This document shows, in pieces, positions 1 through 64,000 of a DNA stretch of 64,000 nucleotides. Position numbers and translations under genes: made by a program. Under the pieces are notes generated by a model. The model had not been told where the DNA came from. It did no database searches and was given only the letters and a program-made list of their open reading frames with translations. Numbering within the stretch: the stretch's first letter is position 1; each line of letters opens with the position of its first letter. The stretch lies in assembly GCA_030765645.1 (NCBI GenBank), contig JAVCCE010000021.1, positions 1-64,000 on the forward strand. The letters are read 5' to 3'. Source of the DNA: Candidatus Hinthialibacter antarcticus. GTDB taxonomy: Bacteria > Hinthialibacterota > Hinthialibacteria > Hinthialibacterales > Hinthialibacteraceae.

Positions 1-66
1 GAGGTTCGCCCTCCCCACATCATTCGAAATATTGGTGGGTTATTACCTGCCGTTCATGATGATTGA
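1..66. repeat. Dispersed intergenic repeat, family H, copy 1
   Basis: This stretch is repeated in reverse complement at 50374-50440 with only a few differences. It carries GGGAGGGCGAACCTC on one strand and a variant of the GGTGGGTTATTACC motif common to other intergenic repeats here. It does not look coding. In the second copy the element sits inside another repeat, so it may be mobile or spread by recombination. The copy is cut by the window edge. Confidence 0.6.
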
Positions 67-179
67 AACATTGCATGGTGGGCTGCTTCGCGAGCCAAAC
101 TACCTTGGCTTATCATTCGTTCGGGGAGGGCGAGGCCCCCGCCGAGCCGCGTTTGAATAAATACGGATATATATCCAAG

Positions 180-292
180 CCCTCACCCCAACCCTCTCCC
201 AGTGGGGAGAGGGAGCAAACTTTCGGTTTTATCCGGCTCACCAGGAGGTTCGCCTGCGGCAGGCAGGCGAACCCAATCTTTGGGGGCGGAAC
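180..292. repeat. Palindromic intergenic repeats (family C and a GGTTCGCCTGC hairpin)
   Basis: Positions 180-215 hold the CCCTCACCCCAACC...GGGGAGAGGGAGC type of repeat, also seen at 29518-29555 and, inverted, at 19329-19360, 19430-19465 and 29478-29505. Positions 238-280 form a hairpin around GTTCGCCTGC and GCAGGCGAAC. I see no gene here. These are short GC-rich dispersed palindromes of unknown function. Confidence 0.55.
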
Positions 293-299
293 TTAAACG

Positions 300-737
300 G
301 ATCATCACCCTCTACCGCATCCGCATCATTGCGAGCGAAGCGATCAACCTATGATTATCAAACTAAAGCCCCAGAAACTGACAATAAAATAGTACAAAGT
401 ATAAAAACGCGAGCCACTGCCTCTACACAAGTGTCCTAAAATTGGGATACGACTAAAATGTCTTATCTCAAAAATGAGTTATTTTTCTTCATTACTAAAA
501 AATCCGGGTAATAAAAACTTCCTATACCGAATAAACCGTTTCTATCTTTTTTTCATAAATCAAAAAATGCTAATAAAAATGATGTAATAATCCCAGAAGT
601 CCCATATTAGGGACAAAAATACACTTACCTATTTATATTTATTTACTTTAAAGTTTACTAATATTATTCATTATATAAAAATGCGTGATACAATCAAATA
701 ATAGATATAAAAATAGCCATTAAGGAAAATCAAATTG
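300..737 (+). promoter_or_regulatory. AT-rich leader upstream of ndh
   Basis: This gap is strikingly A/T-rich compared with the surrounding genes, especially from about 430 to 720, and holds no convincing reading frame. It presumably contains the promoter of the NADH dehydrogenase gene; a TACAAT -10-like hexamer occurs near 690. A purine-rich AAGGA at about 722-726 can serve as ribosome-binding site for the ATG at 738. No clear operator palindrome was found. Confidence 0.35.
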
Positions 738-2060
738 ATGCCTAAACATCATGTCGTAATAATTGGCGGCGGCTTTGGCGGGCTGTATGCCGCGAAAGCC
801 TTCAAAAACCACCGCGACGTTCAAGTGACGCTGATCGACCGCAGAAATTTCCATCTGTTTCAGCCGCTGCTTTACCAAGTCGCGACGGGCGGCCTCTCTC
901 CGGGCGACATCGCCTCGCCGCTGCGGGCGGTGCTCAAGAACCACAAAAACGTCAAAACCCTGATGGGAGAGGTCATCGACATTGACGTTGAACGCCGCGA
1001 AGTGGTGCTGCGCGACGACGTGGTACCCTATGACACCCTGATCGTCGCGACCGGCGTCACACACTCGTACTTCGGCAATAACGATTGGGCTGAAATCGCG
1101 CCAGGCCTCAAAACCATCGAAGACGCCATCGAGATGCGCCGCAAAATTTTTCTCGCCTTTGAAGGCGCCGAGCGTCAGGACGATCTCGAGGAGACCCGCG
1201 CCTGGATGAATTTCGTTATCGTCGGCGGCGGCCCCACCGGGGTTGAGTTGGCGGGCGCACTAGCGGAACTCTCGAACCACACGCTGCGCCATGATTTTCG
1301 CTCAATCGACGCCAGCAAGGCGAACATCTATCTCGTCGAAGGCGCCGACCGCATTCTGCCGCCCTATCACGAAAATTTATCGGAAGACGCCGAATATCAT
1401 TTGCGGCAGCTGGGCGTTGACGTAAAAACCAGCACCTTCGTCACCAACATCGACGGCGACCGCGTCACCATGAAACACAACGGACGAGAAGAAACCCTGC
1501 GCGCCAAGACCGTCCTGTGGGCGGCGGGCGTACAAGCGTCGCCGTTGGGGCGCATTCTCGCCGACCGCGCCACCGCATCGCTCGACCGCATCGGGCGCGT
1601 GATGGTCGATGAACATCTCGCCATCCCCAACCACCCCGAGATCATGGTCATCGGCGACCTGGCGCATTGCATCGGCAAAGACGAAAAGCCGCTGCCCGGC
1701 ATCGCGCCCGTCGCCATGCAGCAGGGCGCCTTTGCGGCCAAGCATATTGAAATGAAGAGGCAAAACCGCGCGTTCAAACCCTTCGAGTATTTCGACAAAG
1801 GCAACATGGCGGTCATTGGCCGCAACGCCGCCGTCGCCGACATCCACGGCGTACACGTCAAAGGCCTGCTGGCGTGGTTGATGTGGTTGTTCGTCCACAT
1901 TTTATATCTGGTTGAATATGACAACCGCCTGTTGGTCGCGACCCAATGGGCGTGGAACTATTTCACCCGAAACCGGGGCGCGCGCCTGATCACGCACCAG
2001 GAAAATTTAGACCTCAAGAAAAAACCTCAGCGCAAAAATGAATATCACTTTTCAGAGTAG
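738..2060 (+). CDS. ndh: Type II NADH:quinone oxidoreductase (NDH-2)
   Basis: A single-subunit, peripheral-membrane FAD enzyme that passes electrons from NADH to quinone without pumping protons. The N-terminal FAD-binding motif GGGFGG lies at residues 10-15, the NADH-binding motif VGGGPTG at about 163-169, and a second FAD contact, VIGDLAH, near residue 304. A hydrophobic C-terminal segment at about 376-412 fits membrane attachment. At 440 residues the length is normal. A TTG three bases upstream could also start the frame, but the ATG at 738 follows AAGGA with usual spacing. The gene stands alone after a long AT-rich leader. The family also contains sulfide:quinone oxidoreductase relatives, but the overall pattern is NDH-2. 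Confidence 0.93.
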   Translation: MPKHHVVIIGGGFGGLYAAKAFKNHRDVQVTLIDRRNFHLFQPLLYQVATGGLSPGDIASPLRAVLKNHKNVKTLMGEVIDIDVERREVVLRDDVVPYDTLIVATGVTHSYFGNNDWAEIAPGLKTIEDAIEMRRKIFLAFEGAERQDDLEETRAWMNFVIVGGGPTGVELAGALAELSNHTLRHDFRSIDASKANIYLVEGADRILPPYHENLSEDAEYHLRQLGVDVKTSTFVTNIDGDRVTMKHNGREETLRAKTVLWAAGVQASPLGRILADRATASLDRIGRVMVDEHLAIPNHPEIMVIGDLAHCIGKDEKPLPGIAPVAMQQGAFAAKHIEMKRQNRAFKPFEYFDKGNMAVIGRNAAVADIHGVHVKGLLAWLMWLFVHILYLVEYDNRLLVATQWAWNYFTRNRGARLITHQENLDLKKKPQRKNEYHFSE

Positions 2061-2094
2061 AATTATTTCGTCTCTGAATTTGTAATCCCCTTGC

Positions 2095-2235
2095 GAATGG
2101 CATGAGGGCAGACCTTGATGCAACGAAATCAAAAATATCAGCCCTGTAGGGGCGCAACACGTTGCGCCCGAATCCCCCCTGGCGCTTTCAGCGCCGTCCC
2201 CCCTTAAAAAGGGGGGCTAAAAGTCTTAAGTCAAT
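2095..2235. repeat. Composite repeat: GTTGCGCCC hairpin plus family B
   Basis: Positions 2100-2185 closely resemble 29395-29485, sharing CCTTGAT-CAACGAAA, an AAAAATAT block and GGCGCAAC-CGTTGC. The right half (about 2160-2230) is the family B repeat: CCCCCCTGGCGC, a short loop, GCGCC, then a CCCCCCTT/AAGGGGGG hairpin. Family B recurs at 38804-38848, 42126-42170, 50464-50525 and 60699-60745. The rest of the 2061-2667 gap holds further repeats and no gene. Confidence 0.6.
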
Positions 2236-2311
2236 GACATTGCCTCAAGTTGGGGGAGGACAAAGGTGGGGGTTGTCCGATAAGGCTGATACTCATCAAA
2301 AAGCCTATTTC

Positions 2312-2372
2312 CCTGGGAGCGCCGTTGTCCACAACGGCATTCACCGGTGCGAGTATAGATACTCGCGCTCCT
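2312..2372. repeat. Double-hairpin repeat, family E, copy 1
   Basis: Two adjacent palindromes are visible: GCCGTTGTCCACAACGGC and GCGAGTATAGATACTCGC, separated by about 11 bases. The same pair occurs at 2515-2566 and, inverted, at 63896-63955. The first palindrome contains TTGTCCACA, one base from the consensus DnaA box, which may be coincidence. Confidence 0.65.
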
Positions 2373-2514
2373 GTTTGTTCCCCCCGACGCTTGGAGCCTT
2401 AATACAAAAACCCGTTTACTTCTAGATTATTGAATTCGGAAATTTTTATTGGTGGGTTTCGCTGCGCTCAACGCCACCCTACTTGAGACGCGTCATACAT
2501 CCGAAGGGTGCGAA

Positions 2515-2566
2515 GCGTTGTCCACAACGGCATTCAACGATGCGAGTATAAATACTCGCGCTCCTG
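2515..2566. repeat. Double-hairpin repeat, family E, copy 2
   Basis: A slightly diverged copy of the element at 2312-2372. The first stem is shortened to GCGTTGTCCACAACG and the second reads GCGAGTATAAATACTCGC. The base changes leave both palindromes largely intact, which suggests the hairpin matters more than the exact sequence. It lies about 100 bases before the SMUG1 gene. Confidence 0.62.
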
Positions 2567-2667
2567 TATGGCGGCTTCGACGCGGTATCTCTCGCGGTTG
2601 CGTGTGTTCTCAAGTTCGCCATCCATAAGGGGGCGATGAATTCTTTTTTTCGCGTTATACTCCCGCC

Positions 2668-3378
2668 ATGAAACTGATAAAGATTACGCGCGAACTCGTG
2701 AATGAGGTGGAGACACTTTCGTTCTCTCCACCCGTAACCCATGTCTATAACCCGCTGGTGTATGCGCGGGCGCCGCACGAACTCTACCTCAAACGGTTTG
2801 GTTCCAGCCCAAAAGAAGCCGTCTTTCTCGGCATGAACCCCGGCCCCTGGGGCATGGCGCAGACGGGCGTTCCCTTTGGCGAGATTGAACTGGTGCGCGA
2901 CTGGATGGGCCTGCAAGCGCCCGTCGGCAAGCCCCCCCGCGAACACCCCAAGCGCCCCATCGAAGGCTTTGACTGCCAACGCAGCGAGGTCAGCGGGCGC
3001 CGATTGTGGGGATGGGCGCGCGACGAATTCAACACGCCGCAAGCGTTCTTTGAACGCTTCTTTGTCATCAATTATTGTCCGCTGTGTTTTATGGAAGAAA
3101 GCGGGCGCAACTTCACCCCCGACAAATTGCCCGTCGCCGAAAGCGCGCCGCTGTTTGACGCCTGCGACCGCGCCTTTCGCGCCATGATTGACGCGCTGCA
3201 ACCCGAATGGGTAATCGGCGTCGGCGGGTTTGCCGAACGCCGCGCACAAATGGCGCTCGACGGCGTCGACCAAAAAATCGGTAAAATACTTCACCCCAGC
3301 CCCGCCAGCCCCGCCGCCAACAAAGGCTGGACGCAAAAAGCCGTCACCGCGCTCACCAAGTACGGCATCCGAATTTAA
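2668..3378 (+). CDS. SMUG1-type uracil-DNA glycosylase
   Basis: Removes uracil and oxidised pyrimidines from DNA as the first step of base-excision repair. Two SMUG1 signatures are clear: motif 1, GMNPGPWGMAQTGVPFGE, at residues 55-72 (the Asn at 57 matches the water-positioning Asn of animal SMUG1) and motif 2, HPSPASPAANKGW, at 209-221 with the catalytic-type His209. At 236 residues it is close to bacterial SMUG1-like proteins. The gene is not in an obvious operon. Its last codons (KYGIRI, stop) form the start of a 79-bp tandem duplication that continues downstream, so the 3' end of the gene has been copied into the intergenic space. Confidence 0.9.
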   Translation: MKLIKITRELVNEVETLSFSPPVTHVYNPLVYARAPHELYLKRFGSSPKEAVFLGMNPGPWGMAQTGVPFGEIELVRDWMGLQAPVGKPPREHPKRPIEGFDCQRSEVSGRRLWGWARDEFNTPQAFFERFFVINYCPLCFMEESGRNFTPDKLPVAESAPLFDACDRAFRAMIDALQPEWVIGVGGFAERRAQMALDGVDQKIGKILHPSPASPAANKGWTQKAVTALTKYGIRI

Positions 3379-3569
3379 ATACCAAACGGCCTTTCAAGGG
3401 CTGTCCGCTTCGCGGCCTTGCCCTTGCCACCCAACCAAGTACGGCATCCGAATTTAAGTCCCAAAACGGCCTTTCAAGGGCTGTCCGCTTCGCGGCCTTA
3501 CCCTTGCCACCCAACCAAGTACGGCATCCGAATCTAAATACCAAACGGCCTTGCCCTTGCCACCCAACC
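3361..3569. repeat. 79/80-bp tandem repeat overlapping the SMUG1 gene end
   Basis: TACGGCATCCGAAT begins at 3361, 3440 and 3520, giving periods of 79 and 80 bases. The first unit includes the last codons and stop of the SMUG1 gene. The third is shortened by an internal deletion of about two dozen bases. Each unit also carries the GGGCTG...CCTTGCCCTTGCCACCCAA palindromic repeat found elsewhere (29381, 33933, 38889), so a dispersed repeat appears to have been amplified together with the gene end. Confidence 0.85.
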
Positions 3570-3630
3570 AAATTTTTTATCGCAACTGCTCAAGCCAATC
3601 GCTATTTCATCCACAAAATAGACTGGGCAT

Positions 3631-3664
3631 AAAAAAAGAGCGCGACGAAACGCCGCGCTCTTTT
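3631..3664. terminator. Rho-independent terminator, probably bidirectional
   Basis: A run of A, then AGAGCGCG, a nine-base loop, CGCGCTCT and TTTT. It lies just past the stop of the minus-strand LVIVD gene and downstream of the plus-strand SMUG1 gene and its repeats, so it can end transcription in both directions. Confidence 0.8.
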
Positions 3665-3687
3665 ACATACAGAATCGAAAACACTGC

Positions 3688-5484
3688 CTAGGGTTGCGAA
3701 TGCAACAACTCCACAGGAACCGAAACGCCCTTCGGCAAACGGTAGACCTCAATCACGTCCACAAACACCGTCACGTTGGGGTCGCCCGCCGCGCCGATGT
3801 TCGCTACTTGCAAAATGGGATTGATCAGCGAACCCTGGTCGGGCTGGTAGACAATGCTCATCCAAGTGGAGCCTTCAACCAACTGTTGAGTCGTCGCGGG
3901 GAAATTCAACCCAATCGAACCATCGAACGAACCCGCGACCGTCAAACCGCCGCGCAACGCGCCCACCGCAATCGAAGCGTTGGGGAAATCAGCGCGCAGC
4001 AAGGCGCGGATCAGCAATGGATCGCCGCCGCCGTCAATCGCTAAAGAACTATACATAAACCCGACCTGCTCGGGCGCCACGGAAATAGCGAGGCCTTTGC
4101 CGTCGCTGGATTGCGGCAGAACCAGCGGCGAAAGCGCCGTCATCGCGAATTGGCCCGGCGCGGCATTGGTAAAGCCGCCCGGCAGTTCTGACCACCCGCT
4201 TTCGACCAACGTCGCCGTATCAAACGCGTAGGTCGCCAATGGCTGCAAACCGCTGGCCGGCGGGGTGGTCGGCGTCGGGGTGGGGATTGCAGCGATCACG
4301 GTCGGCGTGGGCGTTGGCGCAACCACCGGCGTACTCGTCGGAGGCGCAGGCGTCGCCGTGGGCGCATTGAGCGGCGTCGGCGTATTTTGCGGGATAATCA
4401 CCGGCGGCGTATTGGTTGGCGTCGGCGTTCGGGTCGGGACCGGGGTCGATGTTGGGACGACTGGCGTTGACGTTGGGCGTACGCCTTTCGGCCCGTGCTC
4501 AAAGACTTGCAAAAGGCCGTCGCCCGCCAAATAGACATACCCGTCAAATGCAATCACGTCTAGCGCAGTTTGAACAACCTCATTCGAGAAAATACGGTTC
4601 ACGGTGGGGATGCGCTCATAGTCATAAATACGCAGGCCGCCGTTGAAGGTCAATTGAGAACCAACCCCGCTATCAAAAGATGTCGCCGTATAAGCGAAGC
4701 CTTCGCGTACGGAGATGCGCCACACTTCATTATCATGGGTGGTGAATGCGCTGGCGAGATGTTGGGGCGCGTCCGGGTTCGAGATGTCGAACAAGTCGAT
4801 GCCGGTGAATCCCACGGCGACGCCGAGAGTATTGCCGTCAACCGAAACGCCGTTGTTTCCGTCAAACTCGTTGATGACGCTGACGAATGTATTGACCAGC
4901 GTGGTCTGGGCCGGGTTTGAGGTATTTAAAATCATAATGTCTGACCACGTGGCGACGTAGGAGCGCCCGCCTGCGGTGGTCATGTCGATGGCTTCGTCAT
5001 TGGCGTCGATCACCGACAACGGCGCCAGTTTGTTGGGCGCGGCGATCTGTAATTGCGTAACCACAATGCGGTTGTTGACGCCAATGTAAACTACATCGCC
5101 GATGGCGTGAACAAAGTTGACGTTCTCGCGGTTTTCGGTCACGGCGCGTTCATCAATAATCGACGGCGCGCCCGGGTCAGTCACATCAGCGATGACAATA
5201 TTATTTCCCGTCGCTTCATCCATACCAACGACCAATGTATTTCCGACGGAGGTCAGGCCAATTACGCTACTGGGGACGGGAAACTCTCCAAGCAACGAGG
5301 GCGAACCCGGGCTGCTGACATCGTAGATGCGAACGTCGCTGTCGCCGCCGACGTACATGCGATTGCCGTCGAGGTGAAGCGCAAGCGCACTCACTTCTAA
5401 CTGCGCGACGGGGTTAATGGTTTGCGCGTGCGTGACGGCGGCGCAGACCAGTGCAGCAAATAAAAAACAGGCAAAGCGTTTCAT
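3688..5484 (-). CDS. Exported LVIVD-repeat beta-propeller protein with Pro/Thr linker
   Basis: A 598-residue secreted protein of unknown function. It starts with a Sec signal peptide (MKRFACFLFAALVCAAVTHAQ). Residues of about 25-335 contain LVIVD-type repeats such as YDVSSPGSPSLLGE, ADVTDPGAPS and FDISNPDAPQHLA, a family thought to form beta-propellers at the cell surface. A Pro/Thr-rich low-complexity linker at about 340-415 leads to a C-terminal domain of about 180 residues that I do not recognise; it looks beta-rich. Such linkers usually separate two extracellular domains. The gene is flanked by a terminator and a large palindromic repeat, so it is probably transcribed alone. Confidence 0.8.
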   Translation of the reverse strand: MKRFACFLFAALVCAAVTHAQTINPVAQLEVSALALHLDGNRMYVGGDSDVRIYDVSSPGSPSLLGEFPVPSSVIGLTSVGNTLVVGMDEATGNNIVIADVTDPGAPSIIDERAVTENRENVNFVHAIGDVVYIGVNNRIVVTQLQIAAPNKLAPLSVIDANDEAIDMTTAGGRSYVATWSDIMILNTSNPAQTTLVNTFVSVINEFDGNNGVSVDGNTLGVAVGFTGIDLFDISNPDAPQHLASAFTTHDNEVWRISVREGFAYTATSFDSGVGSQLTFNGGLRIYDYERIPTVNRIFSNEVVQTALDVIAFDGYVYLAGDGLLQVFEHGPKGVRPTSTPVVPTSTPVPTRTPTPTNTPPVIIPQNTPTPLNAPTATPAPPTSTPVVAPTPTPTVIAAIPTPTPTTPPASGLQPLATYAFDTATLVESGWSELPGGFTNAAPGQFAMTALSPLVLPQSSDGKGLAISVAPEQVGFMYSSLAIDGGGDPLLIRALLRADFPNASIAVGALRGGLTVAGSFDGSIGLNFPATTQQLVEGSTWMSIVYQPDQGSLINPILQVANIGAAGDPNVTVFVDVIEVYRLPKGVSVPVELLHSQP

Positions 5485-5499
5485 TGGTTTCTCCTTCAG

Positions 5500-5783
5500 G
5501 TTTAATCTAATTCGGGTTTAATTCCTCGCCCCTTTGGGCGCAAGAACGACTAGAAGCCATCTCAAAACATTTGTTGCGTGTGGCATGGGTATAACTCTGC
5601 TCGCTTCAGTGCGGGCTTTCCGGCCCTTATGCACAGGCGCTCCCAGAGTTGCACCCATGCCTGAAATGGTTTGTCAATTTTTGAACTGCCGGAATCCCTT
5701 TTCCTACTCAATCGTTTTTGAGATGCTTTTGAATCTCGATTTGATACCCCGCTGCTTGCGGCGGAGTTGTTCATTGGGCCTTC
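5500..5783. repeat. Large nested palindromic element, family A, full-length copy
   Basis: This element is a reverse-complement relative of 38932-39212. The core at 5582-5661 pairs GGCATGGGT with ACCCATGCC and holds an inner stem around GGGC/GCCC. Outside the core are TTTGAGATG/CATCTCAAA arms, then GCAAG-rich ends. Its edge includes the stop codon of the DUF192 gene at 5771, so the element abuts or enters that gene. Only scattered short frames are present. Function is unknown; it resembles a MITE or a REP-type element. Confidence 0.75.
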
Positions 5784-6295
5784 GCCATGACATCGTTCAC
5801 CATGCGTTGAATTTCGTCATAGGGCAGCGAGATCGGTTCGCCGGGTTTTAGCCCGTTGGCTTCAAACCATCCCTGGTTCATTTCGAGCGCATACAGGCTC
5901 TTATACTTTGACCGGTAGCTGACCACCGGGTCAAACGGGCCGCGATGCGGTTCCATTTTTTCGATATTTCCAATCACGCCGTCGTCGCGGATGTACGCAA
6001 TCGACAGCGGAATTTTGGTGTTCTTCATCCAAAACGACATGTACTGCGGCTCGCGATAAACGAACAACATGCCGTGGTCAGTAGGCATCGACTCGCGGTA
6101 CATCAGCCCCTGGCGTTGCTCGCGCGGGGTAATCGCGATTTCGATGGTCACGATCTGTTTGGCGATGACGCATTCAACAGTGCGCAACGCCCCCAGCGCG
6201 TTGGCGGGAACGCCCGGCGTATGGGTTGATTGACCGCTGCAACCAATCAACGCCAGTAGAAACGCCGCCAAAAAAACAACCGTTGCGTATTTCAT
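5771..6295 (-). CDS. DUF192 lipoprotein
   Basis: A small exported protein with the DUF192 fold. From the ATG at 6295 it begins with a lipoprotein signal (MKYATVVFLAAFLLALIGCS; lipobox Cys20), predicting membrane attachment. The core shows typical DUF192 features: REQRQGLMYRESMPTDHGMLFVY, MSFWMKNTKIPLSIAYI and ALEMNQGWFEANGLKPGE. The biochemical role of the family is unknown. An ATG at 6319 is also in frame but would put eight polar residues before the signal and overlap the preceding gene; the 6295 start lies seven bases after that gene's stop. The two genes are probably cotranscribed. Its stop lies in the edge of a family A repeat. Confidence 0.85.
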   Translation of the reverse strand: MKYATVVFLAAFLLALIGCSGQSTHTPGVPANALGALRTVECVIAKQIVTIEIAITPREQRQGLMYRESMPTDHGMLFVYREPQYMSFWMKNTKIPLSIAYIRDDGVIGNIEKMEPHRGPFDPVVSYRSKYKSLYALEMNQGWFEANGLKPGEPISLPYDEIQRMVNDVMAKAQ

Positions 6296-6302
6296 TGTCT
6301 GG

Positions 6303-8111
6303 TTAGGCTTCGTCTTCACCGTAAAGCGTTTTCATTATCGTTTTCACGCGCTGCGAATAGGTGCAATGGTTGAGCGCAAATTCCTGGCCTGCGCGGGCGA
6401 TGGCGTCGCGCTCATCCGCGTGTTCCAAATAGTATTCTGTTTTCTCGCGTAATTCATCCAAACTATGAAAACAAACCAGATGTTTATTCAGTTCAAATTC
6501 CTCTTCGAGCACGGGCTTGTATTCCGTCAGCAAAAACCCGCCCGCCGCCAACACGTCATAGACGCGCGGGTTGGCCGAATTGAAACACTGTACGTGAAAC
6601 ACGTTGATGTTGACCTGGGCGTGATAATAAACCGAGGGCAAATCCTGGTTGTATTCGGGCGCGTAGCCCGCATAACAGCCGACCAGTTCTTGCGCCCAAT
6701 CCGCCGCGCCCCATTCGGGCGAGCCGTAGGTTTGCAGCCCGAGGTCGTTGACGCGGCGCAGCGCAGCCAGCCGTTTCAAATAGGTGGCGCGTTCTTCTAA
6801 ATAGAGAACCACGAAGCCTTCGTAAGGCAGGCGTTCGCGCCCTTTCGATTGATTAAAGCGTTCTTCGAGCGTGACGCTTTCATCGGCGAGATAGTCTTCG
6901 ACGATGCCGTCGAGCACCACCACAAAATCAGGGTCGCGTTTGAGCCAATAGGCGCGGACTTCTTGAAAGCGCGCAGCGGCCAATGCGCCCATAAAACCGA
7001 CCTTGGGGCCGGTGCGTTGCGGCCATTCTTTGCCCGGCTGGCATTCGGGCAGGGGGCGGATGCCCGCCGCCGTGGGCAAGTAGGTTCCTTCTTTTCCGCT
7101 CAGTTCTTTTAGGTAATCCAGATACGTCGGGTCGAATGAGAAGTAGGCGTCGGTCGCGTCGAGTTCTTCTTTGGTGGTTTGTACGCGCTTGGGGCTGTCG
7201 AGAAACCACAACACTTTTTTGATGGGCAACTTGCTGAGCGACTCGGCCCCTTCATCAGACAGCGTGTTGCGGTTCATCCACAACAACACATCGGGAAAAT
7301 GCTCGCGGGTGTAGACCAGCCACACGTAGGGGTTCAAAAAATTGATCATGCGCTTGTTGGCGGTGAATGACGCCGCGTCGAGGCCGTTGTCTTCGAAGCC
7401 TTGCGACAGCGCGTTAGAGAGATAGTCATGCTCAGGCTCAACCAACACCACCTTGCGTTTACGCCCCGCAGCGGGTTGTTTGAAGTGGTCGAAAATCTCG
7501 CCCATGTATTGCTGGGAGGCTTTGTAGACTTGCTCGGCCATCGGCATATAGTGCTGCTGCAAAGCGGCGACCATGCGTTTTTCATAATCGCCCCACTCAA
7601 CCCCGCATTGCACCGAAACGGGAACCAGCGCCGAGACGGGATTGGTGTGAACAAACTTTAAAACCGTCTCGGCCGGGTTTGGGTCAAGAATCAAAATGGT
7701 GCGGTCGGAACGCAGCATGTCCGTCCAGTCAAACCGTTTAAAGGCTTCGTGCAGCAGGTCGATGCGGTCTTCGATAATTAACATGCGCTGGGCGTTGCGG
7801 CCTTTTCGCAATTGCGGATAGAGATGCAGCGGCAGATAGCCCAGGCCGGGGCGCAAGATGATAAATAAGCGCTGTTTGTCGGCGTCAGAATTGCGCAACG
7901 TGGCTTCCGCCGTCTTCCAGGGGTCGTTGGGGCCGTGAATCCAGGCGCCGTCGGCGTTTTGTTGACACAAAACCACGTCGGCGCTTTTGTCTTCAAACGT
8001 ATAGGCGCCGTTTGCCGATGCGGCCTCGATCTGGGGGACGTAGTGTGGATACAGTTGGGCCATCAACTGCAAATTCTGGAGATAGGTTTCCTGGCTGGGC
8101 GTTTGGTTCAT
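6303..8111 (-). CDS. CgeB-like glycosyltransferase (DUF3880/Glyco_trans_1_2)
   Basis: A large cytoplasmic protein, about 600 residues from the ATG at 8111, resembling spore-maturation protein CgeB and related GT-B glycosyltransferases. The C-terminal half has the usual block: YHAQVNINVFHVQCFNSANPRVYDVLAAGGFLLTEYKPVLEEEF, followed by a helical tail ending in a SQRVKTIMKTLYG segment. The middle holds a DUF3880-like region with VLWFLDSPKR. The acceptor is unknown; relatives modify surface polysaccharide or glycoproteins. The frame is open to 8216, but the first 35 residues look unstructured and the ATG at 8111 is preceded by a G-rich stretch. It forms a pair with the DUF192 gene. Confidence 0.78.
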   Translation of the reverse strand: MNQTPSQETYLQNLQLMAQLYPHYVPQIEAASANGAYTFEDKSADVVLCQQNADGAWIHGPNDPWKTAEATLRNSDADKQRLFIILRPGLGYLPLHLYPQLRKGRNAQRMLIIEDRIDLLHEAFKRFDWTDMLRSDRTILILDPNPAETVLKFVHTNPVSALVPVSVQCGVEWGDYEKRMVAALQQHYMPMAEQVYKASQQYMGEIFDHFKQPAAGRKRKVVLVEPEHDYLSNALSQGFEDNGLDAASFTANKRMINFLNPYVWLVYTREHFPDVLLWMNRNTLSDEGAESLSKLPIKKVLWFLDSPKRVQTTKEELDATDAYFSFDPTYLDYLKELSGKEGTYLPTAAGIRPLPECQPGKEWPQRTGPKVGFMGALAAARFQEVRAYWLKRDPDFVVVLDGIVEDYLADESVTLEERFNQSKGRERLPYEGFVVLYLEERATYLKRLAALRRVNDLGLQTYGSPEWGAADWAQELVGCYAGYAPEYNQDLPSVYYHAQVNINVFHVQCFNSANPRVYDVLAAGGFLLTEYKPVLEEEFELNKHLVCFHSLDELREKTEYYLEHADERDAIARAGQEFALNHCTYSQRVKTIMKTLYGEDEA

Positions 8112-8232
8112 TGGCCCCCATTGAGACGCATAGAATGATGACGATATTGATGGATGGGCAAAAGCGCAGACTCGTGCTATCGTCATTAGCGAACGGTTCA
8201 TCATAACACAAATCACAAATGGAACGAACGCA

Positions 8233-9174
8233 ATGCGTTATCTCACATTTCTCTTTCTCGCGCTACTCACCATTCTCTCCACCAACGCGCAGACGGGCGA
8301 CTACCCCGTCACCGAGTGTAAATCGCTGCAAGAGTTGCAGGCCGCCAAGCAACGCGGCGCGGTGTTGCTCAAGACGGGTGAACGCTACTTTGTGCGCATC
8401 GGCCCCGATTACAAAGGCCCATACGCCAGCCTGAAAACGGCGGTCGACCTGCGCCGCGACTATGAAAAACGCGCCCGCGAAGCCGGGGTGATATTGCCCT
8501 CCGCCACCGCCCCGGCTGAGCCGAACGAGGCCTACTTTAATCCCGCGACCATGATGTTTCCCTTTGTGGAAGCGCAGCCCGGCAAAGGCATTTTTCTGCT
8601 GGTCCCTAATGGGAAATTAACGTCCGCGCCTAGCGTGATGATTCACCCCGAACCGCTTTTGTATGATGAGATTGTATTTGGCGCGCTGGATATGACGCCG
8701 CCGCAGTTGCGCCCGCAAACCGCGCCCGACCAGCCCGCGCCGCCGCACCAACGCAAAATATTCTTCGCCGTCACCGGACGGGTCGCCTCCAAAGCAACCA
8801 TTGATTTTCCCACAGCGTCGCTCACGCTTTCGGTGGGCGCGGCGGTGGTCGCCAGCGACGGCGAGGTCATCTGGAAACAATACGGCGCGGTTGAAGACGA
8901 CATGAGTTTTCGCATTCTCACCCCCATGCCGCAGACGCAGCGCGTCCCGCAATATCTTTTGTTGTTCACCGTGGGCGAGGGAAAACTCGAGCGCACCTTG
9001 CGCCCCAGCGAGCGCTACCCCAGCATCGACGCGGCCCCGTATGAATATCACATCTTGTGTTCTGCCGCGCTGGAAATGGGGGACAACTGGTTCCCCCCGC
9101 TGATGGAAGCCACCAGGGAAGAATACAAAACACTGATGGAAAAAGAGAAACAGTTTGGTAAGAGAAAGCCGTAA
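8233..9174 (+). CDS. Exported protein of unknown function
   Basis: A 313-residue protein with a Sec signal peptide (MRYLTFLFLALLTILSTNAQ) and no transmembrane segment after it. I do not recognise a domain. The mature part has a short helical region (QELQAAKQRG, SLKTAVDLRRDYEKRAREAG) and then a mixed region containing SLTLSVGAAVVASDGEVIWKQ. Cys residues are few. GGAACG lies 8 bases before the ATG. It is transcribed divergently from the CgeB-like gene, across a gap of about 120 bases, so the two may share a control region. Confidence 0.7.
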   Translation: MRYLTFLFLALLTILSTNAQTGDYPVTECKSLQELQAAKQRGAVLLKTGERYFVRIGPDYKGPYASLKTAVDLRRDYEKRAREAGVILPSATAPAEPNEAYFNPATMMFPFVEAQPGKGIFLLVPNGKLTSAPSVMIHPEPLLYDEIVFGALDMTPPQLRPQTAPDQPAPPHQRKIFFAVTGRVASKATIDFPTASLTLSVGAAVVASDGEVIWKQYGAVEDDMSFRILTPMPQTQRVPQYLLLFTVGEGKLERTLRPSERYPSIDAAPYEYHILCSAALEMGDNWFPPLMEATREEYKTLMEKEKQFGKRKP

Positions 9175-9379
9175 CCACAACAACTTCTGCGTATTAAAAA
9201 GAAATCCTGACGATTGATTTGGAATTGCATTCTACAATTCGCCGTATTTTTGTCGCAAAAAAATCGCAAAATTGTCGTAATTTTGTTGCTTTTTCTGCGG
9301 TTGGTAGTTAATATAGTAGGTAGCTAGTCGATCTAATTAAGCTAGTTAAAGCAACAAAGCTTGAAAGTCGATATTAAAA

Positions 9380-9640
9380 TAAGTAGTCACCCAGTGGGGC
9401 GACAACACAAGTTAGTTAGTTGAAGAACCGTGAAATTCTCTCTATGAGAGACACGACAAGGCTCAGCAGTCGGCAAACTGCTGAGCCTATTTCATATAGG
9501 CTCCAAAACCAACCGGTCTTTTGTTTGGTCATTGACCGTTTCCTCCTTACGCTTCGAGTGATGTTTACCGCGCCGATTTTTACGGTCATATCACTAAAGT
9601 TTCAGAAGAAAACTGCCCCACTGGGCTTAAATAAAGCGTA
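9380..9640. ncRNA. Possible structured non-coding RNA
   Basis: The 9175-9989 gap has no convincing gene. Positions 9390-9400 (CCCAGTGGGGC) and 9615-9625 (GCCCCACTGGG) are perfect complements 214 bases apart. Between them is a 10-bp perfect hairpin at 9460-9487 (GGCTCAGCAG with CTGCTGAGCC, eight-base loop). Upstream DNA at 9280-9380 is AT-rich, as expected for a promoter. A 73-codon frame starting with TTG spans the hairpin but has no protein-like character. The strand and any function are unknown. Confidence 0.35.
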
Positions 9641-9734
9641 ACCAAATCAAATCAATTTTCAACTTCTTTTTTTGAACAGAAAAAAGCAGATCAAAGATTC
9701 CCGCAATTAACAAAATTTATGCTTCTTCCGGTAT

Positions 9735-9985
9735 TTGGATACTTTTTCACAAATAGAATTGAGATTTATAGAAGCCTCTTCATCAATACTTGAACTTTCG
9801 CTGTGTGTGGCATGGGTACAACTCTGTTCGCTTCAGTGCGGGCTTTCAGGCCCTTATGCACAGGCGCTCCCAGAGTTGCACCCCTACCTGATTGGTACGT
9901 CAATTTTTAATATGCCCGAATACGTTTTCTTAAACAAAATTATGGCTATCCATCAATGTAAGTACTCACTTACCGGATGAACCAA
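9735..9985. repeat. Family A element, variant type
   Basis: The 80-nt core at 9809-9888 matches the other family A cores (GGCATGGGTAC..., CAGGCGCTCCCAGAG). The flank at 9907-9985, ending in ACTTACCGGATGAACC, matches the reverse complement of 54089-54160, where the core has been lost. The element ends within a few bases of the stop codon of the GT2 gene at 9990. Confidence 0.68.
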
Positions 9986-9989
9986 ATCT

Positions 9990-10889
9990 TCACACCCACG
10001 TCCGCCGCCGTTGCGCGACGATGTAGGGGTAGCGCAGCAGCATCGCCGCCATGCGCAGGTAGTACAAATCCACATAGCGCCAAAAGGGCATGTAAGCAAA
10101 GCGCGACTTGAACGAAAAGGTCTCGCCGATCTTGTGCCGCCACGACGCCAAAAAGCGCCCCAGCCCGTAGTTCTTCAAGACGTAATACATGCGGATGCGT
10201 TCGTGATAATAATGATAGGCAATCTGCCCGCGCTCGGTGCGGCCTTGTTTGGAATAGTGATGGATGATTTTCACTTCGGAGTCGATCATCAGCCGCCAGC
10301 CGCGCTTGCGCAGTTGCAGGCACAGGTCGCCGTCTTCAAATAAATAAAAATAAAACTCGTCGAAGCCGCCCGCTTCGCGCACCGCATCGAGACGAAACAA
10401 ACTGAAGCAAGTCGACAAGATATGCGGGTCGTTGGTCATCTGCACCGACGCAGCGGGGTCGTAGTTGCCTTCCCAATCGGTGGTGGGCGAGACACACCAA
10501 ATATCCTCCATCGCCTCGTCACCGTAGATGATCCCCCCCGCGCCCGCGAGTTTCGCGTCGGCTTGCAATGTTTGAACCTGCCGCTCAATCGCGCCGGGCG
10601 TCACCAGCACCGCGTCGGAATCCATAAAGAGAACATACTCAGCATTGGCGCGTTGAATGCCCTGGTTGCGGGCGCGGCAGGCGCCGACGTTGGTCGAATT
10701 CTCGATGAGTTGAATATCCGGCTGCTGACGAAGCCAGAGCAGGCTTTCATCCGTAGAACCGTTGTCGATGATAATGATTTCGAGGTTTAAATACGCCTGC
10801 CGCCGCAACGACTCAATCGCGCGTTTGAGATCGTCCGCCCGGTTCCAACTAATAAGGACGGCGGAAACGACAGGAATCGCGTCGCTCAT
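9990..10889 (-). CDS. Family 2 glycosyltransferase
   Basis: A GT-A fold enzyme of 299 residues resembling rhamnosyltransferase-type GT2 proteins. The N-terminus shows VSAVLISWNRADDLKRAIESL and IIIIDNGSTDES, binding the nucleotide sugar, and the metal-binding FMDSDA motif at about residues 91-96. The segment GGFDEFYFYLFEDGDLCLQLRKRG is the typical acceptor/ED motif region. The sugar and acceptor cannot be told from sequence. Its ATG overlaps the stop of the upstream serine hydrolase gene by four bases (ATGA), so the two are translationally coupled. Confidence 0.9.
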   Translation of the reverse strand: MSDAIPVVSAVLISWNRADDLKRAIESLRRQAYLNLEIIIIDNGSTDESLLWLRQQPDIQLIENSTNVGACRARNQGIQRANAEYVLFMDSDAVLVTPGAIERQVQTLQADAKLAGAGGIIYGDEAMEDIWCVSPTTDWEGNYDPAASVQMTNDPHILSTCFSLFRLDAVREAGGFDEFYFYLFEDGDLCLQLRKRGWRLMIDSEVKIIHHYSKQGRTERGQIAYHYYHERIRMYYVLKNYGLGRFLASWRHKIGETFSFKSRFAYMPFWRYVDLYYLRMAAMLLRYPYIVAQRRRTWV

Positions 10890-12154
10890 TCTACAATCGC
10901 TTGATACACCAGGTTGGTGTATGTCTGCCAGCTCTGTTTTGGGTTGGTTGGGACATGTTGGCTCATAAAGACGGCGATCAGGTCTTCTTCGGGGTCAACA
11001 AAAAACAACGTGCTGGCGTATCCGCTCCAACCGTAGGTTCCCAGCGACGACAGCGTGGAACTGTACGCCTGGTCTTTCTTCACTGATACACCTAAGCCAA
11101 ACCCTGATTCTTGATCGTTATGCCAAGACGTATTATTCGCTTCGTCGCGAATCAGGTTTGTTGACATGCGTTCAATCGACTTCGGCCCCAGTACGCGTTC
11201 GCCTTCCAACTCGCCGCCGTCGAGTAGCATCTGCGCAAAGCGGGCGTAATCCATCGCGCTGGTCATCAGGCCGTGTCCGCCCGCATGTTGCACGCCGATT
11301 TTGTAGTATTTTTCTAATGGTAATCCACTGTCCGGCGCTGGTTGTATTTTGCCTTCTTTGATCGTATAGACTGTCGCCACCCGGCCCCAATCTTCTTTTG
11401 GCGTTGAGAAGCCAGCGTCTTCCATTTTGAGAGGATCAAACATGCGTTCTTGTAAAAATTCACCGAACGGCTGCCCGGCGACGACTTCGATTACCCGCGC
11501 CAATACGTCAATCGAGGCGCCGTATTCCCAGGTGGTTCCCGGTTGATGCAGCAGCGGAAATTCTGCTAGAGCGCTGATCGCGTCTTTGATGGGGTTGGCT
11601 GGATTAAACATATCGATTTCTGCATGTTTTTTCGACAGAGTAGGGCTTTTGTTTTCTGGGATGCCATAGCCAATGCCGGAGGTGTGCATGGCGAGGCGTT
11701 GCAGGGTAATTTCTGACTTGGCGGGTTCCGTTTTGACCTCGCCGTCGAGTTCGCCGATCAAGACTTGCATGTCTTTGAACTCCGGCAGGTATTTCGAAAC
11801 CGGGTCTGTCAAAAACAACTTGCCGTCTTCGACCAACATCATCAGCGCCGCGCAGGTAATGGGCTTGGTCATCGAGTAGATGCGAAACAGCGAATCCTCA
11901 TTCATCGGCGTCTTGTCTTCGATGTTTTGAAAACCATAGGCTTTAAAATGGGCGATCTTGCCTTTGCGGGCAACCAGCGACACCATGCCCGCCAACTCTC
12001 CGCGATCAACAAAGCCTTGCATGACGGCGTCGAGTTTTTCGAGCCGCTCGCTGGAAATGCCCACCTTTTCAGGCTTGGTTAGTTTGAACGAGTCGGCGTT
12101 CACGGCAACGGCGGCGAAAACTATCGCAAGGCAGCTAAACAGCAATCGTTTCAT
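10886..12154 (-). CDS. Exported serine hydrolase, beta-lactamase/EstB (class C-like) family
   Basis: From the ATG at 12154, which follows GGGAGG with about six bases spacing, the protein starts with a Sec signal (MKRLLFSCLAIVFAAVAVNA). The catalytic SxxK motif is SMTK with Ser94. The segment TWEYGASIDVLARVIEVVAGQPFGEFL holds the second active-site Tyr (YxS in place of YxN). The C-terminal GYGWSGYASTLFFVDPEEDL region completes the fold. Relatives are esterases, peptidases or beta-lactamases of the periplasm; this one is more like the esterase group than a true AmpC. A frame extension to 12181 lacks a good start. Confidence 0.88.
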   Translation of the reverse strand: MKRLLFSCLAIVFAAVAVNADSFKLTKPEKVGISSERLEKLDAVMQGFVDRGELAGMVSLVARKGKIAHFKAYGFQNIEDKTPMNEDSLFRIYSMTKPITCAALMMLVEDGKLFLTDPVSKYLPEFKDMQVLIGELDGEVKTEPAKSEITLQRLAMHTSGIGYGIPENKSPTLSKKHAEIDMFNPANPIKDAISALAEFPLLHQPGTTWEYGASIDVLARVIEVVAGQPFGEFLQERMFDPLKMEDAGFSTPKEDWGRVATVYTIKEGKIQPAPDSGLPLEKYYKIGVQHAGGHGLMTSAMDYARFAQMLLDGGELEGERVLGPKSIERMSTNLIRDEANNTSWHNDQESGFGLGVSVKKDQAYSSTLSSLGTYGWSGYASTLFFVDPEEDLIAVFMSQHVPTNPKQSWQTYTNLVYQAIVE

Positions 12155-12284
12155 GAGGTTCCTCCCGAAGTTTGTATACATAGACGCAATACCTCGGGGT
12201 TGGGTTCTGCTTGTCTCCGTCGCGGCTTATTGCCGCTGACTACGAAAGCCGCTCCACCCAATCCCCTGCGGCATTGCGTTGACA

Positions 12285-12385
12285 TTCTATAGTGGTTGCC
12301 AGAATTCTGTGCGGATAGAGTTTCCGTAACCGTATCTATCGCTGAGCCCAACGGGCGCGCTAACCGCACATATTTTGACAAACAT
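12285..12385. repeat. Structured repeat, family G, copy 1
   Basis: About 100 bases shared with 27003-27099. Base pairing predicts a three-way junction: TGTGCG (12308) with CGCACA (12365), GATAG (12314) with CTATC (12336), and GCCC-AAC-GGGC at 12346-12356. The flank TATAGTGGTTGCCAGAATT is identical in both copies. Both lie upstream of minus-strand genes. Function unknown; see the finding on family G. Confidence 0.6.
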
Positions 12386-12680
12386 TCTTGTATTTGCCTA
12401 TTGCAATCAAAGGCGGGGCGAAAGTCAATTGGCGTTAGGCCAATGCGGCGGCTTTTCGGTCTTGCATTTTTTGCAGGCTAGCCTCGTAGGGTGGATCGCG
12501 CTTTTTGACCCACCACATAATTGATTCAGATATCAACCCGTGAGATTACTTCGGCCGTCCGCTGCGGCTGACTCCCTCGTAATGACACTTGATTGGGAAA
12601 TTGCTGGCGTAAATGGCTCTTAGGTTTAAAAATGAGGTAATAGAAACTTGATTTGAGAGGATATACTATGCGATAGTGTC
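12386..12680. other. Intergenic stretch with short repeats
   Basis: No gene is seen here. A family D hairpin occurs at 12484-12515 (GTAGGGTGGATC, then GACCCACCACA) and a relative of the TGTCATTACGAGG/GAAGC repeat at 12545-12590. The promoter of the sensor kinase gene should lie in the last hundred bases, which are AT-rich and contain no obvious palindrome. Confidence 0.5.
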
Positions 12681-15600
12681 ATGAGTTTTTTTGTGGGAGC
12701 CGTGTTTGTGATTTCTCGCGCGTTTCTTTACTCTTTTGTCCTTCTGTCTTTTCTTCTGGCCCCTTTTATTGGTCATGCCCAATCTTCATTGACCGGGATT
12801 GAGCATTTTGATCGAAGGTGGGCATACCATGACTTCACCCAAGACGCAAACCTGACAAACAAATCGGTTTTTGATTTTGACTTCGACCAAGAGGGGGCCT
12901 TATGGGCCGCAGCGTCTGACGGCCTCTATCATTATGACGGCTATCAATGGAAACAGTTCACGACTGAAGATGGACTGCCCAGCGATTTCGTGCGCTGCGT
13001 TCTCGTCGCCAGCGATAAAAAATTATGGGTCGGCACAGACAAAGGCGCGGGCGTTTTTGACGGCTCTCAATTTTTGTCTTTAGGCCCGGAAGACGGGCTG
13101 TCATCGCAGAGCGTTCGCCGTATTCGTGAAACCAAAAACGGCGCCATCTGGTTCTGTTGCGACCGCTGGCCTGATATCAATACTGCAGGCGGGGCCGTAC
13201 GGTTATTGAACGGGCAGTGGTCAACCTATACGCTCGAATCCGGCCTGCCGAACGACCATGTGATGGATGTATTTGAAGACAGCCAGTCGCGCTTGTTTTT
13301 TCTGACCGCGAGCGGCATTTATCAACTTTCTGATGATGAATGGCTTCCCATTATTTCTCCCAGTGATTTTGACGGCGATTTGCAATTCTGGAGCATGGCT
13401 GAAACAGAGCAAGGAGATCTCATCGCATCAACTCATAAGGGTATCTATCAGTTCGCCAACGACGAGTGGACCTTTTACGCTGATATAAACCGCAGCGAAG
13501 TGTACCCTTTCATTGTTCCTCAATTGGTCGTATACGGAGATGACCTGCTTTCATTCTTGCCAACCGCTGCGCCAAACGAACAAGCGCTGCATCGTTTTGT
13601 GGATGGGAGTTTCTCACCCATTGAAGACAGCCAAATCGATGTCGGCGACCTTTTTAACCAACAACTCAAAGCAGCGCCCGACGGTTCGGTGTGGGGATGC
13701 GGAGACGGCTTTATCTTTCGCGCGTTTCCTCCCGAGTTACTAACGATGATGAGGTACGCCCAGTTCCCGCCGTCGGCGTTTTTAGACAACCGCGACCAAC
13801 TATGGTTTATTGGCGACGATGCTCACATACGGCTCGTCGATGAAGAATGGAGCGAATGGCGGAACAATTTGGGGGCATATTTTATTGATTCAGAAAGCAA
13901 TGTTTGGAACTATGATTTAGAAAAAATCGTACTTCAAAAACAGACCACTGAAGTTCAATATCTCTTCACCGATCTTGGCCTCAGCCAAATTGACGGACAT
14001 TTAACCGGCAACAACGGTCATGTCTGGTTATATGGCACAGGCCCGCAAGGCAACCGGGTCTTGCTTCACTTTGATGGTGGAAGTTTTCAACGGGTCGAGT
14101 CGGAGTTGTTGGAAGGCAAAGATTTTTCGAGTGGACTCGTCACAGAAGACGGCAATCTTTTTATTATTTTCTCAACAGGCCAGCAAAACCAATACGCCGT
14201 ATTGAAAGTCAGTTCTGGCGGTCAACAGGTAAACGCTTATTCGCTATCTGCATTATTTTATGGTTTGCCCAGCCTCTTTTCTGACGCCGCCAATTCATTG
14301 TGGATTTATCAGGGCCCAGTCATCAAAACATACGACTATGAGATGAACCCAATTGACCGCGATTTGGGATTTTTAGACGATAGCATGGTCCGTTATATTT
14401 TTAAAAGCGACCATTGCCTCTGGTTTCCGTGCAGCGGTCAAAATAACGGCGAGTTGGGCATTTTTCGACTAGACGGCGACCAGATCAAATTTTACCCAAC
14501 CCAAAGCGCCGTCAATTTTGGCGAGCAGTTATATGACGGGAGTATTTTTTTGGGCGCATTAGGCGCCTTGTTTCAAATTGATCCTTCGCTGAGTAAGGAG
14601 CCGATTCAGTATCTCCTGTCAAAAGATGATTACATCTATTCTGTGAACAAAGACGCCCAAGAGCATTTATGGGTTGGCTATGGCGAAGATATTTTCCATG
14701 TCATCAATAATGAAAAACCGCCAGACACCGAAGTAGTAAGTGAAATTCGTCAAGTTGTTCGAGGTGAGCAGTATCACGCGCAATGCGCCGCCATTGCCTA
14801 TATGAAGCCTCGCGGTTATGAAAACAATATCACTTTTTCATGGAAGTATGACGATGCGCCTTGGAGCGAGTTTGAACGCGTAGACGATTTTGTCATCGTT
14901 GTGAATTCACAGAATTATTCACTGGGCCGTCACACTCTGTATGTCAGGTCGCGCGACCAGGGCCTTAAAATTGATCCAACTCCAGCGAGTTTGTCATTCA
15001 CCATCTTGCCTTTGCCCATTCAGCAACAACCCTGGTTCGCGCCCGCCATTTCGGCCTTGTTTATTTTTATTGTTTTCTTATGTATTTTCACAACGCTTAT
15101 GGCAATGAAATTAAAGCGCAGCCAGCGTCTATTGGCCCATCACTCGCTCAATCTCGAAAAAACGGTCGGCCACCAAGAACAAGAAATCGGCGCGACCAAA
15201 CAGATGCTTCAGCTCATACTAAACTCTGTCCCTGATTTTATTTTCTGGAAAGACCGCAATTGCGTCTATATAGGATGCAACCAGAATTTCGCTGTAGTAG
15301 CGGGCGTTGGCTCTCCAAATGAAATCATCGGCAAGACAGACTATGAACTCGCCTGGAAAAAAGAAGAAGCCGACTTCTTTATAGAATGCGACCGACGGGT
15401 GATGGACTCAAACACGCCCGAACTTCATCTTATCGAGCCACAACTTCAATCGAATGGAAAACACGCCTGGCTTGATACCAACAAGATTCCACTGCACGAC
15501 CAGGACGGCAATGTCATCGGCGTGTTGGGGACTTATGAAGATATTACAGAAAAAATGAAGGCGGAAAAAGACAACAAAAAACTTCAGTCCGATTTAGAAC

Positions 15601-16730
15601 AATCCAGAAAGATTGAGTCGGTCGGTCGGCTGGCGGGCGGCGTAGCCCATGACTTTAACAATATGTTAAGCGTCATTTTGGGCCACTCCGAACTGGCGAT
15701 TGGACAGGTCAAATCATCGGACATGATTTACGTCAACTTGCAAGAGATTATGAAAGCCGCCAAACACTCAGCCGAATTAACCCGCCAACTGCTTGCGTTC
15801 GCCCGCAAACAGACCATCTCTCCGAAGGTTGTGAATTTAAACGAAACCGTTGATTCGATGATGAAAATGTTAAAGCGGTTGATTGGCGAAGATATCAACC
15901 TGGTTTGGGCGCCCGGCGCCCCGTTGTGGCTTGTCAGAGTTGACCCCACTCAGCTAGACCAAATTATGATCAACCTGTGCGTCAACGCCCGCGACGCGAT
16001 CAAAGGCGTTGGCAAAGTCACCATTGAAACCAATAACCAGCCGGTTGATGATGAGAGTTGCGCCGACAAACCGGGATTTATCGCTGGCGATTATGTCAGG
16101 CTTTCTGTCACCGATAACGGGGTTGGCATGAGCAACGACATCGTGAATCAAATTTTTGAACCGTTTTTTACGACGAAAAAAACCGGCAAAGGGACCGGCC
16201 TGGGGCTCGCGACCATCTATGGAATCGTGAAACAAAACAATGGTTACATTGATGTAGATAGCGAAGAGGGAGAAGGCTCGTGTTTTACGATCTACCTGCC
16301 CCGCTACCAGGGCGAAACCGTCCATAAAAACCCGGCCGCTTCCATCGCAGAAAACGCGCGCGGAACCGAAACGGTTTTGTTAGTCGAAGATGAACCGGCG
16401 CTTTTAGAACTGACGACGCAAATCGTCAATCAGCTTGGCTACCACACCCTGACCGCCGATTCACCGGACGAGGCGCTTAAGGTTGTCAGTGAATATAACG
16501 GCGAGATTCATTTATTATTAACGGACGTCATCATGCCGGAGATGAACGGAAGAGAACTGGCAAAGCGCTTGGGAGAGCGATATCCAGGCGTCAAACTATT
16601 GTTCATGTCAGGCTATACATCTGACGTCATCGCCCATCATGGTATTTTGGATGATGATGTGGTGTTCATCCAAAAACCGTTCACCGCCTCCGCGCTGTCA
16701 ATCAAACTTCGCGAAGCGCTCAATCAATAA
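12681..16730 (+). CDS. Hybrid sensor histidine kinase with Reg_prop propeller input
   Basis: A 1349-residue membrane signalling protein. Order: signal/anchor at about 1-34; repeated two-component propeller units to about 690 (FDFDQEGALWAAASDGLYHYDG, DGLPSDFVRCV); a Y_Y_Y domain at about 715-770; a transmembrane helix at about 788-812; a short coiled coil; a PAS domain at about 838-960; HisKA with His990 in GGVAHDFNNML; an ATPase domain (NLCVNARDAI, DNGVGM, GKGTGLGLATIYGIV); and a receiver with phospho-acceptor Asp1282 in LLTDVIMPEMNG. The periplasmic propellers presumably sense a ligand. Unlike the Bacteroidetes sugar sensors, it ends after the receiver with no DNA-binding domain, so output must go through another protein. 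No response-regulator gene is adjacent. Confidence 0.92.
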   Translation: MSFFVGAVFVISRAFLYSFVLLSFLLAPFIGHAQSSLTGIEHFDRRWAYHDFTQDANLTNKSVFDFDFDQEGALWAAASDGLYHYDGYQWKQFTTEDGLPSDFVRCVLVASDKKLWVGTDKGAGVFDGSQFLSLGPEDGLSSQSVRRIRETKNGAIWFCCDRWPDINTAGGAVRLLNGQWSTYTLESGLPNDHVMDVFEDSQSRLFFLTASGIYQLSDDEWLPIISPSDFDGDLQFWSMAETEQGDLIASTHKGIYQFANDEWTFYADINRSEVYPFIVPQLVVYGDDLLSFLPTAAPNEQALHRFVDGSFSPIEDSQIDVGDLFNQQLKAAPDGSVWGCGDGFIFRAFPPELLTMMRYAQFPPSAFLDNRDQLWFIGDDAHIRLVDEEWSEWRNNLGAYFIDSESNVWNYDLEKIVLQKQTTEVQYLFTDLGLSQIDGHLTGNNGHVWLYGTGPQGNRVLLHFDGGSFQRVESELLEGKDFSSGLVTEDGNLFIIFSTGQQNQYAVLKVSSGGQQVNAYSLSALFYGLPSLFSDAANSLWIYQGPVIKTYDYEMNPIDRDLGFLDDSMVRYIFKSDHCLWFPCSGQNNGELGIFRLDGDQIKFYPTQSAVNFGEQLYDGSIFLGALGALFQIDPSLSKEPIQYLLSKDDYIYSVNKDAQEHLWVGYGEDIFHVINNEKPPDTEVVSEIRQVVRGEQYHAQCAAIAYMKPRGYENNITFSWKYDDAPWSEFERVDDFVIVVNSQNYSLGRHTLYVRSRDQGLKIDPTPASLSFTILPLPIQQQPWFAPAISALFIFIVFLCIFTTLMAMKLKRSQRLLAHHSLNLEKTVGHQEQEIGATKQMLQLILNSVPDFIFWKDRNCVYIGCNQNFAVVAGVGSPNEIIGKTDYELAWKKEEADFFIECDRRVMDSNTPELHLIEPQLQSNGKHAWLDTNKIPLHDQDGNVIGVLGTYEDITEKMKAEKDNKKLQSDLEQSRKIESVGRLAGGVAHDFNNMLSVILGHSELAIGQVKSSDMIYVNLQEIMKAAKHSAELTRQLLAFARKQTISPKVVNLNETVDSMMKMLKRLIGEDINLVWAPGAPLWLVRVDPTQLDQIMINLCVNARDAIKGVGKVTIETNNQPVDDESCADKPGFIAGDYVRLSVTDNGVGMSNDIVNQIFEPFFTTKKTGKGTGLGLATIYGIVKQNNGYIDVDSEEGEGSCFTIYLPRYQGETVHKNPAASIAENARGTETVLLVEDEPALLELTTQIVNQLGYHTLTADSPDEALKVVSEYNGEIHLLLTDVIMPEMNGRELAKRLGERYPGVKLLFMSGYTSDVIAHHGILDDDVVFIQKPFTASALSIKLREALNQ

Positions 16731-16733
16731 GAT

Positions 16734-17714
16734 TTAATGATTCCCGTATATCTTCGCTAAGCGGTCGCGCCAGTCGGCAAGGTAGGCTTTGCGCCATCGG
16801 TTGACCGTCTTGGCGCCGGGAAAATTCTTTTCGCGCAGGTCTTCAGATTGGTCGTCACGCCACCAATGCTTGCGGCCTTCTTGCTTGATGAAGCGCCCGC
16901 CCCAATGCGGGCTTTCAGGGTTGTTCGGATCGCCCTTAAGCAAGTAGGCGACCGAGGGCGTGTCGCCCATCTTGATAGCGTTGTTTTTTAAGGGCGCGAA
17001 ATACTTGCCCAAGGCGCCGCTCTCTTTGATGAAGGCGTTAATAAAAGTCTGGTTGCCCCAATCGCCGTCTTGCTTGCCGCCCACATACCATCCGCGAAAC
17101 GTCGTGTCGCAATAGATCATCCACAGGTCGGAGTGATGTTGGTCGATATAGGCGAAGGCGTGTTCATCCATGCGTTGGTTCCAACTGGCGATGAAGTACA
17201 CCCGGATTTTCTCTTTGATCGAAGGGTCGTCATGCAGCGCCTGGGCCACGTCGGTGATCGAACCCCAGACGAGAACATACAACGGGCGCGGGTCGTTGCG
17301 CCGAGCGCATTCGATGATCCACTTTGAGCCGTCGGTGGGCTGTCTGAAACCCGCTGCGGGCGCGGGTTCGGTCGCGCCTTGCTTACACAGATCGCGCAAT
17401 GTTTCTGGCGTCGGGAACTTCGGCGAGGCGGCTTTGAAAGAAGCAAAGTCACTTTCGTACAGGTCAATCACTTTGAGATAATCGGCCGTACGTCCCGCGT
17501 GGGGCGGCGACGACACCAGCCCTTCGAGGTCAAACAAGTCAGCGTAATGAAGATAGTGGACCAACGACTGGTCGTCGTCATCGTCGCTGCCGCCGATGTC
17601 AGAGGAAATCAATACGCGATAGCGCTCACCGTCGAGCGCGCCGCCATTCGGTTCCGCAAATGATACACATACAAACGAAACAAATAGTAGAATGGCGGCG
17701 AAGATACGCATCAT
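16734..17714 (-). CDS. Exported DUF1593 protein (nucleoside-hydrolase-like)
   Basis: A 326-residue exported protein. It has a Sec signal ([21 protein letters not shown]) and then an Asp-rich N-terminal motif, SSDIGGSDDDDDQSLVHYL, resembling the Ca-binding DxDxxxDD of nucleoside hydrolases. Family relatives include cellulose-binding or sugar-acting proteins (Sde182-like), but the substrate is unknown. Other conserved blocks are LYVLVWGSITDVAQAL and MGDTPSVAYLLKGDPNNPESPHWGGRF. Its ATG overlaps the TAA of argG by one base (TAATG). Downstream it converges with the sensor kinase gene, three bases from its stop. Confidence 0.85.
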   Translation of the reverse strand: MMRIFAAILLFVSFVCVSFAEPNGGALDGERYRVLISSDIGGSDDDDDQSLVHYLHYADLFDLEGLVSSPPHAGRTADYLKVIDLYESDFASFKAASPKFPTPETLRDLCKQGATEPAPAAGFRQPTDGSKWIIECARRNDPRPLYVLVWGSITDVAQALHDDPSIKEKIRVYFIASWNQRMDEHAFAYIDQHHSDLWMIYCDTTFRGWYVGGKQDGDWGNQTFINAFIKESGALGKYFAPLKNNAIKMGDTPSVAYLLKGDPNNPESPHWGGRFIKQEGRKHWWRDDQSEDLREKNFPGAKTVNRWRKAYLADWRDRLAKIYGNH

Positions 17715-18919
17715 TATTTGCCCCTTCGAACGATGCTCTCGATCATGTTGGGCAGGCCGAATAATTTGATGAAGCCTTCGGCGTCGTGTTGGTTATAGAC
17801 CTCGTCCTCGCCGAAGGTGGCGTAGTCTTCGCTATAGAGCGAATGCGGCGACTTGCGCCCGGCGGGCGTCACGTTGCCCTTGTACAATTTCAGCCGCACC
17901 ACGCCGGTGACGTATTGTTCACTCTCGCGGATAAAGGCGTCGAGCGAGCGGCGCAGCGAAGTGAACCACTGGCCGTAATAAACCAACTCAGCGTATTTTT
18001 CGGCGATGATGTTTCGGTAATGCAGCGTCTCGCGCTCGCACACCAGGGTGAGCAGCTCGCGGTGGGCGGCGTAGAGCAGCGTGCCGCCGGGGGTCTCATA
18101 CACGCCGCGCGACTTCATGCCGACCAGACGGTTCTCGACCAGATCGACGCGTCCCACGCCGTGTTTTCCCGCGACGGCGTTGAGCGTCTCCATCAGTTCA
18201 ATCGCGCCCATCGCGTTTCCATTGACCGCCTTGGGGACGCCTTCTTCAAATTCGATCTCGACCACTTCGGGCTGGTCGGGCGCGTCTTCGGGATTCACGC
18301 TGAGGACGAACATGTCCGAGGGCGGCTCGTTCCAGGGGTCTTCGAGGACGCCGCCTTCAAACGACAGGTGCCAGAAGTTGCGGTCCATCGAATAGGGTTT
18401 TTTGACGGTGACGGGCACGTCGATGTTGCGCTCTTTGGCGTACTCGACCGCGTCTTCGCGGGAGCGGATGTCCCACTCGCGCCAGGGGGCGATGATTTTG
18501 AGATCGGGCGCCAGCGCCTGGAAGGTGAGCTCGAAGCGCACCTGGTCGTTGCCTTTTCCGGTGGCGCCGTGGGCGACCGCGTCGGCGCCTTCCATGCGGG
18601 CGATTTCGACGTGGCGTTTGGCGATCAGCGGACGCGCGATGGAGGTGCCCAGCAGGTATTGGCGCTCATAAATCGCCCCCGCTTGCATCATCGGGTAGCA
18701 GAAGTCTTCGAGAAACTCCTGGCGCAGATCTTCGATATAAATTTTCGACGCGCCGGTGCGGATGGCTTTTTCGTTGAGGGGTTCGAGTTCTTCGCCCTGG
18801 CCTACGTCGGCGGCGTAAGCGATGACTTCGCAGTCGTAATTTTCTTTCAGCCAGGGGATAATAATGGAGGTGTCTAATCCGCCCGAATAGGCGAGTACAA
18901 CTTTTTTTACGTCGCTCAT
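17714..18919 (-). CDS. argG: Argininosuccinate synthase
   Basis: Joins citrulline and aspartate using ATP to give argininosuccinate, the penultimate step of arginine synthesis, in the cytoplasm. The PP-loop AYSGGLDTS is at residues 9-17, with further conserved blocks [19 protein letters not shown] and [20 protein letters not shown]. The 401-residue length is typical. CAGGAGC precedes the ATG. It is followed by the DUF1593 gene with a one-base overlap, an odd partner for an arginine gene; argH is not adjacent. A 9-bp-arm hairpin lies directly upstream at 18933-18970. Confidence 0.97.
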
Positions 18920-18932
18920 GGTCTGCTCCTGA

Positions 18933-18970
18933 AAACACCGTTTTGTTATTTTGCATTTATCACGGTGTTT
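18933..18970 (-). promoter_or_regulatory. Hairpin or operator in the argG leader
   Basis: AAACACCGT at 18933-18941 is perfectly complementary to ACGGTGTTT at 18962-18970, with an AT-rich 20-base loop. The structure ends only four bases before the CAGGAG ribosome-binding region of argG, so it could act in RNA or as a protein site. It does not match the enterobacterial ARG box well. Confidence 0.4.
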
Positions 18971-18974
18971 AGTT

Positions 18975-19590
18975 GATGAATTTGTTCAGTATCTACCGTT
19001 GAGCGCTTCGCGCGCGCTGGCGTTGGCGTTCATCATAAAATCTATGGAATCGAAGTTTTTACTGACTTCGCGCCGAAGCCTATATGATGGCGGCGCCCGC
19101 CCCGATTCTCAATGGGCGGACAATGGCGCTCCCAGGCTTTCCGCGCCAGGGGGGATCAATCTAAGCAGCTCCCGTAGGGTGGGATGAATGCAATGAATCC
19201 CACCGTTTACTTTTGATTATTGAATTCGGAAAATATTTATTGGTGGGTTTCGCTGCGCTCAACGCCACCCTACTTGAAACGCATCATTCATCCAAGGCAG
19301 CCCACCGCCGCAATGTTATAATTCGTACTCTCACTCTGGGAGAGAACCAGGGTGAGGGCTTTTTCTGGTGGGTTAAGAACCCACCCTACAATCTACCAAG
19401 ATACTTCCGCTCGCTAAGCGCCAACCTACCCCTTCTCCCTCTGGGAGAAGGTTGGGATGAGGGCAATAAAAAAACGAGACCTGCCTGCCGTAGGCCGATT
19501 GCTTCGCTGCGCTCGAAATGACACGAACCGACATTTTCCCTTCTATACAATAATCGGATATTACTGGAATGCGTTACGTTTTATTTTGCC
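18975..19590. other. Intergenic repeat cluster between argG and acs
   Basis: No gene is seen. The region contains family D hairpins at about 19240-19290 (GGTGGGTTTCGCTGCGCTCAACGCCACCC, nearly the same as 2450-2490) and 19360-19390, family C palindromes at 19329-19360 and 19430-19465, a family B fragment at 19148-19160, and a GATTGCTTCGCTGCGCTCG element at 19497-19525. These are stacked end to end with little unique sequence between them. Confidence 0.6.
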
Positions 19591-19591
19591 T

Positions 19592-19624
19592 AAAAAAAAC
19601 GCCCCCGAGGTTTCAGGGGCGTTT
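19592..19624 (-). terminator. Rho-independent terminator of acs
   Basis: Read on the minus strand it is AAACGCCCC, a loop, GGGGCGTTT and a run of T. It starts about 37 bases past the acs stop codon. Confidence 0.85.
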
Positions 19625-19661
19625 GAGAATGAATTCAATTATTCCTAACTCCGTTAGGAAA

Positions 19662-21608
19662 TTATTCTTCGTAATTACGTTGCAAATTTTGGACGACCGA
19701 GGCGTCGGCCAGCGTGGTGGTGTCGCCCAGGGCGCGACCATCGGCGATATCACGCAACAAGCGGCGCATGATCTTTCCGCTGCGGGTCTTGGGCAAATCC
19801 GCCGAGAAGATGATCTTCTCCGGCCGGGCAATCGCGCCGATTTTTTGCACCACGTGGTCTTTGAGCGCCTTCTCAAGCGCCGCGCCCATTTCATAGCCTT
19901 CGCGAATGGTAACGAAAGCCGCAATGCTGGTCCCTTTTAATTCATGGTCAATACCGATGACCGCCGATTCGGCCACGGCCTTATGGTCAACCAACGCGCT
20001 TTCGACTTCCATCGTCGAGATGCGGTGGCCCGCGACGTTCATCACATCATCGACGCGGCCCAGAATCCAATAATAACCGTCTTCGTCGCGCTTGGCGCCG
20101 TCGCCCGCAAAGTAGATGCCGTCATACTTGCTCCAATAGACTTCTTTGAAGCGTTCGGGGTCGCCGTAGATGCCGCGCAGCATGGAAGGCCAGGGTTCTT
20201 TTAACACCAGATAGCCGCCGCCGACTTCGACGTGTTCGCCTTCTTCGGTAACGATATCAGCCACCACGCCGGGGAACGGTTTCGTCGCCGAACCGGGGGT
20301 GGTGCGGGTCACGCCCGGCAACGGGGTAATCATGATCGCGCCAGTCTCGGTCTGCCACCAGGTATCAACAATCGGGCAGCGCTCGCCGCCGATGACTTTG
20401 TGATACCACATCCAGGCTTCGGGGTTGATGGGTTCGCCGACGGAGCCCAGCAGGCGCAGCGATGAGAGGTCGTGCTTTTTGGGTTCCTGATCGCCCCACT
20501 TCATAAAGGCGCGGATCGCGGTCGGCGCGGTATAGAACACCGACACGCCGTATTTTTCGATGATTTCCCAAAAGCGGTCGCGGTCGGGCCAGTCGGGCGC
20601 GCCCTCATACATAATCTGCGTCGCGGCGTTGGCCATGGGGCCGTAGACAATATAACTATGTCCGGTGATCCAGCCGATGTCGGCCGTGCACCAATAGACG
20701 TCGCCGCGCTTGAGGTCGAAGACCTTCTCGGTCGTCGCCGTGACCCCGGTCATGTAGCCGCCGGTGGTGTGCATGATGCCCTTGGGTTTTCCGGTGGTGC
20801 CGGAGGTGTACAAAACAAACAGCAGGTCTTCTGCGTCCATCGGTTCCGGCTCGCAGTAGGGATCAGCCTCTTGCATGAGGCGGTGATACCAATGGTCGCG
20901 GCCTTCTTTGATATGCAGGGGAAAATCGCCGCGCTTGACGATGACCACGTGTTCGATGGTGGGGCAGTCGCGCAGGGCGATGTCGGCGTCGTGTTTGAGC
21001 GGAAGCAGATTTCCGCGCCGGTAGCCGCCGTCAGCGGTGATAAGTACGGTCGATTCACAATCGTGGATGCGGTCTTTGAGCGCGTCGGGGCTGAAGCCGC
21101 CGAAAACCACCGAGTGGACCGCGCCGATGCGGGCGCAAGCCAAGAGACCGATGGCGAGTTCGGGAATCATCGGCATATAGAACGTAACCCGATCGCCTTT
21201 TTTCACGCCCAAGCCCTTGAGGCAGTTGGCGAATTTATTGACTTCGCGGTACATGTCCCAATAGGTCAGGGTGCGCTGATCGCCGGGTTCGCCTTCCCAG
21301 ATGATGGCGGCGCGGTTGCGCAGTCCGTTTTTGATGTGGCGGTCGAGGCAGTTATAACTGGCGTTGAGTTTTCCGCCGACGAACCATTTGGCGTTGGGCG
21401 CGTCCCACTCGAGGGCGGTGTCCCATTTTTGAAACCAGTCGAGACCTTCGGCTTGTTGTTCCCAATAGGCGATTCGGTCTTTTTCTGCGAGTTCGTAGGG
21501 GCTGTTGTCTTTTACGTTGGCGTTTTCGGCGAATTCTTTGGGCGGGTCAAAGTGGCGTTTTTCTTCGAGCAGCGCATCAATGGTTGCAGCGTGTTTTTCA
21601 CTCGACAT
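19662..21608 (-). CDS. acs: Acetyl-CoA synthetase
   Basis: Activates acetate to acetyl-CoA via acetyl-AMP. The adenylation core [19 protein letters not shown] lies at about residues 263-281, followed by [15 protein letters not shown] and [13 protein letters not shown]. The C-terminal [13 protein letters not shown] contains the lysine acetylated in other Acs proteins. At 648 residues it is full length. The frame also opens with a TTG at 21614, but the ATG at 21608 has a GGAG ten bases upstream. It has its own terminator and is divergent from the parvulin gene. Confidence 0.96.
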
Positions 21609-21794
21609 AATCAATTACTCCTCATTGGCGGTTCATCATAATTCCTCCCGGATGCCGAGCGCAAAGTTGCAATGTTACAGATTAGCACAACGCTCGTTTG
21701 ATCCTATGGGGACGCGGGCGACATTCCATCCCTTTCTCATGCGTGTACAATACTCATTCGCTACGACGATCAACACACGGGAGGTTAATGAATA

Positions 21795-23636
21795 ATGAAC
21801 AATTACAGGCTGTTGGCCGCCGTTGCGGCATACTGCATAATCGCGATTGCCGCCGCAACGCCGCTCTTCGCGCAAGACTCGAATCCCACTGAGCCCGCCA
21901 GCGTAAAAAGCATTCCGCTTGATACCGTGCTGGCGCAATATGAAGACGAAAAACTGACCATTGGTGAGTTTTTCTATCACAACCGCGATGGGCTAAAGAA
22001 TCTCTACCAGGCGCCCGAAGATGCTCGCGACCAGGAACTAAACAAGTTTTTGCAACGGACGTTTTTTCAATTCAAACTTCAGGCCGACGCCATGAAACAC
22101 GGCATGGCGGCCGACCCCGAATTTATCAGCCGCCGCAAGATCATGGAGTCAAACTACCTGTCGGGTTTATACAATTACAAACAGTTCACCCAAACGTTTG
22201 ACCCCAATGACAACGAATTGCGCGAACTCTATGAGGAAGTCAAAGAAGAAAAATACTTCACGCCGCTTTCGTTCTCGTTCCGTCATATCTTTTTCCGTAC
22301 GATTGATCTGCCCGAAGCCGAACAAGAACAATCACTCGAAAACGCGAAGGCCGCGCTCGCGCTGGTTCGCGGCGGGTCTGATTTTTCAACCGTCGCCGAA
22401 GAGTATTCCAACTCAGAGCGCAAAGCCGATATCATTAAGAAAAAGTCGCGCAAAGACGCGCCCGATCAGGCGATTAACCCTGTTCTCGAAGACGCGCTGT
22501 TGGCGATGGAGCCGGGCGACGTCAGCGATTTGGTGCAAACCAAATATGGCTATGAGATTCTTGAACTGGTCGAGTTGTCGCAAGCAGGCCATAAGCCGAT
22601 GGCGCAAGTCACCACTGACCTCAAAGCCGAATTGCGCAAACGCCAGTTCGCCGAATGGAGCGAAGCGCTGGTCGAAGAAAATTGGGACAAGGCCGTCAAA
22701 AACTTTAAGCCGGAAATTTTGTTTGATGATGACGCCGAGTTAGAAGAAGTGGTCGCCGTGGTCGCCAACACGCCTATCACCAAGCGCGATTTTACCTATG
22801 CGCGTCCCGCCGGGTCTTCTAAACAAGAGGGCGAAAGCGATGACGACTACCAGAAGCGCGTGACCGATGCGTTTAAAGACGGCTTTATGACGCAGATGCT
22901 GATCGCTTCGATTGCGCGCGACGCGGGCTATGAAAACATTCCCGCGTTTCAGTTGTTGTCGCGGCTCTTCATCGTCAACAATGTGCAACAGGTACGTTTT
23001 GAACAACTGGCCGAAGAGTATGTAACCGACAACCCCATCACCGAAGAATTGAAGAAAGCCTTTTACGAAAAGAACCAGCCGCTGTTTCGTAAAAAACAAA
23101 AATCACATGTTTTGGAGATGACCTTCAAACTGCCGAAACACAATAAAGACTCGAAGTATGAAGTCTATAAAGCCGACGATGCCGCAAAAGAAAAAGCCCA
23201 AAAAGCCTACGACCGCTTGAAAGCGGGCGAAGATTTTAAAACCGTTGCGCGTGAAATGTCAGAAAGCGCGTCAGCGGCTGACGGCGGCGACATCGGCATC
23301 ATTGATTCAACCACGGACTTGCTGCCCGGGACCATCGTGACCCGCTCGGCGCGGTTGGGCGTCAACGCCTTGCCCGACGGCCCGCAGAAATACGACCAAG
23401 CCTACTATCTGTATACCGTCCTCGAGCGGCTGCCCGCTGAGTTTGAACCCTACGACGATGAGAGCGTGCAGAAACAAATTGATCTGCGCTTGAAGCAACA
23501 AATTCAAAGCGACTATCACGCCAAACTGCTCAATGAAATGGCGAACTCCGACAAAATCAAACTGGTCTATGAAAACTTCTGGGACATGCAACCGAACGAT
23601 CTGGCCCCGCTGGATTACTCGTTGCCTGGAGAATAA
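21795..23636 (+). CDS. Exported peptidyl-prolyl isomerase with two parvulin domains
   Basis: A 613-residue periplasmic foldase of the SurA/PrsA/PpiD type. It has a Sec signal (MNNYRLLAAVAAYCIIAIAAATPLFAQ), a helical chaperone-like region, and two parvulin modules: one at about 155-255 (FSFRHIFFRTID, GGSDFSTVAEEYSNSE, KYGYEILELVE) and a second at about 430-535 (SHVLEMTFKL, GEDFKTVAREMSESASAADGGDIGIID). The second keeps the GGDIG block better than the first, so the first may mainly bind substrate. It is followed two bases later by the phosphoesterase gene, most likely an operon. Confidence 0.9.
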   Translation: MNNYRLLAAVAAYCIIAIAAATPLFAQDSNPTEPASVKSIPLDTVLAQYEDEKLTIGEFFYHNRDGLKNLYQAPEDARDQELNKFLQRTFFQFKLQADAMKHGMAADPEFISRRKIMESNYLSGLYNYKQFTQTFDPNDNELRELYEEVKEEKYFTPLSFSFRHIFFRTIDLPEAEQEQSLENAKAALALVRGGSDFSTVAEEYSNSERKADIIKKKSRKDAPDQAINPVLEDALLAMEPGDVSDLVQTKYGYEILELVELSQAGHKPMAQVTTDLKAELRKRQFAEWSEALVEENWDKAVKNFKPEILFDDDAELEEVVAVVANTPITKRDFTYARPAGSSKQEGESDDDYQKRVTDAFKDGFMTQMLIASIARDAGYENIPAFQLLSRLFIVNNVQQVRFEQLAEEYVTDNPITEELKKAFYEKNQPLFRKKQKSHVLEMTFKLPKHNKDSKYEVYKADDAAKEKAQKAYDRLKAGEDFKTVAREMSESASAADGGDIGIIDSTTDLLPGTIVTRSARLGVNALPDGPQKYDQAYYLYTVLERLPAEFEPYDDESVQKQIDLRLKQQIQSDYHAKLLNEMANSDKIKLVYENFWDMQPNDLAPLDYSLPGE

Positions 23637-23638
23637 AA

Positions 23639-24526
23639 ATGAAACCGTTGTATGAAATCACACGACGGGATTGGCTATCATACGCCGGCGCGGCATTTTT
23701 CGCGTCGGCGTTTTCATCTTCGGCCTTTGCGCAATCAGCGCTGCGCTTCGGCGTCGTCACCGACGCGCACTATTGCGACTGCGACCCGCGCGGCTCGCGC
23801 CATTACCGCGAATCTATCGCCAAGATGCGCGAGTGCGTCGAGTTTATGAACGAACAACAAGTTGAATTTCTCGTCGAACTCGGCGACCTCAAAGACCAAG
23901 ACGACAAACCCGTCGAAGAAAAAACGCTACGCTATCTCACCGAAATCGAAGCCGAGTTCCAACGCTTCAACGGTCCGCGCTTTCACGTTCTCGGCAACCA
24001 CGATCTCGACAGCATTGCAAAACCGCAGTACCTCGAACGCATCGTAAACAGCGGCATTGACCGCGAGCGCTCATTTTATTCTTTCGATCAGGGCGGCGTC
24101 CATTTCGTCGTACTCGACGCGTGTTTTACCAGTAGCGGCGCCGACTACGACCACGGCAATTTTGATTGGACCGACGCCAACATCCCGCCCAAAGAACTAG
24201 ACTGGCTCACAAGCGATTTGCAAAACGCGCCGGGTCCGTGCGTGGTGTTTGTTCATCAATTGTTAGACGGCGAGGGCTCGGTGTTTATCAAAAACGCGGA
24301 ACAAGTGCGTGGCGTGTTGGAAGAATCCGGCAAGGTCAAAGCGGTGTTTCAGGGCCATCATCACGACGGGCAATATAACAAAATCAATGACGTTCATTAC
24401 TACACCCTCAAGGCGATGGTCGAAGGCAGCGGAGAAGATAATAACTCCTACGCCATTGTCGAAGTAAAACCCGACGGGCTATTGGTGACGGGATACCGAA
24501 AAGCCGTTAGCAAAACATTTGACTGA
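23639..24526 (+). CDS. Exported metallophosphoesterase
   Basis: A 295-residue calcineurin-like phosphoesterase. The metal-ligand motifs are in order: DAHYCD (residues 42-47), GDLKDQD, GNHD (VLGNHDLDS), FVHQ and GHHHDGQ. It resembles the Mn-dependent ADP-ribose/CDP-alcohol diphosphatase branch, but the substrate is not known. The N-terminus (TRRDWLSYAGAAFFASAFSSSAFA) has a twin-arginine and hydrophobic stretch, suggesting Tat export. GGAG lies before the ATG and only two bases separate it from the parvulin gene. Confidence 0.88.
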   Translation: MKPLYEITRRDWLSYAGAAFFASAFSSSAFAQSALRFGVVTDAHYCDCDPRGSRHYRESIAKMRECVEFMNEQQVEFLVELGDLKDQDDKPVEEKTLRYLTEIEAEFQRFNGPRFHVLGNHDLDSIAKPQYLERIVNSGIDRERSFYSFDQGGVHFVVLDACFTSSGADYDHGNFDWTDANIPPKELDWLTSDLQNAPGPCVVFVHQLLDGEGSVFIKNAEQVRGVLEESGKVKAVFQGHHHDGQYNKINDVHYYTLKAMVEGSGEDNNSYAIVEVKPDGLLVTGYRKAVSKTFD

Positions 24527-24629
24527 CGGCGTCCGAAGCGGCTCCTATGAGCAAAATAGGCGCACCAAGCCATCTCAATAATTTTCATTTCAAAAAGATG
24601 AAACTCTCAATCCTACAGATAATCTATTT

Positions 24630-24709
24630 GGCATGGGAGTATCTCTGGGAGCGCCTGTGCAAAAGGACCTGAAAGTCCGCACTGAAGCGAGCAGAGTGGT
24701 ACCCATGCC
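24630..24709. repeat. Family A core hairpin
   Basis: An 80-base palindrome: GGCATGGGAGTATCTCTG pairs with CAGAGTGGTACCCATGCC, and the inner part has GTGC-AAAA-GGAC...GTCC-GCAC. Compared with other copies, GGGCC..GGCCC has become GGAC..GTCC: both sides of the inner stem changed together. Paired change of this kind supports a real stem. Confidence 0.72.
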
Positions 24710-24834
24710 TATCGCATTAAAATTATCAATTCCTGCCTTTTATAAAAACAAATAACGCTATCAATTCATCAATTCGCTTAGTATGATGGTCTTGCAATTC
24801 AGACAATTTTTCTGGCGACGAAGGGACAAAGATC

Positions 24835-26187
24835 ATGTCGAGAAAGAATACAAAATCAATTTCATCTATACCACGGCGCGGCTTTCTCAAAGCGACAACC
24901 GCCGCTGCGCTTTCTTTTCCTGCGATTGTCAGAGGCCAAAACCTCAATGATAAATTGAACATCGCGGGCATTGGCGCCGGCGGCAGAGGACGAAGCAATT
25001 TACAATCCGTCAGCTCTGAAAACATCGTCGCGTTGTGCGACGTCGCTGGCGGTAATTTAGACGCGACCTCTGAACTGTTTCCTAAAGCGCGCAAAATTTC
25101 GGATTTTCGAAAACTGTTTGATACGCCTGACCTATTCGACGCCGTCGTCGTCAGCACCTGCGAACATACCCATGCGTTTGCGACGCTGCCCGCTCTACAA
25201 ATGGGCAAGCATGTGTATTGCGAAAAACCCCTTTCCTACAATATCTATGAGGCGCGGGTGGTACGTGAAGCCGCCGCAAAAACAAAACTGGCGACCCAAA
25301 TGGGGACGCAGATTCACGCCGGAGACAACTACCGCCGCGTGGTCGAGTTGGTGCAGTCCGGCGCCATCGGCGACGTAACCGAAACCCATGTCTGGGTCGG
25401 GCGCGCATGGGGGCTGCATCCGTCCCAAGCGGAATGTGAAAAAGCCAAAGATATCGTCTGCGTCTTTGACCGCCCGGAGAATACCGACCCGGTTCCAGCA
25501 GGATTAGACTGGGACCTATGGCTTGGCCCGGCGCCCTATCGGCCTTTTAACCAAGTGTACTTTCCCGGCCCCAAGTGGTATCGCTGGTGGGATTTTGGCA
25601 ACGGCACCATGTCTGACCTGGGCAGCCATTGGATCGATTTGCCCTTCTGGGCGCTGAAACTGAAATCCCCTTTAACCATCGAAGCAGACGGCCCGCCCGC
25701 TCACCCGGAAATCGCCCCGGCGTCAATGTCCGCTCATTATACTTACGGCGCCAGAGGCAACATGCCGCCGCTTGATTTGACTTGGTATCAAGGAACCAGC
25801 AGGCCTAAAATTTGGCAGGACGGCAAGATTCCCCAATGGGACAGCGGCGTATTGTTCATCGGCAGCAAAGGGATGCTGCTCGCGGATTATGGAAAGCACG
25901 TGCTCTTGCCCGAACAAGACTTTAAAGATTTCGAACGCCCTGAGCCCTTCATTCCGCCGTCGATTGGACATCATGCGGAATGGATACACGCCTGTAAAAC
26001 CGGGGCGCCGACCACCTGTAATTTTGAATATGCGGGATGGCTGACCGAAGCCAACCACTTAGGAAACGTCGCCTATCGAACCGGCAAAAAGCTAGAGTGG
26101 GACGCGGAAAAGATGAAAGCGCCAAACGCGCCTGAGGCAGATCCGTTTATCAAGCGGGAATACCGAAAAGGCTGGACGCTGGCGTAA
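24835..26187 (+). CDS. Tat-exported Gfo/Idh/MocA-family oxidoreductase
   Basis: A 450-residue NAD(P)-dependent dehydrogenase-fold protein. The Tat signal is [22 protein letters not shown] (Arg14, Arg15). The Rossmann core follows with [15 protein letters not shown] and the family motif CEKPLSYN at about 127-134. The C-terminal domain contains [23 protein letters not shown], typical of the exported Planctomycete-type group. Substrates of this group are probably sugars or inositols; none is assigned here. AAGGG precedes the ATG by ten bases. The gene stands alone. Confidence 0.92.
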
Positions 26188-26297
26188 CAATCAGCGAGAA
26201 ATTTAGTCTTGATGAATAACCAGACACCGAAAAGCCGTCAGCAAAACATCTGGCTGACGGCGTCTGGTTCCACGCGCCCCAATTGGCGGAAGCGGGG

Positions 26298-26684
26298 CTA
26301 TATTTTCTGCAGCGGCTGGGTGCGTTCAATGCGCGGCAGCAGGGAGTCGATGAGGCCAAAGCGATAATCGTTGCCCACCTTCCATACGTATAAAAACGCG
26401 ACGGAAGCAATAATCAAAAACCCGATCAAACAGGCCGTAAAGCCCCGGCGAATCAGCCGACGCTGATTGCTGGTAAACCAGCGGGCGTGTTTGGCCAAAA
26501 CATCCGGCTCATACACTTCTTCATTGGTTCCAAACGCAAGACGCGCCATTTCGGGCGATACGCGCCCCGGCAACAACGGCGGCACATGGCCTGCGTCGAG
26601 CGCTTTTAAGCGCCATACCAACCACGGGTTGCGGTTGGCCATTAGATACATTTCACTCTGATTTCCGTTTTTTTCCTTGGACAT
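26298..26684 (-). CDS. Small membrane protein of unknown function
   Basis: A 128-residue protein with a polar N-terminal 75 residues (NPWLVWRLKALDAGHVPPLLPGR) and one clear transmembrane helix at about 82-102 (GFTACLIGFLIIASVAFLYVW). No family recognised. Its leader is a remarkable run of hairpins at 26723-26994. It is convergent with the oxidoreductase gene. Confidence 0.6.
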   Translation of the reverse strand: MSKEKNGNQSEMYLMANRNPWLVWRLKALDAGHVPPLLPGRVSPEMARLAFGTNEEVYEPDVLAKHARWFTSNQRRLIRRGFTACLIGFLIIASVAFLYVWKVGNDYRFGLIDSLLPRIERTQPLQKI

Positions 26685-27002
26685 GCTAGTACCCTCTTTT
26701 CAACAACAACTGGCTGAACTTCGTTTCACGGCTTCGCCCTTTGCAGCCTGTGAAACGCTTATCCCGGCGAGATGCTCTTCTCCGGGGCGAACGCATTATC
26801 ACCGCTTACGGCGGTGTTGTCTTCGATGTAGGAGAAAACCTCCGTGTTTTCCCCTACATTCAAACGCCGGCGATTGGTCCGAATGCAGTGTCTTGCCCTC
26901 TTTACTTCACTCCATCTTTTGTGATTGCACTGGGTTCCCGATTGCCCGATAGAGCGCAACGCGAACCCGACCGACAGAACCGGAGCGACCGGTTTTGCCT
27001 TT
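26685..27002 (-). ncRNA. Hairpin array, candidate structured leader RNA
   Basis: Successive stems are visible: 26723-26756 (GTTTCAC-GGCT with AGCC-GTGAAAC), 26763-26786 (CCCGG with CCGGG), 26800-26816 (CACCGC-TTACG-GCGGTG), 26826-26859 (ATGTAGG-GAAAAC with GTTTTC-CCTACAT), 26932-26968 (GGGTTC with GAACCC) and 26978-26994 (AACCGG-AGCGA-CCGGTT). No convincing protein frame fits them. The array sits in the leader of the minus-strand membrane gene, so it may be an RNA on that strand, but strand is not proven. Confidence 0.4.
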
Positions 27003-27099
27003 TATAGTGGTTGCCAGAATTATGTGCGGATAGAGTTTACGTAACGGTTTCTATCGCTGAGCCCTACGGGCGTGCTTTACGCACATATTTTTGACAAAC
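27003..27099. repeat. Structured repeat, family G, copy 2
   Basis: Second copy of the element at 12285-12385. The three stems are kept: TGTGCG (27023) with CGCACA (27080), GATAG (27029) with CTATC (27051), and GCCC-TAC-GGGC (27061-27071). Sequence changes fall mostly in loops. Confidence 0.6.
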
Positions 27100-27520
27100 G
27101 CTCTACATCACAAAAAGCATCTTCCACAAATTGTTGGAGTAGGCGCTCGGCGCGCAACTCGCCCATAATGGCGGTCGCGCTGCGTCGAACCAATCCGACT
27201 CCCTCAATTACCTCAATTGATCTCCGCCGATTGGCGAAGGAAACTGGCCCCGCATTGTTGATGGGCGCTTCAAGCGAATATGCGGAGCCCATTCGGTCGC
27301 ACCCGATTACCTGAAGCGCTTTCCAGAATCGTCAACGCCTCTATGAATTGGCAACTGCCATACCAACGCGAGGGGAAAGAAAAGAAATGTCGTAACTTTG
27401 CTTGTTTCAGTGGGTTGCAGAAGATACACTAAACGAACTCCATGCCATCGCCGCCTAAATTCATGGCAAAAATTACCGGACGCCGACCTGATGAGTCAAA
27501 AATTACCGCATTGTGTTAAA
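27100..27520. other. Non-coding stretch next to a toxin-antitoxin pair
   Basis: No gene can be supported. A 71-codon minus frame at 27077-27292 has no family resemblance that I can see. CAAAAATTACCG occurs twice between 27464 and 27520, about 40 bases apart. The stretch may hold decayed remnants of accessory genes. Confidence 0.35.
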
Positions 27521-27522
27521 CC

Positions 27523-27792
27523 CTATTCAAAAAGATCAGCGTGGGACCCAGTGCGTTCAAGGATAAGGCTTTGACCGTCTATGCGATAAATCAAAAGCCA
27601 ATCTGGATCAATGTGGCACTCTCTGTGCTTTGACCAGTTGCCTATCAGCGGGTGATCTTTGTTATTTGGGGGTAAAGGGGTTTCTGCTTGAAGTAAATCG
27701 ATGAGATGTTCTAAATCATCTATATTTTTTCCACGCTTTGAAGCGCGCTTTAAATCCTTCAAGAATTTTTTGGTGGATTGTATTGTGAGCAA
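27523..27792 (-). CDS. YafQ/RelE-type toxin
   Basis: An 89-residue mRNA interferase-like toxin. It shows the YafQ signature: LTIQSTKKFLKDLKRASKRGK at the N-terminus, HPLIGNWSKHRECHIDPDWLLIYRIDG in the middle, and RTGSHADLFE at the end, with His in the position of the catalytic C-terminal His of YafQ. The start is TTG, abutting the TAA of the antitoxin gene directly, so translation is coupled and weak. Without the partner it should cut mRNA on the ribosome. Confidence 0.9.
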   Translation of the reverse strand: MLTIQSTKKFLKDLKRASKRGKNIDDLEHLIDLLQAETPLPPNNKDHPLIGNWSKHRECHIDPDWLLIYRIDGQSLILERTGSHADLFE

Positions 27793-28056
27793 TTAAACCT
27801 TCAACTCTTTTCGTATCTCAGAAAAGCTCGTGTTCGTCTGAAGATTTTCTAAGTTCCTTTCCCCCTCTTCCATTGCCTCAATCGTTTCTCGATTTGGAAC
27901 ACGTAGTTCAAATGGCAATCCTTGCCGGAGATTGACTTGCGCATAAAACATCCGAATGGCTTCCCCTTCGGTTATTCCCAGTTGTTGGAATACTTTGATG
28001 GCGGCTTCTTTCAAATCGCCGTCAATTCGTGTACTTATACGTTCATTCAGGCTCAT
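27793..28056 (-). CDS. DinJ/RelB-type antitoxin
   Basis: An antitoxin of 87 residues from the ATG at 28056. The N-terminal half (SLNERISTRIDGDLKEAAIKVFQQLGITEGEAIRMFYAQVNLRQGLPFEL) is a classic DinJ ribbon-helix-helix that binds its own promoter; the C-terminal helix wraps the toxin. A GGAG eight bases before this ATG supports it over a TTG six codons upstream. It is divergent from hemW across a short gap that must contain both promoters. Confidence 0.92.
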   Translation of the reverse strand: MSLNERISTRIDGDLKEAAIKVFQQLGITEGEAIRMFYAQVNLRQGLPFELRVPNRETIEAMEEGERNLENLQTNTSFSEIRKELKV

Positions 28057-28142
28057 TTGGCTTACTCCCTTCAATTATTGTACACCGTTTGGCGCCAGAT
28101 ACCACACGTTTTTTTGTGGAACAGAAAGGTATAATCTGAAAT

Positions 28143-29306
28143 ATGCCCTTAGGTTTGTACTTACACCTGCCATATTGCAAAACCAAGTGCACATACTGCT
28201 CGTTTGTGTCTGGGGCGCCGCGTTCTGACGAGGAAATCGACCGCTATCTGGATGCGCTGATTGTTCACTTGCAATCCGGGGCGGGGTTGGTTGACGGGCG
28301 TGAAATCTCCACCGTCTTTCTTGGCGGCGGAACCCCCAGCCTGATGGGTGCTGAACGGCTCGCGCGATTGTTCGAGGCCGTTCACAACGCGTATGCAATT
28401 TCATCCACTGCTGAAATCACCATCGAAGCCAACCCCGAAAGCGCGACTCAGGATTTATTTGAGCGCTTACGTCCATTGGGTCTGAACCGGGTCAGCCTGG
28501 GTGTGCAGTCGTTTCATGATGACGAATTACAGTGGCTGGGGCGGGTGCATTCGGTAGACGGCGTCTACCGGGCGGTTGAAGCGGTGCGCGGCGCGGGCAT
28601 CGACAACCTGTCGCTCGACTTGATCTTCGGGCTGCCAAACCAAAGCGAGAAACGCTGGGCGCAATCGGTCGAACGCGCTATCGAGTGTGATATCGACCAC
28701 TTTTCGTCGTACGCGCTTTCGTATGAAGACGGCACCCTGCTCGACCGATTGCTGCAACAAAACAAAGTAACCCCTGCCGATGATGAACGCTATGAGTCGA
28801 TGTACAACACGCTTCGCGAGATGATGGCGCAAGCGGGCTTTGAGCAATATGAACTCTCAAATTGGGCGCGGCCCGGCAAGCGCTGCGAACATAACTGCAT
28901 CTATTGGCGGCGCGATGAATATCTGGCCTTCGGCGTCTCGGCGCACGGCTGGTTCGACGGATTGCGTTACGGCCTGGAGCGCAACCCCAACCGTTATGTC
29001 GAATTGATCGAAAAACTAAACGCCAGCGAATCCGTATTACCTTTTGGAGAGGAGATGCTCGACGAGCAGACCATGCTCTCCTCAGACGAAGCCGCGTCGG
29101 ATGCTATGATCTTCGGGTTGCGGTTAACCCAAGGCGTTGACGTCGCTTGTTTCGCAACGCGCTATGGTTATCCGCCGCAAAAGCGCTGGGGCGAGGTGAT
29201 GAAGACGCTGCAAGCCAGAGGGTTGATTGACTTTAATTCACAACGCATTTGGCTCGCGCCCGACGCCTACTTTATCAGCAACGAAGCGCTGATGTATTTT
29301 TTGTAG
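28143..29306 (+). CDS. hemW: HemW-like radical SAM protein
   Basis: A 387-residue radical SAM protein of the oxygen-independent coproporphyrinogen oxidase-like family. The cluster motif CKTKCTYC gives Cys12, Cys16 and Cys19 (CxxxCxxC). Further blocks are FLGGGTPSLM, ITIEANPES, VSLGVQSFHDDEL and FGLPNQ. The HemN catalytic extension is absent from the N-terminus, and the length fits HemW, a heme chaperone, rather than true HemN. It is alone, divergent from the antitoxin gene. Confidence 0.9.
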   Translation: MPLGLYLHLPYCKTKCTYCSFVSGAPRSDEEIDRYLDALIVHLQSGAGLVDGREISTVFLGGGTPSLMGAERLARLFEAVHNAYAISSTAEITIEANPESATQDLFERLRPLGLNRVSLGVQSFHDDELQWLGRVHSVDGVYRAVEAVRGAGIDNLSLDLIFGLPNQSEKRWAQSVERAIECDIDHFSSYALSYEDGTLLDRLLQQNKVTPADDERYESMYNTLREMMAQAGFEQYELSNWARPGKRCEHNCIYWRRDEYLAFGVSAHGWFDGLRYGLERNPNRYVELIEKLNASESVLPFGEEMLDEQTMLSSDEAASDAMIFGLRLTQGVDVACFATRYGYPPQKRWGEVMKTLQARGLIDFNSQRIWLAPDAYFISNEALMYFL

Positions 29307-29380
29307 GTGCGTTCCCAAAACAGCAATGATGAAAAGGCAATTCGCATATTGATTATTAACAAACCAAATTCTGAAGGGGT

Positions 29381-29560
29381 GGCAAGGGCAAGGCGTCGCG
29401 AAGTGACGGCAGCCCTTGATACAACGAAACAAAAATATATCAGGCATGTAAAGGCGCAACGCGTTGCACCCGAATCCCCCCTGGGAGAAGGTTAGGATGA
29501 GGGATAAAAATGTTTAATGCCCTCACCCCAGCCCTCTCCCAGAGGGAGAGGGAGCAGGCC
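29381..29560. repeat. Chain of intergenic repeats before lepB
   Basis: In order: a GGGTGGCAAGGGCAAGG...GCAGCCCTTGA palindrome; a relative of 2100-2185; an inverted family C palindrome at 29478-29505; and a direct family C copy at 29518-29555. The two C copies face each other and can form one larger hairpin. Confidence 0.6.
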
Positions 29561-29636
29561 CTCACAAACTTTGGGGGAGGAACACATGGAAACGCGCTTG
29601 AATACTGACTTTTGAGAAACGACGTAGACTAACGCC

Positions 29637-30341
29637 ATGCGACGCTTATATTTGTATGCAGCCAAAAAACTGAACAACTTTCTCTGGGGACGCGCAATCG
29701 TTGCCCATTTCTCACGGCATCAATTACTTTATGAGAATGTTGAGGCGCTCTATATCGCGTTGATTCTGGCGTTATTCATCAAGGGATTTTTGTTTGAAGC
29801 CTATAAAATTCCATCGGCTTCCATGCACGACACCCTGCTCGAAGGCGACCGCATCTTCGTCAGCAAAATGATTTATACCTTTTTCGACGTACAAGTCGGC
29901 GACGTGGTGGTATTCAAAACCGAGGGCATTGAACCCATCGACCAACCCGACAAACCCTACTACATCAAGCGGGTGGTCGGGCTGCCGGGCGACATCATTG
30001 AAATTCGCGACGGCTACCTCTTTCGTAACGGCAAACGCTCCGAAACGCCCCCTTTTTTTCTGGAGAACTACTACATCTCGATGGATAATTTCAAGCGGGT
30101 GTTTGAAGTTCCGCCGGGACAGGTATACGTTTTTGGCGATAACAGTTTTAATAGTTACGACAGCCGTGGCTGGGGCGGGGTCCCGTTAGAAAATTTAGTG
30201 GGCAAAGCGTTTTTCCGCTTTTATCCATTTGACCGGGTCGGCGGCATCAACGGCGTACCGCCCATGCGCGCCAGCATTCGCCGCGGGCTGGATTTTGGGC
30301 AGGCGCAATTGAGCGCTCACCAATCCCCGGCCCAATCGTAA
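29637..30341 (+). CDS. lepB: Signal peptidase I, first of two
   Basis: Removes signal peptides from exported proteins at the outer face of the inner membrane. The catalytic Ser62 is in PSASMHDTLLEGDRIFVSK and the general-base Lys111 is in PYYIKRVVGLPGD; a further conserved block is FGDNSFNSYDSRGWG. One transmembrane helix is predicted at about 36-56, after a 35-residue cytoplasmic N-terminus. At 234 residues it is a minimal type I enzyme. It is followed by a close paralogue. Confidence 0.95.
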   Translation: MRRLYLYAAKKLNNFLWGRAIVAHFSRHQLLYENVEALYIALILALFIKGFLFEAYKIPSASMHDTLLEGDRIFVSKMIYTFFDVQVGDVVVFKTEGIEPIDQPDKPYYIKRVVGLPGDIIEIRDGYLFRNGKRSETPPFFLENYYISMDNFKRVFEVPPGQVYVFGDNSFNSYDSRGWGGVPLENLVGKAFFRFYPFDRVGGINGVPPMRASIRRGLDFGQAQLSAHQSPAQS

Positions 30342-30371
30342 TAAAAGAGAGACCAAAGTGAGGACGAAACA

Positions 30372-31064
30372 ATGATGCGTTTTTATCGGTATGTCGCCGA
30401 AAAAATGAAAAACTACTTGTGGGGGCGCCAACTGCTCAACCACATTTCACGCCACGGCTGGTTTTACGCCAACTTTGAAGCGCTCTACACCTCGCTGGTG
30501 ATTGTCTTGCTGGTGACGGCATACATCGTCATCGCTTACAAAATTCCATCCGCCTCCATGCACGACACCTTGCTCGAAGGCGACCGTATTTTCGTCAGCA
30601 AGTTCTTATATCAATTTAAAGACGTTGAAGTCGGCGATATCGTCGTGTTTCGCACCAAAGGCATCGAAGAAATTTATGACCCCGCCAAGCCATACTACAT
30701 CAAGCGGGTGGTGGGGTTGTCGGGCGATGAACTACGCATCCAAAACGGGCTCATTTATCGCAACGGCAAGCTGTTAGATACACCGGAATTTTTCTTGAGA
30801 AATTATTACACGCCCTATCGCTCAAACTCGCGCTTTACCGTCCCGGATGGCGAAATTTTCTGCTTCGGCGACAACAGTTATAACAGCCTCGACAGCCGCG
30901 CCTGGAGCGGCGTACCAATTGAAAACGTCGTCGGCAAGGCGTTCTTCCGCTTCTGGCCGCTTGCGCGGGTCGGGTTATTAAACGGCGTTCCGCCCGAACG
31001 CGCCCGCATCAACCGCGACAACACACCCGCGCCAATCGGTTCCGCTGCACTTCAAAGCAACTGA
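30372..31064 (+). CDS. lepB: Signal peptidase I, second of two
   Basis: A 230-residue paralogue of the preceding gene with the same catalytic positions, Ser62 and Lys111. The first 120 residues of the two align without gaps, including the LWGR and SRH motifs of the cytoplasmic tail, so this is a tandem duplication. The C-terminal halves differ more. Divergence around the substrate groove may mean different signal-peptide preferences. The genes are 30 bases apart with AGAGAG-type purines before the ATG, and coaX follows after nine bases. Confidence 0.94.
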   Translation: MMRFYRYVAEKMKNYLWGRQLLNHISRHGWFYANFEALYTSLVIVLLVTAYIVIAYKIPSASMHDTLLEGDRIFVSKFLYQFKDVEVGDIVVFRTKGIEEIYDPAKPYYIKRVVGLSGDELRIQNGLIYRNGKLLDTPEFFLRNYYTPYRSNSRFTVPDGEIFCFGDNSYNSLDSRAWSGVPIENVVGKAFFRFWPLARVGLLNGVPPERARINRDNTPAPIGSAALQSN

Positions 31065-31073
31065 AGGTCGATC

Positions 31074-31838
31074 ATGGTTGAAACGCTGTTAGCGATAGAT
31101 ATCGGCAATTCGCGCCTCAAGTTCGCCGCGTTTCGCAACGGCGATTTACTGCGCCAGGATTACCTGCCGTCTCTACCGGAATACGCTGACAAGGTTTGCC
31201 AGCAGGCGGCCTTGTGGCATGAGGAATTTCATTTCACCGCTTCGATCATTGCCTCGGTCTCGCCGCGTTTGGGCGACCTGATCGTCACCCATATCGAAAG
31301 TGATACCGGCCTTGTCCCGATTGCCGTCGAGCCCTTCAAACAAGACCTCTTGCCTCTGAAAGTCGATCGCCCTGAGACCGTCGGCGTTGACCGCGTAGTC
31401 AATTGTTACGCGGCGCTGCATCTCTACGGCGCCCCCGCCATCGTCATTAGCATGGGTACCGCGACCACGTTTGAGGCGCTCTCTGCTGACGGCGAATATC
31501 TGGGCGGCGCGATTGCGCCCGGCGTGAAAATTTCACTCGAAGCGCTTAGCCAGCGCACCGCGCTCTTGCCGCCCGCCGTGTGGAGAAAGCCCGCGCGCCT
31601 CATCGCCAAAAACACGCTGGGGCACATGGAATCGGGTATGTACTACGGCTCGATTAGTTTGATCGAAGGCATGGCGCGTCGCATGAAGGCCGAACTCGGC
31701 GACAACGCGAAGGTCATCGCCACCGGCGGCATCAGCGAAATTCTGGCGGAAGAAAACGTGTTCGACATACTCGACCCTGCGCTCACTCTCAAAGGCCTCA
31801 ACCTGATTTATACGCAGAAGGTCCTGAATAAAATCTAA
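31074..31838 (+). CDS. coaX: Type III pantothenate kinase
   Basis: Phosphorylates pantothenate in the first step of coenzyme A synthesis. The type III features are visible: ATP-binding IDIGNSRLKFAAF at residues 8-20, PETVGVDRVVN, SMGTATTFEAL and GAIAPGVKISLEALSQRTALLP. The 254-residue length is normal. It follows the signal peptidase genes closely and is probably cotranscribed. Its stop TAA at 31836-31838 abuts the 3' end of the convergent glycine-zipper gene with no gap. Confidence 0.95.
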   Translation: MVETLLAIDIGNSRLKFAAFRNGDLLRQDYLPSLPEYADKVCQQAALWHEEFHFTASIIASVSPRLGDLIVTHIESDTGLVPIAVEPFKQDLLPLKVDRPETVGVDRVVNCYAALHLYGAPAIVISMGTATTFEALSADGEYLGGAIAPGVKISLEALSQRTALLPPAVWRKPARLIAKNTLGHMESGMYYGSISLIEGMARRMKAELGDNAKVIATGGISEILAEENVFDILDPALTLKGLNLIYTQKVLNKI

Positions 31839-32039
31839 CTATTTTTCCTCGTCGTCTTTCTTACAGCTCACGTCGTAGGCGCTGCCCAGCGCCATGCCGA
31901 CGCCGATCCCGATAGCGATTCCAACGGCAATGTTACCTAACGCGACGCCAATCCCGGTCCCGACGCCGATGCCAATCGCGAGGCCTTGCACGAGGCCGTT
32001 TGAGTTATTTCTTTTCGGTTCGTCGTCTAAAAATTTCAT
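31839..32039 (-). CDS. Glycine-zipper small membrane protein
   Basis: A 66-residue protein. A charged N-terminus (MKFLDDEPKRNNSNG) precedes about 38 residues of alternating Gly/Ala/Ile/Val (GLAIGIGVGTGIGVALGN, VGIAIGIGVGMALGSAYD), the glycine-zipper pattern of tightly packed membrane helices, then SCKKDDEEK. Small proteins of this type are widespread but have no defined job. Its low-complexity repeated codons could raise doubt, but the start, polar ends and clean stop look real. Confidence 0.68.
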   Translation of the reverse strand: MKFLDDEPKRNNSNGLVQGLAIGIGVGTGIGVALGNIAVGIAIGIGVGMALGSAYDVSCKKDDEEK

Positions 32040-32058
32040 GCGGTTTCCCCAATCAAAA

Positions 32059-33204
32059 TTACGCCGAGGCCGTCTCTGACACAGTCTCTACCACACGTGG
32101 CAGAATTGCAACAAATTTCTCGATTTCTTCTTCGGTGTTGCTGGCGCCCAAGGTCAGTCGAACCGACGCAATCGCATCGGCGTCGCTGCGGCCCAGCGCT
32201 TTCAAGACGTACGACGGCGTGGGTTTTCCCGTCGAACACGCCGAGCCGGTGGCGATGCAAAAACCTTCGCTGTCCATGGCGCGGACAAACTCGCGGGCGT
32301 TGATATTGGGCAAGGTGACATTGAGCGTACCCGGCAGCACATCGTTCGCGGGGCTATTGCGTTTGACGCCTATCGCAAGCGCATCCACTTTTTGCCAGAG
32401 CCGGTCACGCAGCGCGGCGGCGCGTTGCGATTTTTGTTCGCGCTCCTTGCGGGCGATGACGGCGGCCTTGCCGAGGCCGACGATGCCCGCGACGTTTTCC
32501 GTCCCGGCGCGGCGGCCTTGTTCGTGCCCGCCGCCCTGCTGAATCGAAACCAGATCGACGCCCTTACGCACATACAGAGCGCCGACGCCTTTTGGCCCAT
32601 AAAATTTGTGGCCCGACAGTGAGAGCAAGTCAACGCCGATCGCGTTCACGTCAACCTCGATGCGTCCGACAGCCTGCACAGCGTCCGTATGAAACAACAC
32701 GCCGTGTTTTTTTGTGATTTCTGTAATCTCAGCAATCGGCTGAATCGAACCGATCTCATTGTTCGCGGTCATGATACTCACGATTGCGGTATCTTCAGTT
32801 ATCACTTTATCAACATCTGCGGGACTAACGCGGCCCTCACCATCAACGGGCAGGTAGGTCACTGTGCAATTCATGTACTGCTGCATGAATTCACACGCGC
32901 GAATAATGCCGGGGTGTTCGATGGCCGAGGTGATGATGTGTTTTTTGCCCGTCGAATAGACTGCGCCTTTGAGAGCCAGGTTGTCCGATTCCGTCCCGCC
33001 GCTGGTGAAGACGATCTCGTCTTCGCTGCAACCCAGCAGCCGCGCCAGTTGCATACGCGCTTTTTCGACCGCGTAACTCGCATCGACGCCCAGGCGATAG
33101 AGACAAGAGGCGTTGCCGAACTGCTCGTTGAGATACGGCTTCATCGCCGCGAACACATCGGGGTGAACCGGGGTGGTGGCGTTGTGATCAAAATAGGCGG
33201 GCAT
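32059..33204 (-). CDS. nifS: Cysteine desulfurase
   Basis: A PLP enzyme that takes sulfur from cysteine for Fe-S clusters or thio-modified tRNA. N-terminal YFDHNATTPVHP at residues 4-15, FTSGGTESDNLAL, SAIEHPGI, HTDAVQAVG, and the PLP lysine in SLSGHKFYGPKG. The active-site Cys lies in the loop ATGSACSTGKPTPSYVLKALG. The 381-residue length fits the NifS/IscS group. No iscU or mnmA gene is adjacent, so which acceptor it serves is open. Confidence 0.93.
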   Translation of the reverse strand: MPAYFDHNATTPVHPDVFAAMKPYLNEQFGNASCLYRLGVDASYAVEKARMQLARLLGCSEDEIVFTSGGTESDNLALKGAVYSTGKKHIITSAIEHPGIIRACEFMQQYMNCTVTYLPVDGEGRVSPADVDKVITEDTAIVSIMTANNEIGSIQPIAEITEITKKHGVLFHTDAVQAVGRIEVDVNAIGVDLLSLSGHKFYGPKGVGALYVRKGVDLVSIQQGGGHEQGRRAGTENVAGIVGLGKAAVIARKEREQKSQRAAALRDRLWQKVDALAIGVKRNSPANDVLPGTLNVTLPNINAREFVRAMDSEGFCIATGSACSTGKPTPSYVLKALGRSDADAIASVRLTLGASNTEEEIEKFVAILPRVVETVSETASA

Positions 33205-33370
33205 GGCGTCGTTCCTTTATTACGATTCGATTGCGTGAATGCAAGCAATTATAGACAGGTTCTTTTTCAGTAGCAGTGCAAACTACATAGGCAGCAAAAA
33301 ACCTATGCGCTTATCGAACAGAAAATGATAGAATGAGTATAAACCGAACGGACGCATGAAAGGCGAGATG

Positions 33371-33625
33371 ATGACCAAATGGCTCAAAGACTCCCGCGTT
33401 CAATGGGCGGCGCCCATCATGATATGGGTTTCATTTCTCATTGGAATGTTACTGACCGGCCCCGGCAGCGAAACCATTTTCAACTTAATCGCCTTGTTTA
33501 ATGTATCCGCGCTGGCGGCAGGCGTCGTCTTACTGGCGAGCGTGGTTCTTTATCGTTCGTTCTTTTTGCAGCTCACCACTTACCTCATCGGCCTCGGGCT
33601 GTGCCTGACGTTTCTTACGCACTAG
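33371..33625 (+). CDS. Small multi-pass membrane protein
   Basis: About 84 residues from the ATG at 33371. Two or three hydrophobic helices: WAAPIMIWVSFLIGMLL, LIALFNVSALAAGVVLLASVVLY and LTTYLIGLGLCLTFL. AAAGGCGAG lies just before this ATG; starts at 33356 and 33368 are also in frame. No family recognised. It is divergent from nifS; a CATAGG...CCTATG inverted repeat lies between at about 33286-33307. Confidence 0.6.
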   Translation: MTKWLKDSRVQWAAPIMIWVSFLIGMLLTGPGSETIFNLIALFNVSALAAGVVLLASVVLYRSFFLQLTTYLIGLGLCLTFLTH

Positions 33626-33709
33626 ACATTCGCATCAACAATAAATCATCGAAATGGTTCAGCGCCGTCACCCGCGGCGAACACCGCCGCATTGAATATT
33701 ACGAGTGAT

Positions 33710-34075
33710 TGTCGGGTGGGTTCTTACATGCCGTTAAAGGAAATTGAAAGATTGCTTGGTGGGCTGCTATCGCGAGCCCACCCTACCCGGCTCCTTCAAG
33801 TTTCGATTCCATATTTTTGAAATATTCAGCCGCCACGGAATCCGGCTTTGAAATATTCGCCAATCCCGGCGCGGGCGCTTGAGCAGACCATCAATAACCA
33901 GGCCATAGACGCGGCGCATGACGGCGTGGCTGGGTGGCAAGGGCAAGGACGCGATAGCGTCCAGCCCTTGAGAAAGCTTGACGTTGATTGAATTGTTATC
34001 AATTGAAGAAACCGCATTCAATCAAGGGCTGAATTCGCATTGCTCATTCTTGCCCTTGCCACCCAACCGTTTTTT
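33710..34075. repeat. Intergenic repeats between the membrane gene and dinD
   Basis: Family D pieces at 33712-33785 (GTGGGTTCTTAC...GCCCACCCTACC) and two copies of the GGGTGGCAAGGGCAAGG palindrome: one at 33930-33970 with the clear stem CAAGGGC-GGACGC / GCGTCC-GCCCTTG, and an inverted one at 34020-34070. No gene is seen from 33626 to 34212. Confidence 0.6.
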
Positions 34076-34098
34076 TCATCAATGAGCAAGCCTGTGAA

Positions 34099-34177
34099 AC
34101 GTGGGGGCATCTCTGTGAGCGCCTGTGCAAAAGGGCTTGAAAGCCCGCACTGAAGCGAAGAGGGATGTACCCACGCC
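34099..34177. repeat. Family A core hairpin, diverged copy
   Basis: Core only. The right arm GATGTACCCACGCC is intact but the left arm has decayed to ACGTGGGGGCATCTCT. The inner GTGC-AAAA-GGGC...GCCC-GCAC stem is kept. Confidence 0.65.
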
Positions 34178-34212
34178 AAACAGAAAAACTGAACAAGTAT
34201 CATATCAATAAT

Positions 34213-34241
34213 AAACGCCCCCGTATTTCCACGAGTGCGTC
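34213..34241 (-). terminator. Rho-independent terminator of dinD
   Basis: Minus-strand GACGCACTCGTGG, loop, ATACGGGGGCGTTT, starting immediately after the dinD stop codon. It is nearly identical to terminators at 35161-35192 and 35827-35860. One T-to-G change relative to the others weakens the stem. Confidence 0.75.
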
Positions 34242-35108
34242 TTATTGTAAACCATCCGACTCTTTTTCTTGAATTTGCGCTTTCGCATTCTTGGTGAGTT
34301 TTTTCTCTTCTGAATTGACGCGACGCTCAATCTTTTTTATGTCTTCAGCAGGCGGTAAATCTTCAGGGTGAATGCCCCGGTCGGTTAACACCTTTCGAAC
34401 GTCTTGATTATTTTTCACATGCTCATTGGTAATAACCGCTTCACTATTTAAGTCGTCTTTTTTGATATTGAAATTGGTGATTTCATTCGCGAAATCTTTG
34501 GCTTTAATGGTGATGACCGGAAGAAAATCGGCTAACGCTCTTTTTTGGGGAGCGCCCAATTTCTTTTTCATGTCTTGCGTTGACAAGCCGCCGAATAGCG
34601 CTGTGTCGCCTTTGCTGCGAATCAGCGCAAAGCTTTTCTCATCTTTGAGCCGTTCATAGATGATTCCAGAGAGCTCTTTTTCAGACAGCGTGAGTTTTTT
34701 TCGCGCATCTAAGCGTTCCATTTCTGCCAGCCGTTTTTCGATGACTTCTTGTTTACGGGTCTGAACAGCAAAATAGGTCTGCGCGAACGCAATGGGGTCT
34801 TTTGTCGAATCGCCGTTTTGCGCGATGAGATAACAGGCATAGCGAGTGAGCGCGATGTCTTCCACTTCACGTTCGGCGCCTTTGCCTGCTTTGATCATCT
34901 TACTGACATTAATAAAATGATCCTTAACCCCATAACCTGAATTTATACAAGATGTTTTCGCTTTATCTACCACCTTAGAAAAGTTCTGCCACTTGCTATA
35001 ACCCAATAGTGGCTGAAGATCTCGCGCAAGCCAAAATTCGATTTCTTTTTCGTATTGAACGATTTGTTCAAAGTCTTGATGAAGTTCGATGATCAGTTCT
35101 TTTTTCAT
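34242..35108 (-). CDS. dinD: DNA-damage-inducible protein D homologue
   Basis: A 288-residue protein matching DinD along most of its length: YEKEIEFWLARDLQPLLGYSKWQNFSKVVDKAKTSCINSG is the BRO-N-like N-terminal domain, then EVEDIALTRYACYLIAQNGD, KDPIAFAQTYFAVQTRKQEVIEKR, and GLSTQDMKKKLGAPQKRALADFLP. E. coli DinD inhibits RecA filament activity and is SOS-induced. A C-terminal NIKKDDLNSEAVITNEHVKNNQDVRKVLTDRGIHPEDLPPAEDIKKIERRV block is also conserved. The promoter region contains GAACAAATG, a possible damage box. The gene is often carried on mobile DNA. Confidence 0.93.
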   Translation of the reverse strand: MKKELIIELHQDFEQIVQYEKEIEFWLARDLQPLLGYSKWQNFSKVVDKAKTSCINSGYGVKDHFINVSKMIKAGKGAEREVEDIALTRYACYLIAQNGDSTKDPIAFAQTYFAVQTRKQEVIEKRLAEMERLDARKKLTLSEKELSGIIYERLKDEKSFALIRSKGDTALFGGLSTQDMKKKLGAPQKRALADFLPVITIKAKDFANEITNFNIKKDDLNSEAVITNEHVKNNQDVRKVLTDRGIHPEDLPPAEDIKKIERRVNSEEKKLTKNAKAQIQEKESDGLQ

Positions 35109-35132
35109 GTTGATTTTCCCCCGACGCTATAG

Positions 35133-35146
35133 TATACATTTGTTCA
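35133..35146 (-). promoter_or_regulatory. Possible SOS-type site in the dinD promoter
   Basis: Minus strand GAACAAATGTATAC, between a TTTACT and a TATACT separated by 17 bases that could be -35 and -10. It partly resembles the GAAC-N4-GTTC LexA box of Gram-positive type, with only the left half well matched. GAACAAATG also occurs upstream of the parD gene. No lexA gene is in the window to support it. Confidence 0.3.
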
Positions 35147-35160
35147 TCTTAAAAGTAAAC

Positions 35161-35192
35161 AAAAAAACGCCCCCGTATTTCTACGAGGGCGT
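35161..35192 (-). terminator. Rho-independent terminator of the ParDE-type pair
   Basis: Minus strand: GACGCCCTCGTAG, short loop, ATACGGGGGCGT followed by seven T. It is positioned after the toxin gene stop at 35209. Confidence 0.85.
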
Positions 35193-35208
35193 CTACTCGA
35201 CAATTCAG

Positions 35209-35529
35209 CTATTCGTTTAATTCAAACAAGGCATTTATATTTCTTGCGTCATGGTATATGTGGATCACTTGGAGTTTTCTATTTTTGATTCGATAAAATA
35301 CTAAGAACCGAGGAAACGAATGGATTGGAAAGAATCTTATATCATTCAATTTGGGGTTCTTACTTAGAAAGTGCTTGCCCATTTCGGGCAGTGCTGCGAG
35401 ATTGTCAATCGTATTAAAAACTTCGCGAAAGAATTTTTCTGCTGCGTTTGGCCTTTCAGCGCCAATGTAATTATAAATCTCTACAATGTCTTCAAGCCCT
35501 GAAGGCAAGATATTATAAGCGGTTTTCAT
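35209..35529 (-). CDS. ParE/RelE-family toxin
   Basis: A 106-residue toxin of the ParE branch: YNILPSGLEDIVEIYNYIGAERPNAAEKFFREVFNTIDNLAALPEMGKHF, followed by DIRFFPIHSFPRFLVFYRIKNRKLQVIHIYHDARNI. The VIHIYHDARN end is the usual ParE signature. ParE toxins poison gyrase, but some family members cut RNA. Its ATG overlaps the stop of the antitoxin gene by four bases. A strong terminator follows. Confidence 0.9.
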   Translation of the reverse strand: MKTAYNILPSGLEDIVEIYNYIGAERPNAAEKFFREVFNTIDNLAALPEMGKHFLSKNPKLNDIRFFPIHSFPRFLVFYRIKNRKLQVIHIYHDARNINALFELNE

Positions 35530-35780
35530 TTTGAGGTTTTGTTGAGAGAATCACGACACCGTTGATGTAGATCGCTCTTGATTTCTTCTGTCATTTCAAT
35601 TGGGGGCGAGTCTAACCGTTGAAGCAAGGTCTGTTCGAGCTCGCAGCGTTCTGACTCCGTACGGTCTTTATCAATAAGTGTTTGAATATACTGGTTGGCA
35701 TCAGAAAAGGCGCCAGATTGAACTTGGCCTTCTAGGTGTTTTTTTTGTAAATCTGTCAAAGAAACTTGAATCGGGTTCAT
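35526..35780 (-). CDS. ParD-like antitoxin
   Basis: An 84-residue antitoxin from the ATG at 35780, which has GAGGTGG just upstream. The N-terminus (MNPIQVSLTDLQKKHLEGQVQSGAFSDANQYIQTLIDKDR) fits the ParD ribbon-helix-helix; the C-terminal half, rich in Glu and Arg, should bind the toxin. A start further upstream at 35813 would add residues that do not fit the family. Confidence 0.85.
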   Translation of the reverse strand: MNPIQVSLTDLQKKHLEGQVQSGAFSDANQYIQTLIDKDRTESERCELEQTLLQRLDSPPIEMTEEIKSDLHQRCRDSLNKTSK

Positions 35781-35826
35781 AATCCACCTCAACAAGATTC
35801 TATCACAATTCATTTGTTCTTAAAAC

Positions 35827-35860
35827 AAAAAGACGCCCCCGTATTTCTACGAGGGCGTCT
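35827..35860 (-). terminator. Rho-independent terminator of the metK-ahcY operon
   Basis: Minus strand AGACGCCCTCGTAG, short loop, ATACGGGGGCGTCTTTTTG. It follows the ahcY stop at 35881 and matches the terminator at 35161-35192 almost base for base. Confidence 0.85.
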
Positions 35861-35880
35861 ACGAATCAATCTACGTTTGC

Positions 35881-37344
35881 TTAGTAGCGATAGTGTGCAG
35901 GCTTGTAAGGGCCTTCGACTTTTACGCCGATATAGTCGGCTTGATCTTTGCTGAGCGTAGTCAACTTTGCGCCCAACTTACCGAGGTGAAGGCGCGCCAC
36001 TTCTTCGTCGAGTTCTTTCGACAGCGTGTAGACGCCGATTTCTTTCGGGTCTTGCCAGAGGTCGATCTGCGCCAACGCCTGGTTGGTGAATGAGTTCGAC
36101 ATGACGAACGACGGGTGGCCGGTCGCGCATCCCAAGTTGACCAAACGGCCTTCGGCGAGCAGGTAAATGCAATGCCCGTCCGCGAAGGTGTACATGTCAA
36201 CCTGCGGCTTGATGTTGGTCAATTTGACGCCGGAAATCTTCGTCAGTTTGTCAACCTGAATTTCGTTGTCAAAGTGGCCGATGTTGCAAACGATGGCCTG
36301 GTCTTTCATTTTTTCCATGTGGTCGGCGCGGATGATGTCTTTGTTGCCGGTGGTGGTAACGTAGATGTTGGCTTCGGGCAACGCATCTTCAAGCGTGGTG
36401 ACTTCAAAGCCTTCCATGCAGGCTTGCAACGCGCAAATCGGGTCGATCTCAGTAACGAGAACACGAGCGCCGAAACCGCGCATGGCGTGGGCGCAGCCCT
36501 TGCCGACGTCGCCGTATCCACACACAACAACCACCTTGCCCGCCACCATGACGTCCGTGGCGCGCTTGATGCCGTCCGCCAATGATTCGCGGCAGCCGTA
36601 CAAGTTATCGAATTTCGATTTGGTGACCGAGTCGTTCACGTTAATCGCCGGGAACAACAAAGTCCCATTGCGCTGCATTTCATAGAGGCGATGAACGCCC
36701 GTCGTTGTTTCTTCGGAGACGCCCTTCATTTCTTTGACAACGTCGTGCCAGCGGGTCGGGTTCTTGGCGAGTTCGCGTTTGAGCAACGCGTTGATAATCG
36801 CCAGTTCGCGGTTGTCGGTCGGCTCATCGAGAATCGAAGCGTCGTCTTCAGCTTTGTAGCCTCGGTGAATCAACAAGGTGGCGTCGCCGCCGTCGTCAAC
36901 GATCATCTGCGGGCCTTTGCCGCCAGGGAAACTCAACGCTTGCAGGGTGCATTCCCAATATTCTTCGAGGCTCTCGCCTTTCCACGCATAGACCGGGGTG
37001 CCGGTTTCGGCAATCGCGGCGGCGGCGTGGTCTTGGGTCGAAAAGATGTTGCATGACGCCCAACGCACATCGGCGCCAAGCGTCTTCAATGTTTCGATTA
37101 ACACGGCGGTTTGAATGGTCATGTGCAGCGAACCAGTGATGCGCACGCCTTTGAGCGGTTTTTCAGGGCCGTATTTTTTGTTGGTGGAAACCAGGCCGGG
37201 CATTTCTTCTTCGGCGATGGTGATTTCTTTGCGGCCAAATTCCGCCTGGCCCATATCAGCGACTTTGTTGGGCAAGCCGGAGTAATCCGGCAATTGGATC
37301 GTTGAAAGGTCGATCCCTTTCGTGTCTGAGACTGCGGTCGACAT
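35881..37344 (-). CDS. ahcY: Adenosylhomocysteinase
   Basis: Splits S-adenosylhomocysteine into adenosine and homocysteine, removing the inhibitor left by SAM-dependent methylations. 487 residues. The NAD-binding [37 protein letters not shown] is at about 263-300, after [20 protein letters not shown]; the C-terminus ends [10 protein letters not shown], the conserved tail that contacts NAD of the neighbouring subunit. It is downstream of metK on the same strand, 60 bases apart, so the two enzymes of the SAM cycle form an operon. Confidence 0.97.
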
Positions 37345-37383
37345 ATAGTTTCTCCTGTGATTTAGTGACTCGTTTTTTTGGCG

Positions 37384-37402
37384 CTTTCACTTTTGGTGAA
37401 AG
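37384..37402 (-). promoter_or_regulatory. Small hairpin between metK and ahcY
   Basis: CTTTCAC and GTGAAAG pair over a five-base loop, starting two bases after the metK stop. There is no T run on the minus strand, so it is not a standard terminator; it may protect or process the mRNA between the two cistrons. Confidence 0.4.
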
Positions 37403-37404
37403 AG

Positions 37405-38544
37405 TTATTTCTTCAACTTGTCCACGTGGGTCAGTTCTTCCCAGGGGAACTCGTTGCGGCCAAAGTGGCCGTACGCCGCCGTGTTGCGATAGATGGGCTG
37501 ACGCAAGTTGAGGCGGTCGATGATCGCCGCCGGACGCAAGTCAAAATGCTTCTTGACCAACGCTTCAATTTTTTCTTCGTCGATCTTGCCGGTGCCGAAG
37601 GTATCAACATTGACGGAGACCGGCTCCGCAACGCCGATGGCGTAAGCGACTTGCACTTCACACTTGCTCGCCAAGCCTGCTGCGACAATATTCTTGGCGA
37701 CGTGGCGCGCGGCGTAGGCTGCGCTGCGGTCAACTTTCGATGGGTCTTTGCCTGAGAAAGCGCCGCCGCCGTGACGGCCAACGCCGCCGTAGGTATCAAC
37801 GATAATCTTGCGTCCGGTGAGGCCGCAATCGCCCATCGGGCCGCCGACCACGAACTTACCAGTCGGGTTGATGTGGAACTTGGTTTTGCTGTGAAGCCAC
37901 TTGGCGGGGATGATTTTTTTGATGACTTCTTCGGTGATGCCTTCTTTGATGTCTTTTTGTTTGACGTCGGGCGCGTGTTGGGTGGAAATGACCACTGCGT
38001 CAACGCGCACGATTTTGTCGCCGTCATAAATGACGCTGACCTGCGACTTGCCGTCAGAACGCACCCAAGGCAGCTTGCCGTTCTTGCGAACTTTGGCGAG
38101 TTGTTTGGTGAGTTTGTGCGCGTACAGAATCGGCGCGGGCATCAGTTCTTTGGTTTCGTTGGTGGCGTAACCGTACATCATGCCCTGGTCGCCGGCGCCT
38201 TGGGCGTGGGTCTTGCTTTGGTCAACGCCGCGGGCGATGTCAGGCGACTGGCGGTCGAGCGAAACCAATACGCCGCAAGTGTCGCAGTCAAAGCCGTAGT
38301 CGGCGTTGTCGTAGCCAATTTCTCTGACAACTTCGCGGGCGATGTTGGAGTAATCGACGCGGGCGTCGGTGGTGATCTCACCCGCCATAACGATTAGGCC
38401 AGTGGTAATCATGGTTTCGCAAGCAACGCGGCCTTGCGGGTCTTGTGCATAAATTGCATCAAGCACGCCGTCTGAAATCTGATCGGCGATTTTATCGGGG
38501 TGCCCTTCGGTGACGGATTCGGATGTGACGATACGTTCTGACAT
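37405..38544 (-). CDS. metK: S-adenosylmethionine synthetase
   Basis: Makes SAM from methionine and ATP. From the ATG at 38544, with GAGAGGAAGAATAGGA upstream, the protein is 379 residues and starts in register with the family: [29 protein letters not shown]. Other motifs: [12 protein letters not shown] and [33 protein letters not shown], the ATP-binding loop. A longer frame to 38607 would add 21 residues lacking similarity. It leads the operon with ahcY. Confidence 0.97.
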
Positions 38545-38576
38545 TCCTATTCTTCCTCTCACAGTGTGTAGTGGAT

Positions 38577-38619
38577 GCAACGCCAGCGAGCGGAAAACCC
38601 GTTTCATGCTAAGCGTCGC
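38577..38619 (-). promoter_or_regulatory. Possible structured element in the metK leader
   Basis: On the minus strand GCGACGC (38619-38613) can pair with GCGTTGC (38583-38577), including one G-U pair, enclosing a loop with CGG and CCG. It sits between the promoter and the start of metK. It does not match SAM-I, SAM-II, SAM/SAH or SAH riboswitches that I could recall well enough to call. Confidence 0.3.
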
Positions 38620-38644
38620 TATTTATATTTTTTTGTATATGAAT

Positions 38645-38673
38645 AATATATCCGTTCATCCGGATATATGCAA
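38645..38673 (-). promoter_or_regulatory. Promoter and operator-like palindrome of metK-ahcY
   Basis: ATATATCCG (38646-38654) and CGGATATAT (38661-38669) are perfect inverted arms of nine bases around six. On the minus strand, TTGCAT (38673-38668) and TATATT (38650-38645) are separated by 17 bases, so the palindrome fills the spacer and covers both hexamers. This is the position expected for a repressor that blocks RNA polymerase. The -35 match is weak, the -10 good. Confidence 0.6.
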
Positions 38674-38803
38674 GTATTGTTTTCGACAGGGGTGGGATAG
38701 AACTGTAGGCGCATCATATAAACGAACCGTTTTTTTGTTTTATAACGCAAGATAAAGAGTATAAGAACAATAACAATGAAGTCTAAAAATCTTGTATTTC
38801 GCC

Positions 38804-38848
38804 CCCCTTTTCTAAGGGGGGACGGCGCTGCAAGCGCCAGGGGGGATT
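38804..38848. repeat. Family B repeat
   Basis: CCCCCCTT..AAGGGGGG hairpin followed by GGCGCTGCAAGCGCC and GGGGGGATT. It is the reverse complement of the copy at 2160-2230. A CCTTGCCCTTGCCACCC element follows at 38889-38935. Confidence 0.65.
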
Positions 38849-38931
38849 ATTCGAGAGCCTGATCTAGCCGGTTTAAGATTGCTTCAAGGGCTGGCTTCAT
38901 TTTATTCAGCCTTGCCCTTGCCACCCCTTAA

Positions 38932-39212
38932 TGAATAACCCCGCCGCAAGCAGTGGTGTATCAAATCAAATATTTAGAAGCCATCTCAAATACAATTGAG
39001 TGCGAAATGGGATTCCGGCAGTTCAAAAATTGACAAACCAATTCTGGCATGGGTGTAACTCTGGGAGCGCCTGTGCATAAGGGCCTGAAAGCCCGCACCG
39101 AAGCAAGCAGAGATGCACCCATGCCTTTCGCAACGAAAATACAAGTTATTTTGAGATGGCTTCAAGTATTTCTTGCGCCCTAAGAGGCGGGGAATTAAAC
39201 CCAATTTAGATT
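38932..39212. repeat. Large nested palindromic element, family A, full-length copy
   Basis: Best-preserved copy. The core hairpin is 39046-39124 (GGCATGGGTG with CACCCATGCC). It is bracketed by GAAGCCATCTCAAA at 38977-38990 and TTTGAGATGGCTTC at 39150-39163, then by outer arms of which one reads CCCCGCCGCAAG and the other CTTGCGCCC...GGCGGGG. The reverse complement lies at 5500-5783. No gene is inside. Between metK and the pilin gene there is no other identifiable feature. Confidence 0.78.
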
Positions 39213-39218
39213 AACAGA

Positions 39219-39251
39219 CAAAAAAAACGGGACGCTGTTTCGGCGTCCCGC
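39219..39251 (-). terminator. Rho-independent terminator of the pseudopilin gene
   Basis: Minus strand GCGGGACGC, short loop, GCGTCCCG and a run of seven or more T. It lies about 35 bases past the stop at 39286. Confidence 0.88.
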
Positions 39252-39285
39252 TTGGTTATTCACTTTGAATTAACTTCAACAACGA

Positions 39286-40065
39286 TTACTGGAAGTTGGT
39301 AATGTCGTCTTCGCCTGCTCTCGTCGCTAAATTGTTATCATCCGTTCTCGGAACATCAGACTTGTCGATAAAGTTATCGTCATCATTGTCTTCTTTGTCT
39401 GAGTCAATCATCGAACCGAGACCGCCGGAATTGTTATCAAAAACAGTCAAACCATCCGGCCCAAATGAAATCAATTGAAACGAAGTCGGCTTAAACGGAC
39501 GAAAACGGTCGCCGTCTTTTAATTCATACGCGCAGGGTTTATCCAACGAGCGCCTAGAAGAGTTTCCACGACGAAAATCTTTGCGGCCGCCGGGGTTATA
39601 TTCATCGCTGCTGATGTAATAAATGGGGCGGTCCCAAGCGTCAACAAAAACAAACTCTTCTTCTTGCTGCGCTGTGATACCGATGTCTGGGACGCCCGCA
39701 GATTGCAGGGTTCCTTCTAATTCCGAATCGCTCGAAATTGGGTCAAACCAATAACGCTCGTTGTCGCTGCCGCCCCTGCTATCAGGAAACTTCAACACTT
39801 CGTCGGCGTCAGGTTCGTAGGATGTTTTGGCTTGTTCAGTCAGCGCAATGAATAACCCTTGCAGATCATAACTGGCTGGGTATTTTCCAAAATCGTTTTT
39901 GTATGCCACCAGCGCATATTCTAAACTACTGATAAGCGCTTTGGTTTTAGCGACCTTGGCCCGCTCTAAATTTTGACGGACGTTCGGTACAAGAATCGCG
40001 GCCAAGATGCCAATGATGGCAACTACCACTAGAAGTTCAACAAGCGTAAAGCCTTTTTTTGTCAT
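39286..40065 (-). CDS. Type II secretion/type IV pilus pseudopilin (GspG-like)
   Basis: A 259-residue prepilin. The type III signal MTKKG|FTLVELLVVVAIIGILAAILVPNV has Gly5/Phe6 cleavage and Glu at +5, followed by the long N-terminal helix. The GspG-like region has LERAKVAKTKALISSLEYALVAYKNDFGKYP and later VFVDAWDRPIYYISSDEYN. The globular part is longer than usual, with an Asp-rich tail (DSDKEDNDDDNFIDKSD) resembling a calcium site as in GspG. No secretion genes surround it, so it is an orphan. It has its own terminator. Confidence 0.88.
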   Translation of the reverse strand: MTKKGFTLVELLVVVAIIGILAAILVPNVRQNLERAKVAKTKALISSLEYALVAYKNDFGKYPASYDLQGLFIALTEQAKTSYEPDADEVLKFPDSRGGSDNERYWFDPISSDSELEGTLQSAGVPDIGITAQQEEEFVFVDAWDRPIYYISSDEYNPGGRKDFRRGNSSRRSLDKPCAYELKDGDRFRPFKPTSFQLISFGPDGLTVFDNNSGGLGSMIDSDKEDNDDDNFIDKSDVPRTDDNNLATRAGEDDITNFQ

Positions 40066-40139
40066 GGTCCTGGTTTCCCCGGGATAAAATAAGATTACAT
40101 AACTGAATATAGGGTTTTCCCTCTATAATGTCAACTTAT

Positions 40140-40440
40140 TGCCTTCGATACACGGTCAGGATATGCTATTCTGCCAATCGGTATAAGTTGTGAGCTGGCT
40201 GTGACTAAGTTTTGTAACCTGTGTACAGTATCGCATTATTTTCAACATGGCGTGTTTTATCCACATTTCATAAAATCCGTACACAGTCTTATTCGGGGTT
40301 TTCCACAAGAAATTAAATTTTTTAATCTCTTGATTGATTAGACTTAAAAACTTATACACTTTACTAAGAGCCATAGTAGTAATAGTAATAATAAAAGATA
40401 TATAAAGAATTTAATACTCTTTATTATATAGATGAGGCTA
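40140..40440. other. Candidate chromosomal replication origin (oriC)
   Basis: The gap before dnaN contains an exact DnaA box TTATCCACA at 40257-40265, and one-mismatch boxes in the same direction at 40299-40307 (TTTTCCACA) and 40352-40360 (TTATACACT). Thirteen bases later, eight consecutive triplets at 40374-40397 are TAG, TAA or AAG, the DnaA-trio pattern. Then about 45 bases of almost pure A/T lead into dnaN. Genes run away from this gap on both sides and dnaN and parAB are close. dnaA is not adjacent. A 72-codon minus frame here is not protein-like. Confidence 0.7.
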
Positions 40441-40445
40441 AGAAT

Positions 40446-41570
40446 ATGAAATTTACCACATCAAGCGCTACCTGGATGCGTGGAATCAGCGCGGTACAAA
40501 CAGCCGTTGGCAGCGCGATCTCCAATCAGATTCTCGAAAACATTCACGTTTCGTGTGAAGACAATCTGGTTTCTTTTTTAGCGACCAACTTGAGCGTCAC
40601 CATTCGTTGCGACGGCGAGGCGGAAATCGAAGCGCCTGGTTCGACGGTGTTGCCCGCCAAGATTCTGGTCGGCCTGGTGCAGTCGCTGCCCAATGATGAT
40701 GTGGTATTTGAAGAGAAAAACGAAAACGTCTCGATTAAGTGCGCCAAGTTTTCTGCGAAGTTAAAGGGACAAGACGCAGCGTTATATCCTCCCTTCAACC
40801 AGGTGGATGAAGGCGATGAGTTAGGGATGCCGGTCGAAACCCTGAAATCGCTGATTAAGCGCACCATCTTCGCCACCTCGCAAGAGAAGTCGCGCTATGA
40901 ACTCGACGGCGTCAAATTTGAACTCGCTGATGGAAAACTCACTTGCATCGCAACCGATGGACGCCGCATGGCGATGTACAAAGCGTCAAACGAAAAATGG
41001 CCAAAAGGCCCCATCAGCATTCTGGTTCCTTCAAAGACCCTGACCACCATTCAGCAATCCATGCCGGATGAAGGCGAAGTGACGATACGCATCCAGGAAC
41101 GAAAAATACAATTCAGTTGCGGCGATGTTGTGATCGTCTCTAACTTGCTGGTGGATAATTTTCCCCAATATGAACGAATTTTGCCTTCAGAAGGTAAATT
41201 CAAAACGCTGATTAACCGTAGCGAATTGATGTCAGCAGTCAAACGCGCCGCCAATTTAACCAGTCTTGAGACCAGCATGTTGGTGTTTAAGATGGATAAA
41301 GGCCAGATCGAAGTGGTCGGCGAGCGCGAAGAAGTAGGCGGATCAGGACGCGATGTGGTTGATTGCGGCTATGAAGGCGACCCAATGGAAATTCGTTACA
41401 ATCACCGTTATGTCAGCGATGTTTTGCGCGCGTTAGATGAAGAAAAAATCGAATTGGAATTGACCGATTCACGTAAACCCGGTGTGTTTCGCAGCGAGGG
41501 CGTCGATGATTATTTGTATGTTTTGATGCCAATGCGGCCCCCGGAAGACGAAGAGAAAAAAGAAGAATAA
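40446..41570 (+). CDS. dnaN: DNA polymerase III beta subunit (sliding clamp)
   Basis: The ring-shaped processivity clamp of the replicase. 374 residues in three similar domains; visible landmarks are LPAKILVGLVQSLPNDDV, ATSQEKSRYELDGVKFELADGKLTCIATDGRRMAMYKA and the C-terminal YLYVLMPMRPPEDEE, with the MPMR motif in the peptide-binding pocket. GAGG precedes the ATG. Location beside a candidate origin is common for this gene. Confidence 0.97.
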   Translation: MKFTTSSATWMRGISAVQTAVGSAISNQILENIHVSCEDNLVSFLATNLSVTIRCDGEAEIEAPGSTVLPAKILVGLVQSLPNDDVVFEEKNENVSIKCAKFSAKLKGQDAALYPPFNQVDEGDELGMPVETLKSLIKRTIFATSQEKSRYELDGVKFELADGKLTCIATDGRRMAMYKASNEKWPKGPISILVPSKTLTTIQQSMPDEGEVTIRIQERKIQFSCGDVVIVSNLLVDNFPQYERILPSEGKFKTLINRSELMSAVKRAANLTSLETSMLVFKMDKGQIEVVGEREEVGGSGRDVVDCGYEGDPMEIRYNHRYVSDVLRALDEEKIELELTDSRKPGVFRSEGVDDYLYVLMPMRPPEDEEKKEE

Positions 41571-41703
41571 AATTTATATCCTAAACAATATCAGTATGTA
41601 ATGAAGGTAAATATAAAATTTTTCTTGATTGTGCGCGTTCACGCGCTATACTCTCTCTCTGTTGTGAAACGCAATCAAAAAAATTTATAGAAATTAGAGA
41701 ATT

Positions 41704-41958
41704 ATGCCTTCAGACTCTCCGCAAAGTAATCGACGATTTGATCGTGAACTCGCCATTGAACGCGCTTGTTATTGCCCATCATATAGCCCGAGTAAAATTC
41801 GCATCCAGGAATATTTTGTCTGCGATTCACCCAAACCCCCGCTGGATATCTGTGAAGAATGCCCGATTAACGGCCTGCGCGAGCCGTCAACCATTGTGGT
41901 TGCGACCTACATGAAACCGGGCGAACTCGAAGATATCAAAGAAGAAGACCAGAAATAA
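41704..41958 (+). CDS. Small cysteine-rich protein of unknown function
   Basis: An 84-residue protein. Five cysteines at 22, 24, 40, 50 and 53 (CYC, FVC, DICEEC) suggest a metal site, perhaps zinc or an Fe-S cluster. No family recognised. It lies 130 bases after dnaN on the same strand, and the protein-like composition, start and neighbours make it a likely gene. Confidence 0.6.
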   Translation: MPSDSPQSNRRFDRELAIERACYCPSYSPSKIRIQEYFVCDSPKPPLDICEECPINGLREPSTIVVATYMKPGELEDIKEEDQK

Positions 41959-41959
41959 A

Positions 41960-42260
41960 CGAGATTGCTTCGCTGCGCTCGCGATGACACAAACCAAACG
42001 TAGTCGCTGTGGTCCCGTAGGGCGGGTTCTTAACCCAAGAGATTAAACTTGCTTCGATTTACTCCGCTTTGGCTCGGCGCCGGGGATTTCTACGAACGTT
42101 CAGATGATTTATATCGGTTTTTCTGCCCCCCTTTTTTAAGGGGGGACGGCGCGAAGCGCCAGGGGGGATCAGGATGAGTTAGGTAGGGTGGGTCGCGCAG
42201 TATCGACCCACCATCTTAGTCCCGTAGGGTGGGTTCTTAACCCACCAGATATGGCTGGAT
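41960..42260. repeat. Repeat cluster after the dnaN region
   Basis: A GATTGCTTCGCTGCGCTCGC element at 41961-41980, family D pieces at about 42005-42040 and 42180-42250 (GTAGGGTGGGT...ACCCACC, twice), and a family B hairpin at 42126-42170. No gene lies between 41958 and 42300. Confidence 0.6.
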
Positions 42261-42299
42261 TCAGCAGAAGTAAGTACAACAAAAAAAGCGGCAGGGCAG

Positions 42300-45116
42300 C
42301 TAAAACATCCACATCTCGAAAATCGTCAGCCAACTGCCGTCTTGCGGGCGGGAAAATTCGATTCGCACAGCGTCGCATTCAACCGCTTCATTCAAGATCA
42401 AAACGCTCGAGCGCATATCCGGCTTGTAAGATAACGAACCCGCGTCCAGCCATTCGCCTTGACGGTTGCGCACCCGCATGGTGTTCTCATGCAAGTAATC
42501 AAGTTTTTTGGTTCCATGAAATAACAACATGCGCGAAATCGGTTTGAATTCAGCAAGTTCTATTTGAATCCAACCGCCGTCGCTTGGAATCTCGCCGCTC
42601 GACCAATAGGTGCGGCGCCCATATCCACGAACGCTGATATTATTGTCAAACGCCGCATCCAAAAAGACTGGATTATTTGAATCAACCGTCCACGACGGCT
42701 TATTCATCGTTCTGTGAGAGAGTCCTGGAATAAATACTCGATAGCCGTCAAGTAAAAAACCCTGATACCCAAGCCCACTTTCGCCAAACAAAGTTTGCAG
42801 CGACTTCATTGTAAGAGGCGCGTAGCGCTCAACCGCTTCTAACGATGGATTGTTGTAATAAAAATTTTCCTGGAAAACATAACCAACCCGCTGGCTACGT
42901 ATATTTTCATAGGCAAGTGAAGGAAAACGCCTGGATAGGCGGTCGATACTGTTTAACGATCCGTTTGATGCAAAGGTTAAACATTCGCCGATCCAATCGC
43001 GTCCTGCGTTAATCGGTGTCGAGTCAAAACCCGATTCACAAATGAACGATTGAATATCATGTTGTTTTGCGAGATCAATCAATTCGTCAAAATCGGTATT
43101 TAAAACCACGCCGTCAAGCGAAAGACTTGATGGATTGTTTAATCGGGCAGAATCATAATTTGATGCGCTCCACATCGAGAGGAAGAACATCCCGGCGATA
43201 ATGACCAGTAATCCGGGCGAAACGCGCCATACGCATTGAAACAACCAATACATCGAAAACGGCAGCACCCAATACAACGCCAACGCATACCAGGGCCAGA
43301 CGCCAAACGGCGAGTAACTCACCAGCAGAATGGTAAAAAATCCAAATCCAGCCAAAATTTTTCGCAAAAAATGACAAGATAAAAGGCTTATCGAAGCCGT
43401 TGCGCCCAGCGGTAAAATAAACAGCGATGCGAAAAATAATAACGGCGCAAAATAGGGCAGAAATACGCTAGAAGTATCATGCTGCTGATCAAACGGCGTA
43501 CGGGCGCCAAGTAAAACAGGTAGACACTCGCCGAGAAAACGGTCAATCAACGGCGCTTCGTTTTCGACCCGCGCTGTTGGTAAGTCGCGTCCCTGGGCAA
43601 GAAACTGCGCTGCGTCTGAACTTTTACTGGCGGGGAGATACGGCGTCAAAAAGATCAAACATGCGACCGCCGCCAGAACCAACGAGGCGTATGAGTGTGA
43701 AGGTTTCGCAGAGGGCGAGGGTGTGCGAAAAATTCCCATCAAGATCAAAACACCCGACGCGGCGACAAAGGGCGCCGAAATGGGCAGTTCATAGAGCGAG
43801 GCGCCTGCAGCGGTCCCCCATAGAAGCGCGAGGGCGGGGCGTAGGCGTCTCTTTTGCCAGCAATCCAACGCGGCCCACATCATAACCCCGCCGCACGCGA
43901 GCGAAAACGAATAGCCAAACCAGGTTTTCGCCGCGATCCAATAAAAATGCGATCCAGAGAGCAATAAGACGATCAAAGAAAAAACAGCCAGCGGCAATGA
44001 ACCCAGGCGATATGCGCATAGCAAAACAGTTAATATAAACACAATACAGAACACAACAGAAAGCCAATGGATCGAACCCAGGCCGAAAGTTGAAACCAAT
44101 AGCGCCAGCGGATAGGCTTCAAGCGTGCCTTGATAAGATTGCCCATAGTGAAATAGCGGCGGCAGTTCGCCTTGCGCGAGGCGCTGCGCCATGACGCCAA
44201 AGGCGGCCTCATCGGCTTCATACGAGGCCGGGCCAATCAAAAATTGTGGAATATCCAAGTGTTTTATGCAAAAATACCCAGCCAAACAGATTAAAATCAG
44301 AAACCCGATTGGCTTTGCCAGCCGCAGCCGCTGCATATTTTTAAGGACTACATTCAGCCTCGGCAGCCAACCCCACACCGCGAGATAGCAAAAAAGTAGC
44401 GCTAACACCGTGAATAGTGAGCGAAAGCCGACGCTCAGACTCAGCGGGCGCGAGTAAATGGGCGACAACAATACCGGGACGCCGTCCTGTTTTTCAACGG
44501 TGGCCGCATACATGTGTGTGGGCGGGGTCACAGCGCTGCTCTCAAACACCAGTTTGTGCGCACCCGGCGCCAACTCGGTTGGAATATAGACATAGCGGTT
44601 TGAATCGTCATTTTGGATCGACGCGATGCGCTTTCCATTGAGCATCCAACGCGCATCGCCGTGGTTGGCGTAAAAGACCAATCCAGCCGCCGGATTTTTG
44701 TTTTCAAACCAGCCGCTGCAACGAAGCATTTCTGCATTCATCCACAGCGCACCATCTTCAAGTTGCGACGGGCGTAATTGGAAGGACTCGCCAGAAGTTC
44801 CAAAAGTCTTAATGATTTGGCGGTTAGAACCGCTCCATTCGACGCTCAATCCGTTTTGAGGCAAAAACGACAAACATACTCCACAGGTTGCTAACAGGCA
44901 AAAACTGATCGTTTCACGGCGCAGATTGACTTTTATACTGGAGAGATATTCTAACGCAGACAGCGGGCGTCCTTGCTTTTTCGCCCAGTAGATGATTGAA
45001 GCGGCGAGCAAACCGACGGCAAAGCCGAGGCGGACGCGCATCGCCATATCAATGCCCGGCGCAGTGAACAGGGCGGCAAGCGATAAGAAAGAGAGAAAGA
45101 GCAGCAAGTTCGCCAT
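42300..45116 (-). CDS. Polytopic GT-C glycosyltransferase-like membrane protein
   Basis: A 938-residue integral membrane protein, ArnT/PMT-like. Residues 1-60 hold two helices, then a soluble region (about 90-215) with a beta-sandwich look (GDARWMLNGKRIASI). The GT39-like core begins near 290: YEADEAAFGVMAQRLAQGELPPLFHYGQSYQGTLEAYPLALL, with acidic residues at about 298-301 that would be catalytic, followed by about ten helices. The C-terminal region, about 800-938, resembles a discoidin (F5/8 type C) domain: GGWIQIELAEFKPISRMLLFHG, VRIEFSRPQDGSWLTIFE. Such enzymes use polyprenyl-phosphate sugars. It runs against its neighbours in the origin region. Confidence 0.75.
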   Translation of the reverse strand: MANLLLFLSFLSLAALFTAPGIDMAMRVRLGFAVGLLAASIIYWAKKQGRPLSALEYLSSIKVNLRRETISFCLLATCGVCLSFLPQNGLSVEWSGSNRQIIKTFGTSGESFQLRPSQLEDGALWMNAEMLRCSGWFENKNPAAGLVFYANHGDARWMLNGKRIASIQNDDSNRYVYIPTELAPGAHKLVFESSAVTPPTHMYAATVEKQDGVPVLLSPIYSRPLSLSVGFRSLFTVLALLFCYLAVWGWLPRLNVVLKNMQRLRLAKPIGFLILICLAGYFCIKHLDIPQFLIGPASYEADEAAFGVMAQRLAQGELPPLFHYGQSYQGTLEAYPLALLVSTFGLGSIHWLSVVFCIVFILTVLLCAYRLGSLPLAVFSLIVLLLSGSHFYWIAAKTWFGYSFSLACGGVMMWAALDCWQKRRLRPALALLWGTAAGASLYELPISAPFVAASGVLILMGIFRTPSPSAKPSHSYASLVLAAVACLIFLTPYLPASKSSDAAQFLAQGRDLPTARVENEAPLIDRFLGECLPVLLGARTPFDQQHDTSSVFLPYFAPLLFFASLFILPLGATASISLLSCHFLRKILAGFGFFTILLVSYSPFGVWPWYALALYWVLPFSMYWLFQCVWRVSPGLLVIIAGMFFLSMWSASNYDSARLNNPSSLSLDGVVLNTDFDELIDLAKQHDIQSFICESGFDSTPINAGRDWIGECLTFASNGSLNSIDRLSRRFPSLAYENIRSQRVGYVFQENFYYNNPSLEAVERYAPLTMKSLQTLFGESGLGYQGFLLDGYRVFIPGLSHRTMNKPSWTVDSNNPVFLDAAFDNNISVRGYGRRTYWSSGEIPSDGGWIQIELAEFKPISRMLLFHGTKKLDYLHENTMRVRNRQGEWLDAGSLSYKPDMRSSVLILNEAVECDAVRIEFSRPQDGSWLTIFEMWMF

Positions 45117-45235
45117 TGAAAGAATTGACCGTAGCGGTTGTCCATCGTATCCTACGGCGTAGCGTAGATTGCAGCAAGCCTATCATAAAGCCTTGCCAGT
45201 GCAATAACTGAAATCGTACAAACGGAGGTTTCATC

Positions 45236-45979
45236 ATGGCAGACAACATTCGCGTTGTCGTAAACGGCGCCAAAGGGCGTATGGGAGCAGAGGCCGTGAA
45301 GGCCGTGAGCGATGCGCCTGATATGACGTTGGTCGGCGCGTTAGATTTGGGCGACAATCTTTCAAAGACGATTGAGACCGAAAAACCAGATATCGTGATT
45401 GATTTCACCGTACCGGACAGCGCCTTTGAAAATGCTTGCATCATTGCCGAATCGACCGCAGGCGGCGTGATTGGAACCACCGGGTTCTCCACAGAGCAAA
45501 TCCATGAATTACGCGACAAAGCAGCGATGAAAAAACCGGGCGTGATTATTGCGCCAAACTTTTCGATCGGCGCCATCCTGATGATGCACTGCGCCCACAT
45601 TGTGGCGCACCACATGCCCCATGTCGAAATCGTTGAGATGCATCATCCCTTTAAGCTGGATGCGCCTTCCGGCACAGCGGTCAAAACAGCGGACATGATG
45701 GCCCATGCGGTCAAAGACACCGATGTTCCACGTGGAACAGAGGAACACCGCTCACGCGGCGAAGTGAATCAGAACATCCCGATTCACAGCATCCGCCTTC
45801 CGGGTTATCTGGCGCACCAGGAAGTCATTTTTGGCGCTGAAGGCCAAACGCTTACTATCCGCCATGATACGTATAACCGCACCTGTTATATGCCGGGGGT
45901 GTTGATGGCGGTGAGAGAAGCGATCAAGCGGGGCGGCGTGACGTACGGCCTCGAAAATATCCTGTTTCCAGGACAATAA
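45236..45979 (+). CDS. dapB: 4-Hydroxy-tetrahydrodipicolinate reductase
   Basis: An NAD(P)H enzyme of lysine and diaminopimelate synthesis, feeding the cell wall. The nucleotide-binding VVNGAKGRMGAEAV is at residues 6-19; GTTGFS and EIVEMHHPFKLDAPSGTAVKTAD are the active-site blocks. 247 residues. GGAGG precedes the ATG. A perfect parS palindrome is embedded at 45724-45739. Its stop overlaps the rsmG start by one base, so it is likely the first gene of a dapB-rsmG unit. Confidence 0.96.
   Translation: MADNIRVVVNGAKGRMGAEAVKAVSDAPDMTLVGALDLGDNLSKTIETEKPDIVIDFTVPDSAFENACIIAESTAGGVIGTTGFSTEQIHELRDKAAMKKPGVIIAPNFSIGAILMMHCAHIVAHHMPHVEIVEMHHPFKLDAPSGTAVKTADMMAHAVKDTDVPRGTEEHRSRGEVNQNIPIHSIRLPGYLAHQEVIFGAEGQTLTIRHDTYNRTCYMPGVLMAVREAIKRGGVTYGLENILFPGQ
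45724..45739. other. parS partition site inside dapB
   Basis: TGTTCCACGTGGAACA is a perfect 16-base palindrome and matches the bacterial consensus TGTTNCACGTGAAACA. It is inside dapB, over codons for a DVPRGTE stretch. A palindrome of this kind in the partition neighbourhood should be the ParB loading site. Confidence 0.88.
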
Positions 45980-46698
45980 TGGACGAAAGCGCCTATTTAA
46001 GGGCCTTTGAAGCCCATTTGAACAAGCGCAACATTCAGATAGAGCCTGCGGCGTCAAAGCGTTGCGGGCTTTATTTCTATTTAATACATGTAAAAAACCA
46101 GTCCATGAACCTCACTCGCTACGATTCGCCTGCGGATGCGGTGGACTATCACCTGTTAGATGCGCTGGCAATAAATCAGGCCTTATCGAATGAACCCATC
46201 GAATCCTTGATTGACGTGGGGTCCGGCGCAGGGGTTCCCGGGGTGTTGCTCAATTGCATTTCGACCGACATGCGGCTTTGCGTATTGGATTCTGTGAAAA
46301 AGAAGATGGATTTCGTAGCGTCTGCGTTGGAAGCGCTCCAATTGGGCGGTTCTTCGGCGGTCAGTGCGAGAGCGGAAGACCTTGGGCATGACCCAGCGCA
46401 CCGTGAGCAGTATGATTGTGCGACCGCCCGCGCCTTAGGAACACAGGCGTATTGCCTGGAACTGTGCGCGCCGTTTGTCAAAACCGGGGGCGGTATCGCG
46501 CTTTTACGAAGCGATGAAGACTTGATTCACGCCAACAACCAATATGCTGAAACACTGGGGTGTCTGCGTGAAAAAGTGCTGAACTATCAATTACCGGGGC
46601 GCGAAAAGGCGTTTCGCATCGAAATTTACCGAAAAAATGCCCCAACTGCCGATAAATACCCGCGAAAACCTGGGAAAATCAAGAAGCGTCCTTTATAA
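45979..46698 (+). CDS. rsmG: 16S rRNA (guanine527-N7)-methyltransferase
   Basis: A SAM-dependent methyltransferase modifying 16S rRNA at G527. The motif SLIDVGSGAGVPGVLLNC is at about 75-92, preceded by the NLTRYDSPADAVDYHLLDAL block that is typical of RsmG. 239 residues. Start overlaps the dapB stop by one base (TAATG). In many genomes rsmG lies next to parA-parB, as here. Confidence 0.94.
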   Translation: MDESAYLRAFEAHLNKRNIQIEPAASKRCGLYFYLIHVKNQSMNLTRYDSPADAVDYHLLDALAINQALSNEPIESLIDVGSGAGVPGVLLNCISTDMRLCVLDSVKKKMDFVASALEALQLGGSSAVSARAEDLGHDPAHREQYDCATARALGTQAYCLELCAPFVKTGGGIALLRSDEDLIHANNQYAETLGCLREKVLNYQLPGREKAFRIEIYRKNAPTADKYPRKPGKIKKRPL

Positions 46699-46755
46699 TC
46701 GTCACACTTTGGTTTCTTACAAGCGGGATACCGCTTTCTAAATAGAATCACAATC

Positions 46756-46771
46756 CGTTCTACGTGGAACA
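46756..46771. other. Degenerate parS site before parA
   Basis: CGTTCTACGTGGAACA matches the perfect site in dapB at 14 of 16 bases. It lies six bases before the TTG start of parA, in the 5' leader. It may be a weaker ParB site that also regulates the parAB pair. Confidence 0.6.
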
Positions 46772-46777
46772 ATAATC

Positions 46778-47596
46778 TTGGCAAAAGTAATCTGCGTCAT
46801 AAACCAGAAGGGCGGGGTTGGCAAAACCACCTCCGCCGTGAACCTCGCAGCCTGTCTGGCGGCAAAAGGGCATGAAACCCTGCTGCTTGATATTGATCCG
46901 CAGGGAAACGCCAGCAGCGGCCTGGGAATCAATCGGGCGGAACTCGAAAAGACCATTTTCGACGTAATGATTGATGAAGCCCCCATGCAGAGCATCCTCA
47001 AGCCCACTAAACAGCCAAAGTTGCGGATCGCACCCGCTAATAGCGATCTGCTGTCGGCGGAACTTCACCTGGCGGGCGACCCGGATGGCAAGCGCTGTCT
47101 CAGCCGGGCGGTGGTCAAATTTTTCAATGAAACGCCGCCTGCGCTTCAACCCAAGTACATTATTGTTGATTGCCCGCCGTCATTGGGGCAACTTTCGATC
47201 AACGCGATCCTCACGTCTGATACGGTGATTATCCCCGTTCAGTGTGAATATTACGCGCTTGAAGGCCTCACCGATATTTTGACCACCACCACCATGTTGC
47301 GCCAAAATTTCAATACCGGCTTGTCGTTAGAGGGAATCCTTCTTACAATGGCAGACCGTCGGCTCAACTTGAGCCATCAGGTTGAAGAAGAAATTCGCAA
47401 CGTGTACCGTGATTTTGTGTTCCAAAGCGTGATTTACCGCAGCGTCCGCCTCAGCGAGGCGCCCAGTCACGGGACGCCGATCATTCAATACGACCCGCAG
47501 TCAATCGGTTCCAAAGCCTATATGGCGTTAGCAGAGGAAGTCATAGAAAATGAAACGAAAAGCCCTCGGCCGTGGCCTCTCCGCGCTTCTGTCTGA
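46778..47596 (+). CDS. parA: Chromosome partition ATPase ParA (Soj)
   Basis: A Walker-type ATPase that moves ParB-parS complexes along the nucleoid. The deviant Walker A KGGVGKTT is at residues 10-17, with LLDIDPQGNASSGLGI and IIVDCPPSLGQLS for Walker A' and B. Start is TTG, agreeing with the family N-terminus. The C-terminus extends about 14 residues past the usual end and overlaps parB by 47 bases in another frame, which is unusual. A parS-like site lies just before it. Confidence 0.95.
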   Translation: MAKVICVINQKGGVGKTTSAVNLAACLAAKGHETLLLDIDPQGNASSGLGINRAELEKTIFDVMIDEAPMQSILKPTKQPKLRIAPANSDLLSAELHLAGDPDGKRCLSRAVVKFFNETPPALQPKYIIVDCPPSLGQLSINAILTSDTVIIPVQCEYYALEGLTDILTTTTMLRQNFNTGLSLEGILLTMADRRLNLSHQVEEEIRNVYRDFVFQSVIYRSVRLSEAPSHGTPIIQYDPQSIGSKAYMALAEEVIENETKSPRPWPLRASV

Positions 47597-48428
47597 TTCA
47601 AGCGTCGAGTCTGTCGCCGAACCGCAATCCAAGCGGATAGACGAAATCGAAGTCGGCGCCATCGAAGCCAACCGCTGGCAGCCGCGCACCCAGTTTGATG
47701 ACGAGCAACTCAAAGAACTGTCCGAATCCATTGGCGCTCAAGGCGTGTTGCAGCCGCTGTTGGTGCGGCGCAAACCCGATGGCTCGGCTGGCTACCAGTT
47801 AATCGCTGGCGAACGCCGCCTGCGCGCATCGAAACTCGCCGGGCTGGGAAAAGTGCCGTGCATTCTCCTCGAAGCCCAAGAAACCCAGGCGCTCGAAATC
47901 GCCCTGGTAGAAAATATTCAACGCAGCAATCTCTCGCCCGTCGAAGAAGCCCGCGCCTATAAACAAATGGTGGAGCGCTTCAATCTGACCCAAGAGCAAA
48001 TTTCCGCCAAGGTCGGCAAAAGCCGCGCTGCGGTGACCAATGCGCTGCGGCTGCTTAACCTGCCGGTATCGGTTTTGGACCTACTGGATAGCGGCGTATT
48101 GTCGGTTGGGCACGCCAAAGTGCTGCTTTCGGTCAAAGACACCGACAAGATCGAGTCGCTCGCGCTCCGCATTCTTGAGGAAGAATGGAGCGTCCGTCAG
48201 CTGGAAGAAGAACTGCGCGGTAAGCCGCCCGCAGCGCCCAAACCCGCAAAAGCCGCCCCCGAAGATAAAGATATATTCGTCTCCGATATGAAACGAAAAC
48301 TCGAAGAAGCCCTGCAAACAAAGGTCGATATCCGCATGAAGGGCAAAAATAAGGGGCGAATTGATATTCATTTTTATGATCTAGATCAATTAGATCATCT
48401 ATTAAAATTGTGGAAGATTTCGCTTTAG
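47550..48428 (+). CDS. parB: Chromosome partition protein ParB (Spo0J)
   Basis: The CTP-dependent DNA clamp that loads at parS. 292 residues: an N-terminal KALGRGLSALL that stimulates ParA, the catalytic region (IEANRWQPRTQFDDEQLKELSESI, LIAGERRLRASKLAGL with its GERR motif, LVENIQRSNLSPVEEARAYKQMV), the helix-turn-helix LTQEQISAKVGKSRAAVTNALRLLNLP, and a C-terminal dimer domain. It starts inside parA. Confidence 0.97.
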   Translation: MKRKALGRGLSALLSDSSVESVAEPQSKRIDEIEVGAIEANRWQPRTQFDDEQLKELSESIGAQGVLQPLLVRRKPDGSAGYQLIAGERRLRASKLAGLGKVPCILLEAQETQALEIALVENIQRSNLSPVEEARAYKQMVERFNLTQEQISAKVGKSRAAVTNALRLLNLPVSVLDLLDSGVLSVGHAKVLLSVKDTDKIESLALRILEEEWSVRQLEEELRGKPPAAPKPAKAAPEDKDIFVSDMKRKLEEALQTKVDIRMKGKNKGRIDIHFYDLDQLDHLLKLWKISL

Positions 48429-48486
48429 CGCTATAATGTTAGTTGTAATATGATTCGCCAATTTTTGTAGGGGATGGCGTCTTGCT

Positions 48487-49476
48487 ATGGCGGAAGTTTC
48501 GTTTGTTCCTATAACCGTAGATATTCTGGAGAGCATCGGCGACTCCATTGTTGATATCTACATCCTGAGAAATGGCGACGAACGTCCGCTTCTTTTCCGC
48601 AGCAAGAATTACCCGCTGAGCGAAGGCGACTGGGAAGATCTGAAAACCCAAGAAGACCTGCGGCTGGTGGTTCGCGATGACGAGGCGGGCAACCTGGACC
48701 AGCGCTTTGAAGAAAGCCTGATCGAAATCGTGGGCGACGAAAACGTCGAAGTCGAAGAAAAATGCGAAGCGGTTTATAATATTTCCTACAATTGGATGCA
48801 GCGCGTTTTTAATTCGTCGAATCCCGAATATGTTTTTCAAACCTCTGAACAACTGCTGCCGTCCGTCTTGGACGTCATTTTTTCCGACCACGCTGCGGCC
48901 CATAATTTTATTGTCAAAGCCAGCGTAGATTATGCGCTGTATTCGCACTCGCTTAACGTCTGTCTGTTTGGCGTTGGCTTGGCGCATCGGCTGATGGATA
49001 TCTCCAAACAAGAAGCGCTGACGCGATTCGGCCCCGGGTTTTTGTGGCACGACCTGGGCAAGTTGCTAATTCCAAAAGAACTGTGGGATAAAGAAGAAGA
49101 GTCGGGCGAGACCGAGGATATCGAGTCGATCCGTCAACACACGATCAAAGGCGCTGAAATGGTGAAGGAATTTACCGATTTGCCTGAAGAAAGCGAGTCG
49201 ATCATTCTTCATCACCATGAACGGCTTGATGGAAGCGGTTATCCATTCGGGCTGCGTGGAGACGACATCTCGATGGGCGCGCGCATCTGCGCGATTGTTG
49301 ATCGCTTCGACCACCTCAGCACCAGCAAGAAAGAACACGTGCGGCTTGTTTCATTTGAAGCGCTGCAACAGATTCGCCAGGAAACGCCCGACCGCTTTGA
49401 TGAAGATGTGTTTAAAGAATTCGTCAAAATGTTTCTTTCACCGAGCGAAGCCAAAACCTTTCAACCAAACGCATGA
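48487..49476 (+). CDS. HD-GYP domain protein (probable c-di-GMP phosphodiesterase)
   Basis: A 329-residue protein. The N-terminal 120 residues are of unknown fold. The HD-GYP domain has HD at 188-189 (FLWHDLGKLL) and HHERLDGSGYPFGLRGDDIS from 243, so the metal and substrate residues look complete. Such domains break down cyclic di-GMP. It is not a response regulator: no receiver precedes it. It overlaps the next gene by four bases (ATGA), likely an operon. Confidence 0.9.
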   Translation: MAEVSFVPITVDILESIGDSIVDIYILRNGDERPLLFRSKNYPLSEGDWEDLKTQEDLRLVVRDDEAGNLDQRFEESLIEIVGDENVEVEEKCEAVYNISYNWMQRVFNSSNPEYVFQTSEQLLPSVLDVIFSDHAAAHNFIVKASVDYALYSHSLNVCLFGVGLAHRLMDISKQEALTRFGPGFLWHDLGKLLIPKELWDKEEESGETEDIESIRQHTIKGAEMVKEFTDLPEESESIILHHHERLDGSGYPFGLRGDDISMGARICAIVDRFDHLSTSKKEHVRLVSFEALQQIRQETPDRFDEDVFKEFVKMFLSPSEAKTFQPNA

Positions 49477-50078
49477 GCAAAATTATACGACTGAGTGATT
49501 GCTGCAACGCTGTTACCGAATGCGCCGCATGGTTAGACCAGGGGGGCGTGGTTGCGCTGCCGACAGAGACGGTTTACGGCCTGGTGTGCCGCCACGACCG
49601 TTTTGGCGCGGCGGAAAAATTGTTCGAGATCAAAAACCGTCCGGTCGATAAACCCTTCGCGCTGTTTGTGCAATCGTTTGAAACCGCGCGGGCGTGGATC
49701 GAGCCGAACCCCGTAGCGGAAACGCTGGCGAAAGCCTTTTGGCCCGGCCCGCTGACCTTGGTGGTCGCGTCGCACAACAGCTGTCCAGCGGCGTATGACG
49801 GCGCGGTGGGGCTGCGTTGTCCTGACCATGCGTTTGTGCAGCAATTGTTAGAGCACTGCGGGGGCGCGTTGGTCAACACCAGTTTAAATTTTAGCGGTAA
49901 ACCGCCTGCAACGCGCATTGACGAAACACATCCTATTATTCAGCGGGTGGACATCGCGGTCGACGCGGGCGAGCTACCGCCGCAGTCGCCTTCAGCGGTG
50001 GTCGATTGCCGCACTTCGCCTCCTCAAATTCTCCGGCCGGGAACCATTTCCTACTCAGATATTTTAGACGCGCTTTAA
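49473..50078 (+). CDS. tsaC: YrdC/Sua5-family L-threonylcarbamoyladenylate synthase
   Basis: Makes threonylcarbamoyl-AMP for the t6A modification of tRNAs reading ANN codons. 201 residues: GGVVALPTETVYGLVC at about 29-44, KNRPVDKPFALFV, and FWPGPLTLVV, followed by VGLRCPDHAFVQQLL and LVNTSLNFSGKPPATR. The short length fits TsaC without the Sua5 C-terminal domain. Coupled to the HD-GYP gene by ATGA. Confidence 0.92.
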   Translation: MSKIIRLSDCCNAVTECAAWLDQGGVVALPTETVYGLVCRHDRFGAAEKLFEIKNRPVDKPFALFVQSFETARAWIEPNPVAETLAKAFWPGPLTLVVASHNSCPAAYDGAVGLRCPDHAFVQQLLEHCGGALVNTSLNFSGKPPATRIDETHPIIQRVDIAVDAGELPPQSPSAVVDCRTSPPQILRPGTISYSDILDAL

Positions 50079-50255
50079 GGGCCAATTTTCATTTCTGCAT
50101 TTTGGCGCCAGGCGGGAAGAACTATATATTAAAACATCTTCTGTTTTTTTAAAAACGCGTCAATTACGAGTGAGCCTGAAGCTGCGTTTGCAATGACAGC
50201 AATGATTCGTCTTTTTAGAGTACAAACGGATCAAATAGTATAAATCGATTCATCC

Positions 50256-50672
50256 GTGTCATTGCGAGGAAGTGAAACGACCGAAGCCATCTCAAAATAA
50301 TTTATGCTTTCGTTGCGAAAGGCATAGGTGCAACTCTGCTTGCTTCGGTGCGGGCTTTCAGGCCCTTTTGCACCAATCATCATTAACGGCAGGTAATAAC
50401 TCACCAATATTTCGAATGATGTGGGGAGGGCGAACCTCCTGGTGAGCCGCATGAAAAGAAAACGCGTTGCGCCCGAATCCCCCCTGTCGCTTTCAGCGCC
50501 AGCCCCCCTTAAAAAGGGGGGCTAAAAGTCTGATGTCAATGGCAGGCCCTTAAGCACAGGCGCTCCCAGAGTTGCACCCATGCCAGAGTTGGTTTGTCGT
50601 TTTTTGAACTGTCGGAATCCCTTTTCGTACTCAATTGTTTTTGAGATTGCTTCGCTGCGCTCGCAATGACAC
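50256..50672. repeat. Family A element split by inserted repeats
   Basis: The core is in two halves, 50321-50373 and 50543-50584. The join repeats CAGGCCCTT--GCAC (15 bases, two mismatches) on both sides. Between them lie a family H copy (50374-50440) and a family B copy (50464-50525). The whole is enclosed by inverted ends: GTGTCATTGCGAGG...GAAGCCATCTCAAAA on the left and TTTTGAGATTGCTTC...CGCAATGACAC on the right. No gene is found from 50079 to 50767. Confidence 0.68.
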
Positions 50673-50767
50673 CCCGGTAAGGGACAATAACTATATCTAT
50701 CCTTAATGAGCTATCTATCCTAAAATACGCCGAACGGAATTTTGAACCGCAAACGGGACGGCCTGAC

Positions 50768-52009
50768 ATGAGAATGCGGCATCTTGCATTCGCTCTTGTA
50801 TTGTTGACTTCAACCGCACATGCGTCGCTGCGCAGCCTGCCGCATTTTCGCGTGCCCGATTGCCTGGGCGTCAACATCCATTTTGTGGACCCCGACCCCG
50901 ACGAGATGGACATGATGCAACAAGCCGGCTTCGGCGTGGTGCGGATGGACCTGAAATGGGAAGTGGTCGAAAAAGAAAAAGGCGTGTATGACTTTTCGGG
51001 CTATCGCAAGCTGACCAACGCCATGCGCAAGCGCAACCAGATCCCGCTTTATATTTTGGATTACAGCAACCCGCTCTATGAAGAAAGCCGCGCGGTGACC
51101 ACCCCCGAAGGCCGAAAGGCGTTCGCCCGCTTCGCCGTCGAAGCGCTGGTGAGGCTGGGCCAAGGCCCGGTGATTTGGGAAATATGGAACGAACCCAACC
51201 TCGAACTGTTTTGGGACGTGCAACCAAGCGCTGAAGATTACGTCATGCTGGTTGAAACCACTTCAAAACTTATGCGCCGCATCGACCCGCATTGCACCAT
51301 TGTCGCGCCCGCGATTTCTCAAATCAAAATCGACTATCTCACCCAATGTTTCGAGTTAGGAATGCTGCAATGGATCGACGCCGTCAGCGTTCATCCCTAC
51401 CGCACCTCCGAACCCGAAACCGTGATGGAAGAATATAGCGCATTACGCAAAGTCATCGATAAATATTCACCCGACCGTTTCGTTCCCATCTTGTCGGGCG
51501 AGTGGGGCTATTCGGTCCACGCCTACGGCGATACGTATATTGACGAGATGACCCAGGCGCGATATCTGGCGCGCCAGTTTTTGTCGAATTTTATCTCGGG
51601 CGTACGCGTTAGCATCTGGTACGACTGGCGCAACGACGGCGACGACCCCGAAGAGCGCGAACACAACTTTGGTACCGTCGACCAAAACATGGAACCCAAA
51701 CTGGCCTATTGGGCGGCCAAAACGCTGACCGAACAACTGCGCGGCATGACCTATATCACCCGATTGAAAACATCAGAGAAAGAAGACTACCTGCTGTTGT
51801 TCAGCAACAGCGAACGCGAAGCGCTGGCCGCCTGGACGACCGGACGCCCGCACGTCATCCAACTCAACCTGGACGCATCCATTGATGAAGCGACCACGCT
51901 GTTGGGCGAGCGCATGCCGCTCTATCGCGTCGGCGACAAGCTTGAAATCAAACTCACGCCCGAACCGGTTTATCTGCAAGCCGAACGAATCAACCCCTCA
52001 TTGGATTAA
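50768..52009 (+). CDS. Exported clan GH-A glycoside hydrolase
   Basis: A 413-residue exported enzyme with a signal peptide (MRMRHLAFALVLLTSTAHA) and a TIM-barrel hydrolase. The acid/base Glu142 lies in IWEIWNEPN and the nucleophile Glu245 in ILSGEWGYS, the two-glutamate pattern of retaining clan A enzymes (GH5, GH39 and relatives). The C-terminal 90 residues are a small beta domain. The sugar cleaved is unknown. It may work with the GH43-like protein further on. Confidence 0.83.
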   Translation: MRMRHLAFALVLLTSTAHASLRSLPHFRVPDCLGVNIHFVDPDPDEMDMMQQAGFGVVRMDLKWEVVEKEKGVYDFSGYRKLTNAMRKRNQIPLYILDYSNPLYEESRAVTTPEGRKAFARFAVEALVRLGQGPVIWEIWNEPNLELFWDVQPSAEDYVMLVETTSKLMRRIDPHCTIVAPAISQIKIDYLTQCFELGMLQWIDAVSVHPYRTSEPETVMEEYSALRKVIDKYSPDRFVPILSGEWGYSVHAYGDTYIDEMTQARYLARQFLSNFISGVRVSIWYDWRNDGDDPEEREHNFGTVDQNMEPKLAYWAAKTLTEQLRGMTYITRLKTSEKEDYLLLFSNSEREALAAWTTGRPHVIQLNLDASIDEATTLLGERMPLYRVGDKLEIKLTPEPVYLQAERINPSLD

Positions 52010-52066
52010 TTTGTAGTACAATGAAGGCGTCAAAACCATTCTGAAAAAATAATCAAAAAGACGCTT

Positions 52067-53524
52067 ATGAAACCAATCATCTCAATCTCAATATTCGCAA
52101 CCATTGCACTTCTCTTATTTTTGGCAGGCGGCGTTTCATCCACATTCGCGCAAGACGACGATCGCGGAACCGTCTATTTTATTCCCTTTGAAGGCGAGGT
52201 CGAAAACGCGCTGTATGGATTTTTGTCGCGCGGCTTTCGCGAGGCGGAACAACTCGGCGCCGACCATATCATATTCGAAATGGACACCCCGGGCGGGCGC
52301 GTCGATTCGGCGCTGAAAATCGCCGACCTGATTATGGATTCTCCCGTTCCTGTCACCGTGTTTGTGACCGGCAACGCTACCTCCGCCGGAGCGATCATCA
52401 GCCTCGCCGCCGAGCGTATTTATATGCGCCAGCGGACCACCATCGGCACGGCGGCCCCGGTCACGTTAGGACAAGAGAGCGAAACCATGAACGCAAAAGC
52501 GCTCTCGTTTGTGCTGGCCCAGGTGCGCACCATTTGCGAGCGCCGCGAGTATGATGAATTGAAAACCCAACTCGCGCTGGCAATGGTTGACACGGATTTA
52601 GAAGTCGCCGACCCGAATGACCCCGACGTGATTATTTCACCAGCGGGCAAACTGTTGACGCTGACCGCGCAAGAAGCGCTTGATCTCGGGTTTATTGAAA
52701 AAATTATTGACGTCCCCGGTTTCACCACGCCGGAAAAAGCCGGGGTCGGTCGCGAAGCTGTTTTGAGCGAGCTGGGAATGACCGGCGCGAAACAGTTGTT
52801 TCTGAATGAAACCGCCGTCGAAGTTTTCGCGCGGTTTTTGTCATCGACCTTTGTCTCGAGCCTGTTGTTGAGCCTCGCTTTTCTGGGCGTCTTTATCGAG
52901 TTTCGTACGCCCGGCTTTGGCGTTCCCGGCGCCGTCGGCGTGATCGCGTTTCTGTTGTTTTTCTTCAGTCACTCACTGACCGGCCTGGCGGGGTATGAAG
53001 GTCTGTTGTTCTTCTTTCTCGGCCTTGCCTTGCTCAGCGCGGAAGTCTTTATCATCCCCGGCTTCGGCGTCGCTGGCATCGCGGGCATTTTCTGTCTGTT
53101 GGCGTCTGTGGTGTTGACCCTGATGGATACGCCCATCACCACTCCCGGTTTTTCTGAGACGTTTGAGTGGAGCGACTTGTCGCGTCCGTTGATGGTGACC
53201 ACGTTTTCGGTGTGCATCGGCCTAATCGGCGCGATGGCCTCGCCGTTGCTGATTCCAGTGCTTGCGGATCGGCGCCTATTTGGTAATTGGCTTATTTTGG
53301 GCGACTCGCAACAACGCGCCGCAGGATATCACAGCGCCGAAGACGGCTTGGATGCGCTCATGGGCTTGCGCGGGGTTGCGCATAGTGCGCTGCGTCCGGC
53401 GGGCATTGCCGATATCAACGGCAAGCGCATCGACGTGGTCAGCCAGGGGGGATTTATACCAACGAATTCCGCTGTGGAAGTAATAAAAGTCGAAGGGCGT
53501 CGTATAGTAGTGAAGGTAGTCTAG
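52067..53524 (+). CDS. nfeD: Full-length NfeD membrane serine protease
   Basis: A 485-residue membrane protein of the NfeD/STOMATIN-operon family. A signal peptide is followed by a ClpP-class protease domain: FEMDTPGGRVDSALKIADLI, then VTGNATSAGAI with the catalytic Ser106. Four or five membrane helices lie at about 255-400 and the C-terminal part has an OB-fold region (RPAGIADINGKRIDVVSQGGFI). Full-length NfeD usually clips membrane proteins. A short NfeD follows. Confidence 0.9.
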   Translation: MKPIISISIFATIALLLFLAGGVSSTFAQDDDRGTVYFIPFEGEVENALYGFLSRGFREAEQLGADHIIFEMDTPGGRVDSALKIADLIMDSPVPVTVFVTGNATSAGAIISLAAERIYMRQRTTIGTAAPVTLGQESETMNAKALSFVLAQVRTICERREYDELKTQLALAMVDTDLEVADPNDPDVIISPAGKLLTLTAQEALDLGFIEKIIDVPGFTTPEKAGVGREAVLSELGMTGAKQLFLNETAVEVFARFLSSTFVSSLLLSLAFLGVFIEFRTPGFGVPGAVGVIAFLLFFFSHSLTGLAGYEGLLFFFLGLALLSAEVFIIPGFGVAGIAGIFCLLASVVLTLMDTPITTPGFSETFEWSDLSRPLMVTTFSVCIGLIGAMASPLLIPVLADRRLFGNWLILGDSQQRAAGYHSAEDGLDALMGLRGVAHSALRPAGIADINGKRIDVVSQGGFIPTNSAVEVIKVEGRRIVVKVV

Positions 53525-53544
53525 CTCGAATTTGGGAGGGCGCG

Positions 53545-54021
53545 ATGTTTCTCACTGTTGTGATACTCATGCTGACCGGCGTGTTGTTGATGTTCGCCGA
53601 GTTGTTTGTTCCAGGTGGAATTTTGGGGTTGCTCGGCATGACGCTGATGGGCATCGCCGTCTACCTTTGTTTTCGCGAATATGGTTCTCAGGTCGGCCTG
53701 GGGGTAATGCTGCTCTCGGTGGTGTTGACCATCACGGCGGTAGTGAGCGCGTTTACCGTGATTCCAAAAACCGCCATAGGCCGCGCGTTTATTCTTTCAG
53801 ACTCGACCTCAAAAGAGCGCGGCTATCATTCCGACTCATACATTGACGCCGGGCTGGTCGGCAAAGAAGGCGTGGCCGAAAGCGAGTTGCGTCCGGCTGG
53901 AATCGCGCTGGTTGATGGAAACCGCATTGACGTCGTGACCGACAGCGAATTTGTCGAACACGGCTCGCGTATTCAGGTCTTGCGCGTCGACGGCAACCGC
54001 GTGGTGGTCAAACAGGTGTAA
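53545..54021 (+). CDS. Short NfeD protein
   Basis: A 158-residue NfeD without protease domain: three hydrophobic helices (MFLTVVILMLTGVLLMFAELFVPG, LLGMTLMGIAVYLCF, VMLLSVVLTITAVVSAF) and a C-terminal OB-fold, ESELRPAGIALVDGNRIDVVTDSEFV, very like the end of the preceding protein. GGGAGGG lies before the ATG. The pair may act together. The usual partner, a stomatin-like SPFH gene, is absent. Confidence 0.87.
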   Translation: MFLTVVILMLTGVLLMFAELFVPGGILGLLGMTLMGIAVYLCFREYGSQVGLGVMLLSVVLTITAVVSAFTVIPKTAIGRAFILSDSTSKERGYHSDSYIDAGLVGKEGVAESELRPAGIALVDGNRIDVVTDSEFVEHGSRIQVLRVDGNRVVVKQV

Positions 54022-54285
54022 GCATGAGGCAGAAATTTTATACCGCATATTTTTTCTCTGCTTGATTGTGGTCGTTCCCGTGATTTTTGGTTCATCCGGT
54101 AAGTGAGCGCCTACACAGATGGATGGATATCATATTGATTACGAAAACGTATTCAGGCAGAATTGTATCCATGCCGCTCGCAACGAAAGATCAAGTATTT
54201 ATGAGATGGTCCAGACAATCTCAATGCAGCGTTTATGAATAAATCAATCGAATATTAGATTGGTGAGTCAGGGGGGAACGGTGAC
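54022..54285. repeat. Decayed family A variant
   Basis: Positions 54089-54160 match the reverse complement of 9907-9985, including GGTTCATCCGGTAAGTGA. The hairpin core is missing; ATCCATGCCGCTCGCAACGAAA and GAGATGG are remnants of one arm. The rest of the gap holds no gene. Confidence 0.5.
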
Positions 54286-54735
54286 ATGAAGAGGACGCGT
54301 TTTGCCATAATCTGGGTATCGTTTTGGCTATCGTGTTATTATTTTGCGCTTATATATTATGGACTGCCTATTCGATATAATCCTTTACTGTTTGGTTTAT
54401 TCGTCATTTTAATTGCGGCTGTCAGCGAAAAATATTATAAACATTTGTTCTGGATACACCCAAAGTATCGCGTCAAAGTTCGCGTCCAAGATCAAGATGG
54501 AAAATTGCTCAATGACGCGGAGGTAAAGTGTTCGCTTGGAATCGAAGGCGAAAAAATTGACCACGGGTGGTTGTTTCACATCAACCAGCGCGTATTCCCG
54601 TTTAACTCAAGTTTTTCGTTTCACGCTTTTTTGCCCAGCACTGGTCAATGGGGCAAGATAAATTTTACCTTCAAAGGCGATGATGAAGCGTTGCTTGAAA
54701 TTCAATTACACAAAGATGAAACCGCCGCTTGCTGA
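54286..54735 (+). CDS. Small membrane protein with a C-terminal beta domain
   Basis: 149 residues. Two helices at about 6-50 (IWVSFWLSCYYFALIYYG, LLFGLFVILIAAVS), then YRVKVRVQDQDGKLLNDAEVKCSLGIEGEKI, a pattern like the carboxypeptidase-regulatory beta-sandwich, reaching the end. G-rich GGGGGG precedes the ATG. No function assigned. Confidence 0.6.
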   Translation: MKRTRFAIIWVSFWLSCYYFALIYYGLPIRYNPLLFGLFVILIAAVSEKYYKHLFWIHPKYRVKVRVQDQDGKLLNDAEVKCSLGIEGEKIDHGWLFHINQRVFPFNSSFSFHAFLPSTGQWGKINFTFKGDDEALLEIQLHKDETAAC

Positions 54736-54817
54736 CGGTCTCGTTCTTGGCTGAACCCGTCAAAACTATGGGCGCCGCCGCCAACTTGTGATACGCTTTT
54801 ATCATAGGGACTGAGCG

Positions 54818-55078
54818 ATGATTATAGAACACGTAACTCAAAGTTATGGCCCAGGGCTTGCCGCCGCGTTGTTCAGCGCGTTTCTCTGGTTCTTTTCGAT
54901 CCTGGTGATGTTGTATCACCGCGCTGGTATGCAAGTCATCGGCGGGGCGATTTTTTTCATCGGCTTTTTTCTGCTATTGTTAAACACGCAATCCTTCCTG
55001 GCGTTAAACCTCTTGCTATTCGGTTTCGGCATCCACGGCTGCGGACGCCTGCTGTTCCACATGAAGCGGCGCGGTTGA
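54818..55078 (+). CDS. Small membrane protein of unknown function
   Basis: 86 residues, mostly hydrophobic, with two to three helices (GLAAALFSAFLWFFSILVMLYH, MQVIGGAIFFIGFFLLLLN, FLALNLLLFGFGIHGCGRLLF). GGGACTGAGCG precedes the ATG. No family recognised; the composition and clean ends suggest a true gene. Confidence 0.5.
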   Translation: MIIEHVTQSYGPGLAAALFSAFLWFFSILVMLYHRAGMQVIGGAIFFIGFFLLLLNTQSFLALNLLLFGFGIHGCGRLLFHMKRRG

Positions 55079-55148
55079 TCCGCTCTCCAATATCCTCTAA
55101 CTTTGTTGAATCTTATTCATACTGAAATAACAACGTAGGGGAAAAACT

Positions 55149-56165
55149 ATGCCGTTCGCCGAATGGATCGACCAAATTATTGTAGGACAATCATTATCTG
55201 AATCCGTTGCGGGCGAGGCGATTTCCTCCGTCATGCGCGGCGAGATGGCGACGGCGCAAGTCGCGTCGTTACTCACAGCGCTGCGTTGCAAAGGCGAGAC
55301 CCTCGACGAAATCGCGGGCGCGGCGCGGGCCATGCGCGACCATGCGTTGCCCATCCCCACAAATCAAACAGGTTTGATTGACACTTGCGGCACCGGCGGC
55401 GACCGCAGCGGCACCTTTAATATATCAACCCTGACCGCCCTCATCGTCGCCGGGACGGGCGCGCCCGTCGCCAAACACGGCAACCGCTCCGCCACTAGCA
55501 AATGCGGCAGCATTGATCTGTTAGAATGCCTGGGCGTCAACATCAACCTCGGCCCGGACGGCATCGCGCGTTGCATCAACCAGTGCGGCATCGGCGTGTT
55601 GTTCGCCCGCATGGTCCACCCCGCCATGAAACACGCCGCCCCCGTACGCGCGGAGTTGGGCTTTCGCACCATCTTTAATTTTCTCGGGCCGCTCACCAAT
55701 CCCGCGAAGCCAACCTATCAGCTGGTCGGCATCAGCGACGCGACCTACATGGAACTCTACGCCAAGTGCCTGCATAAAATGGGCATCCAACGCGCCTGGG
55801 TGGCGCATGGTACAAACGGTTTGGATGAGCTGTCGTTGACCGGGCCCTCGAAGATTGTTGAAATGAACGGCGGTGATATTTCGTCATTTCAAATCACGCC
55901 CCAAGACGCCGGGTTGGAACCTTGCGCAATTGAAGACCTGCTGGGCGGCGACGCCGAACAAAACGCTGTGCTGGCGATGGCGATTTTAAAGAACGAAGAT
56001 TCCGGCGCGAAACGCGACGCGGCCCTGCTCAATGCGGGCGCGGTGCTGACCATTGCGGGCAAGGCGAGCGAGATCAAAGCAGGGGTCGCACTCGCCCGCG
56101 AATCGCTGCAATCGGGCGCCGCCTACAAAAAGCTGCAAGCGTTGATCGAGGTTTCAAACGGGTAA
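55149..56165 (+). CDS. trpD: Anthranilate phosphoribosyltransferase
   Basis: Transfers phosphoribose to anthranilate, second step of tryptophan synthesis. 338 residues. Motifs: DTCGTGGDRSGTFNIST (PRPP binding, near residue 79), KHGNRSATSKCGSIDLLECLG, and LGFRTIFNFLGPLTNPA. AGGGG precedes the ATG. It is separated from other trp genes, so the pathway is dispersed in this genome. Confidence 0.96.
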   Translation: MPFAEWIDQIIVGQSLSESVAGEAISSVMRGEMATAQVASLLTALRCKGETLDEIAGAARAMRDHALPIPTNQTGLIDTCGTGGDRSGTFNISTLTALIVAGTGAPVAKHGNRSATSKCGSIDLLECLGVNINLGPDGIARCINQCGIGVLFARMVHPAMKHAAPVRAELGFRTIFNFLGPLTNPAKPTYQLVGISDATYMELYAKCLHKMGIQRAWVAHGTNGLDELSLTGPSKIVEMNGGDISSFQITPQDAGLEPCAIEDLLGGDAEQNAVLAMAILKNEDSGAKRDAALLNAGAVLTIAGKASEIKAGVALARESLQSGAAYKKLQALIEVSNG

Positions 56166-56205
56166 ATTATTTGAATAAATGGAATTTAAGACTTAGCGAA
56201 AGTGT

Positions 56206-56865
56206 ATGTTAATGGATACTTCTAAAAAGCAGACAGAGCGTATTCACTGCAATATATGTGGTCATAAAACGAAGCATGAAATAATCAAAGAACATACTCA
56301 AAGAGGCTCCCAACCTTACGATGAGTATTGTGATTTAAGCTGGACAACTGTTTATGAAATGTTTGAATGCTGTGGATGCGAAGAAATCACAGTACGAAGT
56401 CGGTATTATTTCTCAGAATGGAATCCCGGTGATGTTGAAATCCATTTTTATCCACCCAGAATAGCGCGTCGACTTCCGCAATGGAAAGACGAACTGCCTG
56501 AAGAAATGGTTTCACTTCTCGAAGAGGTATATACCGCACTTCAGGCAAATAGTTGGCGGCTTGCTATGATGGGGACTAGAACACTTATTGACATGGTGAT
56601 GCTCAAGGAAGTTGGCGATAAGGGAAGTTTTGGAAATAAACTAGACGCTCTGGAAAAAGCGGGTTTTCTCAGTAAGAAAAATGGTGAAGCTTTATTCGCA
56701 GCATTTGACATGGGCAGCGCTGTATCACATCGGGGGTACACGCCTAAGGCTAAAGACGTTCAGCATGTTATGGATATAATAGAAAACCTCTTGCAATCGA
56801 CGATTCTTCAAAAAGTTGTGGATAAAATAAAGAAAGCAACACCAGCGCGTAGTCGAAAGAAATAA
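56206..56865 (+). CDS. DUF4145 protein
   Basis: 219 residues. A probable N-terminal zinc site (CNICGHKT and CCGCEE), then the DUF4145 helical domain: LLEEVYTALQANSWRLAMMGTRTLIDMVMLKEVGD, LEKAGFLSKKNGEALFAAFDMGSAVSHRGYTP. Members often accompany defence or mobile genes but have no proven role. Codon use is more A/T-rich than the surrounding genes, suggesting transfer. ATG at 56212 is an alternative start. Confidence 0.78.
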   Translation: MLMDTSKKQTERIHCNICGHKTKHEIIKEHTQRGSQPYDEYCDLSWTTVYEMFECCGCEEITVRSRYYFSEWNPGDVEIHFYPPRIARRLPQWKDELPEEMVSLLEEVYTALQANSWRLAMMGTRTLIDMVMLKEVGDKGSFGNKLDALEKAGFLSKKNGEALFAAFDMGSAVSHRGYTPKAKDVQHVMDIIENLLQSTILQKVVDKIKKATPARSRKK

Positions 56866-56888
56866 GTCAAAAAATAACCTCGGTTTAA

Positions 56889-58091
56889 CTACAACTTCAC
56901 GTTAAAGGTTTGGCCTTGGGTGGGCCTTACCAATGACTTCGTACGGTCGGTACCAAACAAGGCGAGCAATTCATTGGCGACATAAATGCGGTTGCGTTGT
57001 CGCCCGGTCACTTCGTGGAGGATGCCTTCTTTGATTAGATATTCAACGCCGCGTTGAATTGACATATAGGGGATGTCCCATTTTCTTGATAAATTGGAAA
57101 TCGAAATCATCGGGTTTGAAAAAATGTGGTCAATTAAACGCAAGGCCGTTTGAGGAGTTCGTTTTCGCATAAATTTATTTCGATATTTTTCGTGTAGGCT
57201 AATTAAATCTTGTGCGTTTTTTAACGCTTCTTGTGACTGTGCGCACACGCCTCTCAGAAAGAAATCAATCCATCCCGCCCAGTCTCCCTTTTGAGTGACC
57301 GCTAAAAGTCGCTGATAATATTCATCACGATAGCGTTCAAAAAATGCCGATAAATATAACAAGGGTTGCGACAATACATCGCGCTCACATAGTAAAAATG
57401 GAACCAACAAACGCCCGACGCGGCCATTGCCGTCGATAAAGGGGTGTATGGCTTCAAATTGATAGTGCATTAAGGCGCATTGAATCAGCACCGGCTCTTG
57501 TGGATTTGAATGCAAATAGTTCTCCCAATCAGCCAAGCACACCTTCATTTCCTCAACAGGCGGGGGAACATAGGTTGCTTCATCCAGAGTACAACCAGGC
57601 GCACCGATCCAATTTTGGCTACGACGCATTTCCCCCGGCGTCGCATGGTCGCCGCGTACGCCAGACATCAGAATTTTGTGAATCTCACAAACAAGCCGGT
57701 TACTGATTGGCAGCGATTGAAGGCGCGATAAGCCGTAGTCCATCGCCTGTACATAATTTGCGATTTCTTTGACGTCAGGAACACTCGGTGGTTCTGTTTC
57801 GTCGGCTTCAAACAATAATAGTTCATCCATCCCCGATTGGGTATTTTCAATCCTTGAACTTAAGACCGCTTCTCTTCGGACAAATGGGTGGATGAGCAGA
57901 TGGGGGTTGGGTAATAGTTGAGCCGTACCCGATAATTTTCCGATAAACTGGTCAGCATTAGAAAGCAATTTTATTAAATCAATGCTCATTTCAATATTGG
58001 GAGGTAAAGAGCCTGGGAGAAAAGCCCAATAATTTTTATGGGTGTTAATGCAACGTCCAGCACTCGAATCTTTAAATTGCTCTGGATTCAT
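56889..58091 (-). CDS. Fic family protein with inhibitory helix and winged helix
   Basis: A 400-residue Fic protein. The Fic motif HPFIDGNGRVGR is at 216-227, so AMP-transfer or deAMPylation is likely. An N-terminal SSRIEN at 78-83 matches the (S/T)xxxE(G/N) inhibitory helix, with Glu82 blocking the active site (class II). C-terminal residues 300-385 look like a winged helix (LSRKWDIPYMSIQRGVEYLIKEGILHEVTG). That domain, plus two inverted repeats upstream, suggests self-regulation. Target protein unknown. Confidence 0.92.
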   Translation of the reverse strand: MNPEQFKDSSAGRCINTHKNYWAFLPGSLPPNIEMSIDLIKLLSNADQFIGKLSGTAQLLPNPHLLIHPFVRREAVLSSRIENTQSGMDELLLFEADETEPPSVPDVKEIANYVQAMDYGLSRLQSLPISNRLVCEIHKILMSGVRGDHATPGEMRRSQNWIGAPGCTLDEATYVPPPVEEMKVCLADWENYLHSNPQEPVLIQCALMHYQFEAIHPFIDGNGRVGRLLVPFLLCERDVLSQPLLYLSAFFERYRDEYYQRLLAVTQKGDWAGWIDFFLRGVCAQSQEALKNAQDLISLHEKYRNKFMRKRTPQTALRLIDHIFSNPMISISNLSRKWDIPYMSIQRGVEYLIKEGILHEVTGRQRNRIYVANELLALFGTDRTKSLVRPTQGQTFNVKL

Positions 58092-58137
58092 GGGATTCTT
58101 TTCTTACTTGTATTTATACACAATAATAGCAAAAAGT

Positions 58138-58202
58138 GTGAATAAGGCAATTCTTATTCACGGAATCAGTTGTTTTTGTGAATAATAAAGACCGTTATTC
58201 AC
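58138..58202 (-). promoter_or_regulatory. Two tandem operators upstream of fic
   Basis: GTGAATAA-N8-TTATTCAC at 58138-58161 and GTGAATAA-N9-TTATTCAC at 58178-58202. The left arms are exactly 40 bases apart, close to four DNA turns. Both lie 47 to 111 bases before the fic start. Perfect arms in two copies leave little doubt that a dimeric regulator binds here; the winged-helix Fic protein is the natural candidate. Confidence 0.75.
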
Positions 58203-58301
58203 GCGAAAGCAATTAACAGAGCGCAAAATCGGGTTTTCTATTGTTCAACCGTGCACGGGTCGAGGCTTAATCGTTTGCGCGTGTAAGTATTATAGAAACT
58301 T

Positions 58302-58859
58302 TTACATTTCAACGTTGACGGCTTGGCGCTCGGCGGGTTCTTCGATTTCGAAGTAGTCGCGTTTGGTGAAATTGCTCATACCTGCGATGATGTTTGAGGG
58401 GAACACCTCAACAAGGTTATTGAGGTCGCGCACGTTGCCGTTATAAAAGCGGCGGGCGCGTTGGATGCGGTCTTCGGTGTTGGTGAGTTCCTGTTGGAGG
58501 GCGAGAAAATTTTGGTTGGCTTTGAGGTCGGGATAATTTTCAACCAGCATCAGCAAGCGGTTGAGTTGTCCGGCCAAGGCGTTTTCATCCACCGCTTGTT
58601 CGGCGGGGGCGCCCTGGTTAGCGAGCGCTTGGTTGCGCGCCTGGATCACCCGCTCGAACAGGTCTTTCTCGTGGGCGGCGTAGCCTTTGACGGTCTCGAC
58701 CAAGTTGGGCACCAGGTTATAGCGGCGCTTGAGTTCGGTATCAATATCCGACCACGACTCGCTGACGTGATTGTTAGCGCGCACCAGATTGTTGTACATC
58801 ACCGCCAACCAGATCAGCCCAAAAAAGAGTAACACGCCAAGACCAATTATGATTTCCAT
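58302..58859 (-). CDS. lemA: LemA family protein
   Basis: 185 residues. An N-terminal membrane helix (IIIGLGVLLFFGLIWLAVMYNNLVRANN) and the long helical LemA domain: SWSDIDTELKRRYNLVPNLVETVKGYAAHEKDLFERVIQARN, then NYPDLKANQNFLALQQELTNTEDRIQRARRFYNGNVRDLN. Function of the family is unclear. Its ATG overlaps the stop of the upstream gene by one base, so the two form an operon. Confidence 0.95.
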   Translation of the reverse strand: MEIIIGLGVLLFFGLIWLAVMYNNLVRANNHVSESWSDIDTELKRRYNLVPNLVETVKGYAAHEKDLFERVIQARNQALANQGAPAEQAVDENALAGQLNRLLMLVENYPDLKANQNFLALQQELTNTEDRIQRARRFYNGNVRDLNNLVEVFPSNIIAGMSNFTKRDYFEIEEPAERQAVNVEM

Positions 58860-59536
58860 TATGATTGCTCTGCTTTCAGTTCTTTCACTAAATAATCAGG
58901 GAAGCGGTTTAAGATGCCATGCATAACATCAATCGTGATCTCAATTTCATCGACAGCGAGAATACGGCTGTTCCAGACAGCGACCATCGGCCCGCCCATT
59001 TCAATTTCATATTTGGGGACCAACATCAGATATTCCATCATCTCCTGATGGATCACGTCATACGCCCATTTTTTGTCTGTTGCTTTGACGAAAAACGCGT
59101 CGCTGAATTCTTTCCATTCAAAATCAATATCGTCAAAACCTACGAACTCAGACATCTTATCAAAGAAATGTTCGCGGCGAATGTAGAGCGGTTTGAGCGG
59201 CAAATGCGCATCGACCGTCACCACGGTTAGCGTGTGGGTTTGTTGGTTTTTACCGCTTCCTGTCTTGTAGCGAAAGTCAAAAACATACAGGCCGTGATTT
59301 TTATACACGCCGTTGATGAAGTTAAAGGCTGCCCGGCTATGGCCATGTTTTAAACATCGAAACGGTAATTGATTATCAACTTGGTAATTGCTGCTTGCGT
59401 TAAAAGTTAAACCCTTCGATTCGGCCCAGGCGCGTAGCTCTTTCTTTCGTCGTTGCGATGCAATGATCGCAAAAATGATCACGACTACAACGACGCAGAC
59501 GATGAGAAAAGGGACCAACGCTCCGATATTTTCCAT
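58859..59536 (-). CDS. Membrane-anchored protein of unknown function, LemA partner
   Basis: 225 residues: an N-terminal transmembrane helix (LVPFLIVCVVVVVIIFAIIA), then a cytoplasmic-type domain starting QRRKKELRAWAESKGLTFNASSN, with later YVFDFRYKTGSGKNQQTHTLTVVTVDAHLPLKPLYIRRE. It resembles DUF3137-type proteins that are often found beside LemA. Translationally coupled to lemA. Confidence 0.72.
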   Translation of the reverse strand: MENIGALVPFLIVCVVVVVIIFAIIASQRRKKELRAWAESKGLTFNASSNYQVDNQLPFRCLKHGHSRAAFNFINGVYKNHGLYVFDFRYKTGSGKNQQTHTLTVVTVDAHLPLKPLYIRREHFFDKMSEFVGFDDIDFEWKEFSDAFFVKATDKKWAYDVIHQEMMEYLMLVPKYEIEMGGPMVAVWNSRILAVDEIEITIDVMHGILNRFPDYLVKELKAEQS

Positions 59537-59641
59537 TATTCACCCGATGATAAGCGCATTGTTTCCATTAAAGCAAATGAGGTGCGCGTTTGGCAAGCGC
59601 TTGCTTCTACTAATTCAATACGAAAAAACGAGAATTAACTT

Positions 59642-60625
59642 TCATTCGGGTTGGGACGGCGTGTTTAGCGTTGGCATAGGTTGCGTGGTGTTCCAGAAGA
59701 CTTCGACGTTTGAGAGATACCAGGTTTTGCCGCCGTCGTTGTTGCCCTGAAAGAATAAATGGGTGCGACCGTCTTCATCAGCGAAGATGCAGGGGTGGCC
59801 CGATTCGGATTCGTTCCATTCGCCGGGTTTGCCGTTGGTCAAAAATGGCTTATCGAATATGCGCTTCCACAACAGCCCGTCCTCACTCGCCGCGACGCCG
59901 ACCTGTTGCGGGTCGTTGTTATACGCTCCCGCATAAAACATGTATAAGCGGTCGCCGCGTTGGACCAGCGTGGGCGCTTCGATGCAATTCATTTCCCAAT
60001 CCAGCGTAGGTTCCAAAATTGAATCGTCGCATTGCTGCGTCCATTGATCGCGCGAGTAATCCGAATCGAGCGGGGCGGTCGCGACGCCGAGTTTTTGTAC
60101 CTTGCCTTCAGGATCGCGGGTGGCGAAGTATAAAAATAACTTGTCGTTGAATGGAAAGACTTCAGCGTCGATGGCGCGTCCGTTGTTCCATTTTCCGGTG
60201 GGGTGAAAAATGGGGTTGCTGGCGTCGCGTTCAAACTGAAGGCCGTCGCTGGAGACCGCATGGCAGATGGCGTCTTGGGCGCCGTAGCCGTAGCGCTGGT
60301 AGAACAGATGCACCTTGCCGTCTTTGACCAGTGCGCCCGGCGCGCAGATTCCCTTGGCTTCATAGTCGGCGGCGGGTTTGATCTCGCCGATGCGTTTCCA
60401 GTCGTTGAGATTGTTGCTTTCGGCGACGCCGATGGTGACGCCGTTGGGCGAGAAGAGGGTGTAGTACATCAAATAGCGTCCGTCGAAACGCACCACCACC
60501 GGGTCTTTTGTTTTGGGGGCGCCGTAGGTATCGTCAGCGAATTTCATGCGCGGTTCAGCGCTGTAACTGTTGACCGCAAACATGGCGCAAAACACGCAGG
60601 TAAAAATTATTCGCAGTTTGAACAT
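59642..60625 (-). CDS. Exported GH43-like beta-propeller protein
   Basis: About 327 residues from the ATG at 60625, which follows AAAGG. Signal peptide (MFKLRIIFTCVFCAMFAVNSYSA). Blades of a five-bladed propeller are visible: DPVVVRFDGRYLMYYTLFSP, CAPGALVKDGKVHLFYQRYG, DAEVFPFNDKLFLYFATRD, IEAPTLVQRGDRLYMFYAG and GHPCIFADEDGRTHLFFQG. Aspartates and glutamates at the blade starts could be catalytic. GH43, GH117 or GH130 are possible; the sugar is unknown. Confidence 0.78.
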   Translation of the reverse strand: MFKLRIIFTCVFCAMFAVNSYSAEPRMKFADDTYGAPKTKDPVVVRFDGRYLMYYTLFSPNGVTIGVAESNNLNDWKRIGEIKPAADYEAKGICAPGALVKDGKVHLFYQRYGYGAQDAICHAVSSDGLQFERDASNPIFHPTGKWNNGRAIDAEVFPFNDKLFLYFATRDPEGKVQKLGVATAPLDSDYSRDQWTQQCDDSILEPTLDWEMNCIEAPTLVQRGDRLYMFYAGAYNNDPQQVGVAASEDGLLWKRIFDKPFLTNGKPGEWNESESGHPCIFADEDGRTHLFFQGNNDGGKTWYLSNVEVFWNTTQPMPTLNTPSQPE

Positions 60626-60698
60626 GACAATGCCTTTCTTAATCTTACCCCACTCCTCATCCACTGAGGCGGAGGTAAAAAATGTTGTTCTTTTTTTG

Positions 60699-60745
60699 AT
60701 CCCCCCTGGCGCTGCCGCGCCGTCCCCCCTTACAAAAGGGGGGCA
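60699..60745. repeat. Family B repeat
   Basis: Copy with GATCCCCCCTGGCGC, a GCCGCGCC loop region and a CCCCCCTTACAAAAGGGGGG hairpin. Lies past the 3' end of the YitJ-like gene and before the GH43-like gene; both run on the minus strand, so it falls in their intercistronic gap. Confidence 0.65.
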
Positions 60746-60761
60746 ATCAATATTGAAAGCT

Positions 60762-62594
60762 CTACCGTACGCCAGCTTTTTCGAGTACGTCTAAAATCGC
60801 CGCATAGCGTCCGAACGGCGGAAACACATACGCGCCTTTGATTTGTGAATATTTTTTCGCTTCGCGGAGCGCCTCAGCGGCAATGGCGATGCCTTCGCTG
60901 CGTTGCGCTTCTTTGGTTCCACCCTTGCGCATGCGCTCGCGGATCGGGTCGGGAATCTGCATCCCCGGAACCTGGGTGTGTAGAAACTCGGCGTTCTTAT
61001 AGCTCGCCAGCGGCAGAATCCCGACAAAAAATGGAATCGGGCGTACATGCTCAATTCGTTTGAGAAACACGTTCAAGAGTTCAGGGTCATAGACCGGTTG
61101 CGAGAAGACGAAGTCGGCCCCGGCGTCGACCTTGCTTTTGAAACGCTCGACCTCTTTGTCTAAGTCCGCCGCGCCGGGGTTGCAGCCCATGCCGAGTACG
61201 AATTGGGTTTGGCCTTTCAATGGGCGCTTGGCGAAATCGAGGCCGTGGTTCAACAGATTCACGCCCTGTATCAGCCCGATGGCGTCGAGGTCAAACACGG
61301 CGGTGGCGTCTGGATAGATTCCCATCTTGGGCGGATCCCCAGTAATGAGCATCAAGTTGCGCAGCCCCAAGGTGTGATCGCTGATGAGGTCCATCTGCAA
61401 CGCGAGTAGGTTTCGGTCGCGGCAGCAGACGTGCACAATCGGCTCGATGCCGCATTCTTCGCGCACCAGTTGCGCCAGCGCGGCGGGGGCCATGCGGCCT
61501 GAGGCGCGGGGGCCGTCGGCGATGTTGACTGCGTCGATGCCGTTTTCATAAAGAAACTTTGCGCCTTCAATTGATTTTCTGGGGTCGAGGCCTTTGGGCA
61601 GGTCAATCTCAACCGACACGGCAAATTTCTTGCCCAACAATGCGCCGAAGGGCGAGCGTTCTTCCACCGTAAGCGGCGTCATGCTCTCTTCGGCGGTTTT
61701 GATCTCTTTGCTTTCGACGACCACCACGCGTTGGCGGGGTTGGATCGAGCGCAAAAACGAGGCGGATTCTTTTATCATCGCCGCGTCGACGCCCGCGTTG
61801 CCGCCGATCATGCCCGCGCCTCGCTGGACGCAACGGCGCAGATATTCCGCCATATATTCGGGCGACGCCATATACAACATGCGGCCTTCGACCTCGCGGC
61901 AGCCGCCCAGGCTGGGCATCAGTGAGACTTTTATCTCTTTGCCTGCGGCGGCGGTCAACTTGGATGAGGCTTCGGCGATTTCTTGGGCGTCTCCGCCGTG
62001 GACGCCGAACAGTTTCGCGCCCCAGCCCGCCACGCGTTGGACGGCGGCGGCTTGCCAGCCGTCTTCGCCCTTGATGGAATCCAAATGGATCGACGGCAAA
62101 ACCACTACGTCAGGCGCGGCTTCGCAGACGGCTTTGAAGGCGCGTTCTAATTCATCAAAACACAAAAACGTATCGAGAACCAACAGGTCGGCCCCGGCTT
62201 TGTGCAGCGCGGCGGCGTGTTCGGCGTAAGCGGCGAGGCGCTCGTCTTTATCCACCTTTTGTGAAACCGGGCCAATGGAGCCAGCGACATAGAGGCCGTC
62301 TCCCGCCGCTTCGCGGGCGAGTTCGACGCCGCGCTTATTGATTTCTTCTAATTGGTCCGCCAGGCCGAAGCCGCTGAGCGCCGGACGGTTGGCGCCAAAG
62401 GTGTTGGCGGTGAGCAGGTCGGCGCCCGCTTTGACGAAGCCCTGGTGGATGCCCGATATGACGTCCGGGCTGATGAGATTGAGTTGGTCGTAACAACGGT
62501 TGACGAAAAAACCCTGCTGATAGATTTGCATACTCATCCCGCCGTCGGCGAGAATGACGCGGTCTTGCAAGGCGGTTAAAATTGGCTCAGGCAT
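60762..62594 (-). CDS. Homocysteine S-methyltransferase/MTHFR fusion (YitJ-like)
   Basis: 610 residues. The N-terminal half (1-290) is the homocysteine S-methyltransferase TIM barrel: LADGGMSMQIYQQGFFVNRCYDQLNL, AGADLLTANTFGANRPAL. The C-terminal half (about 322-605) is 5,10-methylenetetrahydrofolate reductase: FAVSVEIDLPKGLDP, LMLITGDPPKMG, DAGADFVFSQPVYD, FVGILPLASYKNAEFL. In YitJ the barrel binds zinc with NCG and GGCCG; here these read VHGG (198-201) and GGNAG (264-268), so all three expected zinc cysteines are missing. The MTHFR part looks complete. It could be a reductase with a degenerate first domain. Confidence 0.88.
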   Translation of the reverse strand: MPEPILTALQDRVILADGGMSMQIYQQGFFVNRCYDQLNLISPDVISGIHQGFVKAGADLLTANTFGANRPALSGFGLADQLEEINKRGVELAREAAGDGLYVAGSIGPVSQKVDKDERLAAYAEHAAALHKAGADLLVLDTFLCFDELERAFKAVCEAAPDVVVLPSIHLDSIKGEDGWQAAAVQRVAGWGAKLFGVHGGDAQEIAEASSKLTAAAGKEIKVSLMPSLGGCREVEGRMLYMASPEYMAEYLRRCVQRGAGMIGGNAGVDAAMIKESASFLRSIQPRQRVVVVESKEIKTAEESMTPLTVEERSPFGALLGKKFAVSVEIDLPKGLDPRKSIEGAKFLYENGIDAVNIADGPRASGRMAPAALAQLVREECGIEPIVHVCCRDRNLLALQMDLISDHTLGLRNLMLITGDPPKMGIYPDATAVFDLDAIGLIQGVNLLNHGLDFAKRPLKGQTQFVLGMGCNPGAADLDKEVERFKSKVDAGADFVFSQPVYDPELLNVFLKRIEHVRPIPFFVGILPLASYKNAEFLHTQVPGMQIPDPIRERMRKGGTKEAQRSEGIAIAAEALREAKKYSQIKGAYVFPPFGRYAAILDVLEKAGVR

Positions 62595-62790
62595 AAAAAT
62601 TGGTTGCTCCTTGGTTGAATCGCAAAGACATTAATGATAGCAATGGCAAAGCGTTATACGAACTGCTCTAAGAAACAACGCGATTCGGGAGAATTCAGCA
62701 GGGTCGCTCCGTCTAGCCAGTTACGATTTTGCAGCGATCTATAAGAGATACGATTTGCTGTACAAGACCCCGTGTTTTTTGATATACTTA
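62595..62790. other. Short gap between divergent genes
   Basis: No repeat family or strong palindrome is seen in this stretch. It must hold promoters for the YitJ-like gene and the TPR-type gene. GATATACTTAAGGGGAGG near 62780-62798 gives a -10-like TATACT and the ribosome-binding site of the latter. Confidence 0.4.
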
Positions 62791-62806
62791 AGGGGAGGTG
62801 GGCGAA

Positions 62807-63760
62807 ATGTGGATCAACAAATTTTTCCTATTATTATTGGTGGTTGTTATTGGGACGGTGATGGGCGTCTCTGCCGAAGAAAAGAAGCCCATAACCCCAC
62901 AGACGGAGCCGAGCATCAAGAAGCCCGTCGAAAGCCCCAAAGAGACCACAACCACGCGCGCCGAATATAAACGCAAAAACTATACGGAACTCTACCGAGA
63001 AAGTTACAATCCCAAAAAATACTCGGAACGCTACGAAGAAGATTACGCTGAGAATCCCATCCGCACCGGCAGCTATGACAGCCGTTCGCGACGCTTGCGG
63101 CGTTATCGTTTCGACAAAGACATCGACCGCGAACCTAAACAGTTTTCAGAGGGAACCCGTCCGTTGAGCGTCCCGCCCGCACAGGTTGCGCCGATTGAGC
63201 CAGCGGTGGCGCTAGACCCGGCCTATTCGCCGTTGCAGCCCGACCGCATCTATCTTCGTCCGATGTTGCGTTTGCCCGCGCCCTATGTGTATCGCGCATT
63301 GCAAAAGCGCGCAGAAGAACGGGCTGCTGGAATGCTCGACAACGAGAAGAAAGAGGCCGCAGCCCAACGAATAGCGCCAGCGACGCCGCAAAAACCCGCT
63401 GCGTTACAAACGCCATCCGACTTACTCATGCAGCGCGCCCAGGCGCCATTCGCCTCGCGCAATTACTCTGAGGCGGCGCGCCGCTTTGAGCGGCTGCTTG
63501 GAGAGCGGCCTGACGATCCGCAGGTGCGTTATGGGTATGGGGTGGCTTTGTTCGCGTCAGGCCAATACACCCGTGCGGCGGGGTTTATTCAACCCGCGAA
63601 AAATGCGGCGCAACGAACGGAAATCACGCTGCCGGAGATGGGGTCGTACTACAACAATCCGGCGGACTTTAAATATCACCAAAAGCGCCTCAAGCAATAT
63701 CTGCAACGCAATCCCGACGACATCTCCGCCGCCGCACTGGCGGACCTGTTTGAGCGCTAA
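62807..63760 (+). CDS. Secreted TPR-type protein of unknown function
   Basis: About 317 residues from the ATG at 62807, eight bases after AGGGGAGG; a GTG at 62798 lies within that site and is less likely. Signal peptide (MWINKFFLLLLVVVIGTVMGVSA). A charged Tyr/Arg/Lys-rich low-complexity region (about 50-105: YKRKNYTELYRESYNPKKYSERYEEDY) follows, then a C-terminal helical region, about 208-265, with TPR-like repeats (FASRNYSEAARRFERLLGERPDDPQVRYGYGVALFASGQYTRAAGF). The role is not known. Confidence 0.7.
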   Translation: MWINKFFLLLLVVVIGTVMGVSAEEKKPITPQTEPSIKKPVESPKETTTTRAEYKRKNYTELYRESYNPKKYSERYEEDYAENPIRTGSYDSRSRRLRRYRFDKDIDREPKQFSEGTRPLSVPPAQVAPIEPAVALDPAYSPLQPDRIYLRPMLRLPAPYVYRALQKRAEERAAGMLDNEKKEAAAQRIAPATPQKPAALQTPSDLLMQRAQAPFASRNYSEAARRFERLLGERPDDPQVRYGYGVALFASGQYTRAAGFIQPAKNAAQRTEITLPEMGSYYNNPADFKYHQKRLKQYLQRNPDDISAAALADLFER

Positions 63761-63839
63761 TAGTTTTTCAGTTGGTTGGAAAATTGTAACGGTGGGGTAA
63801 GTATATATAACCCACCGGAAAATATACATAACGAAATTT

Positions 63840-64000
63840 AGTTTCGCGCAGGGTGGCAAGCCAAGGCGTCGCGTTAGCGCCAGGGGGGATCAAGCAGGAG
63901 CGCGAGTATCTATACTCGCATCGGTGAATGCCGTTGTGGACAACGGCGCTCCCAGGAAATTGGCTTTTCGATGGCTGGGCGGCAAGCCAAGGAGCCCGGT
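63840..64000. repeat. Terminal repeat cluster with family E copy 3
   Basis: A GGTGGCAAGCCAAGG element at about 63852, a family B fragment at 63875-63892, and an inverted family E double hairpin at 63896-63955 (GCGAGTATCTATACTCGC and GCCGTTGTGGACAACGGC). A further GGCGGCAAGCCAAGG piece runs to the window edge. No gene. Confidence 0.6.

Follow-up and report, generated by a model that had tools for sequence, protein, structure and literature searches.

A probable chromosome origin beside dnaN, away from dnaA, with a trio-like repeat that departs from the canonical DnaA-trio in Candidatus Hinthialibacter antarcticus

Our analysis indicates that the chromosome origin of Candidatus Hinthialibacter antarcticus very probably lies in the intergenic region at 40066-40445 of the window (the whole stretch of 64,000 nucleotides analysed, from contig C21), beside dnaN and with dnaA elsewhere. 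We assign oriC to the dnaN region because DnaA boxes precede dnaN across the family, parS sites lie 4-7 kb off, some relatives show a GC-skew switch at dnaN or close to it, and none of the genomes examined has one at dnaA; the original prediction of an origin here is thus well supported. Several hallmarks of an oriC are found together: a DnaA-box cluster, an A+T-rich element beside the boxes, and dnaN and parS/parAB nearby. Judging from the sequence, DnaA would bind and unwind the DNA at this place. An origin beside dnaN without dnaA is not a new arrangement; it is known from cyanobacteria, since in Synechococcus elongatus, which belongs to a different phylum, an oriC near dnaN with an unlinked dnaA is established (PMC7198777). 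The present case would add a lineage to those that keep oriC beside dnaN and carry dnaA at another place. The features of the region and its right flank are as follows.

40066-40445, no strand: proposed oriC, 380-bp intergenic region between the divergent prepilin gene and dnaN, 33% G+C
40257-40265, plus: exact DnaA box TTATCCACA, a sequence with 25 exact copies across the 5.15 Mb genome
40299-40307, plus: DnaA box TTTTCCACA, one mismatch
40352-40360, plus: weak DnaA box TTATACACT, upstream half of an abutting pair, two mismatches to TTATCCACA and one to TTATNCACA
40361-40369, plus: degenerate second box TTACTAAGA, four mismatches, abutting TTATACACT
40370-40372, plus: GC-rich spacer GCC separating the boxes from the repeat (GGC, GGT or CCC in relatives)
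40373-40393, minus: trio-like run, ATA GTA GTA ATA GTA ATA ATA on the box strand, 3'-TAT CAT CAT TAT CAT TAT TAT-5' on the strand that DnaA is expected to grip
40374-40397, plus: the same bases in the register of the original prediction, TAG TAG TAA TAG TAA TAA TAA AAG
40394-40440, no strand: A+T-rich stretch into which the unwinding element presumably continues
40446-41570, plus: dnaN, sliding clamp, 374 aa
45724-45739, no strand: parS site TGTTCCACGTGGAACA, a perfect palindrome, with exact copies close to dnaN in six genera
46756-46771, no strand: second parS-like site CGTTCTACGTGGAACA, two mismatches, just before parA
46778-47596, plus: parA
47550-48428, plus: parB

All four DnaA boxes (40257, 40299, 40352 and 40361) lie on the plus strand and point to the right. 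The exact box was described correctly at the outset, and of the two boxes then said to carry one mismatch in the same direction, both agree in direction and TTTTCCACA agrees in sequence, but the count was slightly generous for TTATACACT, which deviates from TTATCCACA at two positions. When the 380-bp gap was shuffled with its dinucleotides preserved (n=5,000), two same-strand boxes with at most one mismatch appeared in 0.36% of the shuffles, and neither the eight-triplet run nor the seven-unit RTA run appeared in any of the 5,000. The eight in-register TAG, TAA or AAG triplets reported earlier are indeed present, followed by A/T-rich DNA, with an A+T content of 82% over 40374-40440. A search for (RTA)6 across the 5.15 Mb genome gives a single site, the run upstream of dnaN.

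We compared six sequenced genera of the family, namely the window's genome (G000) and its relatives G001-G005, and found DnaA boxes before dnaN in all six. In G000, G002, G003 and G004, an abutting box pair, placed in the relatives at the position equivalent to 40352-40369, is followed by a GC-rich trinucleotide and A+T-rich DNA (weak boxes paired by eye); the relatives' counterparts aligned with TTACTAAGA are GAATCCACA, TTATCAACA and TTATCCACA. G001 has one good box (TAATCCACA) and the same spacer, and G005 a weak box alone before its repeat. Purine-first, RTA-type runs were seen in four of the six genomes (G000, G003, G004 and G005), and a clear triplet run was absent upstream of dnaN in G001 and G002, where TTTAAAC...ATATATAG takes its place. 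In another compared region upstream of dnaN, abutting boxes of the TTACTCACA/AAACTCACA type are followed by purine-rich DNA with no clear RTA repeats.

The run could be merely easily melted A+T-rich DNA in the origin with an incidental TAA/TAG microsatellite, in which DnaA makes no triplet-specific contact. Two family members lacking a run fit this explanation, as does Thermotoga maritima, whose annotated DnaA-trio is supportive and not essential (PMC10316083). We nevertheless consider it rather unlikely: the run occurs at one place only in the genome, its A/G interruptions show that it is not a pure microsatellite, and in four genera it sits close behind the box pair despite 48-69% DnaN identity.

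The run had been labelled a DnaA-trio, a label that fails in its canonical sense. The trios of B. subtilis read 3'-GAT-5' (PMC8287927), and in C. difficile CACCTACTACTATTACTACTATGA comes after the boxes (PMC7561715); in standard origins (C. difficile and our survey hits), the box strand carries CTA CTA CTA, which puts 3'-GAT-5' on the strand gripped by DnaA. Here it is TAG that stands on the box strand, so that the TAG repeat is on the opposite strand from a canonical trio and the gripped strand would carry 3'-(T/C)AT-5'. Read in this way, the triplets keep the essential middle A and lose the preferred first-position G, with T or C first in all seven units where the consensus opposite the boxes is 3'-[G/A]A[T/A]-5'. 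The published search rules for a basal unwinding system (BUS; PMC8287927) ask for a DnaA box with up to two mismatches within 16 bp of at least three 3'-NAN-5' triplets, and TTATACACT is followed by a 12-bp spacer and seven NAN triplets; the abutting TTACTAAGA agrees with the rule for a second degenerate tandem box with up to four mismatches. The unwinding module thus fits the BUS rules and departs from the canonical trio consensus in the first base of its triplets.

To place this first base among other bacteria, we surveyed 386 genomes across bacteria for TTATCCACA with a run of five in-register NTA units no more than 14 bp behind it. Matches were obtained in nine genomes, CTA-rich in six of them, and the same run beside a reversed TTATCCACA in none of the 386. 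A survey with relaxed boxes (155 genomes) gave mostly CTA/TTA runs, many adjoining dnaA; only at the window's site did all five units begin with A or G. In the same survey, G091 showed a similar-looking run, located on a different contig from its dnaA. Among the units of 12 hand-collected standard sites, 51 of 58 begin with C or T on the box strand (G or A on the gripped strand), whereas 25 of 25 units in the four repeat-bearing family origins begin with A or G, a contrast with a Fisher p of about 3e-15 when the units are treated as independent, which they are not. The box strand of the related family f2 is likewise purine-rich.

As a variant of the origin reading, the trios might be flipped, so that DnaA grips the box strand itself and TAG/TAA are canonical in sequence on the opposite strand and with opposite polarity. 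The box-strand TAG/TAA does match the known 3'-[G/A]A[T/A]-5' consensus, and the purine-rich box strand of f2 points the same way. However, reversing the adjacent boxes abolished origin activity in B. subtilis (PMC6669920), where the geometry is thus fixed, and TTATCCACA always faced the run in the strict survey. When we sought DnaA boxes to the right of the run, which would have saved the strand assignment of the original prediction, we found none on this far side in the window. Flipped trios are therefore unlikely.

The reading we prefer, in which DnaA grips the strand opposite the boxes, has a possible counterpart in the DnaA protein. In the B. subtilis structure, the first-base guanine is contacted by Arg202 and Glu228 and the middle adenine by Asn187 (PMC10721633). 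Compared with 8btg, the DnaA of the window's genome keeps Asn187, Ile190, Ile193, Asn196 and Glu228 and has Gln in place of Arg202, so that within the canonical trio contact set (Asn187, Ile190, Ile193, Arg202 and Glu228) Arg202 alone is changed. At position 202 the six family proteins all have Gln, as do f2 and f4; Lys stands there in f3 and f5, and Arg in 41 of 60 DnaA sequences taken from other classes. Where a clear NTA run adjoins dnaA in such outside genomes, residue 202 is mostly Arg, with the exceptions of G031 (Lys, with GTA CTA CTA CTA), G126 (Gln, with CTA TTA TTA TTA) and G094 (Tyr, with ATA ATA TTA ATA ATA). The link between residue and repeat is not strict, as G126 shows. The association is suggestive; it is correlative, comes from one lineage, partly tracks phylogeny and is not proof. 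We tentatively propose, at somewhat less than even chance, that the family's DnaA lost the guanine-reading Arg, now Gln, and the trio lost its guanine, leaving a 3'-YAT-5' code in an otherwise standard module, or even that DnaA changed the strand it grips. In B. subtilis, triplet recognition is understood in structural detail, the Arg on the guanine and the Asn on the adenine accounting for 3'-GA-5'. If the proposal is true, a lineage that has given up the Arg and the guanine and retained the Asn and the adenine would put this code to a natural test, and the relation would help to predict origins in uncultured phyla from the DnaA sequence.

The following course of events can be envisaged. DnaA supplied from the distant dnaA would bind the boxes at 40257 and 40299 and the weak pair at 40352-40369, and from the weak pair it would load across the GCC spacer onto the adjoining repeat. 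There it would stretch one strand, leading to the opening of 40373 to about 40440 beside dnaN, and the segment with ParA/ParB-parS 5-6 kb to the right would then segregate the new origins. The gripped strand is most likely the one opposite the boxes, as in B. subtilis, held through the 3'-(T/C)AT-5' triplets, whose lack of a first-position G would fit Gln at position 202 instead of the guanine-contacting Arg; we infer both this strand choice and the residue-repeat link from sequence comparison.

Such a module resembles the BUS of B. subtilis incC (DnaA-boxes #6/#7 and DnaA-trios), with which it shares tandem boxes, a GC-rich spacer, in-register triplets with a middle A opposite the boxes, A+T-rich DNA after the triplets and an adjacent dnaN. 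It differs in having T or C instead of G (A) as the first base, a weak box pair, a dnaA that is not adjacent and Gln at 202. In oriC2 of Clostridioides difficile (5'-CACCTACTACTATTACTACTATGA-3') boxes are likewise followed by a triplet run before dnaN, although the box-strand triplets are CTA/TTA there and ATA/GTA here. The 'eTrio' in the oriC of Thermotoga maritima also has TAG repeats in the unwinding element, but they are on the upper strand with their 3' side facing the boxes, whereas the TAG repeats of the window occupy the other strand with respect to the boxes.

The surroundings of the region bear on the location of the origin. As claimed earlier, the genes switch direction here: nifS, Bro-N, a ParE-type toxin gene, sahH, metK and the prepilin gene run left, and dnaN, dapB, rsmG, parA, parB, HD and tsaC run right (rsmG, HD and tsaC named by eye). 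The sole leftward gene between dnaN and tsaC (42300-45116, minus) encodes a predicted membrane protein of 938 aa without a Pfam match. The five relatives each have two exact parS sites TGTTCCACGTGGAACA at 4-7 kb from dnaN; in the window's genome, where the two sites are beside parAB, the one at 45724 is exact and the one at 46756 has two mismatches. No exact parS away from dnaN, including near dnaA, was found in the six family genomes.

Because the window's genome is in 78 contigs, a whole-chromosome skew was not available, and GC skew was computed on contig stretches. A clear switch is seen in G003, from -0.036 to +0.049, and the minimum (18070) precedes the start of dnaN (18156) by 86 bp. 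The window contig shows a weak change from -0.013 to +0.014 and a minimum at 35226, 5 kb left of the dnaN region, and the family members G002 and G004 have no switch at dnaN. A moderate switch near dnaN was observed in G006 (-0.017 to +0.075). In G011 the switch is again clear, from -0.244 to +0.054, with a minimum about 9 kb right of dnaN. The cumulative T-A skew of the window contig peaks at 40338, mostly tracking gene direction here.

The dnaA gene, correctly said to be absent beside dnaN, is on another contig (C15:126586-127956). It is at least 126 kb from a C15 end, and dnaN is 29 kb from the nearer C21 end, so the two genes are separated by at least about 155 kb. An origin upstream of dnaA (C15, about 128.2 kb), with the dnaN region being merely a DnaA-regulated dnaN promoter, would agree with the motif AAGRTNAAAAAATCAnnYTGTTNNTAAnnTGTGGAT, which all six family members have, in this or a closely similar form, some 250-400 bp ahead of dnaA, and with the exact DnaA boxes upstream of dnaA in G000, G001, G002, G003 and G004, but is quite improbable and was rejected on skew and parS: the skew sign is constant across dnaA in G000 (268 kb), G003, G004, G011 and G012, no clear switch was seen there in G002 (near zero on both sides) or the short G006 stretch, exact parS in the family is always near dnaN, and a dnaA autoregulatory promoter could explain the boxes.

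Apart from the origin beside dnaN, several minor observations were made. The conserved non-coding module of ~45 bp about 300 bp before dnaA (C15, about 128.2 kb), kept in six genera, resembles a tandem DnaA-box element and is perhaps a dnaA autoregulatory site or a remnant of an ancestral bipartite origin. In G005, dnaA and dnaN share a contig (C35) and are 18 kb apart, intermediate between linked and fully separated genes. In G006 and in G008, two dnaN-like matches occur, with identities of about 48-49% and 36% to dnaN of the window. Three DnaA-box-like TTATNCACA sites lie in inverted repeats at 58114-58185 of the window, before a leftward Fic-like gene (56889-58091); we rejected this cluster as a second origin, and the inverted TTATTCAC repeats are better read as an operator. 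Finally, a tandem pair of signal-peptidase-I-like genes with similar sequences, recognized by eye, occupies 29637-31064 on the plus strand of the window.
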